The notes beneath the pieces are model-generated. The model was not told the DNA's origin. It saw nothing but the letters and a program-made list of their open reading frames with translations, and made no database searches. Positions 1 through 38,413 of a stretch of DNA of 38,413 nt are shown here, piece by piece. A program made the position numbers and the translations under genes. The first letter of the stretch is position 1; every line of letters begins with the position of its first letter. The stretch is from positions 1-38,413 of the forward strand of contig SIRW01000118.1 of assembly GCA_004366205.1 (NCBI GenBank), written 5' to 3'. The stretch is from Actinomycetota bacterium (GTDB lineage: Bacteria; Actinomycetota; Acidimicrobiia; Acidimicrobiales; CADCSY01).

Positions 1-2153
1 GGGCGCGGTGAGCTTGAGCAGCGTCTGGGCCAGCGCCGTCACCCAGGCGGGCTCCTGGATCCCGGCGACGAGCTCGTCGATGTCCGCGGTCAGCTCGCCG
101 TCGGCCAGCACCGCCTCCACGAAGGCGCGCAGCGCGGCGTCGTAGGCGCCGTCGGGGTCGATCCAGCTGGTGTGGACCTTGGCCTCGCGCGTCGCCTTCT
201 CCATGTACGCCACCGCCCGGTCCGCCTCGAGCGGCCACGCCCCCACGAGCGTCTGCCACAGCAGGTACTCGGTGGGCCGGTCGGGCAGGTCGCCGTCGCG
301 GTGGCGCTCGGCCCGCGCCGACCAGCGCCGGACGGCCGCGGCCCACCGGTTCGGCACCTGCGCGAGCACGGTCAGGCGGGCGCGCACGTCCTCGCTGCGC
401 TTGGTGTCGTGCGTCGAGGTCGTGAGCATCGCCGCCGGCCAGCGTTCGTGGGCACGCCGCAGCCGGTCGTGCGCCTCCGCCGGCTCGACCCCGAAGCGGC
501 TGGGGTCGCCGCCGACCTCGTTGAGGGCGACGAAGCGCAGGTACCGGTAGAACGCCGTGTCCTCCACGCCCTTGGCCATCACGGGCCCGGTGAGCTGCTG
601 GAAGCGGGCGACGAGCTCGGCTTCGAGGTGCCCGTCGACCTCGCCGCTGAGCGTCGCGCCGAGCACGTCGAACACCTCGGGGTCGAGGTCGTCGCGCCGG
701 GCGCGGGCCGCCGACACGGCGGCGTCGAGGTGCCGGTGGTCCTGGGCGGTGGGTGGCTCCCCCGGCCGGATGTAGGTCCGGTACACGGGGAAGGCGGCGA
801 TCACCTCGCGCACGGCCTCGTGCAGCTCGTGGCGGGTGTGGTCGCGCCAGCGCCGGTGCCGGTCGGCGACCTGGACGAGCAGGTTGGTGAGCCGGGTCAC
901 GTCGGCGGCGAGCACGTCGCGCATCACCTGGTGCTTCGCCTCGCGCACCACGTCCTCGTACGGGCGGTCGTCGCCGGTCAGGTCCTCGTACAGTGCGCCG
1001 AAGGCCGACTCGGCCGTCGGGTCGACGAACAGCCCCGTCGCCACGCGGGCGAAGTCGTACCCGGTCGTGCCCGCGACGGGCCACGAGGTGGGGAGCTCCT
1101 CGTCGGGCTCCACGATCTTCTCCACCACGATCCACGCGTCCGGCGCCGCGGCCTGGAGGCGCTCGAAGTACCCGGCGGGGTCGCGCAGGCCGTCGGGATG
1201 GTCGATGCGCACACCGTCGAGGGTGCCGGCGGCGAGCCAGCCGAGCACGAGCTCGTGGGTATCGGCGAAGACCTGCTCGTCCTCGGTGCGCAGACCGGCA
1301 AGGGTGGCGATGTCGAAGAACCGCCGGTAGTCGAGCTCGCGCTGGGCGGTCCGCCAGAACGCCAGCCGGTAGTTCTGCCGGTCGAGGAGCTCGTCGAGGC
1401 GGTCGGGGTCGGCGTTGATCGCCGCCACCTCCTCGTCCACCGCCGCGGCCACGGCGGCGTCCTCGGCGCACAGCCGCTCGAGCTGGCGGGCCATCACCTC
1501 CTTGTCGCGGTGCCGGCGCCGGACGCTCGCCCGGTCGGTGGCGGTGGCGAGCGGCAGGGCATGGTGGGCGTCGGCGAGGAACGCCAGGTCCGCCGATCCC
1601 GAGCGGGCGGCGGCGCCGGCGAGCACGAGGCCGAGCGAGCGGGGCGCGACCGGGTGGCGGTGCTCGAAGTAGCGGATCTCGAAGCGGCCGCCCTCGCGAT
1701 GCAGGCGGATCTCACCCCGCTCGAGGACCCGCCCGTAGTGGTCACCGAGCACGGGGAGGAGCACGGTGTTGCGCAGCTTGGACTCTGGCGGGTCCCAGTC
1801 GACGTCGAAGTGCGAGGCGTAGAGGCTGGACGGGCCGTTCTCGAGCACGTCCCACCACCACGAGTTCCCCGCGCCGATCGCCATGTGGTTGGGGACGACG
1901 TCGAGCACCTGGCCGAGGCCGGCCGCACCGAACGCCCGGCACATGCGGGCGTGGGCCTCGGGCCCGCCGAGCTCGGCGTTCACCCGGCTGTGGTCGACGA
2001 CGTCGTAGCCGTGCGTGCTGCCCGCCGCCGCCTGCAGGTACGGCGAGCAGTACACGTGGCTGACCCCGAGGCGGGCCAGGTACGGCGCCAGCGCGGCGGC
2101 CTCGTCGAAGCCGAAGCCCGGCCGCAGCTGCAGCCGGTAGGTGACCCGCGGCG

Positions 2154-2157
<4 letters not shown>
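1..2157 (-). CDS. treY: Malto-oligosyltrehalose synthase, 3' end outside window
   Basis: TreY converts the reducing-end maltosyl unit of malto-oligosaccharides into a trehalosyl unit; TreZ then releases trehalose. I read the minus strand from a GTG whose first bases overlap the glgX stop (GTGA). The protein opens VTPRVTYRLQLRPGFGF and continues with GYDVVDHSRVN and LDVVPNHMAIG (GH13 region I), typical of the family N-terminus. The last visible codons read AQTLLKLTAP, a family motif close to the C-terminal quarter. The frame is open for 719 codons with no stop before base 1. Relatives are about 720-780 aa, so only a short tail should be missing. It is translationally coupled to glgX upstream. 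A treZ gene is not in the window and may lie beyond the left edge. The long plus-strand open frame over this region is a codon-bias shadow. The family assignment is firm. Confidence 0.93.
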
Positions 2158-4325
<2,168 letters not shown>

Positions 4326-4332
4326 CCGCACG

Positions 4333-4338
4333 ACGCTA
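4333..4338 (-). promoter_or_regulatory. -10 box TAGCGT for glgX-treY
   Basis: Reading the minus strand, TAGCGT lies 7 nt before the glgX ATG at 4325. This fits a TANNNT -10 hexamer whose transcript begins at or next to the start codon. No Shine-Dalgarno sequence is present in between. Confidence 0.55.
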
Positions 4339-5145
4339 CCCGCCGGCCCGGGTGCTCGAACCCGGCCGGGCCTGGCATCCCGGGCACCACCAGACCAGGC
4401 GGGCGTCCCGACCCTGGCGCTCGACCCGCACCGCGGCGGCGCATCGGGGGCAGGGCTCCCCTGCGCGCCCGTACACGGCGTGGCCGCCGCCCCACGTGAC
4501 CCGCCGGCCCGGCCCGAGGTTGGCGAGCAGCAGGCGGTGGGCGGTGGCGAGCAGCCGGCGGCGGGTGCCGGTGTCGACGGCCGCGACGGGCGTGGCCGGG
4601 TCGAGGCCCTCGAGGAACAGCACCTCGCAGCGGTACACGTTGCCGATCCCGCACGCGACCCGCTGGTCGAGAAGGGCGTCACCGATCGGCCGCTCGGGGT
4701 CCGAGTAGGCGGCGAGCCGCCGGACGGCGTCGTCCACGTCGGCGCCGGGCGTGCACAGGTCCGGTCCGAGATGGGCGGTGGCCGCCGGGCCGTGGGTGAG
4801 CTCGACGTCGGGTGCGGCGAAGCACACCGCCACCCAGCCGGGGTCATCGGGTGCGGCGCCGCCGACCTCGAGCACCACCCGGGCGGCGCCGGGCCGCTTG
4901 CGCCACCGCTCACCGGGCCGGTAGAGGTGCCACGACCCCGTCATCCGCATGTGGGTGCGCAGCGCGGTGCCGTCGCCGAACCGGATCAGGCAGTGCTTGC
5001 CGTGGGCTTCGACCTCCTCGACCCGGGTGCCCGGCAGGGGGAGCGGGCCCCCGAGCCGGGGCGCTTCGAACCGCACGAGGGCGCGGCCCGCCAGCGCCTT
5101 GTGCAGCGTCGCGGCCGTGCGGTGGATCGTGTCGCCCTCGGGCAC
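4336..5145 (-). CDS. nei: Fpg/Nei-family DNA glycosylase (endonuclease VIII-like)
   Basis: Bifunctional base-excision-repair glycosylase/AP lyase that removes oxidised bases. The 269-aa protein begins MPEGDTIHRTA, with Pro2 (after Met removal the N-terminal Schiff-base nucleophile) and Glu3. The MPEGDTIH start is the Nei rather than the Fpg (MPELPEV) type. GIGNVYRCEVLF matches the helix-two-turn-helix, and a C-terminal zinc finger has Cys232, Cys235, Cys254 and Cys257. The GTG at 5145 sits 6 nt after a TACGCT box, which supports this exact start. The gene ends 10 bp before glgX, on the same strand but with a separate promoter between. It is divergent from the alkA-like gene across the repeat element. 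Actinobacteria often carry several Nei paralogues, so which one this is (Nei1/Nei2) is not settled. Confidence 0.92.
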   Translation of the reverse strand: MPEGDTIHRTAATLHKALAGRALVRFEAPRLGGPLPLPGTRVEEVEAHGKHCLIRFGDGTALRTHMRMTGSWHLYRPGERWRKRPGAARVVLEVGGAAPDDPGWVAVCFAAPDVELTHGPAATAHLGPDLCTPGADVDDAVRRLAAYSDPERPIGDALLDQRVACGIGNVYRCEVLFLEGLDPATPVAAVDTGTRRRLLATAHRLLLANLGPGRRVTWGGGHAVYGRAGEPCPRCAAAVRVERQGRDARLVWWCPGCQARPGSSTRAGG

Positions 5146-5151
5146 CGGCCG

Positions 5152-5157
5152 AGCGTA
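5152..5157 (-). promoter_or_regulatory. -10 box TACGCT for nei
   Basis: TACGCT on the minus strand is followed by 6 nt (CGGCCG) and the GTG start of the Nei-type glycosylase. There is no room for a Shine-Dalgarno site, so transcription is probably leaderless. Confidence 0.6.
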
Positions 5158-5267
5158 CGGGCCTTCAACCGGTTGGCACGCCCGTCCCTCTGGAAGAATT
5201 CTCGGCGATTCTCAGCGCACCGCGTCAGGCCGAGCTCGTACCGGCGGCCGGGCCTGCTCCGTGCTCG

Positions 5268-5328
5268 CCCCGCCCAACTCGAGGCCCACCGCACCGGAAC
5301 CCGGCACACCCAGCCTCGAGAACGCTCG
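5268..5328 (+). repeat. 61-bp direct repeat, copy 1
   Basis: First of two adjacent 61-bp units identical except for their first base (C here, G in copy 2). It carries an 8-bp inverted repeat, CTCGAGGC at 5278-5285 and GCCTCGAG at 5313-5320, around an inner CCGGAACCCGG, so each unit can fold as a hairpin. Both units are preceded by GCTCG. Confidence 0.85.
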
Positions 5329-5389
5329 GCCCGCCCAACTCGAGGCCCACCGCACCGGAACCCGGCACACCCAGCCTCGAGAACGCTCG
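5329..5389 (+). repeat. 61-bp direct repeat, copy 2
   Basis: Second unit of the tandem pair, directly abutting copy 1. Its hairpin arms are at 5339-5346 and 5374-5381. The near-perfect identity of the two copies suggests recent duplication or active maintenance. Confidence 0.85.
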
Positions 5390-5490
5390 CTTGAGAATCC
5401 GGAGAATTCGTCCCGATGGCCGACCGAACGGCAGAGGCGCCGGGGCGGCTCGGTCCGCCCGGTGGACGCGGCCGCCGGGCTGGGGCCGCG

Positions 5491-5496
5491 TAGCCT
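5491..5496 (+). promoter_or_regulatory. -10 box TAGCCT for alkA-like gene
   Basis: TAGCCT is followed by six nucleotides (GACCCC) and the GTG start at 5503. This is the same geometry as at several other genes in the window and implies a leaderless transcript. Confidence 0.6.
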
Positions 5497-5502
5497 GACC
5501 CC

Positions 5503-6129
5503 GTGCCGTCGCCCGCCGTGCTCGCCGCCGAAGCGGCGCTCGCGGCCCGGGACCCGGTCATGGCCCGGTTGATCGCGGCGGCCGGGCCCTGCACGGTGCG
5601 GCCGCGGGCGCGCGGCACGCACTTCGAATCGCTCGCCCGGGCGATCGTCCACCAGCAGCTGGCGGGCCGGGCCGCGGCCGCCATCCACGCCCGGTTCGTC
5701 ACCGCCATGCCCGGCCGGCGCGTCACCCCGGAGGCCGTGCTCGCCGTGCCGGAGGCCGGTCTGCGGGCGGCGGGGCTGTCGGCGGCCAAGGCCGCCGCCA
5801 TCCGGGACCTGGCGCTCGCCACCACCGACGGTCGGGTCGCCCTGCACCGCATCGGCCGCCTGGACGACGAGGCCGTCGTGGAGGAGCTGTCCCGGGTCCG
5901 CGGCGTCGGCCGGTGGACCGCGGAGATGTTCCTCTTGTTCCAGCTGGGCCGGCCCGACGTGTGGCCCGTGGGGGACCTCGGCGTGCGGCGGGGCTACGCC
6001 CGGGCCTACGGGCTGCCCGCCGCCCCGACGCCGGGCGAGCTGGCCGCGGCCGGCGAGCGCTTCCGTCCCCACCGGTCCGTGGCCGCCTGGTACTGCTGGC
6101 GAGCGGTGGACACCGTGCTCCCCGGCTGA
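5503..6129 (+). CDS. HhH-GPD DNA glycosylase (AlkA/3-methyladenine type)
   Basis: Base-excision-repair glycosylase of the HhH-GPD superfamily, expected to remove alkylated bases such as 3-methyladenine. The protein is 208 aa. VHQQLAG near residue 50 is a typical family motif. The helix-hairpin-helix is RGVGRWTAEM (about 133-142), followed by the Gly/Pro-rich loop and the likely catalytic Asp158 in WPVGDLG. At about 210 aa it is the short form without the N-terminal domain of E. coli AlkA. The GTG at 5503 is chosen because a -10 box lies exactly 6 nt upstream. It is divergent from nei, making a two-gene repair locus around the repeat element, and converges with the treT-like gene, 30 bp between stops. 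Substrate preference cannot be read from the sequence. Confidence 0.9.
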   Translation: MPSPAVLAAEAALAARDPVMARLIAAAGPCTVRPRARGTHFESLARAIVHQQLAGRAAAAIHARFVTAMPGRRVTPEAVLAVPEAGLRAAGLSAAKAAAIRDLALATTDGRVALHRIGRLDDEAVVEELSRVRGVGRWTAEMFLLFQLGRPDVWPVGDLGVRRGYARAYGLPAAPTPGELAAAGERFRPHRSVAAWYCWRAVDTVLPG

Positions 6130-6159
6130 GCGGCTCCAGGTCCCACGGGGCGCCCGGGC

Positions 6160-7593
6160 TCAGCGGCCGGCCAGGAGGGCGGCGAAGATCTCGCCGTACT
6201 GGATGAGGTGGCGGGGGGCGATGAAGCGCTCCAGCACCCGCTGGCGGGCGGCGGCGCCCATGCGGTCGGCCCGTTCGGGGTCGGCGAGCAGCTCGGTGAC
6301 GGCGCGGCCGAACGCGGCGAGGTCGGTCGGGTCGTCGAGGAGGATGCCGGTCTCGCCGTGCACGACCTGGTCGCGGATGCCGCCGATGGCGCTCGCGACC
6401 ACCGGCCGGCCCTTCCACATGGCCTCGGCGACGGTCAGCCCGAAACCCTCGGCCAGGCTCTTCTGCACCACAACCGCCGCGTGCCGCTGGAGGGCGTTGA
6501 CGATGGCGGCGTTCTCCTCCACGTCGGCCATCGGCAGGCACACCAGCTGGATCCGGGCGCGGGCTGCGTGCGGCAGCGTCCGCCAGGCCTCGATGCACTC
6601 CTGGAGCACCTCGGCGCCCTCGGGGTCGTCGGCGACGCCGGTGACGTTCGGGCCGGCGAGCACGAGGTGCGCGTCGCCCCCGCCGTCGACGTGCTCGGCG
6701 AAGCCCAGCATCACGCCGGCCATGTCCTTCAGCCGGTCCCAGCGCGACACCTGCACGACGAGCGGCGAATCCGGTCCCGGCACGGGACCGGCGCGCACGA
6801 TGTCAGCGACGTGGTCGACCCGACCGGGGCTGCCGTCGCGGCGGGTGTAGGCCACGGCGTGATCGGGGTCGCCGCTGATGACGCCCACGTGGGCGAGCAC
6901 CGACCGCACGGTGGGGCGGTCCATGTCCTCGTTCTTGGCGGAGAACGGGTCGATCGACGGCGGCACGACGTGCACCCGCTCGGCCAACCAGTCAGGCGCG
7001 AACTCCTTGCGGGACATGATGATGGCGTCGGCCGGCTCGACCATCGGCCGCAGGAAGTCCCACGCCTGCTCGGCGAGGTCGTTGCGCTGGTCGACGCCGA
7101 CGTGGCACCGCCAGATCACCAGGGCGCCCAACCGCTGCAGGGGCTCGACCAGCCCGGCGGTCTGCGGGTCGTGGAGGAGCACGATGTCGCCCTCGTGCAC
7201 GACGGCGGTCAGCTCGTCGCAGTTCGCCCGCATCACCCGGTCGTAGTGGGCCCGCTCGGCGTCGCCGAGGTCGCCGCCGTCGCCCTCGACGGCGTGCAGC
7301 CGGTTGTGGATGCGCTTGGTGATGCGGAAGAACTCGGCGTCGCCCCCGATGACCAGCCAGCGCACGTCGATCCCCGCGCCCCGGCCGTACGCGACGAGCG
7401 GTGCGAGCATCTCGGCGACACCGCCGCCGGTCGCGGTGGAGTTCACGTTCCAGACGGTCCGTCCCCGCAGCAGCTCGCGGCCGGCCTCGGCGGCGTCCCG
7501 GAGCAGGCTGAAGGCCTCGGGATCGAGCAGCGGTTCGAACCGCTCGAGGAGCGGGACCGCCTGGACGGCGACCTCGCTGAGCTTGACGTCCAC
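6160..7593 (-). CDS. treT: GT4 trehalose synthase/phosphorylase-like glycosyltransferase
   Basis: A 477-aa GT-B glycosyltransferase resembling TreT (trehalose synthase using NDP-glucose and glucose) and trehalose phosphorylases. Family features include WNVNSTATGGGVAEML near the N-terminus, IWRCHVGVDQRN in the middle, VVQVSRWDRLKD at the start of the nucleotide-sugar half, and the C-terminal GT4 signature SLAEGFGLTVAEAMWKGRP with the donor-binding Glu. The start is GTG at 7593; a CAGGCT hexamer 6 nt upstream is a weak form of the -10 seen elsewhere. It lies 43 bp downstream of lhr on the same strand and faces the alkA-like gene at its 3' end. TreT and trehalose phosphorylase are hard to separate by eye, so the symbol is tentative. 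Its proximity to treY-glgX suggests a trehalose role. Confidence 0.8.
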   Translation of the reverse strand: MDVKLSEVAVQAVPLLERFEPLLDPEAFSLLRDAAEAGRELLRGRTVWNVNSTATGGGVAEMLAPLVAYGRGAGIDVRWLVIGGDAEFFRITKRIHNRLHAVEGDGGDLGDAERAHYDRVMRANCDELTAVVHEGDIVLLHDPQTAGLVEPLQRLGALVIWRCHVGVDQRNDLAEQAWDFLRPMVEPADAIIMSRKEFAPDWLAERVHVVPPSIDPFSAKNEDMDRPTVRSVLAHVGVISGDPDHAVAYTRRDGSPGRVDHVADIVRAGPVPGPDSPLVVQVSRWDRLKDMAGVMLGFAEHVDGGGDAHLVLAGPNVTGVADDPEGAEVLQECIEAWRTLPHAARARIQLVCLPMADVEENAAIVNALQRHAAVVVQKSLAEGFGLTVAEAMWKGRPVVASAIGGIRDQVVHGETGILLDDPTDLAAFGRAVTELLADPERADRMGAAARQRVLERFIAPRHLIQYGEIFAALLAGR

Positions 7594-7636
7594 GGCACCA
7601 GCCTGCCAGACCGGCCTGCGCCGCCCGGGGAAGCCG

Positions 7637-10600
7637 TCACGCCCGCAGCGTCAGCCCCCGGTACCCGTCGGCGAAGCCCGCCTCCCGCAGGCGCGGCGCG
7701 AGCGACGACTCGCCGGCGGGCTGCCCATCGATCCGGGCGATCTGCAGCCGGCGCAGCCGGCCGTCCTTCACGAGCGCGACGAGGGCGTCGAGCCATGCCG
7801 TGGTGCCGGCGCGCCCGGCGGGAAACGTGAGGAGGCTCCGCCCGCCCCGCTCGAGGTAAGCGGCGGGGTCGCCGCCGACCAGCACGACGAGGGCGCCGGC
7901 GGTGCGGGCCGGGCGGCCGCCCGGGCAGTCGGGCCACGCCAGCGCCGCGCCGTAGGGCTGGGCGGGGTCGGTGGCGGCCAGCACCATCGCCGTGGGCTCA
8001 CCGCTGGCCGGCCGGCGCGGCGCCCGTTCGACGCGGAGCCGTTCGACGGCGCCCGGTAGGGCGAACTGGGCTGCGCCCAGACCGGCCACGAACCATCCCC
8101 GGCGCACCCGCCCCGCCTCCTCCATGGCGCGCAGCACCGGGTAGACGGACGCGAACCCGCCGGGAACGCCCTCGGCGAGCACACCCTCGCGGGTGACGAT
8201 CCCGTGGCGGTCGAGCAGCTGCTCGCAGAGGGCGTGGACGGCCTCGGTCGGCGCCGGCAAGGGCTCGAAGAGCGGATCGACGAGCGACCACCGGCCGGCG
8301 GCCGCGGGCGGACCCGAGCGGGTGAGCCGGCCCGGCCGCGGCCGCCGGCCCGGTGGGCGGCTCCGCGAACCACCGCCCCGGCGCCCCGGGGCGAGGCGGG
8401 CCCGCAGCGGCGCGAACGTGTCGTTGGTGACCTCGCCGGCCCAGACGAGATCCCACAGCGCCTCCAGCACCTCGGTCCCGTCGCTCGACCCCGGCGTGGC
8501 GCCGGTCTCGGCCCCGGCGGCTCGCAACAGCTCGGGCCAGAACGACGCGCCCCGCTCGGCCAGGTGGGCCCGGAGGCGCTGGTGCACCGGCCCCTCCGGG
8601 CGGTCCTCGTCGCCGGCGGGTGGCCGCAGGGCCGCCGCGAGCAGCGGCACCTGGTCCCGGAGGAACAGCCGGACCCGCCCGTCGGCGGCGCCGATGGGCC
8701 CGGCGCCGAGCCACACCACCTCGCCCGTGGCGAGCAGCTGGTCGAGGTCGGCCTGTGCGTAGCCCCGGACCCGCGCCGGCAGCACGTCGGCCTCGAGCAC
8801 CGACGCGGGAACCGCCGCGCCCTGCAGCCGGGAGACGGCGTCGGCCACGGCGTCGAGCCCGCGGTGGCCCTCGCCGACACCCTGCCAGGCGGGGAGGAAG
8901 CGGGCGAAGGCCGCCGCCTCGACCGGCTCGATCTCGCGACGCAGGGCGGCCAGCGAGCGCCGCCGCAGCACCCGCAACACCTCTACGTCGCAGTGCTCCC
9001 GGACGCCGGGCCGCCCGCCCGCCTCCGGCGGACGGAACTCGCCGACCACGAGCCGGCCCTGCTCGACCAGCCGCCCGAGGGCCTCCTCAACGCGGGCGGG
9101 GGTGGCGCCCAGGCGGGCGGCCACCTCAGCCGCCGTGAACGGACCGTGCGTGCGGGCGTGGCGGGCCACGAGCCCGTCGAGGGGGCGGGGCACCGCGTCG
9201 AGGAGCGCCTGGGGGACGCCGGCGGGCACCGGCACGCCGAGGGCGTCACGCAGCCGGGCCACGTCCTCCACCGCCGCGACCCTGGCCTCCCCGGCCACGG
9301 GCACCTCGACGGCCCGGCGCTCGGCCAGGAGGGCGTCGACCCACCCGACCCCGACCGCCTTCCCGTGCCGGTCCGCCCCCGGCGGTGCACCGGCCGCGGT
9401 GAGGCCTGCGCCCGCGCCCACCCGGCACCGCTGGGCGATCTCGGCACGGGTGAGCGGCCCCAGGCGGCGGAGCAGGTCGTGCACCTCGTCGGCGTCGCGG
9501 GCGCGGCGGTCGCCGACCAGGTGCTGCAGCTCGAGCTCGAGGTCGGCGAGCACGCCGGCGTCGAGCAGCTCCCGCAGCTCCTCGGCGCCCAGCAGCTCGG
9601 AGAGCAGCTGGCGGTCGAGGCCCAGAGCGGCCGCCCGGCGCTCGGCGAGGGGGGCGTCGTACTCGTACATGTAGGCGGCGATCCACCCGAACAGCAGCGA
9701 CGTGGCGAAGGGGCTGGCGTCCCGGGTGTCGACCGGCACGAGCCGGATCCGCCGGCTCCGCAACCCGGTGAGCACCGCTCGCAGCCCGGGCACGTCGAAC
9801 ACGTCGGCCAGCAGCTCTCGCGTGGTCTCGAGCAGCACGGGGAACTGGGGGTGGCGGGAGGCGACCGCCAGCAGGTCGGCGGCCTTCTGGCGCTGCTGCC
9901 ACAGCGGCGTGCGGCTGCCGGGACGGCGCCGGGGCAAGAGCAAGGCGCGCCCCGCCGCTTCGCGGAAGCGGGTGGTGAAGAGCGCGCTGTTCGACACCTG
10001 GGCGAGCAGGCGGTCCTCGAGGGTGTCGGGGTCGAGGGCGACGGCGTCGAGGGGCAGCTCGTCGACCGCCTCGGGCAGGCGCAGCACGATGCCGTCGTCG
10101 CTCCAGATGAGCTCCACCGCCTGGCCCAGCTGCTCCTCGAGCACGCCGCGCAGGACCATGGCCCAGGGAGCGTGGACGCGGGACCCGAAGGGCGAGTGGA
10201 TGCACACCCGCCAGTCGCCGATCTCGTCGCGGAAGCGCTCGACCACGATCGTGCGGTCGTCGGGCAGCGCGCCGGTCGCCTCGGCCTGCTCGTCGAGGTA
10301 GCGGACCAGGTTCTCGGCCGCCCAGGCGTCCAGGCCCTCGCCGGTGAGGCGCCGCACGGCGGCAGCCGGCTCGAGCTCCCGCAGCTCGCGCACGAACGCG
10401 CCGATGGCGGCGCCCAGCTCCATCGGGCGGCCGGGGCGGTCGCCGTGCCAGAACGGCATCTTGCCGGGCTCACCCGGGGCGGGCGTGACGACGACCCGGT
10501 CGAACCCGATCTGCTCGATCCGCCAGGTGGACGCGCCGAGCAGGAACGTCTCGCCCGGCCGGCTCTCGTAGACCATCTCCTCGTCGAGCTCGCCAACCCG

Positions 10601-12190
10601 GGTGCCGTCCGGGAGGAACACGCCGAACAGGCCGCGGTCGGGGATGGTGCCGGCGTTGGCCACCACCACGCGCTGGGCCCCCCGCCGGCCGCGCAGGGTG
10701 CCGGCGACGCGGTCCCACACGATCCGGGGCCGCAGCTCGGCGAACTCATCGGAGGGGTAGCGGCCCGCGAGCAGGTCGAGCGTGGCGGTCAGCGCGTCGT
10801 CGCCGAGGTCGGCGAACGGCGCGGCGCGCCGGACGAGGGCGGCGAGCTCGGCCAGTGGCCACTCGTCGATGGCGCACATGGCGACGACCTGCTGGGCGAG
10901 CACGTCGAGGGGGTTCCGGGGGTAGCGGGTGTGCTCGATGGCGCCCTCCCGCATGCGCCGGACGACGACGGTGGCCTCGACGAGGTCGCCGCGGTGCTTC
11001 GGGAACACGACGCCCCGGCTGGGCTCCCCCACCCGGTGGCCCGCCCGGCCGATGCGCTGGAGGCCGCTCGCCACCGAGCCGGGCGACTCGACCTGGATCA
11101 CGAGGTCGACCGCGCCCATGTCGACGCCGAGCTCGAGCGAGCTGGTCGCCACCAGGCACGGCAGCGTGCCCGCCTTGAGCTGGTCCTCGACCACCCGGCG
11201 CTGCTCGCGGCTGAGCGACCCGTGGTGGGCGCGGGCCACGGCGCCCGTGCCGCCCTGCTCGCAGTCGAGCTCGTTGAGTCGGGCGGCCAGCCGCTCGGCG
11301 AGCCGGCGGGCGTTCACGAACACCAGGGTCGATCGGTGTGCCCGGACGAGCTCGAGGATGCGGGGGTGCACGGCGGGCCAGATCGACGCCCGCACCGGCC
11401 CGGCGGCCGCCGGCCCACTGACGGGCTCGTCGATCACCTCCCCCAGCCGGCCCATGTCCTCCACCGGTACGACGACCCGCACGTCAATGGGCTTGGACGC
11501 GCCAGCATCGACCACCGTCACGGGCCGGTAGCCGGATCCGTCGTGGCCGCCGAGGAAGCGGGCGATCTCGTCCAGCGGGCGCTGCGTCGCCGACAGGCCG
11601 ATGCGCTGGGGGGGCTCGACGCAGCGGGCCGCCAGCCGCTCCAGGCTGACCGCCAGGTGCGCCCCCCGCTTGGTGCCGGCCAGGGCGTGGATCTCGTCGA
11701 CGATCACCCACCGGACCCCGGTCAGGGTCTCGCGGGCCTGCGACGTGAGCAGCAGGAACAACGACTCCGGCGTGGTGATCAGCACGTCCGGTGGCTCCCG
11801 CCGCATCCGCCGGCGCTCACCGGCCGGCGTGTCGCCCGTGCGCACCGCCACCGTGGGAACGTGAAGGGGTCGACCGAGGCGCTCGGCGGCAAGCCCGATG
11901 CCGGCCAGCGGCGCCCGCAGGTTGCGCTCGACGTCGGCGGCCAGCGCCCGCAGCGGCGACACGTACAGGAGCCGGCACCGCTGTCCCCGCTCCGGCGGCG
12001 GCTCGCGCGAAAGCTGGTCGATGCCCCACAGGAAGGCGGCCAGGGTCTTGCCCGAGCCGGTGGGGGCGAGGATCAGCGTGTGCGCACCGCCGGCGATCGC
12101 CGGCCAGCCCTGCTCCTGGGCGGGGGTGGGTCCCGCCGGGAACGAGGCGTCGAACCACGCCCGGACGGGCTCGCTGAACGGGACCGGCAC
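7637..12190 (-). CDS. lhr: Lhr-type large ATP-dependent DNA helicase
   Basis: A superfamily-2 DNA helicase of the Lhr family, about 1517 aa, which matches the actinobacterial full-length form. Lhr is a 3'-5' translocase linked to DNA repair. Visible motifs are Walker A APTGSGKT (residues 42-49), DEIH in VIVDEIHALAG, motif III-like LSATQRP, VATSSLELGVDMG, and motif VI QRIGRAGHRVGEPSRG. The helicase core takes about the first 850 residues; the rest is the Lhr winged-helix and C-terminal region. The frame is open upstream to 12727, but family similarity starts at VPVPFSEPVRAWFDASF. I use GTG 12190; a GTG six codons earlier (12208) is an alternative. It is downstream of the gene at 12258 and upstream of treT on the same strand. 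The very long plus-strand frame opposite is a shadow. Confidence 0.93.
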   Translation of the reverse strand: MPVPFSEPVRAWFDASFPAGPTPAQEQGWPAIAGGAHTLILAPTGSGKTLAAFLWGIDQLSREPPPERGQRCRLLYVSPLRALAADVERNLRAPLAGIGLAAERLGRPLHVPTVAVRTGDTPAGERRRMRREPPDVLITTPESLFLLLTSQARETLTGVRWVIVDEIHALAGTKRGAHLAVSLERLAARCVEPPQRIGLSATQRPLDEIARFLGGHDGSGYRPVTVVDAGASKPIDVRVVVPVEDMGRLGEVIDEPVSGPAAAGPVRASIWPAVHPRILELVRAHRSTLVFVNARRLAERLAARLNELDCEQGGTGAVARAHHGSLSREQRRVVEDQLKAGTLPCLVATSSLELGVDMGAVDLVIQVESPGSVASGLQRIGRAGHRVGEPSRGVVFPKHRGDLVEATVVVRRMREGAIEHTRYPRNPLDVLAQQVVAMCAIDEWPLAELAALVRRAAPFADLGDDALTATLDLLAGRYPSDEFAELRPRIVWDRVAGTLRGRRGAQRVVVANAGTIPDRGLFGVFLPDGTRVGELDEEMVYESRPGETFLLGASTWRIEQIGFDRVVVTPAPGEPGKMPFWHGDRPGRPMELGAAIGAFVRELRELEPAAAVRRLTGEGLDAWAAENLVRYLDEQAEATGALPDDRTIVVERFRDEIGDWRVCIHSPFGSRVHAPWAMVLRGVLEEQLGQAVELIWSDDGIVLRLPEAVDELPLDAVALDPDTLEDRLLAQVSNSALFTTRFREAAGRALLLPRRRPGSRTPLWQQRQKAADLLAVASRHPQFPVLLETTRELLADVFDVPGLRAVLTGLRSRRIRLVPVDTRDASPFATSLLFGWIAAYMYEYDAPLAERRAAALGLDRQLLSELLGAEELRELLDAGVLADLELELQHLVGDRRARDADEVHDLLRRLGPLTRAEIAQRCRVGAGAGLTAAGAPPGADRHGKAVGVGWVDALLAERRAVEVPVAGEARVAAVEDVARLRDALGVPVPAGVPQALLDAVPRPLDGLVARHARTHGPFTAAEVAARLGATPARVEEALGRLVEQGRLVVGEFRPPEAGGRPGVREHCDVEVLRVLRRRSLAALRREIEPVEAAAFARFLPAWQGVGEGHRGLDAVADAVSRLQGAAVPASVLEADVLPARVRGYAQADLDQLLATGEVVWLGAGPIGAADGRVRLFLRDQVPLLAAALRPPAGDEDRPEGPVHQRLRAHLAERGASFWPELLRAAGAETGATPGSSDGTEVLEALWDLVWAGEVTNDTFAPLRARLAPGRRGGGSRSRPPGRRPRPGRLTRSGPPAAAGRWSLVDPLFEPLPAPTEAVHALCEQLLDRHGIVTREGVLAEGVPGGFASVYPVLRAMEEAGRVRRGWFVAGLGAAQFALPGAVERLRVERAPRRPASGEPTAMVLAATDPAQPYGAALAWPDCPGGRPARTAGALVVLVGGDPAAYLERGGRSLLTFPAGRAGTTAWLDALVALVKDGRLRRLQIARIDGQPAGESSLAPRLREAGFADGYRGLTLRA

Positions 12191-12257
12191 GCCTCCATCC
12201 TCGCCCACCGCGCCGCATAGCGCACGGGCGTTCGGTCCCGCGCTGGGGTCGTGGTCC

Positions 12258-12866
12258 CTAGGTGGGATCGATGCGCTCGCCGTCGGCGTCGAACTCGACG
12301 AGGTTGGTCGGCTCGAGCGCCCGCAGCGCCTCGGCGGCGTTCTCAAGGGTGGGCCGGTCGTCGACGTGGGCGGCCACCGCGACCTGGCCTTCCTTGACGG
12401 CCTCGAACGTGGACTGCCACGCCTGGCTGGCGGGCTGGCCCGTGAAGGCGGCCAGCAGGCCCCCGGCGATGCCGCCGCCCCATGCGCCGCCGGCGGCGAG
12501 GGCGAGCAGGCCCACCCCGAGCGCGGGACCGAGGCCGGGGATGACGAGGGCGGAGGCGACGCCGAGGGCGGCGCCGGCGGCGCCACCGGCACCTGCTCCG
12601 ACAGCGGCCCGCTTGCCGACGTCGCCCGCCATCTCGAGGTCGACCTGGCGCTGCTCGACGCCCGTGGGCACGGAGTGCTCCGACGCATCCTCACCGCTGC
12701 GCGTGAGCAACGAGACGCGGGCGGCATCGATGCCGGCCCGCTCGAGGGCGGTGAGGGCCGCCCGGGCCGTCTCCATGTCCCGGTAGGTCGCGAGCACGTT
12801 GAACTCGGCGAACCGCTCCTGGACGGTCTCGGTGTGGTTCTCGGCTCGGTGCTCGGCGGCGTTCAC
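12258..12866 (-). CDS. Glycine-zipper membrane protein of general-stress type, unknown function
   Basis: A 202-aa protein. Residues about 20-60 form a small alpha/beta unit (FNVLATYRDMETARAALTAL then ARVSLL), as in the 17M-type general stress N-terminal domain. The middle (about 88-145) is a Gly/Ala-rich hydrophobic stretch (AAVGAGAGGAAGAALGVASA, LLALAAGGAWGGGIAGGLLA) that could form a membrane hairpin or glycine zipper. A C-terminal domain follows (EGQVAVAAHVDD, then LEPTNLVEFDADGERI), again resembling a sensory or stress fold. The GTG start has a strong Shine-Dalgarno sequence, GGAGGAG, 7 nt upstream. It is divergent from the DtxR-type regulator. No enzyme motif is visible, and the function is unknown. 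Confidence 0.8.
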   Translation of the reverse strand: MNAAEHRAENHTETVQERFAEFNVLATYRDMETARAALTALERAGIDAARVSLLTRSGEDASEHSVPTGVEQRQVDLEMAGDVGKRAAVGAGAGGAAGAALGVASALVIPGLGPALGVGLLALAAGGAWGGGIAGGLLAAFTGQPASQAWQSTFEAVKEGQVAVAAHVDDRPTLENAAEALRALEPTNLVEFDADGERIDPT

Positions 12867-12873
12867 GGATTCA

Positions 12874-12880
12874 CTCCTCC
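12874..12880 (-). promoter_or_regulatory. Strong Shine-Dalgarno GGAGGAG
   Basis: On the minus strand GGAGGAG lies 7 nt before the GTG at 12866 and fixes that start. It shows that this gene, unlike many neighbours, is translated from a leadered message. Confidence 0.8.
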
Positions 12881-12955
12881 TGGATCGCGTGCTCGCAGGG
12901 CGTCCTACCCGCTCCGCCCGCCCGTCACCCCTCCGGGCCGCGGCGGCCGGCGCCG

Positions 12956-12961
12956 TAGACT
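12956..12961 (+). promoter_or_regulatory. -10 box TAGACT for DtxR-family gene
   Basis: TAGACT is followed by six nucleotides (GGGGAC) and the GTG at 12968, indicating a leaderless message. No iron-box-like palindrome overlaps it, so autoregulation by the gene's own product is not evident. Confidence 0.6.
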
Positions 12962-12967
12962 GGGGAC

Positions 12968-13639
12968 GTGAGCGTCCCGCAGCATCCCGCGTTCGCCGAG
13001 TACTGCGAGGCCATCTTCGAGCTCCACGAGGACGAGGTGGACGTCATCCAGGCGCGGATCGCCGAGCGGCTCGACGTGTCCCGCCCCGCCGTGTCGGAGA
13101 TGATCCGCCGCATGGAGGCCGAGGGCCTCGTCACCCTCGACGGCGCCATCCGCCTGACACCGGCGGGCACCCGGCTCGCCGAGAGCGTGGTGCGCCGCCA
13201 CCGCTTGGCCGAGCGCTTCCTCACCGACGTGCTCGGCCTGGGCTGGGCCGAGGCCCACGAGGAGGCGGGCAAGTGGGAGCACGTGCTGTCCGAAACGGTC
13301 GAGGCGGCCATCAGCCGCCTGCTGGGCGAGCCCACCACGTGCCCGCACGGCAACCCCATCCCGGGGTCAGGCTACGAGGAGCCGGAGCTGGTGCCGCTGG
13401 CGAGCCTGTCGGTGGGCGACGCCTTCACCGTCACCCGGATCCCCGAGGAGCTGGAGTTCACCCCCGGGGTGCTGGAGTTCCTCGAAGAGGCCGAGCTCGT
13501 GCCCGGCCGGACCGGCCAGCTGACGGCGGCCTCGCCGGACGGCACGGTCACCGTCGCCATCGACGACCGCCACGTGGGCATCGGTTCGTTCGCCAGCGCC
13601 CGCATCCTCGTCACACCTTCCGTCGAGCCGGCCGCCTGA
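12968..13639 (+). CDS. DtxR/MntR/IdeR-family metal-dependent repressor
   Basis: Cytoplasmic metalloregulator, 223 aa, with the DtxR layout. It has an N-terminal winged HTH (IAERLDVSRPAVSEMIRRME), a dimerisation/metal domain (HRLAERFLTDVLGLGW, then KWEHVLSETVE), PTTCPHGNPIPG, and a C-terminal SH3/FeoA-like domain from about residue 135. Aligned from memory to C. diphtheriae DtxR, His78, Glu82 and His97 match the ancillary site, and Glu104 and His105 match two primary ligands. The position of Met10 is Glu11, which is MntR-like. The position of Cys102 is Gly101, so a normal ligand is absent and the metal preference is uncertain (Fe or Mn). The next gene downstream is an iron ABC operon whose promoter carries an iron box, so this regulator is its likely controller. 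Confidence 0.9.
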   Translation: MSVPQHPAFAEYCEAIFELHEDEVDVIQARIAERLDVSRPAVSEMIRRMEAEGLVTLDGAIRLTPAGTRLAESVVRRHRLAERFLTDVLGLGWAEAHEEAGKWEHVLSETVEAAISRLLGEPTTCPHGNPIPGSGYEEPELVPLASLSVGDAFTVTRIPEELEFTPGVLEFLEEAELVPGRTGQLTAASPDGTVTVAIDDRHVGIGSFASARILVTPSVEPAA

Positions 13640-13644
13640 CGGGA

Positions 13645-13674
13645 TTGACTTCGGAGCACCGACCTCCATAGGTT
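13645..13674 (+). promoter_or_regulatory. Promoter TTGACT-18-TAGGTT of the iron ABC operon
   Basis: The -35 is TTGACT (13645-13650), the spacer is 18 nt and the -10 is TAGGTT (13669-13674). It is the best sigma-70-type promoter in the window. The -10 lies inside the 19-bp iron box, so a bound repressor would block RNA polymerase. Confidence 0.75.
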
Positions 13675-13686
13675 AAGCCTCCCTAA
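13668..13686 (+). promoter_or_regulatory. IdeR/DtxR-type iron box
   Basis: ATAGGTTAAGCCTCCCTAA matches the mycobacterial IdeR consensus TTAGGTTAGGCTAACCTAA at 14 of 19 positions, with the outer half-sites TAGGTTA and CCTAA intact. It covers the -10 of the iron transporter promoter, and the DtxR-family gene ends 29 bp upstream. Iron-dependent repression is the natural reading. Confidence 0.75.
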
Positions 13687-13716
13687 CACCGTCCGGTTCA
13701 CCATGCGGAGGCCCAA

Positions 13717-14772
13717 TTGCGCCGATCCTCACTCTTCGTCCTGCTCGCCGGGCTCGCCCTCCTGGGCGCGGCGTGCGGCAACGACCAGCAGCCCGCCGTC
13801 ACCGGCGACCGTCCCACGACCACGACCGCCCCCGAGGGCGGGCCCGGCGGTTCGATCACCGTGTACTCGGGCCGCTCCGAGGAGCTGGTCGGCCCGATCA
13901 TCGACCGCTTCCGGGAGGCCACCGGCATCGACGTCGAGGTCCGCTACGGCGACACCGCCGAGATGGCGGCGCTCATCCTCGACGAGGGCGACCGCTCCCC
14001 CGCCGATGTGTTCTTCGGCCAGGACGCCGGCGCCCTCGGCGCCCTCGCCGCCGCCGGCCGCTTCGTCGAGCTCGACGACGACCTGCTCGAGCGCGTCGAC
14101 GCCTCGTTCCGCTCCCCCGACGGGACCTGGGTCGGCGTCTCGGGCCGGGCCCGCACCGTCGTGTACAACACCGACCGACTGAGCGAGGACGACCTGCCCG
14201 ACTCGATCCTCGACTTCACGAGCCCTGAGTGGCGGGGCCGTCTCGGGTGGGCCCCGACCAACGGGTCGTTCCAGTCCTTCGTCACCGCGCTGCGCGTCCT
14301 CGTGGGCGAGGACGGCGCCCGGTCCTGGCTCGAGGGCATCGCCGCCAACGAGCCGGCGGTCTACGAGCGCAACACCGCCATCGTCGAGGCGGTGGCCGCC
14401 GGCGAGATCGACGCCGGGTTCGTGAACCACTACTACCTGTACCGCTACCTGGCGGAGAACCCCGACTTCCCGGCCGCCAACAAGTTCTACACCGACGGCG
14501 ACCCCGGTGCGCTCATCAACGTGGCCGGCGTCGGCATCCTCGGCTCCAGCGACAACCAGGAGGCGGCGCGGGCGTTCGTGGACTTCCTGCTCGACCGGGA
14601 GGCCCAGGAGTACTTCGCCTCCGAGACGTTCGAGCTCCCGCTCGTGGAGGGCGTCGAGCCCGACGAGGCGCTGCCCGACATCGAGCAGTTCCGCCTGCCC
14701 GACATCGACCTCAACCAGCTGTCGGACCTGGAGGGCACGCTGCGGCTGCTGAACGACGTGGGCGTGCTCTGA
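13717..14772 (+). CDS. Fe(III) ABC transporter substrate-binding lipoprotein (FbpA-like)
   Basis: Membrane-anchored binding protein that captures ferric iron for import, 351 aa. The signal peptide ends in lipobox LLGAAC with Cys20, followed by a Thr/Pro-rich linker (about 22-45). The mature domain starts ITVYSGRSEELV, as in FbpA/FutA proteins. GFVNHYYLYRY holds the paired tyrosines that bind Fe(III) in this family. The start is TTG at 13717: GGAGG ends 5 nt before it and no in-frame ATG fits. It lies directly downstream of the iron-box promoter and 4 bp upstream of the permease gene. Binding of another metal or anion is possible, but the iron box favours iron. Confidence 0.9.
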   Translation: MRRSSLFVLLAGLALLGAACGNDQQPAVTGDRPTTTTAPEGGPGGSITVYSGRSEELVGPIIDRFREATGIDVEVRYGDTAEMAALILDEGDRSPADVFFGQDAGALGALAAAGRFVELDDDLLERVDASFRSPDGTWVGVSGRARTVVYNTDRLSEDDLPDSILDFTSPEWRGRLGWAPTNGSFQSFVTALRVLVGEDGARSWLEGIAANEPAVYERNTAIVEAVAAGEIDAGFVNHYYLYRYLAENPDFPAANKFYTDGDPGALINVAGVGILGSSDNQEAARAFVDFLLDREAQEYFASETFELPLVEGVEPDEALPDIEQFRLPDIDLNQLSDLEGTLRLLNDVGVL

Positions 14773-14776
14773 GGCC

Positions 14777-16444
14777 GTGGCGGTACGGCTCGGTCGCCCC
14801 CGCCCCCGGGCCCCGGTGGCGCTGGCGCTGGGGCTGGCGGTGGCGACCGCGGCCGTGCTGCCGGCGGCCTACCTCGTCGTGCGCGCCGCTGAGGTCGGCG
14901 GCGACCGCATCCTCGAGATCCTCACCGCCCGCCGCACGGTCGAGCTGCTGGTGCGCACGAGCGGCCTCGCCGTGGCCGTCACCGGGGCGTCGGTGCTGAT
15001 CGCCGTCCCTCTCGCGTGGTTGACGGTGCGGTCGGACCTGCCCGCTCGGCGGATCTGGGTCGTGCTGACGGCGCTGCCCCTCGCCATCCCGACCTACGTC
15101 GGCGGCTTCGCCTTCGTCGCCGCCCTCGGGCCGCGCGGCATGGTCCAGAGCTGGCTCGAGCCGCTCGGCGTGGAGCGCCTCCCGTCGATCTACGGGTTCC
15201 CGGGGGCGTTCCTCGTGCTCACGCTCTTCAGCTACCCCTACGTGCTCTTGACGGTGCGGGCCGCGCTGCGCCGCCTCGACCCCGGCATGGAGGAGGCCAG
15301 CCGCATCCTCGGGCACGGCTCGTGGGCGACGTTCCTGCGCGTCACGCTCCCGCAGCTGCGGCCCTCGATCGCCGCCGGCAGCCTGCTCGTCGCCCTCTAC
15401 ACGCTGTCGGACTTCGGCGCCGTGTCGCTCCTGCGCTTCGACTCGTTCACCCGGGCGATCTTCGTGCAGTACCGCGGGGCCATCGACCGCTCGGGCGCGG
15501 CCGTGCTCGGCCTCGTCCTCGTCGCCCTCACCATCGCCGTGCTGGCCGGCGAGACCCGGGCGCGGGGCCGGGCGACCTACCACCGGCTCCACGCCGGCGG
15601 CGCCCGGGCGGCGCCGGTGGTGCGCCTCGGCGCGTGGCGCTGGCCGGCCGCTGGCGCCTGCGCCCTGCTGGTCGGCATCGCCCTGGTGCTGCCGATGGGC
15701 GTGATCGTGTACTGGCTCCAGCGGGGCCTGGCGGCGGGCGAGCCGCTCCGGCTCACCTTCGGCCTCGCCGGCAACAGCCTGCAGGCCGCCGCCCTGGGGG
15801 CGCTGGCGGCGGTGGCGGCCGCGTGGCCGGTCGCCGTCCTCTCGGTGCGCCACCCCGGCCGGCTGTCGAGCCTGATCGAGCGGGCCACCTACACCGGCTA
15901 CGCCCTGCCCGGGATCGTCGTCGCCCTCGCCCTGGTGTTCTTCGGCATCCGCGTCGTGCCGGCGCTGTACCAGACCCGCACGATGCTGGCCTTCGCCTAC
16001 ATGGTGCTGTTCCTGCCTCAGGCGGTGGGCGCGATCCGCTCCAGCCTCCTGCAGGTGAACCCGTCGCTGGAGGAGGCCGCCCGCCTGCTCGGTGACCGGC
16101 CGCTCACCACGCTGCGGCGCGTGGTGCTGCCGCTCACCCGGCCCGGCGTGCTCGCCGGCGGCGCGCTCGTGTTCCTCACGGCCATGAAGGAGCTGCCCGC
16201 CACCCTGCTGCTCGCCCCCACGGGCTACTCGACGCTCGCCACCCAGGTCTGGAACGCCACCGTCGAGGCGTTCTTCGGCCGGGCGGCGGCACCGGCCCTG
16301 GCGCTGGTGCTGCTCTCGACGCTGCCGATGGCGCTGCTCGTGCTGCGCGAGCGCGACGGCGAGCTCGACACCGACCGGGACCGCGACCGGGAGCGGGCCG
16401 CCGAGCTGCCCGAGGAGGATCGGGTGCCGGTCGCCCCCGGCTGA
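14777..16444 (+). CDS. Fe(III) ABC transporter permease with two fused transmembrane domains (FbpB-like)
   Basis: Inner-membrane permease of 555 aa. It contains two six-helix halves in one chain, as in FbpB/SfuB. Each half has an EAA loop for docking the ATPase: EEASRILGHGSWATFLRVTL in the first half and EEAARLLGDRPLTTLRRVVL in the second. The N-terminus is basic and leads into a hydrophobic helix; the C-terminus ends in a charged tail rich in Asp, Arg and Glu. The GTG at 14777 follows the binding-protein stop by 4 bp, and GAGG overlaps that stop, so the two genes are one operon. The expected ATPase gene is not next in the operon but faces it on the other strand, with only 5 bp between the two stops. 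Confidence 0.92.
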   Translation: MAVRLGRPRPRAPVALALGLAVATAAVLPAAYLVVRAAEVGGDRILEILTARRTVELLVRTSGLAVAVTGASVLIAVPLAWLTVRSDLPARRIWVVLTALPLAIPTYVGGFAFVAALGPRGMVQSWLEPLGVERLPSIYGFPGAFLVLTLFSYPYVLLTVRAALRRLDPGMEEASRILGHGSWATFLRVTLPQLRPSIAAGSLLVALYTLSDFGAVSLLRFDSFTRAIFVQYRGAIDRSGAAVLGLVLVALTIAVLAGETRARGRATYHRLHAGGARAAPVVRLGAWRWPAAGACALLVGIALVLPMGVIVYWLQRGLAAGEPLRLTFGLAGNSLQAAALGALAAVAAAWPVAVLSVRHPGRLSSLIERATYTGYALPGIVVALALVFFGIRVVPALYQTRTMLAFAYMVLFLPQAVGAIRSSLLQVNPSLEEAARLLGDRPLTTLRRVVLPLTRPGVLAGGALVFLTAMKELPATLLLAPTGYSTLATQVWNATVEAFFGRAAAPALALVLLSTLPMALLVLRERDGELDTDRDRDRERAAELPEEDRVPVAPG

Positions 16445-16449
16445 TCCAC

Positions 16450-17544
16450 TCAGGACCGGGCGAGGGGGACGGTGGCGGCGACGTTGCCGCCCCGCACCCC
16501 GAGGGGGTGGCCGTAGGCCTGGGTGGGGCCGCCGGCGTAGCGGACCCGCACACGGTCGCCCCGGCGGAACCGGGGCTCGGCGGCGACGCGCACGCGCAGG
16601 CCGAACCCGTCGTCGAGGCGGACGAAGTACATCGAGTCATGTCCGTAGAACTCGAGGAGCTCGACGACGCCGTCGTCGCCCTCCTCGACGGCGAGCACCT
16701 CGGGGCGGAGCATGACGTCGACGGGACCTGTGGCGTCGGCGACGAGCGGGACGGCACCGATGCGGGTGTGGACCGAGCGCCCGCAGGCCTCGCCCGACAG
16801 CAGGTTGGCGTCACCGACGAACGTGGCCACCCACGGGCTCGTGGGCCGGGCGTACAGATCGCCGGGCGGCGCCTGCTGCACGATGCGGCCCTTGTGCATG
16901 ACGGCGACCTCGTCGCCCAGCACGAAGGCCTCCTCCTGGTCGTGGGTGACGAACACGGTCGTGATGGCGAGCTCCACCAAGAGGCGGTGCACCTCGGACC
17001 GCACAGCCGCCCGCAGCGAGGTGTCGAGGTTGGAGAACGGCTCGTCGAGCAGGAGCACCGACGGGCGGGGTGCGAGCGCCCGGGCCAGCGCGACCCGCTG
17101 CTGCTGGCCCCCGGACAGCGTGCCCGGCATGCGGTCGCCGAGGCCGGCGAGCCCGACGAGCTCGAGCGTCTCCTCGACGCGGCCCGAGCGGCGCTCGCGG
17201 CGCGGCAGGCCGTAGCCGACGTTGCCGGCGACGGTGAGGTGGGGGAACAGCGCCCAGTCCTGGAACACCATGCCCACCCGGCGGCGCTCGGGGGCCACCC
17301 AGCTGCCGGGGCCGGCGAGGATGCGGTCGCCGACGCGGATCTCGCCCTCGTCGGCCCGGTCGAGGCCGGCGACCAGGCGCAGGAGGGTGGTCTTGCCGCA
17401 GCCGCTGGGTCCGAGGAGGGCGACCACCCGCCCGGGGGCGACGTCGAGCTCCACCTCGCGCAGCACCGGTGTCGCCCCGAAGCGCTTCGACACACCTCGG
17501 ACGCTGATCCCTTCGGTCGGGCCGGCCGATCGCTCGATGTTCAC
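16450..17544 (-). CDS. Fe(III) ABC transporter ATP-binding protein (FbpC-like)
   Basis: Cytoplasmic ATPase of the importer, 364 aa. It has Walker A GPSGCGKT (45-52), Q-loop MVFQDWALFPH, signature LSGGQQQRVALARAL, Walker B VLLLDEPFSNLD, switch VFVTHDQEEAF, and a C-terminal TOBE-like region (from about 240, including MLRPEVLAVEE). Length and layout match FbpC/PotA-type ATPases. It is the natural partner of the binding protein and permease but is transcribed convergently from its own promoter. The GTG at 17544 is preceded at 8 nt by TAGCGT. A 12/19 iron-box-like sequence overlaps the start codon, so shared iron control is possible but weakly supported. It is divergent from the small metal-binding protein gene. 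Confidence 0.92.
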   Translation of the reverse strand: MNIERSAGPTEGISVRGVSKRFGATPVLREVELDVAPGRVVALLGPSGCGKTTLLRLVAGLDRADEGEIRVGDRILAGPGSWVAPERRRVGMVFQDWALFPHLTVAGNVGYGLPRRERRSGRVEETLELVGLAGLGDRMPGTLSGGQQQRVALARALAPRPSVLLLDEPFSNLDTSLRAAVRSEVHRLLVELAITTVFVTHDQEEAFVLGDEVAVMHKGRIVQQAPPGDLYARPTSPWVATFVGDANLLSGEACGRSVHTRIGAVPLVADATGPVDVMLRPEVLAVEEGDDGVVELLEFYGHDSMYFVRLDDGFGLRVRVAAEPRFRRGDRVRVRYAGGPTQAYGHPLGVRGGNVAATVPLARS

Positions 17545-17558
17545 CGCACCTAACGCTA
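17535..17558 (-). promoter_or_regulatory. -10 box TAGCGT and weak iron-box-like sequence before the ABC ATPase gene
   Basis: On the minus strand TAGCGT (17558-17553) lies 8 nt before the GTG. Starting at 17553, the strand reads TTAGGT with a poorly conserved second half; the 19-mer matches the IdeR consensus at 12 positions. A 12-bp near-palindrome, CCTAACGCTAGG, spans 17549-17560. The box assignment is tentative. Confidence 0.35.
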
Positions 17559-17590
17559 GGGGGAGCGGTGGCCTGCGGCAAAGTGCGGGG

Positions 17591-17596
17591 TACGGT
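17591..17596 (+). promoter_or_regulatory. -10 box TACGGT for HMA-domain gene
   Basis: TACGGT precedes the ATG at 17604 by 7 nt and picks this start over an in-frame upstream GTG. Probably leaderless. Confidence 0.55.
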
Positions 17597-17603
17597 CGCC
17601 CGC

Positions 17604-17804
17604 ATGGAACGGACCTACTCGGTGCCAGGGATCAGCTGCGGTCACTGCAAGGCCGCCATCGAGTCGGAGGTCGGCCAGGTGGCCGGCGTCGAGCGCGTCG
17701 AGGTCGACGTCGACGCCCGTACCGTCGTCGTGGTGGGTGACGCCGACGACGCCGCCGTGCGAGCCGCCATCGACGAGGCCGGCTACGAGGTCGCCCCCGC
17801 CTGA
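17604..17804 (+). CDS. Heavy-metal-associated (HMA) domain protein, CopZ-like
   Basis: A free-standing 66-aa ferredoxin-like HMA domain. The metal site is GISCGHC near residues 9-15 (CxxC); the Ile in place of the usual Met of GMTC is a common variation. The strands and helices follow the standard pattern (YSVPGISCGHCKAAIE, VERVEVDVDARTVVV, IDEAGYEV). Such proteins carry Cu(I) or similar ions to P-type ATPases or regulators. No copper ATPase or CsoR-type gene is in the window, so its partner is unknown. It is divergent from the iron ABC ATPase (59 bp apart), and its last 22 bp overlap the 3' end of the convergent helD-like gene. Confidence 0.88.
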   Translation: MERTYSVPGISCGHCKAAIESEVGQVAGVERVEVDVDARTVVVVGDADDAAVRAAIDEAGYEVAPA

Positions 17805-19870
17805 GCAGGCTCGCGGAGGGGTTCGGGCAGCTCATCGGCGTGCACCACCGCCAGCCGGCGCGTCGCCCGCGTGAGCGCCACGTACAGCGAGCGCATGCCC
17901 TGGGGCTCCTCGGCGACGATGCGGGCGGGCTCGACCACGACCACCGAGTCGAGCTCGAGGCCCTTGGCGAGCCGGACCGGCAGCAGGGTGACGTCGGCGT
18001 CGAGCCCGGTGCGGCTGGCGACGCCGTGGGCGAGCCCGACGGCGGCGAGGTGCTCGTCGAGCTCGGCTGACTGCGACTCCGACGCGATGACGGCCACCCG
18101 GCCGCCACCCACGGCGCGCAGCTCGTCGCGCACCACCTCGGCCACGCGCCGCACCAGCTCGCCGGGGTCGACCCGCTCGATCCGGGGTGCGGCATCGCCC
18201 TCGCGCACCGAGCGGGGCGGGGTGAGGTCCGGCGCCGCCACGGTGAGGACGCGGGCGGCCAGCTCCATCACCTGCGCGGGCGTCCGGTAGCCGATCGTGA
18301 GCTCGCGGCGGCGGGCGGGCTTGCGGTCGGGCAGGTGGGCGAGCACGTCGTCCCACGCGTCGGGGGCGGCGGGGCCCGTCGCCTGGGCGACGTCGCCTAC
18401 GACGGTCATCGACCCGTTGAGCGACCGCCGGGCCAGCATGCGCAGCTGCATGGGGGTGAGGTCCTGGGCCTCGTCGACGACGATGTGGCCGTAGGTGCGG
18501 ATCTCGTCGCCCTCGTCGAAGGGCTTCCCCGTGCGGTACCGGACGCGGGGGCCGAGCAGGGCCCGGGCCTCGTCGAGCAGCGGCACGTCGGACAGCGTCC
18601 AGGTGACGTCGTCGCGCGATCCGCCCCGGTCCCGGTGCAGCGCCGCCTGCTCGCGCTCGTCGAGCGCCCGGCGGGCGGCGGAGCGCACGAGCGCGGGCGA
18701 GCCGAACAGGTCGCGCAGCAGATCGGCAGGGCTGAGCACGGGCCACATCCACTCCAGGGCGGCCCGCACCTCGTCGGTGGCGCGCAGGTGGTCGCGCAGC
18801 TCGTCGGGCGAGACGGGCTGACGCACCTGGCTCGCCAGCGCCTCCCACAGCTGCTGCTCGACGATGCGCCGCCCGGCGTTGTGGGTGCGGGCGCGCCGGC
18901 GGGCGGCCCGCACGAGGCGCTCGCTCTCCGGCACGGTCAGGCGCAACCACGTGGCGCCGTAGGGGACGACCAGGTCCCGGCGGAGCGGGCGCTGCCGGTC
19001 GCGGACCGCCCGGGCGAGCACCGTGGCCATGCGGGCGTCGCCCTTCACCGCCGCCGCGACCGGGGTGTCGGTGACGTCGGCGACGGGCTCGGTGACGAGG
19101 TCGGCGAGGGTCACCAGCTCGACGCCCGCCTCGCCGAGCGAGGGCAGGACCCGCTCGATGTAGCGGAGGAACACCCGGTTGGGGCCGACCACCAGCACGC
19201 CCTGGCCCTCGAGCGGGAACCGGTGCGTGTAGAGCAGGTAGGCGGCCCGGTGCAGCGCCACCACGGTCTTGCCGGTGCCCGGCCCGCCCTGCACGACCAC
19301 CACACCCCCGAGCTCGTCGCGGATGATCTCGTCCTGCTCGGCCTGGATGGTGGCCACGATGTCGCCCAGGTAGCCGGTGCGGGACTGCTCGAGGGCGGCG
19401 ATCAGCGAGCCCTTCCCCACGATCTCGTCGTGGGCCTCGCCCGTGCCGAAGTGCTCGTCCTCGATGTCGAGCAGCTCGCGGCCCTTCGTGGCGAAGTGCC
19501 GCCGGCGCTCGAGGCCCATCGGCTCGCGACCCGTCGCCCGGTAGAAGGGCTCGGCGACCGGGGCGCGCCAGTCGACGACGACCGGTTCCTGGTGCTCGTC
19601 GGACACGGCGATCCGGCCGATGTGGAACGAGTCGCCCTCGGCCCGGTCGATGCGGCCGAAGCACAGCGCCACGTCGCCCAGGTGGAGCTGGGCGAGCCGG
19701 TTGCGGATCACATCGTCCACGACCTCGCTGTCCCACCGGTTCTGGTGGGTGCCGCCCGGGCCACGCTCGATCAGCCGGCGCAGGCCGACGGCCGCCCGCC
19801 GTGACGCCTCGAGGCAGTCGTAGGCGTGGTCGATGTAGGCCTGCTCGGCCTCCAGGTCGGGATGGGCCAT
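17783..19870 (-). CDS. HelD/HelR-like RNA polymerase-associated UvrD-family ATPase
   Basis: A superfamily-1 motor ATPase of 695 aa in the HelD class, which binds RNA polymerase, opens it and recycles it from stalled complexes; actinobacterial members (HelR) can protect against rifamycins. The N-terminus has a helical arm (EAEQAYIDHAYDCLEAS, then RNRLAQLHLGDVALCFGRID), followed by the domain with VVDWRAPVAEPFYRAT, typical of HelD. The helicase half has Walker A GGPGTGKT, VVDEAQDLTPMQLRML, IGYRTPAQVME and ALTRATRRLAVVH. The ATG at 19870 has GGGAGG-type sequence about 14 nt upstream and a TAGAAT -10 further out, so it has a leader. It is convergent with the HMA gene and divergent from the EEP-fold gene. 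HelD rather than UvrD/PcrA is supported by size and the WRAP motif. Confidence 0.87.
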   Translation of the reverse strand: MAHPDLEAEQAYIDHAYDCLEASRRAAVGLRRLIERGPGGTHQNRWDSEVVDDVIRNRLAQLHLGDVALCFGRIDRAEGDSFHIGRIAVSDEHQEPVVVDWRAPVAEPFYRATGREPMGLERRRHFATKGRELLDIEDEHFGTGEAHDEIVGKGSLIAALEQSRTGYLGDIVATIQAEQDEIIRDELGGVVVVQGGPGTGKTVVALHRAAYLLYTHRFPLEGQGVLVVGPNRVFLRYIERVLPSLGEAGVELVTLADLVTEPVADVTDTPVAAAVKGDARMATVLARAVRDRQRPLRRDLVVPYGATWLRLTVPESERLVRAARRRARTHNAGRRIVEQQLWEALASQVRQPVSPDELRDHLRATDEVRAALEWMWPVLSPADLLRDLFGSPALVRSAARRALDEREQAALHRDRGGSRDDVTWTLSDVPLLDEARALLGPRVRYRTGKPFDEGDEIRTYGHIVVDEAQDLTPMQLRMLARRSLNGSMTVVGDVAQATGPAAPDAWDDVLAHLPDRKPARRRELTIGYRTPAQVMELAARVLTVAAPDLTPPRSVREGDAAPRIERVDPGELVRRVAEVVRDELRAVGGGRVAVIASESQSAELDEHLAAVGLAHGVASRTGLDADVTLLPVRLAKGLELDSVVVVEPARIVAEEPQGMRSLYVALTRATRRLAVVHADELPEPLREPAQAGATS

Positions 19871-19909
19871 GCGAACCGGCGTGCCTCCCCTTCCGGACGG
19901 GAACGTTGC

Positions 19910-19915
19910 ATTCTA
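19910..19915 (-). promoter_or_regulatory. -10 box TAGAAT for helD-like gene
   Basis: TAGAAT on the minus strand lies about 39 nt before the ATG at 19870, which leaves a short leader containing a GGAAGGGGAGG purine-rich tract as ribosome binding site. Confidence 0.45.
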
Positions 19916-19933
19916 CGGACTCGGCGGCGGGGC

Positions 19934-19939
19934 TAGCGT
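19934..19939 (+). promoter_or_regulatory. -10 box TAGCGT for EEP-fold gene
   Basis: TAGCGT is followed by 8 nt and a GTG at 19948, which supports that start over the internal ATG at 19999. Confidence 0.5.
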
Positions 19940-19947
19940 GCAACCTC

Positions 19948-20790
19948 GTGGCCGACATCGGGTGGGACAGCCCCTGGGGCGAGCTGGTCGAGACCCGCAT
20001 GCGGGTCGTGACCTGGAACCTGTGGTGGCGGTTCGGGCCGTGGGAGGCCCGCCAGCCCGCCATCACCGAGACCCTGCGGCGCCTCGACGCCGACGTCATC
20101 TGCCTCCAGGAGGTGTGGGGGGTCCCGGGTGGCACCAACCTGGCCGAGATCCTGGCAGCCGACCTCGGCGGCTACCACCACGCCTACGCCCAGCGCCTGG
20201 AGCTGGCCGAGGGCGTGACGTTCGGCAACGCCGTGCTGGCGCGCTGGCCCATCGCCCGCAGCGAGCACCGACCGCTGCCCGCGCCCGAGCGGTGGGAGGA
20301 GTTCCGCACGGTGCTGTTCTGCGAGGTGAGCGGTCCGCGCGGGGCCGTGCAGGTCTTCTGCACCCACCTCAACTGGCGCTTCGACCACAGCCACGTCCGC
20401 CAGGAGCAGGTGCGGGCGATCTGCGAGCTCATCGCCGGCACCCGCCCCCGCGACTACCCGCCGGTGCTGTGCGGCGACTTCAACGCGGATCCCGACAGCG
20501 ACGAGATGCGCATGCTGAACGGCAAGGCGGCCGCACCGGTCGAGGGCCTGGTGTTCCACGACGCCTGGGAGCTCGGCGGCGACGGCGGGCCCGGCACGAC
20601 GTGGTCGAACGACAACCCCTACGCCGCGCTCGACCTCGAGCGGGACCGGCGCATCGACTACGTGCTCGCCGGCTGGCCCAAGCGGGGCGGGGCCGGTCAC
20701 ATCGTGCACGCCGAGGTGATCGGCACCGATCCGGTCGACGGCGTGGTGCCCTCGGACCACTACGGCGTGCTCGCTGAGCTCCGCTACTGA
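19948..20790 (+). CDS. Endonuclease/exonuclease/phosphatase-family protein
   Basis: A 280-aa metal-dependent phosphodiesterase of the DNase I-like fold. Motifs are RVVTWNLWWRFG (Asn of the first metal motif), DVICLQEVWG (catalytic Glu), GNAVLARWPI, CTHLNWRFDH, LCGDFNADPDSDEM (Asp/Asn pair) and the C-terminal VPSDHYGV (Asp-His). All catalytic positions appear intact. The start is uncertain: GTG 19948 follows a -10 box by 8 nt, while ATG 19999 begins just before the first strand. The residues between (VADIGWDSPWGELVETR) do not look like a signal peptide, so the enzyme is probably cytoplasmic. The substrate (DNA, RNA, phospholipid or nucleotide) cannot be told. It converges with the VOC gene, with 27 bp between stops. 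Confidence 0.88.
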   Translation: MADIGWDSPWGELVETRMRVVTWNLWWRFGPWEARQPAITETLRRLDADVICLQEVWGVPGGTNLAEILAADLGGYHHAYAQRLELAEGVTFGNAVLARWPIARSEHRPLPAPERWEEFRTVLFCEVSGPRGAVQVFCTHLNWRFDHSHVRQEQVRAICELIAGTRPRDYPPVLCGDFNADPDSDEMRMLNGKAAAPVEGLVFHDAWELGGDGGPGTTWSNDNPYAALDLERDRRIDYVLAGWPKRGGAGHIVHAEVIGTDPVDGVVPSDHYGVLAELRY

Positions 20791-20817
20791 GGCGAGGCCG
20801 GGGCGCCCGCCGGCCGG

Positions 20818-21282
20818 TCAGGACCAGCGGGCGAGCTCGGCTTCGAGGTCGAGCGGGGCGACGATGGCGTCGTGCTCGTGCTCGCCCCACTCCTCGCGCG
20901 GGAGCATCCACATGACCTCGAACTCGTGGCCGTCGGGGTCGCGGCCGTACAACGACTTGGTGGCGCCGTGGTCGCTGGCCCCACTGAGCGCCCCGAGGCG
21001 GGCCAGGGTGTCCCGAGCCTCGGCCAGGTCGGTGATGGCATCGACCTGCCAGGCGAGGTGGTAGAGCCCAGGCGCGCCCGCGGGGGCCGCCGGGGCGTCG
21101 GCGCCCACGGCGAACAGGCCGAGGTCGTGGTGGTTGTCGCCCCCGGGGGCCCGCAGGAAGGCGGCCCGCCCGGGTAGCTCGGTGACGACCTCGAACCCGA
21201 AGGCCTGGCGGTAGAAGGACACCGAGCGGTCGAGGTCGCGCACGAAGAGCACGGCGTGGTTGAGACGGCGGACGGGGATCAT
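20818..21282 (-). CDS. VOC-family (glyoxalase/extradiol dioxygenase-like) protein
   Basis: A 154-aa vicinal-oxygen-chelate protein with two beta-alpha-beta-beta-beta modules. LNHAVLFVRDLDRSVSFYRQ carries the first metal His, GLYHLAWQV a second, and GHEFEVMW the metal Glu, so the metal triad appears complete. Its second module (YGRDPDGHEFEVMW) resembles catechol 2,3-dioxygenase-like members more than glyoxalase I. The ATG at 21282 has a perfect Shine-Dalgarno GGAGGTGA. Upstream on the same strand is yceI, separated by a strong hairpin that abuts this ribosome binding site. Substrate unknown. Confidence 0.88.
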   Translation of the reverse strand: MIPVRRLNHAVLFVRDLDRSVSFYRQAFGFEVVTELPGRAAFLRAPGGDNHHDLGLFAVGADAPAAPAGAPGLYHLAWQVDAITDLAEARDTLARLGALSGASDHGATKSLYGRDPDGHEFEVMWMLPREEWGEHEHDAIVAPLDLEAELARWS

Positions 21283-21286
21283 GGCG

Positions 21287-21294
21287 TCACCTCC
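21287..21294 (-). promoter_or_regulatory. Shine-Dalgarno GGAGGTGA of the VOC gene
   Basis: GGAGGTGA on the minus strand is a near-full anti-SD complement, and its GGAGG core ends 7 nt before the ATG. The base of a hairpin begins at the very next nucleotide upstream (21295). Confidence 0.8.
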
Positions 21295-21329
21295 GTCGCC
21301 GGTGGGCGCCCGGGGCGCCCACCGACGAC
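21295..21329 (-). terminator. Strong GC hairpin between yceI and the VOC gene
   Basis: Perfect 11-bp arms CGGTGGGCGCC (21300-21310) and GGCGCCCACCG (21314-21324) enclose a 3-nt loop. After one mismatch, four further pairs (GTCG/CGAC) extend the stem to 21295-21329. There is no U-run, so it may be an intrinsic GC hairpin terminator, an mRNA-stabilising structure, or a translation-modulating hairpin next to the VOC ribosome binding site. Confidence 0.6.
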
Positions 21330-21344
21330 ACGAGAAGGGGTCGG

Positions 21345-21926
21345 TCAGCTGCGGACAGCCTGCACGTCGAGCTCGATGCGGACCTTCTTGCCGACGAGCA
21401 CGCCGCCGGTCTCGAGGGCCTGGTTCCAGGTGAGCCCGAAGGCCTCCCGGTCGAGCTCGGTCGAGGCGGTGAAGGCGATCCGGTCGCCGCCCCAAGGGTC
21501 GCGGGCGGTGCCCAGGTACTGGACGTCGAGGGTCACGGGACGGGTGACGCCGCGCACGGTCAGCTCGCCGTCGACCTCGAAGCGGTCGCCCCGGGTGTGG
21601 CGCACGCCCGTGGAGCGGAACGTGAGGTGGGGGTGGGCCTCGACGTCGAGGAAGTCGCCCGACCGCAGGTGGGCGTCGCGGTCCTCGGAGCGGGTGTCGA
21701 TGCTGGCGGCCTCGATCGTGACCTCGACCGAGGAGACGAGGGGGTCCTCGGCGATCTCCACCGTGCCCGAGAAGGCCGCGAACCGGCCCCGGACCTTGGA
21801 GATGCCGAGGTGGCGGGCGACGAACTCGACGTCGGTGTGGGCGGGATCGATCTGGTAGGCGCCTGCGGGCGGCAGGTCCACGCCCGGGATCGTGCGGGTG
21901 GTCTCGGTGGATGCGGACGTGCTCAT
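21345..21926 (-). CDS. YceI-family lipid-binding protein
   Basis: A 193-aa YceI-like lipocalin-type beta-barrel thought to bind isoprenoid or amphiphilic molecules. Typical features are AGAYQIDPAHTDVEFVARHL, KVRGRFAAFSGTVEI, SIDTRSEDRDAHLRSGDFLD, PHLTFRSTGV and the C-terminal strand KVRIELDVQAV. There is no signal peptide (the N-terminus MSTSASTETTRT is polar), so it is cytoplasmic, unlike E. coli YceI. The ATG at 21926 has GAGGAG about 7-12 nt upstream. It is divergent from the MarR gene across a 91-bp region with two inverted repeats, so it is a likely MarR target. The VOC gene follows on the same strand. Confidence 0.9.
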   Translation of the reverse strand: MSTSASTETTRTIPGVDLPPAGAYQIDPAHTDVEFVARHLGISKVRGRFAAFSGTVEIAEDPLVSSVEVTIEAASIDTRSEDRDAHLRSGDFLDVEAHPHLTFRSTGVRHTRGDRFEVDGELTVRGVTRPVTLDVQYLGTARDPWGGDRIAFTASTELDREAFGLTWNQALETGGVLVGKKVRIELDVQAVRS

Positions 21927-21951
21927 GGAGGTGCTCCTCTCGGTAGGGTTC

Positions 21952-21963
21952 TTGCGTGTGCAA
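21952..21963. promoter_or_regulatory. Inverted repeat TTGCGTGTGCAA in yceI-marR intergenic region
   Basis: TTGC/GCAA arms around GTGT, 12 bp, in the yceI leader/promoter region. It is a candidate second operator for the divergent MarR regulator. Confidence 0.4.
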
Positions 21964-21980
21964 ACACTGATACACCACTA

Positions 21981-22010
21981 GTTGTTCCCGCACACAACGA
22001 TTCGTAGGCT
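21981..22010 (+). promoter_or_regulatory. marR promoter TTGTTC-17-TAGGCT with overlapping inverted repeat
   Basis: The -35 TTGTTC (21982-21987), 17-nt spacer and -10 TAGGCT (22005-22010) end 7 nt before the GTG at 22018. The inverted repeat GTTGT (21981-21985) / ACAAC (21994-21998), 18 bp long, overlaps the -35. That placement suits MarR autorepression. Confidence 0.6.
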
Positions 22011-22017
22011 CGGAGGC

Positions 22018-22497
22018 GTGAACCTGATCGCAAAGGACTCGCGCATCACGGCGATGGGCATGCTCGTGGAGGCCTACACGAGCCTGCGCACGGTGCTCGA
22101 ACAGGAGCTGCACGCCCACACGGGCCTGTCGGGCCCGACCTTCGAGGTGCTGCTGCGGCTGGGCCGGTCGCCGGGCCGCCGCCTGCGCATGAACGACCTG
22201 GCGGTGGAGATGCACCTCAGCCCCAGCGGCCTGTCCCGGCTGGTCGATCGCGTCGCCGCGGCCGGGCTCGTGGCGCGGGAGGCCTGCGAGACCGACCGCC
22301 GGGGCGCCTACGCCGTGCTCACCGCCGAGGGCGCCCGCCGACTGGCCGAGGCCCTGCCCGTGCACGAGCGGGGGCTCGAGCGGCACCTCGCCGGCGCGCT
22401 CGACCCCGCCGAGCTCGAGCAGCTCACCGCCCTGCTCCGGCGCGTGCGCGACCACGTCCGGGCCGAGGCGGGCCCGATCGTCGCCCCCCTGCGCTGA
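22018..22497 (+). CDS. MarR-family transcriptional regulator
   Basis: A 159-aa winged-helix repressor. The dimerisation helices at the N-terminus (ITAMGMLVEAYTSLRTVLEQ) precede the HTH MNDLAVEMHLSPSGLSRLVD, and the wing carries CETDRRGAYAVLTAEG, where MarR proteins have the conserved DxRxxxxxLT pattern. A C-terminal helix closes the dimer. GTG 22018 is selected because a -10 box lies 7 nt upstream; the frame is open further upstream, but that DNA is promoter. It is divergent from yceI. The ligand is unknown; the two cysteine-poor domains give no hint of OhrR-type redox sensing (one Cys, in the wing). Its stop lies inside the first unit of the 16-bp triple repeat. Confidence 0.92.
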   Translation: MNLIAKDSRITAMGMLVEAYTSLRTVLEQELHAHTGLSGPTFEVLLRLGRSPGRRLRMNDLAVEMHLSPSGLSRLVDRVAAAGLVAREACETDRRGAYAVLTAEGARRLAEALPVHERGLERHLAGALDPAELEQLTALLRRVRDHVRAEAGPIVAPLR

Positions 22498-22533
22498 CGG
22501 GCCCCTACGCTGAGGGGCCCCTACGCTGAGGGG
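22486..22533 (+). repeat. Three tandem 16-bp units carrying duplicated -10 boxes
   Basis: Unit 1 (22486-22501, CCCCTGCGCTGACGGG) includes the marR stop and is degenerate. Units 2 (22502-22517) and 3 (22518-22533) are identical, CCCCTACGCTGAGGGG. Units 2 and 3 each contain TACGCT; the second copy (22522-22527) is 7 nt before the patatin ATG at 22535. Each unit is also a weak palindrome, CCCCTacGcTgAGGGG. Confidence 0.8.
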
Positions 22534-22534
22534 C

Positions 22535-23518
22535 ATGGCCCGATCCCGGCCTCGCGTGGGGCTCGTCCTGGGCGCGGGCGGCGTGGTCGGCCACGCGTAC
22601 CACGCCGGCGCCCTCGCCGGCCTCCAGCAAGGCCTCGGCTGGGACGCCCGCCACGCCGACGTCGTCGTCGGCACCTCGGCCGGGGCGGTCGTGGCCGCCG
22701 GCCTGCGCGCGGGCCTCGAGCCGCGATCGCTGCTGGAACGGGTCACGATCGCACCCGGCGACGCCGTGGGCCGGGCGATGGGCCCGGCCGGCCAGCCGGT
22801 GGAGCTGGGCCCGGGCGCCCGCCGGCTCGCCGGCGTGCGGCCGGCATCGCCCGGCATGGCGCTGCGGGCCCTGCTGCGGCCGTGGGAGGCCCGCTACGGG
22901 CTGGTCCTGGCCGGCGTGCTCCCCCGCGGACAGACCGGGGCGGACGGCATCGCCGAGCGGGTGCGGGCGATGCACGACCGCACCTGGCCCGATCGGGCGC
23001 TGTGGGTGACCGCCGTGCGGCTCCGGGACGGCGCCCGCGTCGTGTTCGGCCGGAAGGGCGCCCCGGCCGTCGACGTGGGCACGGCGGTGCAGGCCTCGAC
23101 CGCGGTGCCCGCGCTGTTCGCACCGGTCGAGGTCGGCGGCGAGCACCACGTGGACGGCGGGGCCCACTCCCCCACCAACGCCGACGTCCTCGCCGGTTGC
23201 TGCCTCGACGCGGTCGTCGTCGTGGCGCCGATGTCGGCCAGCCGCGGCGCGATCCGCCCCGGCCGCGCCGGCGTCATACGCCTGGCCCACCGGATGACGC
23301 TCGAGCGCGAGGTCCGGGCGCTGCGCCGGACGGGCACGACGGTCGTCACGCTCCAACCCTCCGCCGAGGACGTCGACGCGCTGGGCACCAACGCCATGGA
23401 CGCCTCCCGGCGCGGTGCCGTCGCCGAACAGGCCGCGGCGACCACCCGGCGGCGGCTGGCCGGGGGCCTCGCCGAGGTCCTGGCTCCACTCCTCATCGAC
23501 GGGACGGGCCCACCGTGA
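22535..23518 (+). CDS. Patatin-like phospholipase/serine hydrolase
   Basis: A 327-aa patatin-fold lipid hydrolase using a Ser-Asp dyad. The oxyanion loop is LVLGAGGVVGHAYHAGAL (about 10-27), the nucleophile elbow is VVGTSAGAVVAAG with Ser in GxSxG, and the catalytic Asp is in HHVDGGAHSPTN. The bacterial RssA/YlbK type is about this size. No signal peptide is seen, so it is a cytoplasmic or peripheral membrane enzyme. The ATG at 22535 comes straight after the tandem promoter repeat. Its last 4 bp overlap the start of the phosphoribosyltransferase gene (GTGA), so the two are co-expressed. Substrate unknown. Confidence 0.91.
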   Translation: MARSRPRVGLVLGAGGVVGHAYHAGALAGLQQGLGWDARHADVVVGTSAGAVVAAGLRAGLEPRSLLERVTIAPGDAVGRAMGPAGQPVELGPGARRLAGVRPASPGMALRALLRPWEARYGLVLAGVLPRGQTGADGIAERVRAMHDRTWPDRALWVTAVRLRDGARVVFGRKGAPAVDVGTAVQASTAVPALFAPVEVGGEHHVDGGAHSPTNADVLAGCCLDAVVVVAPMSASRGAIRPGRAGVIRLAHRMTLEREVRALRRTGTTVVTLQPSAEDVDALGTNAMDASRRGAVAEQAAATTRRRLAGGLAEVLAPLLIDGTGPP

Positions 23519-24180
23519 GCCGGCGCTACCGCGACCGTGCGCACGCGGGCGCCATCCTCGCCGAGGAGCTCCTCGCTCTCGAGCCGGGACCCCACCCCGT
23601 CGTGTGCGCCCTCGTGCGCGGCGGCGTGCCGGTGGCCGCCCCCGTCGCCGCCGCGCTCGGTGCACCCCTCGAGCCGTACCTGGTCCGCAAGCTCGGCGTG
23701 CCCGGCCACGAGGAGCTGGCGATGGGCGCGCTCGCCGGCGACGGCACCATCGTCCGCAACGCCGACGTCATGGCGCGGTTGGGCCTGACCGACGGCGACC
23801 TCGCCCGGGCCGTGCAGCGCGAGCAGGCCCGCATCCGCGAGCAGCTCCACACGCTGCGGGGCGACCGCCCCATGCCGGCGCTCACCCGACGGTGGGTCGT
23901 GCTGGTCGACGACGGGCTGGCCACCGGCGCCACCATGCGGGCAGCGGTGGCCGCCGTCCGCCACAACGATCCGGCGCGGGTCACCGTCGCCGTGCCCGTG
24001 GGCGCCCCGCAGACCTGCGAGCTCGTCGCCCGTGAGGCCGACGAGCTGGTGTGCCCCTTGCAGCCTCCCGGGTTCGCCGCCGTGGGCGCCTGGTACGACC
24101 GCTTCGACCAGGTGAGCGACGCCGAGGTGCGGGCGATCCTCACCGCCGCCGAATCCCGCGGCCAACGGCCCCCCGGATAA
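23515..24180 (+). CDS. Phosphoribosyltransferase-family protein
   Basis: A 221-aa type I PRTase-fold protein. The PRPP-binding motif is [18 protein letters not shown] (about 123-140), with the two Asp residues and the TGAT loop intact. The N-terminal [20 protein letters not shown] gives the PPi-loop region, and [20 protein letters not shown] is typical of the predicted PRTases often annotated as ComF-like or as fused to dienelactone hydrolases. It resembles no purine or pyrimidine PRTase closely enough to name. The GTG start overlaps the patatin stop. The hemE promoter box overlaps its own stop codon. The biochemical substrate is unknown. Confidence 0.87.
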
Positions 24181-24183
24181 CGT
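24178..24183 (+). promoter_or_regulatory. -10 box TAACGT for hemE
   Basis: TAACGT starts within the TAA stop of the preceding gene and lies 8 nt before the GTG at 24192. It gives the heme genes a start point of their own in addition to readthrough. Confidence 0.5.
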
Positions 24184-24191
24184 CGGCGGTC

Positions 24192-25262
24192 GTGGTCGCC
24201 GCCTCCGCCGCCTCCACCGAGGCCCCGTTCCTCGCCGCCTGCCGCCGGCAGCCCGCCACCCGCGTGCCGGTCTGGTTCATGCGCCAGGCGGGCCGCTCGC
24301 TGCCGGAGTACCACCGGATCCGAGGCGAGGGCAGCATCCTGCAGGCCATCAAGCAGCCCGAGCTGGCCGCCGAGATCACGCTGCAGCCCGTCCGCCGGTA
24401 CGGCGTCGACGCCGCCATCCTCTACTCCGACATCGTCGTACCCGTGCACGCCATCGGCCTCGGCGTGGACATCGCGCCCGGCGTCGGGCCGGTGGTCGAC
24501 GAGCCCATCCGCCGGGCGGCCGACCTCGAGCGCATCCGCGCCCTCGAGCCCGACGAGGACGTCCCCTACGTCCAGGAGACCGTCCGCATCCTGGCGCGGG
24601 AGCTGCCGCCGGAGGTGCCGCTGATCGGCTTCGCCGGCGCCCCGTTCACGGTCGCCAGCTACCTGATCGAGGGGCGTCCCTCCCGCGACTACGCCCACAC
24701 CAAGGCCCTCATGTGGAGCGAGCCCGCCACCTTCCACCGCCTGATGGCGGCCATCGCCGAGCTGTCGCTCGCGTCGCTGCGTGCCCAGGTCGAGGCGGGG
24801 GCGCGGGCAGTGCAGCTGTTCGACAGCTGGGCGGGCGCGCTCGCCCCCGACGACTACCGGGAGCACGTCCTGGCGCACAGCGCCCGCATCTTCGCGGGGC
24901 TGGCCGACCTGGACGTGCCCCGCATCCACTTCGGGGTGACCACCGGCGAGCTGCTGCCTCTGCTCGCCGAGGCCGGCGCCGACGTGGTCGGCGTCGACTT
25001 CCGGGTGCCGATCGACGTGGCCTGGGCGCGCGTCGGTCCCGGCGTCGCCGTGCAGGGCAACCTCGACCCGGTCGCCTGCCTGGCGCCCTTCGAGGTCACC
25101 GCCGCCAAGGCGCGCGACGTGCTCGCCCGGGTCGGTGGCCGCCCCGGCCACATCTTCAACCTCGGTCACGGCGTGCTCCCCCAGACCGACCCCGCCAACC
25201 TCGAGCGCCTGGTCGAGCTCGTCCACGCCGAGGGCCGTGCTGGCACCGGGGTGGCGTCGTGA
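24192..25262 (+). CDS. hemE: Uroporphyrinogen III decarboxylase
   Basis: Cytoplasmic enzyme that decarboxylates the four acetate side chains of uroporphyrinogen III to give coproporphyrinogen III. The 356-aa product has the family motifs: [14 protein letters not shown] (Arg pair), LYSDIVVP (catalytic Asp), [15 protein letters not shown] (Tyr), [10 protein letters not shown] and [10 protein letters not shown] (His). The GTG at 24192 is supported by a -10 box 8 nt upstream and by the length; the frame stays open upstream but without similarity. The stop overlaps the ferrochelatase GTG (GTGA), so translation is coupled. It heads a hemE-cpfC-cgoX operon. Confidence 0.97.
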
Positions 25263-26203
25263 GCGCGCCGGTCGGCGTCGTCCTCATGGCGTACGGCACG
25301 CCTCGTTCGCCCGAGGAGATCGAGTCGTACTACACCCACATCCGGCGGGGCCGGCCCCCGACGCCCGAGCTGCTGGCCGACCTCACCGCCCGCTACCAGG
25401 CCATCGGCGGCGTCTCCCCCCTCGCCGAGCGCACCGAGGCCCAGGCCGCCCGCTTGCAGGAGGCGCTCGACGGCATCGAGGCGGGGCGGTTCCGCGTCAC
25501 GCTCGGCCTCAAGCACGCGGCGCCGTTCATCGAGGACGCGGTCGACGAGCTCGCGGATGCCGGGGTCGGGCGCCTGGTCGGCCTGGTGCTGGCGCCCCAC
25601 TACAGCTCGATGAGCGTGGGCCAGTACCTCGGGCGCCTGCGGGCGCGGGCCGCCGAGCGCGCCGTCCCCGCCGCCGGCATCGACAGCTGGCACGCCGAGC
25701 CCGCCTACGTGGAGTTCCTGGCCAAGGCGCTGACCGACGCCCGGGAAGCGCTGCCCGAGCAGACCAAGGTGCTGTTCACCGCCCACAGCCTCCCCGAGCG
25801 GATCCTCGCCGAGGGCGACCCCTACCCCGACGAGCTGCGGGCGACGGCCGAGGCCGTGGCCGAGCGGTGCGGGCTCGCCCGGTGGACGGGCTGGTCGGTG
25901 GCCTGGCAGAGCGCCGGGCGCACACCCGAGCCGTGGATCGGCCCCGACATCCTCGACGTGCTGCGCGACCTCGCCGGCCACTACCGGCAGGCGGGCTGGG
26001 ACGGCACGCCCGGTGCGCGGGGGGTGCTCGTGTGCCCCTGCGGGTTCGTGTCCGATCACCTCGAGGTCCTCTACGACCTCGACATCGAGGCCCGGGCCGT
26101 GGCCGCCGAGCTGGGCCTGGCGTTCGCCCGCACCCGGGTGCTGAACGACGACCCGACCGTGCTCGGCGCCCTCGCCCGGCGGGTCGCCGAGGCCGCGGCC
26201 TGA
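25259..26203 (+). CDS. cpfC: Ferrochelatase (coproporphyrin ferrochelatase type)
   Basis: Inserts Fe(II) into the porphyrin ring. In Actinomycetota with the gene order seen here, the substrate is expected to be coproporphyrin III rather than protoporphyrin IX, hence the symbol cpfC (formerly hemH). The product is 314 aa. VLMAYGTP opens the fold, TAHSLPER holds the catalytic His, and [16 protein letters not shown] holds the catalytic Glu. CPCGFVSDH has two nearby Cys residues, which could be noted for the [2Fe-2S] type of ferrochelatase, but the other cluster ligands were not confirmed. GTG overlaps the hemE stop, and the next gene follows after 4 bp. Confidence 0.95.
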
Positions 26204-26207
26204 GGCG

Positions 26208-27608
26208 ATGGCGCGGCGCGTCGCCGTCGTGGGCGGCGGGATCACCGGCCTGGCCGCGGCCCACGCCCTGCAGGCGGCGGGCGCTGAGGTCGTGCTGCTC
26301 GAGGCCGGCGACCGGCTCGGCGGCAAGATCCACACCGAGGACTTCGACGGCCTCCCCGTCGACACCGGCCCCGACGCCTTCCTCGCCCGGGTCCCGTGGG
26401 CGACGGCGCTGTGCCGGGAGCTGGGCCTCGGCGACCAGCTCGTCTCACCCTCGTCCGGGGCGTGGATCTGGTCGCGGGGCCGGCTCCACGCCCTGCCCGA
26501 CGGGCTGGTGCTGGGCGTGCCCGCCCGGCTGCGGCCGCTGGCCCGGTCCGGCATCCTCTCGCCCCTCGGCCGGGCCCGGGCCGGGCTCGACGTCGTGCTG
26601 CCCCGGCGCACGGGGCGGGCCGGCGACGGCGACGTCGCCGTGGGCCGGCTCGTCCGGGCCCGGCTGGGCCACGAGGTGGCCGAGCGCCTCGTCGACCCGC
26701 TCGTCGGGGGGATCAACGCGGGCGACGCCGACCACCTGAGCACCGCCGCGGCCGTGCCCCAGCTGGCCGACGTGGCCCGCCGGCACCGCAGCCTGGTGCT
26801 GGGCCTGCGGGCGCAGCGGCGCGCCAACCCGCCCGACCCGGCGGCGCCGGTGTTCTACTCGCTGCCCGGTGGGCTGGGCGTGCTCGTCGACGCGCTCGCC
26901 GCCGCGCTCGGGGCCGTCGACGTGCGCATGAGGACGCGGGTGACGGCGCTCACGCCCGCACCGGGCGGCTTCCGCCTCGACACCGAGGGGCCCGACGGGC
27001 CCGCCGACCTGCCGGTCGGCGCCGTCGTGCTCGCTACGCCCGCCTTCGTCACCGCGCCGTTGCTCGCCGGCCACGTGCCCGCGGCCGCCGCCCACCTCGG
27101 CGCGATCGAGCACGCGTCGGTCGCCCTCACCCTCATGGCGTTCCCGAGCGCCGCCGTGCCCGGGCCGCTCGAGGGGACCGGCCTGCTCGTCCCCCGCCCC
27201 GAGCGCACCCTCACCACCGCGGTGACCTGGGCGTCGAGCAAGTGGCCCCACCTAGCCCGCCCCGACCGGGTCCTGCTGCGGGTCTCGGCGGGACGTCACG
27301 GCGACCGGCGGGCGCTCGAGCTCGACGACGGCGACCTCGTCTCGGCGCTGCTGCCCGAGCTGGAGCGCATCATGGGCATCCGCGACGCCCCGGCGGGCTG
27401 GCGGGTGCACCGCTGGGAGCGCTCCTTCCCGCAGTACACCCCCGGCCACCTCGACCGGGTCGCCGCCGTCGAAGCCGCCGTGGCCGAGGCCCTGCCTGGC
27501 GTCGCCCTGGCCGGTGCCGCCTACCGGGGCGTCGGCATCCCCGCCTGCATCCGCCAGGGCCAGCAGGCCGCCCAGCGCGTGCTCGCCCACCTCGACACCC
27601 GTCGGTGA
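26208..27608 (+). CDS. cgoX: Coproporphyrinogen/protoporphyrinogen III oxidase (HemY/CgoX)
   Basis: FAD-dependent oxidase that removes six hydrogens from coproporphyrinogen III (in the coproporphyrin route) or from protoporphyrinogen IX. The 466-aa protein starts with the dinucleotide-binding motif VAVVGGGITGLAAAHAL and LLEAGDRLGGKIHTE. Typical HemY features follow: DTGPDAFLARVPWA, DPLVGGINAGDADHLS, FYSLPGGLGVLVDALA and a C-terminal VALAGAAYRGVGIPACIRQG with the FAD-binding Gly residues. It sits 4 bp after cpfC. A coproheme decarboxylase (hemQ/chdC), needed to finish this route, is not in the window. CgoX versus HemY cannot be proved by reading alone. Confidence 0.93.
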   Translation: MARRVAVVGGGITGLAAAHALQAAGAEVVLLEAGDRLGGKIHTEDFDGLPVDTGPDAFLARVPWATALCRELGLGDQLVSPSSGAWIWSRGRLHALPDGLVLGVPARLRPLARSGILSPLGRARAGLDVVLPRRTGRAGDGDVAVGRLVRARLGHEVAERLVDPLVGGINAGDADHLSTAAAVPQLADVARRHRSLVLGLRAQRRANPPDPAAPVFYSLPGGLGVLVDALAAALGAVDVRMRTRVTALTPAPGGFRLDTEGPDGPADLPVGAVVLATPAFVTAPLLAGHVPAAAAHLGAIEHASVALTLMAFPSAAVPGPLEGTGLLVPRPERTLTTAVTWASSKWPHLARPDRVLLRVSAGRHGDRRALELDDGDLVSALLPELERIMGIRDAPAGWRVHRWERSFPQYTPGHLDRVAAVEAAVAEALPGVALAGAAYRGVGIPACIRQGQQAAQRVLAHLDTRR

Positions 27609-27652
27609 CCAGCGCCTCCCCGGGCCCGGCTGTCCTGGCGGACTTGGTCCCG

Positions 27653-27664
27653 GATCCCGGGATC
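27653..27664. repeat. Perfect palindrome GATCCCGGGATC
   Basis: A 12-bp perfect palindrome in the 110-bp gap between cgoX and the lnt-like gene. It may be part of the 3' UTR structure or an operator; there is no direct evidence for either. Confidence 0.5.
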
Positions 27665-27678
27665 AACGACGCCAAGAC

Positions 27679-27696
27679 GCCGCGGCGCACCGCGGC
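27679..27696 (+). terminator. GC hairpin after cgoX
   Basis: GCCGCGG (27679-27685) and CCGCGGC (27690-27696) form a 7-bp stem with a CGCA loop, 70 bp after the cgoX stop and 23-40 bp before the lnt-like start. It has no T-run. It is a plausible end for the heme operon transcript. Confidence 0.45.
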
Positions 27697-27718
27697 CTGA
27701 CCCACGGACCACGGCGAG

Positions 27719-29263
27719 ATGCGCCAGCATCGGGACATGCAGGGAGGCCGGGACGCGCTGCGCCGCGCCGTCACGGGGTTGGGAGCCGGCCTCCTCCTGA
27801 CCGCCGCGCTACCCCCGTTCGGGTGGTGGCCGCTGGCCTTCGCGGGCATCGCCGTGCTCGACCGGGCCATCGCCGGCCAGGCTCCCCGCAACCGGGCCCT
27901 CGCGGGGTACGCGTGCGGCCTCGGCCTGCTCGTGCCCGGACTGTGGTGGATGGGCGAGTTCACCCTGCCCGGCACCGTGATCGCCATGCTGTTCTTCGCC
28001 GGCATGTTCACCGCCGGCCCGCTGCTGGCCGGCGGCAGCCGCTGGCGATGGCTCGGGCTGCCCGGCGCCGTCGTGCTCGTCGAGGCCGTGCGGGGCGCCT
28101 GGCCCTTCGAGGGCGTCCCCATCGCGACCGTCGCCCAGACCCAGATCGGCGGGCCCCTGGCCTACTCGGTGCGCCTGGGCGGGCCGCTCCTCCTCGCCCT
28201 GCTCACCGTCGCGGCCGGCATCGCTCTCAGCGCCGCCTGGGAGCGGGCGTGGCGCCCCGCCGGTGTCGCCGCCGCCGTGGTGGTCGCCGGTACCGCCCTG
28301 GGCCTCCTCGCCCCCCACGGCGCCGCGACCGGTGCGGTGATCGACGTCGCCCTCGTCCAGGGCGGCGGCGAGAAGGGCACCCGGGCCGTGGAGACCGGCA
28401 AGGCCGGCGTGTACGAGGCGCACCTGGCGGCCAGCGAGCGGATCCGGCCGGGGGTCGATCTGGTGCTGTGGCCCGAGGACGTCGTCGACGTCGGGGGGGT
28501 GGCGATCGCCGAGTCGGCGCGGGCCGCCGAGGTCGCCCGCCTGGCCGCCGAGCTCGACACCACCGTCGTCGCCGGCGCCATCGAAGGGGCGGGCGACCGG
28601 TTCCGGAACCTGGCGGTCACGTGGGACCCCGCCGGTCGGATCCTCGGCGAGTACGAGAAGAACGTGCGGGTGCCCTTCGGCGAGTGGATCCCGTTCCGGA
28701 GCCTGCTCGACAACCTCGCCGACCTCTCGGCCGTCCCCCGCGACGCCACCGTCGGGCAGGGCCCCGGGTTCGTGTCGACCCCCGCGGGCGACCTCGGCAT
28801 GGTGATCTCCTGGGAGGTGTTCTTCCCCCGGCGGGCGCGCGCCGCGGTGGACGCCGGCGGCGAGGTGCTGCTCGTGCCGACGAACGCGTCGTCGTTCTCG
28901 ACCGTGCAGATGCCCGCCATCGAGCTGCAGGTGGCCCGGCTCCGGGCGCTCGAGACCGGACGCTGGACGCTCCAGGCGGCCCCGACCGGGTTCAGCGGGG
29001 TGATCGACCCCGCCGGCCGGGTGCAGCAGCACTCCGACCTGCGGGCCCAGCAGGTGCTGCACGCCACCGTCGAGCGGCGCACGGGCCACACGCCCTACGG
29101 CGCCACCGGCGACCTGCCGGTCCTGGCGGTCGCCGCCCTGCTGCTCGGCGCCGCCGCCGTCCCCCTCGTCCGGACCCGTGGCGCCCGGGGCCCGGCGGCG
29201 CCGGACCGCCCGCCGGCGCGCCCCGGCGAGGGTCGGAGCGGCGCCGGTGCCGCCAGCACGTGA
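27719..29263 (+). CDS. lnt: Apolipoprotein N-acyltransferase homologue with Ser at the catalytic Cys position
   Basis: Membrane protein of about 514 aa (ATG 27719) or 508 aa (ATG 27737). Lnt adds the third acyl chain to lipoproteins. The N-terminal half has about six hydrophobic segments (GLGAGLLLTAALPPFGWWPL onward); the C-terminal half is a nitrilase domain. Numbered from 27719, Glu253 in LWPEDVV and Lys314 in EYEKNVRVPFGEWIP match the E. coli triad Glu267 and Lys335. The third position, E. coli Cys387 in VICYE, is Ser364 here (VISWE, codon TCC at 28808). Other loop residues (GEWIP, the Glu after the nucleophile, PTNASSF) are kept. Activity as a true Lnt is therefore open. Ser variants of actinobacterial paralogues are known to me from memory. 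It converges with dtd (3 bp apart). Confidence 0.85.
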   Translation: MRQHRDMQGGRDALRRAVTGLGAGLLLTAALPPFGWWPLAFAGIAVLDRAIAGQAPRNRALAGYACGLGLLVPGLWWMGEFTLPGTVIAMLFFAGMFTAGPLLAGGSRWRWLGLPGAVVLVEAVRGAWPFEGVPIATVAQTQIGGPLAYSVRLGGPLLLALLTVAAGIALSAAWERAWRPAGVAAAVVVAGTALGLLAPHGAATGAVIDVALVQGGGEKGTRAVETGKAGVYEAHLAASERIRPGVDLVLWPEDVVDVGGVAIAESARAAEVARLAAELDTTVVAGAIEGAGDRFRNLAVTWDPAGRILGEYEKNVRVPFGEWIPFRSLLDNLADLSAVPRDATVGQGPGFVSTPAGDLGMVISWEVFFPRRARAAVDAGGEVLLVPTNASSFSTVQMPAIELQVARLRALETGRWTLQAAPTGFSGVIDPAGRVQQHSDLRAQQVLHATVERRTGHTPYGATGDLPVLAVAALLLGAAAVPLVRTRGARGPAAPDRPPARPGEGRSGAGAAST

Positions 29264-29266
29264 CCG

Positions 29267-29704
29267 TCAGGTCTCGAGCAGCAGCGTGACGGGCCCGTCG
29301 TTGCACAGCTCCACGGCCATGTGGGCGCGGAAGCGCCCCGTGGCGACGGGCGCCCCCGACGACCGGACGCGGTCGGCCACGGCCGCCACCAACGGTTCGG
29401 CCTGCTCGGGTGGCGCTGCCCCGACCCACGACGGCCGCCGGCCCCGGCTCGTGTCCCCGTAGAGGGTGAACTGCGGCACGACCAGGACGCCGCCGCCGGT
29501 GTCGAGCACCGAGTGGTTCATCAGGCCCTCGCCGTCCTCGAACACCCGCAGGTGCACGACCTTGTCGGCCAGCCTCGCCGCCCGGGCGGCGTCGTCGTCG
29601 TGGGTCACGCCGACGAGCACGCACAGGCCGGGACCGATCTCGCCGGCGACCTCGCCCTCGACCCGGACCCGGGCCCACGCCACCCGCTGCACCAGCCCCC
29701 GCAC
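29267..29704 (-). CDS. dtd: D-aminoacyl-tRNA deacylase
   Basis: Cytoplasmic proofreading enzyme that hydrolyses D-amino acids (and Gly) from mischarged tRNA. The 145-aa product has the full DTD pattern: [17 protein letters not shown] at the N-terminus, [22 protein letters not shown], the active-site segment [18 protein letters not shown] (family SQFTLYG; Pro in place of Ser), and the C-terminal Gly-cisPro motif [11 protein letters not shown]. The GTG at 29704 gives the expected N-terminus. It is divergent from the mutarotase gene (72 bp) and convergent with the lnt-like gene. The Ser-to-Pro change in SQFTLYG occurs in other bacterial members. Confidence 0.95.
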
Positions 29705-29776
29705 GCCCTCAGCCCTCCGGGGTCGTCGGCCGGCTCACTCGTCGCGTCGACACGGGCCGTACGGTATGCCTTCGCG

Positions 29777-30613
29777 ATGGACACCGTGCGGCTGCAGGGC
29801 AGCGTGGCGAGCGGGCACGAGGTGGCGGTCGAGGTCGCGCCCGCGGCCGGCGGCCGGCTGGCGTCGATCCGGGTGGACGACCTCGAGCTGCTCGTGGGCG
29901 CCGGGCCGGCGATCGGCCCGTTCCACTGGGGCTGCTACCCGATGGCCCCGTTCGCCGGCCGGGTGGGGTGGGGCCGGTTCCGGTTCGGTGGCGTCGAGCA
30001 CCACCTCCCTCGGGCCATGCCCCCGCACGCCATCCACGGCACGGCCTGGGGCGCCCGGTGGGAGGTCGACCCGCCCGGTGGGGTGGTCGGCGACCGGCGG
30101 GTCAGGCTGCGCCACGAGCTTGGCCCCCCCTGGCCGTGGCCGGGCCACGTGGTCCACGACGTCGAGCTGGGCGCCGAGGGCCTGCGCCTGCGGCTCGAGG
30201 TGCACGCCGCCCGCAGCGCCATGCCCGTCACCTGCGGCTGGCACCCCTGGTTCCGCCGCCGGCTGGCCCGGGGCGGCCCGGCCGAGCTCGAGCTCCACGT
30301 CCGCCGCTGGCTGCCGAAGGGACCCGACGGCCTGCCGACCGGCGACCACCGCCCGGTCCCGCCCCGGCCCGGCGAGGGGTGGGACGACTGCTTCACGGGG
30401 GTCGTGGCGCCGCCGTCGGTGCGCTGGCCCGGCGCGCTGGCCGTGACCCTCGAGAGCGACTGCGACCACCTCGTCGTCTACGACCAGCCGGCCCACGCCC
30501 TCTGCGTCGAACCCCAGACCGGCCCGCCCGACGGGCTGCGGCTCGGGCCGGACGTGGCCGAGCCCGGGGCGCCCGTGCTCGCCGAGGTTCTCCTCCGCTT
30601 CGAGCCGGCTTGA
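29777..30613 (+). CDS. Aldose 1-epimerase (galactose mutarotase-like)
   Basis: A 278-aa beta-sandwich mutarotase-fold protein that interconverts alpha and beta anomers of a hexose or hexose derivative. PMAPFAGRV lines the sugar pocket, PHAIHGTAWGARW carries the first His, TCGWHPWFRR the catalytic His, and CVEPQTGPPDG the catalytic Glu. The start is ATG 29777; a TACGGT hexamer lies 11 nt upstream and TATGCC 6 nt upstream, so the exact promoter is uncertain. The stop TGA at 30611 is inside a 16-bp palindrome at the head of the GT4 operon. It may be functionally linked to that sugar-related operon, though with a 36-bp gap. Confidence 0.87.
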   Translation: MDTVRLQGSVASGHEVAVEVAPAAGGRLASIRVDDLELLVGAGPAIGPFHWGCYPMAPFAGRVGWGRFRFGGVEHHLPRAMPPHAIHGTAWGARWEVDPPGGVVGDRRVRLRHELGPPWPWPGHVVHDVELGAEGLRLRLEVHAARSAMPVTCGWHPWFRRRLARGGPAELELHVRRWLPKGPDGLPTGDHRPVPPRPGEGWDDCFTGVVAPPSVRWPGALAVTLESDCDHLVVYDQPAHALCVEPQTGPPDGLRLGPDVAEPGAPVLAEVLLRFEPA

Positions 30614-30625
30614 CCGACCGGTCAA
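30610..30625. promoter_or_regulatory. Perfect 7-bp-arm palindrome, TetR-type operator candidate
   Basis: TTGACCGACCGGTCAA has arms TTGACCG and CGGTCAA with a 2-nt centre. It lies 24 bp before the ATG of the GT4 gene and contains a -35-like TTGACC. The size and symmetry are those of TetR-family operators. No TetR gene is in the window, so the regulator would be elsewhere. Confidence 0.55.
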
Positions 30626-30649
30626 ATCCGGCGAACCTTGGCGGTCCCT

Positions 30650-32005
30650 ATGCCCACCCTGGACCCGTCCTCGCTGCGCGTCGCGCTCCTCGCCTACCGG
30701 GGCAAGCCCCACTGCGGGGGCCAGGGCGTGTACGTGAAGCACCTCAGCCGCGAGCTCGTCGAGCTGGGCCACCGGGTCGAGGTCCTGTCGGGACCGCCCT
30801 ACCCCGAGCTCGACCCGCGGGTGGCGCTCACCCGCCTGCCGAGCCTCGACCTGTACCGCGAACCCGACCCGTTCCGGATCCCCCGGCCCTCGGAGCTCCG
30901 CAGCCGGGCCGACCTGGCCGAGCTCGCCATCATGTGCACCGCCGGCTTCCCCGAGCCCCGCACGTTCAGCTGGCGGGCCCGGGCCGAGCTCGCCCGGCGC
31001 GCCGGCGAGTTCGACATCGTGCACGACAACCAGTGCCTGGGCCCGGGCCTGCTCGGCATCCAGCGGTTGGGGCTGCCGGTGCTGGCCACGATCCACCACC
31101 CCATCACCGTCGACCGGCGGCTCGAGATCGACCACGCCTCGGGCCCGATCCGGCGCCTCACCCTGCGCCGCTGGTACGGCTTCACCGCCATGCAGAGCCG
31201 GGTCGCCCGGCGGCTCCCGCGGGTGCTCACCGTCTCGTCGTCGTCGGCCGAGGACATCGTGCGGGACCACGGCGTCGACCGCGACCGCATCCACATCGTG
31301 CCCGTCGGCGTCGACCCCGACCTGTTCCGGCCGATGCCCGAGGTCCCCCGGGTGCCCGGGCGGTTGATGACCACCGCCAGCGCCGACGTGGCCATGAAGG
31401 GGCTCGTGCACCTGCTCGAAGCCGTCGCCAAGTTGCGCACCGAGCGCCCCGAGGTCGAGCTCGTCGTCATCGGCAAGCCGACGGCGGACGGGCCCGTCGC
31501 CCGCACGATCGACCGGCTCGACCTGGCCGGCGCCATCCGGTTCGTGAGCGGCGTCTCCGACGAGCGCATCGTCGAGCTCTACGCCGAGGCCGAGGTCGCG
31601 GTCGTCCCGTCGCTGTACGAGGGGTTCTCGCTGCCGGCCATCGAGGCTATGGCCTGCGGCGTGCCGCTCGTGGCCACCACCGGGGGGGCCCTGCCCGAGG
31701 TGGTGGGCCGCCACGACGAGACGGGGGTGCTGGTCCCGCCCGCCGACCCCGGGGCGCTGGCCACCGCCATCGCCGGGCTGCTCGACGACCGCGCCCGGCG
31801 CGACCGCATCGGCGCCGCCGGCCGGGCCCGCGCCGCGGAGCGCTACAGCTGGCGGGAGACGGCCCGCGCCACCGCCGATCAGTACCGGGCGCTGCTCGCC
31901 GAGCAGGGCCGGCTGCCCGCCGCCGGCGCCGCCACGACCGGCCCCGCGCCCGCCGCGGCCGTCACCGCCCCGGCACCCGACCCGGGAGAGCCCGCGCCGT
32001 GCTGA
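30650..32005 (+). CDS. GT4 glycosyltransferase, first gene of a three-gene operon
   Basis: A 451-aa GT-B retaining glycosyltransferase. The N-terminal domain starts LRVALLAYRGKPHCGGQGVYVKHLSRELV, with the Gly-rich GGQGVY acceptor loop. DIVHDNQCLG and TIHHPITVDRRLEID follow. The donor domain has PVGVDPDLFRP, TTASADVAMKGLVHLLEAVA and the GT4 signature VVPSLYEGFSLPAIEAMACG with two Glu residues. The last 30 or so residues are a Pro/Ala tail absent from typical relatives. ATG 30650 is preferred; an in-frame TTG lies four codons upstream. Its stop is overlapped by 7 bp by the methyltransferase GTG, so the two are co-translated. The acceptor is unknown. Confidence 0.9.
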   Translation: MPTLDPSSLRVALLAYRGKPHCGGQGVYVKHLSRELVELGHRVEVLSGPPYPELDPRVALTRLPSLDLYREPDPFRIPRPSELRSRADLAELAIMCTAGFPEPRTFSWRARAELARRAGEFDIVHDNQCLGPGLLGIQRLGLPVLATIHHPITVDRRLEIDHASGPIRRLTLRRWYGFTAMQSRVARRLPRVLTVSSSSAEDIVRDHGVDRDRIHIVPVGVDPDLFRPMPEVPRVPGRLMTTASADVAMKGLVHLLEAVAKLRTERPEVELVVIGKPTADGPVARTIDRLDLAGAIRFVSGVSDERIVELYAEAEVAVVPSLYEGFSLPAIEAMACGVPLVATTGGALPEVVGRHDETGVLVPPADPGALATAIAGLLDDRARRDRIGAAGRARAAERYSWRETARATADQYRALLAEQGRLPAAGAATTGPAPAAAVTAPAPDPGEPAPC

Positions 32006-32727
32006 CCGTCGACTTCCGGCGCCTCGGGCTGCGTCCCGGCGAGCGCCTGCTGGACCTGGGCTGCGGCGCCGGCCGCCACGCCTTCGAAGCGCACCGCCTG
32101 GGCGCGGACGTCGTCGCCCTCGACCGCGACGACACCGAGCTGAAGGACGTGGGCTCGTTGCTGGCGGGGATGCGAGCGGAGGGCGAGGCGCCCGCCGGCG
32201 CCCTGGGTGGACCGGTGAACGGCGACGCCCTGGCGCTGCCGTTCCCCGACGGCAGCTTCGACCGGATCATCGCCTCGGAGGTCTTCGAGCACATCCCCGA
32301 CGACGCGGGAGCCGCCGCCGAGCTCACCCGCGTGCTCCGCCCCGGCGGGACCATCGCCGTCACCGTGCCCGCCCGTCTGCCCGAGCAGGTGTGCTGGGCG
32401 CTGTCGGATGAGTACCACGCGCCGTTCGTCGAGGGCGGCCACGTGCGCATCTACTCCGAGGTGACGCTGCGGCGGCTGCTGCGCGCCGCCGGCCTGTCCC
32501 CCCGCGGCGCCCACCGGGCCCACGCCCTGCACACGCCCTACTGGTGGATCCGCTGCGCCGTCGGTCCCGCCAACGACGAGCACCCGCTCGTGCGGGCGTA
32601 CCACCGCATCCTCGTGTGGGACATCGTGGACCGACCCGTCGCCACCCGGCTCACCGAGCGCATCCTCAACCCCGTGCTGGGCAAGAGCCTGGTCGTGTAC
32701 GCCCGCAAGCCGGAGCCCCGCTCGTGA
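31999..32727 (+). CDS. Class I SAM-dependent methyltransferase
   Basis: A 242-aa Rossmann methyltransferase. Motif I is LLDLGCGAGRHAFEAHRLG (about 18-36), the acidic residue after strand 2 is in VVALDRD, motif II-like DALALPFPDGSFDRIIASEV follows, and EHIPDDAGAAAELTRVLRPGG completes the methyltransferase-11 pattern. The C-terminal part contains YWWIRCAVGP and IVDRPVATRLTERILNPVLG, which look specific to this subgroup. GTG 31999 overlaps the end of the GT4 gene, and its own stop overlaps the next gene's start (GTGA). It lies between a glycosyltransferase and a toroid protein, so modification of the same glycosylated product is likely. The substrate is not known. Confidence 0.9.
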   Translation: MLTVDFRRLGLRPGERLLDLGCGAGRHAFEAHRLGADVVALDRDDTELKDVGSLLAGMRAEGEAPAGALGGPVNGDALALPFPDGSFDRIIASEVFEHIPDDAGAAAELTRVLRPGGTIAVTVPARLPEQVCWALSDEYHAPFVEGGHVRIYSEVTLRRLLRAAGLSPRGAHRAHALHTPYWWIRCAVGPANDEHPLVRAYHRILVWDIVDRPVATRLTERILNPVLGKSLVVYARKPEPRS

Positions 32728-33806
32728 CCGACCGCCGGCAGCCCGAGACCGTCCCGGCGCTCACCGGCGTGCTCACCGCCGCCGAGGTGGCGGCCACGGT
32801 CGACTCCATCGCCGAGGTGCAGCTGCCGTCGGGCCAGGTCCCGTGGTTCCCGGGTGGTCACGCCGACCCCTGGAACCACGTCGAGGCCGCCATGGCGCTC
32901 GACCTGGGCGGCCGCCGCGCCGAGGCCGACCGGGCCTACGAGTGGCTGGTGGCCACCCAGCGCCCCGACGGCGCGTGGCACCAGTACTACATCGGCGACG
33001 AGATCGAGGAGGCCAAGCTCGACGCCAACGTGTGCGCCTACGTGGCGACCGGCGTCTGGCACCGCTACCTCCTCACCCGGGACCGGGGGTTCCTCGAAGC
33101 CATGTGGCCGGTCGTGACCCGTGCGATCGACTTCGTGCTGGGCCTGCAGAAGCCCCGCGGCGAGATCATCTGGGCCCGCCACGCCGACGGCACCCCCTGG
33201 TCCTTCGCGCTCTTGACGGGCTCGTCGAGCATCTGCCACAGCCTGCGCTGCGCCATCGCCTGCGCCGAGGAGCTGGGGTGCGAACGGCCCGACTGGGAGC
33301 TGTCGGCGGCCCGGCTGGCCCACGTGGTCGCCCACGAGCCCGATGCCTTCGAGCCCAAGCACCGGTGGGCGATGGACTGGTACTACCCCGTGCTCGCGGG
33401 CGTGCTGCGGGGACGGGCGGCGCGCGAGCGCCTCGCCGAGCGGCGGCCCACGTTCGTGATGGAGGGCCGGGGCGTGCGCTGCGTCTCCGACCGGCCGTGG
33501 ATCACGGCGGCCGAGACGTGCGAGTGCGCCCTCGCCCACCTCGCCGCCGGCGACGCCGAGACCGCCCTCGACCTGTTCCGTTGGGCCCAGTCGCTGCGTC
33601 ACGAGAGCGGCGCCTACTGGACCGGCATCGTGTACCCCGAGCAGCTCCACTTCCCGGGCGGCGAGCGCTCGACCTACACCGCGGCGGCCGTGGTGCTGGC
33701 CGCCGACGCCCTGGCGGGGACCAGCCCGGCGTCGGGCCTGTTCACCGACCACACCCTGCTGCCCGAGCTCATCGACACCGGCGCGGTCGAGAGCCCCGGC
33801 TCCTAG
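32724..33806 (+). CDS. Alpha/alpha-toroid protein (prenyltransferase/squalene cyclase-like), unknown function
   Basis: A 360-aa protein made of helical-hairpin repeats like those of terpenoid-cyclase or GH15-type toroids. ATQRPDGAWHQYYIGD has a QW-type motif (Q-x3-G-x-W). VDSIAEVQLPSGQVPWFPGG, KLDANVCAYVATGVWHRY and SLRHESGAYWTGIVYPEQL repeat the helix-Gly-Trp pattern. I see no DxDD of squalene-hopene cyclases, and the zinc ligands of protein prenyltransferases were not evident, so cyclase activity is unsupported. Aromatic and acidic residues near YYIGDEIEEAKLDAN and PKHRWAMDWYYP could line a sugar pocket. It is translationally coupled to the methyltransferase and is the last gene of the operon. 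The function is unknown. Confidence 0.75.
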   Translation: MTDRRQPETVPALTGVLTAAEVAATVDSIAEVQLPSGQVPWFPGGHADPWNHVEAAMALDLGGRRAEADRAYEWLVATQRPDGAWHQYYIGDEIEEAKLDANVCAYVATGVWHRYLLTRDRGFLEAMWPVVTRAIDFVLGLQKPRGEIIWARHADGTPWSFALLTGSSSICHSLRCAIACAEELGCERPDWELSAARLAHVVAHEPDAFEPKHRWAMDWYYPVLAGVLRGRAARERLAERRPTFVMEGRGVRCVSDRPWITAAETCECALAHLAAGDAETALDLFRWAQSLRHESGAYWTGIVYPEQLHFPGGERSTYTAAAVVLAADALAGTSPASGLFTDHTLLPELIDTGAVESPGS

Positions 33807-33871
33807 CGCGTCCGGTCTCGGCGACCCTCGACGACACGCGGGGTGTTCGCCCCCGAAACAGCGGTCGAGCC

Positions 33872-34099
33872 GTGTCAGCAGAAGACATCCCCACGGCCGG
33901 GATCATCCTCGTCGTGTACCCGACCGTCGTGTTGGGCGCCGCCAGCCTGCTCTGGCACTGGATCACCAGCCGTACCGACTCGGCACCTTGGTGCTCGGCG
34001 TCGGTCTCCTCCGAGCCTGAAGGCGTCGGAGGAATGGCGTCAGCCGAGCAAGCCCAACCCACCTTGTCCTGCGCGATCCTCCCGATCGACCCCTTGTGA
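33872..34099 (+). pseudogene. 5' remnant of a small membrane-protein gene
   Basis: A GTG-started frame reads VSAEDIPTAGIILVVYPTVV, then LGAASLLWHWITSR, which is one convincing hydrophobic helix. It resembles from memory the N-terminus of an actinobacterial multi-pass membrane protein family (IPTAGI...PT...G...LL) whose members continue with several more helices. After about residue 37 (near 33980) the reading becomes random, with DSAPWCSASVSSEP and a stop at 34099. A truncation by insertion or deletion is the best explanation, and the DUF222/HNH gene begins 35 bp further on. The start lacks a good ribosome binding site. It could also be a real 75-aa single-pass protein. Confidence 0.45.
34007..34033 (+). 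terminator. Hairpin with TGAA loop upstream of the HNH gene
   Basis: TCCTCCGA plus GCC (34007-34017) pairs with GGC plus TCGGAGGA (34022-34033), with one bulged G and a TGAA loop. That gives 11 bp of stem. There is no T-run. It may be a terminator for the toroid operon or an end structure of an inserted element. Confidence 0.45.
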
Positions 34100-34133
34100 G
34101 AGTGATACACCCGTTCGGCATGCTACGTACCTG

Positions 34134-35726
34134 ATGTCGATGGTGGCTGCGATCCGAGCACTCCGAACCCAGGTGCGCACCTACGCCCAGGGCTTCGACC
34201 CCGCCCTCATCAGCGCCGCCGACGCCCTGACCATCGTGGACCACGCCGCTGCGATCGAAAAGAGCGCAGCCGCCGTCAAAGCCGCCGCCGCGGCGCGAGT
34301 CGCCGAGACCGAGCTGTGGCGCCGCGACGGCCACAAGAGCGCCGCCCACCAGCTCGCCCGCAAGTCCGGGATCGGCCTCGGCGCCGCCCGCGACGCCCTC
34401 GAGACCGGCAAGAAGCTGCGCCAGCTCCCCGAGCTCGCCGACGCCGCGAAGTCCGGCGAGCTGTCCCCCCAGCAGACCGCGGCGATCGCCGACGTCGCCG
34501 ACGGCGACCCCGACACGGAACGCCGGTTGATCCGCACAGCGAAGCGGTCCTCGCTCGGGGAGCTGCGCGACGAGTGCGCCCGCACCAAAGCCGCCCGCAC
34601 CGACCCCGACGAAGCCCGCCGGCGCATCCACGCCGGCCGCTACCTACGCCGGCGCACCACCCCCGACGGCGCCGGCGAGCTCTACTACCGCTCCACCCTC
34701 GACGAGCTCGCCCAGATCTGGGCCGTCGTCCAAGGCTTCACCGACCGCGCCTTTCGCCGAGCCCGGGCCGAAGGCCGCCACGAAGATCCCGACGCCTACG
34801 CCGCCGACGCCCTCCTCGACATGGCCCACACCGCCGCCACCGCCAACACCCACCAACGCCCCGCCGCCACCGCAGCGGGACCCGACCAGCAGCCCACCCC
34901 CCGGAGCGAACCGGCCCCCACCCGCACAGACGCAGCCAGCCAGCACGAAGCACCCGACCAGGAACGTCTCGCCGACGAGCCACCCGCCCCCATCGGTGCC
35001 GCCGCCGACGAGGACACAGCCTCAACCTGCGAGACAACCCCCGGCGAGGCCGGGCTGCGACCCCCACCCGCCGCCGACCCACCCGCACCGGCAAAGCCCT
35101 CCAAGGAACGGCTGCCGGTGCCGGCCACGCTCATCTTCCGGATCGACTGGGACACCTTCATCCGGGGCTGGCCCACCCACGGCGAGACCTGCGAGATCGC
35201 CGGCGTCGGCCCCGTCCCCGTCTCCGTGGTCGAAGCCATGCTCGCCAGCGGCAACCCCTTCCTCGCCGCTGTCGTCACCAAGGGCACCGACGTCGTCAAC
35301 GTCGCCCACCTCGGCCGGCGCCACACCGCCCACCAACGCACCGCCCTCGCCTGGCGCGACCCCATGTGCGTCGTCGAAGGCTGCGCCACCACCGTCCGTC
35401 TCGAACACGACCACCGCCACGACTGGGCCGACACCAAGGTCACCCTCGTCGCCTGGTCCGACATGCTCTGCGCCCACCATCACGACCTCAAGACCCACAA
35501 GCGCTGGGCGCTCGTCCCCGGCGTCGGCAAGCGGCCGATGGTCCCACCAGACCACCCCGACCACCCCGGCACCGACCCGCCCGGCGACCCACCCGCCCCA
35601 CCGCCCTCGCCCGCCGACGACGGCCGACCCACCGACCGACCGGCCCGCGCAGCACCGCCCTCGACCGTCGCTGGCCGGGCCCCACCGCCGAGCCTGTTCG
35701 ACACCGGCGACCCCACCGCCGCCTGA
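34134..35726 (+). CDS. DUF222/HNH endonuclease-domain protein (13E12 type)
   Basis: A 530-aa protein with an N-terminal helical DUF222 region (about 1-235: AADALTIVDHAAAIEKSAAA, KSGIGLGAARDALETGKKLR, LYYRSTLDELAQIWAVVQG), a low-complexity Pro/Ala/Thr/Glu linker (about 236-325), and a C-terminal HNH nuclease domain. In the HNH, Cys412 and Cys417 start the module, followed by HDHRHDW (425-431) and LCAHHHDLKTHKRW (445-458). It corresponds to the actinobacterial REP13E12-type repeated genes, whose role is unknown. GAA, CAA and AAA codons are clearly more frequent than in neighbouring genes, suggesting transfer. ATG 34134 is chosen; ATG 34140 is also possible. The 3' tail after the HNH is Pro-rich. 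Confidence 0.88.
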   Translation: MSMVAAIRALRTQVRTYAQGFDPALISAADALTIVDHAAAIEKSAAAVKAAAAARVAETELWRRDGHKSAAHQLARKSGIGLGAARDALETGKKLRQLPELADAAKSGELSPQQTAAIADVADGDPDTERRLIRTAKRSSLGELRDECARTKAARTDPDEARRRIHAGRYLRRRTTPDGAGELYYRSTLDELAQIWAVVQGFTDRAFRRARAEGRHEDPDAYAADALLDMAHTAATANTHQRPAATAAGPDQQPTPRSEPAPTRTDAASQHEAPDQERLADEPPAPIGAAADEDTASTCETTPGEAGLRPPPAADPPAPAKPSKERLPVPATLIFRIDWDTFIRGWPTHGETCEIAGVGPVPVSVVEAMLASGNPFLAAVVTKGTDVVNVAHLGRRHTAHQRTALAWRDPMCVVEGCATTVRLEHDHRHDWADTKVTLVAWSDMLCAHHHDLKTHKRWALVPGVGKRPMVPPDHPDHPGTDPPGDPPAPPPSPADDGRPTDRPARAAPPSTVAGRAPPPSLFDTGDPTAA

Positions 35727-35812
35727 CCGCCCACCGGGCCCCGACGCCAGGTGAGCCAAGGTCAGCTCGCCCCGTGACACGCATCTCCGTGCGGCACCGG
35801 TGGGCGGCACGA

Positions 35813-35876
35813 ACCCGCCGGGGCGGTTCGGTACGCAGCCGATGCGGCCTACCCGAACCGCTCGACTGCGGCGGGT
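35813..35876. repeat. Nested inverted repeats downstream of the HNH gene
   Basis: Inner arms GCGGTTCGGTA (35823-35833) and TACCCGAACCGC (35850-35861) pair with one extra base; outer arms ACCCGCC (35813-35819) and GGCGGGT (35870-35876) enclose them. This sits in the 175-bp gap between two convergent genes. It may be a bidirectional terminator or the downstream boundary of the HNH-bearing insert. Confidence 0.6.
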
Positions 35877-35901
35877 GAAGGGACCGCCCCGCCGGCCGCG
35901 A

Positions 35902-36729
35902 TCAGCAGCGGCGGCCGCCCTTGGGGGTGTTCGGGATCGACGGGTCGACGACCTCGATGTGCACGTGGGGCCATGACGGCTCGGCCGTGAGCTCGTCGAC
36001 CTGGGACTCGAACGGCAGGGGCGTCGGCCGCGGCGCCAGGACCGTCACGCCGGCCTCGACCCGCTCACCCGCCCGCACCATCACGCCGTCGATGTGGAGC
36101 ACCTTGACCTCCCACCCGGGCCGGGCGTCGGGCTCGATGACGGCGAAGTCGTCGCGGTAGTCGCAGTAGAGCACGTAGGTGCCGGCCCGCAGCACCCGGC
36201 CGGTGACCGGCGCACGGACCTCCACCTCGGGGTCGACGACGACATCGGCGGCGCTGCGCTCGCCGGTCCCCCGGTTGCGGGTCTCGAGCACGACGGGCGC
36301 CGCCGCGGTCGGTAGCACGTCGAGATGACGGGCCCCATCGTGGTTCGACTCATGGAACCCGATCAGCTCGACCCGGGCGGAAGGATGCAGCAGCACCACG
36401 CCCTCCACGGACGCGAACGGCGTCCACGCCTGCTCGTGCACCGTTCGGGGTGGGGTCGGCGGGGGTGGCGGAGGCGCCTGGGCGGCATCGAGCGCGGGCA
36501 CCTCGGTCGTGGCGGTCGACTCCGGCTCGACCTCCGGCGGATCCACCGACGTCGTCGTCGGGTCCGGGGCCGTCGTCGTCGGCGTCGTCCCCGCCGACCG
36601 GTCGAGCGCGGGCGCGCCGACCACCGTCTCGGTGTCCTGGCCCGCGGCCTGCCCGCACCCTGCCGCCACGGTGACGAGGAGCACGACGAGCAGGACCCCC
36701 GACAACGGCCTCCGCCGGTGACCGATCAC
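35902..36729 (-). CDS. Lipoprotein with M23 (LytM-like) peptidase-type domain
   Basis: A 275-aa secreted lipoprotein. The signal peptide (GHRRRPLSGVLLVVLLVTVA) ends in the lipobox AAGC with Cys25. A Thr/Pro-rich linker (about 28-85) follows, then a domain with GFHESNHDGARHLDV, APVTGRVLRAGTYVLYCDY, VKVLHIDGVMVRAGERVEAG and a C-terminal WPHVHIEVVDP. The order His...Asp then HxH, with the glycine-rich beta turns, is that of M23 zinc endopeptidases, which cut peptidoglycan cross-links. The spacing of the first His/Asp pair is unusual, so activity is uncertain. GTG 36729 lies 7 nt after a TACCCT box. It converges with the HNH gene. Confidence 0.75.
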   Translation of the reverse strand: MIGHRRRPLSGVLLVVLLVTVAAGCGQAAGQDTETVVGAPALDRSAGTTPTTTAPDPTTTSVDPPEVEPESTATTEVPALDAAQAPPPPPPTPPRTVHEQAWTPFASVEGVVLLHPSARVELIGFHESNHDGARHLDVLPTAAAPVVLETRNRGTGERSAADVVVDPEVEVRAPVTGRVLRAGTYVLYCDYRDDFAVIEPDARPGWEVKVLHIDGVMVRAGERVEAGVTVLAPRPTPLPFESQVDELTAEPSWPHVHIEVVDPSIPNTPKGGRRC

Positions 36730-36736
36730 CCGGACG

Positions 36737-36742
36737 AGGGTA
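36737..36742 (-). promoter_or_regulatory. -10 box TACCCT for M23-like lipoprotein gene
   Basis: TACCCT on the minus strand is 7 nt (CGTCCGG) before the GTG at 36729. This supports that start over the longer open frame upstream and implies a leaderless message. Confidence 0.55.
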
Positions 36743-36755
36743 CCCGGAGCCGCGG

Positions 36756-37586
36756 CTACCCGGCCGTCGCCGTCGTGAGGTCGGGACCGACCACCACCTC
36801 GCCCCCGAAGCGACTGGCGGCGAGCGCTCGCCACTCCTCCTCGGCACCGGGGGCGATGGGCGGCACGTAGTGGGTGAGCACCAGCGTGCGCACCCCGGCC
36901 CGCTCGGCCGTCTCGGCCGCCTGCTCGACGGTCGAGTGGTAGTCGCAGATGTCCTGGATCCGCCGGTTGGGCAGCTGCCGGACGAGGTCGGCGCGGATGA
37001 CCGTCTGCACGTAGAGGTCGGCCCCGGCGCACAGGTCGTCGAGCCCGGCGCAGGGCACCGTGTCCCCGGCGACCGCCGCCACGAGACCATCGCGCTCGAT
37101 GCGGTAGCCCACGGTCGGCGTCACCGGCCGGTGGTCCGTCTCGTGCACCGTCACCGAAGCGCCGGCCACGTCGAAGGCGTCGCCCGGGCCGACCTCCACG
37201 ACCTCGACCGCCGGCGGGTATCCAAGGTCGTCGTGGTGGGCGATCCGGTAGCGCTGGTCGAACGTGAGCATGGCCAGCACGGCCTCGACGACCTGCCGGG
37301 TCCCGGGCGGCCCCACGATCCGCAACGGCACGGGCTCGGCGGTCATGACCCAGTGCGTCGTGACGACGTCGTTGAGGTCGGTGATGTGGTCGCTGTGCAG
37401 GTGGGTCAGCAGCACGGCCGAGAGCCCGATGGGCACCACGCCCGCAGCGGCCAGCCGCATGACGACACCCCGGCCGCAGTCGACGAGCACGGTGGCCTCG
37501 CCCGCCCGCACCAGCGTCGCCGGACCGGCCCGGTCGGGGCTGGGCAGGGGGCTGCCGGTGCCCAGCAAGGTGACCGAGACGCTCAC
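36756..37586 (-). CDS. Metallo-beta-lactamase-fold hydrolase (RNase Z/arylsulfatase-like)
   Basis: A 276-aa MBL-fold enzyme binding two metals. It opens [22 protein letters not shown], as in the RNase Z/ElaC-related branch, and the metal motif is [11 protein letters not shown] (HxHxDH). Further ligands are in VHETDHRP (His), VAGDTVPC (bridging Asp) and LTHYVPP (last His). The central helical insert of true tRNase Z seems short, so a broader phosphodiesterase/lactonase role is more likely. Its GTG start overlaps the stop of the dehalogenase-like gene (GTGA), so the two form an operon. Substrate unknown. Confidence 0.9.
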
Positions 37587-38413
37587 GTGGCGGCGATGAA
37601 GTCGGCGATCACCCGGGCGAGCTCCTCGCCGCGGTCCTCCTGGATGAAGTGGCCGCCGCCCTCGATCGTCGTGTGGGGCTGGCCCTCGGCGCCCGCCACC
37701 CGCCGCAGGAACACCCGCTCGCCGCCCTTGGTGATCGGGTCGCTGTCGCCGAAGGCGCAGAGGAACGGCCGCTCGAAGCGCTCCAGCACCTCCCAGGCCC
37801 GCTCGTTGGCGGCGTGGGCGGGGTCGTCGACCGAGGTCGGCACCAGCGCCGGCATGGCCCGGGCGCCCGCCTTGTACGTGTCGTCGGGGAAGGGAGCGTC
37901 GTAGGCCGCGACGGCGTCGTCGTCGAGGCCCTGCGCGCAGCCGCCGGCCACGATGCGGCCGACCGGGAACGACTCGGCCTCGCGGGCGAACGTCTGCCAG
38001 GCGAGGAAGGCGTCGGTGGGCGGGCGGTCACCGGTGGGGAGCCCGGTGTTGGCCACCACGACGCGTGCGAAGCGGTCCGGGTCGGCGGCGACCAGCCGCA
38101 GGCCGATGAGGCCGCCCCAGTCCTGCCCGAAGAAGGTGGCGTCCCGCAGGTCCAGGCGGTCGAAGACGAGCTCGGCCGTCCAGTCGACGTGGCGCTGGTA
38201 GGTGTGGTCGGCGAGCGCCGCGGGCTTGTCCGAGCGGCCGAAGCCGACGAGGTCCGGAGCGACGCAGCGGTGACCGGCGGCGACCAGCACCGGGATCATC
38301 TTCCGGTACAGGTACGACCAGGTCGGCTCGCCGTGCAGCAGCAGCACGGGTGCGGCGTCGGGCGGGCCGTCGTCAACGTAGTGGACGCGGATCCCCTCCC
38401 CCACCTCGGCGTA
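37583..38413 (-). CDS. Haloalkane dehalogenase-like alpha/beta-hydrolase, 5' end outside window
   Basis: An alpha/beta-hydrolase closest to haloalkane dehalogenases (DhmA/DhaA group), which replace halide with hydroxyl through an Asp nucleophile. Motifs are [20 protein letters not shown] (oxyanion region), [11 protein letters not shown], nucleophile elbow [11 protein letters not shown] (Asp followed by the halide-binding Trp), GDSDPIT (acid region) and GGGHFIQED (catalytic His). The frame continues past a GTG at 38404 (reading YAEVGEG) to the window edge, and homologues have 30-45 more residues. The true start is therefore likely outside. It is coupled to the downstream MBL-fold gene. Epoxide hydrolase is less likely because of the QDW elbow. 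Confidence 0.88.

Follow-up and report, generated by a model that had tools for sequence, protein, structure and literature searches.

A putative serine-nucleophile acyltransferase on the apolipoprotein N-acyltransferase (Lnt) scaffold in Acidimicrobiales

Is an apolipoprotein N-acyltransferase (Lnt) homologue in which the catalytic cysteine is replaced by serine a working enzyme, and if so, what does it acylate? The question is raised by an open reading frame in the window, i.e. the whole 38,413-nucleotide stretch of DNA analyzed here, which is contig C112 of a 3.44-Mb draft genome in 119 contigs with 100% estimated completeness. The ORF begins with ATG at 27719, ends at 29263 on the forward strand, and encodes a 514-residue protein (P0001) that scored 170.8 bits with the TIGR00546 profile, over the curated equivalog cut-off of 132.9 bits (NCBIfam). 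It contains an LNT_N membrane domain (residues 23-168, nucleotides 27785-28222; Pfam PF20154, 71.6 bits) followed by a nitrilase-like CN_hydrolase domain (residues 210-453, nucleotides 28346-29077; Pfam PF00795, 71.2 bits), both on the forward strand, the domain nucleotide coordinates being computed from residue numbers. Alignment with E. coli K-12 Lnt matched Glu253 (28475-28477) with the proton acceptor Glu267, Lys314 (28658-28660) with Lys335, Glu322 (28682-28684) with Glu343, the fourth catalytic residue, and Glu366 (28814-28816) with Glu389, all codons again lying on the forward strand. The nucleophile Cys387 is replaced by Ser364 (codon TCC, 28808-28810, forward strand) within the motif VISWE. 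The ORF, its residues and the alignment thus confirmed a preliminary description of this DNA, which had reported an Lnt homologue with Glu253, Lys314, and Ser364. Equivalents of Glu267, Lys335, and Glu343 are all present and that of Cys387 is absent, so that the cysteine expected of the Glu-Lys-Cys thiol enzymes of the nitrilase superfamily is missing, and we therefore classed the protein as an Lnt-type serine variant instead of a standard Lnt. Trp237 is listed as essential in E. coli Lnt, and its equivalent here is Ala223; however, Trp was found in just 7 of 84 Cys rows, and since most of these rows also lack it, this residue is unusable as an Lnt criterion in Actinomycetota. His425 is not retained either, its equivalent being Glu402 (28922-28924, forward strand), and Asp413 corresponds to Ala390 (28886-28888, forward strand), a candidate co-changed position. 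The Thr458 and Arg125 contacts of Lnt are retained in the same alignment.

The AlphaFold2 model of the protein, for which 24 family rows served as input, had a mean pLDDT of 92.8 and a pTM of 0.90. Its top VIA-align match was E. coli Lnt 8b0p (Z 40.5, 2.8 Å over 471 residues, 24% identity), and the E. coli Lnt C387S structure 8b0m scored almost the same (Z 40.2); these values are a rescoring of Foldseek matches and not an independent search. The predicted fold is that of Lnt, with LNT_N joined to CN_hydrolase as in members of this family.

According to PMC5500888 and PMC8048626, E. coli Lnt follows a ping-pong mechanism, in which Cys387, once deprotonated by Glu267, accepts the sn-1 acyl chain as a thiolate, Lys335 and Glu343 stabilize the intermediate, and the lipoprotein amine then receives the acyl group; the former source describes the nitrilase superfamily as thiol enzymes. 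The E. coli C387S variant is reported to make an oxygen-ester acyl intermediate with no subsequent transfer (PMC6828757), the swap of the Lnt nucleophile is given elsewhere as "serine (low activity)" (PMC10313180), and a review calls C387S inactive (PMC8689077). Since acyl-serine can form in C387S, the question for a natural serine form concerns the second step, the transfer. A mycobacterial paralogue mentioned in the preliminary description does exist: BCG_2279c carries Ser where E. coli has C387 and, as reported in PMC3850990, did not replace BCG_2070c for four lipoproteins. This was the only natural serine-type Lnt found in a literature search, outside of which lay subscription papers and preprints.

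How widely is the serine form distributed? Among 59 relative genomes, 47 had an over-cut-off Lnt, and their 48 matches comprised 47 with Ser (29 of 30 fetched loci, 17 further loci and the window) and one with Cys (L003 in genome G030, which also has a Ser copy, L149). A fragment below the cut-off (L161 in G023) had Ser as well, and the weak regions L162 and L163 contained no Lnt. Among named genomes, the 80 loci of highest similarity, Geodermatophilus and Blastococcus included, all showed Glu-Lys-Ser (80/80); the patterns used for the scan left out the nucleophile but contained the PTN motif typical of the home clade, and the set is consequently biased to that clade. The best 30 Lnt matches by score in the phylum, a set selected by closeness to the standard Lnt model, all had Cys. 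With a home-clade model, full-length members scored at least 450 bits and the next group at most 305, one partial match reaching 361. Altogether 291 rows were read, being chosen loci and not a random sample or every match, and they carried Ser in 200 cases, Cys in 91 and any other residue in none (189 and 90, respectively, among 279 distinct nitrilase domains); rows from outside Actinomycetota were E. coli Lnt, save oddly titled records among the 80 loci. The residue sets were Glu-Lys-Glu-Ser-Glu (199), Glu-Lys-Glu-Cys-Glu (87), Glu-Lys-Glu-Cys-Asp (4), and one fragment. Apart from this fragment, equivalents of Glu253, Lys314, and Glu322 were invariant in 290 of 290 rows, and the Glu366 column held Glu in 287 rows and Asp in 4. 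Judged from this conservation, catalysis is under purifying selection, with Glu/Lys/Glu invariant and only Ser or Cys as nucleophile. The suggestion that the serine is a clean substitution rather than decay was thereby borne out, the catalytic Glu/Lys/Glu being invariant and the Ser kept in relatives.

Outside the home clade, Ser was also found in other orders of the class (families f51, f52, f53, f113, f118, f123, f126, and f127), in certain second copies from f78, f85, and f92, and in the f77 second copies L188 and L189, whose genomes carry L044 and L038 with Cys in addition. All 13 f55 genomes read had Ser as well. Families of the class with Cys include f112, f114-f117, f119-f122, f124, f125, and f128-f132. 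Cys was likewise present in Streptomyces-like and further groups that were read. An Acidimicrobiales-type Ser gene occurs in Geodermatophilus, Blastococcus, and G301 (L112, L129, L186), the last of which has a Cys lnt (L187) in addition, and lateral transfer is the likely source. Records titled Bacillus sp. AZ43 (unverified; L130) and Bifidobacterium breve (L081, L104, L113, L127) hold Geodermatophilaceae- or Acidimicrobiales-type genes and are probably mislabelled.

The history of the substitution was followed in trees built with the nucleophile column removed. A quick tree of 141 rows required five Ser/Cys changes, starred branches forcing four of them; in a careful tree built from 84 rows the number was again five, and here every change was forced by starred, i.e. 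supported, branches. None of the 200 bootstrap trees for the 84 rows had just one change, and constraining Ser to a single clade cost 392 log-likelihood units and was rejected (AU p 4.6e-53). The Ser lineages are the home clade, other Acidimicrobiia orders together with the f78/f85/f92 copies, the f77 copies, and f55. In f121 (L215 and L220 alike), Cys is nested in a Ser clade, which looks like a return to Cys. The five changes thus apparently comprise four gains of Ser and one return, a polarity that rests on Cys in E. coli and most deep branches, as the tree root was not inferred. Among 163 located Ser rows, 142 used a TCN codon and 21 an AGY codon. Within the home clade, as sampled in the 141-row tree, TCN and AGY switched four times with Ser unchanged, and hence Ser was held through changes that take two base steps. 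As far as sequences can tell, repeated origin of Ser followed by its retention speaks for a functional variant and not for a broken enzyme.

The preliminary description had also considered an inactive or changed-function paralogue and suggested a search for a second, Cys-type Lnt. Neither PF00795 nor TIGR00546 detected such a gene in the 119-contig draft: TIGR00546 gave one match in the source genome (G000), and the two CN_hydrolase matches to PF00795 were the lnt ORF and an NAD+ synthase, the latter assigned at 276.8 bits on a 239-residue piece, below the full-length cut-off of that model. With 119 contigs at 100% estimated completeness, an overlooked copy is unlikely, though possible. The same pattern held among the relative genomes with an over-cut-off Lnt, of which 46 of 47 had exactly one match and 46 of 47 the Ser form alone, and this speaks against the notion of a paralogue. 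Both upstream enzymes of the proposed pathway are encoded in the source genome, Lgt (PF01790, 147.7 bits) on contig C85 and LspA (PF01252, 111.4 bits), each on a contig other than that of lnt. Among the 148 class genomes, the source genome included, Lgt was found in 143, LspA in 141, and an Lnt match in 130, with two matches in only four (G347, G352, G387, and G362). Every copy read in G347, G352, and G387 had Cys. G362 carries two Ser-type lnt genes in tandem (L234, C7:16772-21449), and no Cys copy was found there. The Ser form was retained in all 14 f113 genomes read, which are about 0.9-1.1 Mb in size. An Lnt match was absent from 18 of the 148 genomes; nine f22 and two f32 genomes, at least 96% complete, are without lnt and yet have both Lgt and LspA, which indicates that Lnt function is dispensable in these members of the order.

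Alignment columns were screened for those in which four or all five of the Ser groups depart from the Cys norm; beside the nucleophile, only 150, 390, 400, and 402 were returned. Column 390 held Asn or Asp in 79 of 91 Cys rows versus 2 of 180 Ser rows; it corresponds to E. coli Asp413, two residues past Ser411, whose reported position is close to the thiol. In a phylogenetic pair test, which with five pairs cannot reach 0.05, position 390 changed in the same direction in 3.6 of 5 pairs and in the opposite direction in none (not significant), position 150 in 2.9 and 0.4, and position 402 in 1.8 and 0.2 pairs, respectively. The five Ser groups are not five independent cases, because group D is sister to B. 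Position 402 corresponds to E. coli His425, which lies beside Cys387 and is able to raise its nucleophilicity (PMC5500888). Loss of this histidine as a specific mark of the Ser switch was rejected, as Gln already predominates there in the Cys-bearing group that is sister to the home clade. From these alignments, 390 is a better candidate than 402 for a co-changing position.

The gene neighborhood was compared over 86 loci. Recurrent neighbors were URO-D (hemE; 24051-25262 in the window) in 43 loci, an amine oxidase/hemY-like gene (26208-27608) in 59, dtd (29267-29704, -) in 44, and a GT4 glycosyltransferase (30638-32005) in 58; the counts are low estimates, because many loci stop close to lnt. 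No functional pointer emerged from the neighborhood of these 86 loci. An Lgt gene lies 2.4-6 kb from a Ser-type lnt in six loci (L255, L256, L257, L258, L135, and L141), of which L255-L258 were fetched after this proximity had already been seen, the 80 named-genome loci containing only two (L135 and L141).

Of the alternatives put forward in the preliminary description, a Ser-using acyltransferase fits best to the conservation. We consider it an even chance that the protein is a serine-nucleophile apolipoprotein N-acyltransferase working through an oxygen-ester acyl-enzyme, with lipoproteins as its putative N-acylation substrate. This reading is favored by the Lnt fold, Glu/Lys/Glu, the clade-wide Ser, the lack of any other Lnt found, and the presence of Lgt and LspA. 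In such an enzyme, Glu253 would activate Ser364, onto which the sn-1 acyl chain would be loaded from a phospholipid in oxygen-ester linkage; the intermediate would be stabilized by Lys314 together with the oxyanion hole, and the acyl group would then pass to the alpha-amine of the diacylglyceryl-cysteine made by Lgt and LspA, yielding a triacylated lipoprotein. The altered pocket (Ala390, Glu402) may permit the slower ester aminolysis, which is a guess. Against this reading stand the poor activity of C387S, the loss of Trp237 and His425, the genomes of the order without Lnt and, chiefly, the negative result with BCG_2279c. The weight of this last result is limited, because a Cys Lnt does the work in that organism and here the Ser form is alone.

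An active serine acyltransferase on the Lnt scaffold could instead serve another acceptor, such as a hydroxyl on a glycolipid or on a wall polymer, or the N-terminus of a protein without a lipobox. Lnt homologues can switch acceptor, as AatD does in acylating N-terminal glycine with its cysteine kept (PMC7943197), BCG_2279c was not the Lnt of the four lipoproteins studied in PMC3850990, and a GT4 gene is frequent in the neighborhood (58 of 86 loci). However, the remaining frequent neighbors give no direction, Glu322 and the Thr458 and Arg125 contacts of Lnt are retained, and in the order of the window the Ser form is the only Lnt alongside Lgt and LspA, so that we regard another acceptor as unlikely. 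A catalytically dead Lnt, retained for a role in chaperoning, regulation, or lipoprotein binding, would agree with the inactivity of BCG_2279c and with the subsidiary role ascribed to Streptomyces Lnt2 (both PMC3850990), but a pseudoenzyme would hardly show Glu, Lys, and Glu, along with either a hydroxyl or a thiol as nucleophile, in every one of 290 rows, or persist as the sole copy in genomes of about 1 Mb, and this explanation appears quite improbable. Acyl-serine esters are commonly hydrolyzed in lipases, and a phospholipase-like hydrolase, in which the acyl group would be passed from the acyl-serine to water, is conceivable. It would accord with the first step alone being performed by E. 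coli C387S (PMC6828757), but the lipid-facing membrane domain and transfer geometry are retained in the model and there is, short of modelling, no hint of a gained water-activating residue, which makes hydrolysis more doubtful still. Finally, an error of sequencing or assembly in codon 28808, named beforehand as a possible refutation and suggested by nothing except that the window is one contig of a draft genome, has practically no probability, since Ser recurs with differing codons in 47/48 relatives' matches and 80/80 named loci; together with the restriction to Ser or Cys in 291 rows, this conservation rules out read error, decay, and pseudogene alike.

Returning to the serine N-acyltransferase, we tentatively propose, at somewhat short of an even chance, that it evolved at least four times in Actinomycetota with one return, that it is the sole lipoprotein N-acylator in whole orders, and that, unlike in bare C387S, pocket changes enable efficient ester aminolysis. 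If this is true, a natural Ser form extends over whole orders and phospholipid-to-lipoprotein transfer can proceed without a thiol. Antibiotic development has Lnt among its targets, and the inhibitor tested in PMC6828757, MTSES, is thiol-specific; thiol-directed Lnt inhibitors would then miss these bacteria. The four gains and one likely return would also provide matched natural pairs for finding residues that rescue a Cys-to-Ser swap.

Among known systems, E. coli Lnt (TIGR00546; 8b0p, 5n6h) shares the two-domain fold along almost the entire chain and the equivalents of Glu267, Lys335, Glu343, and Glu389, but the protein described here has Ser for Cys387, Ala for Trp237, Glu for His425, and Ala for Asp413. 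The engineered E. coli C387S (5vrh, 8b0m) has the same nucleophile and the same fold; it is, however, a laboratory mutant with low or no transfer, whereas here Ser occurs naturally over whole clades and is accompanied by other pocket changes. BCG_2279c (Rv2262c/Rv2261c) is likewise a natural Cys-to-Ser Lnt homologue (PMC3850990), but it is a second copy beside a working Cys Lnt, and the Ser form of the source genome is the sole copy. AatD, the glycine N-acyltransferase of the Aat system, is an Lnt homologue whose acceptor differs from that of Lnt (PMC7943197); it retains the cysteine (C325), in contrast to the serine found here.
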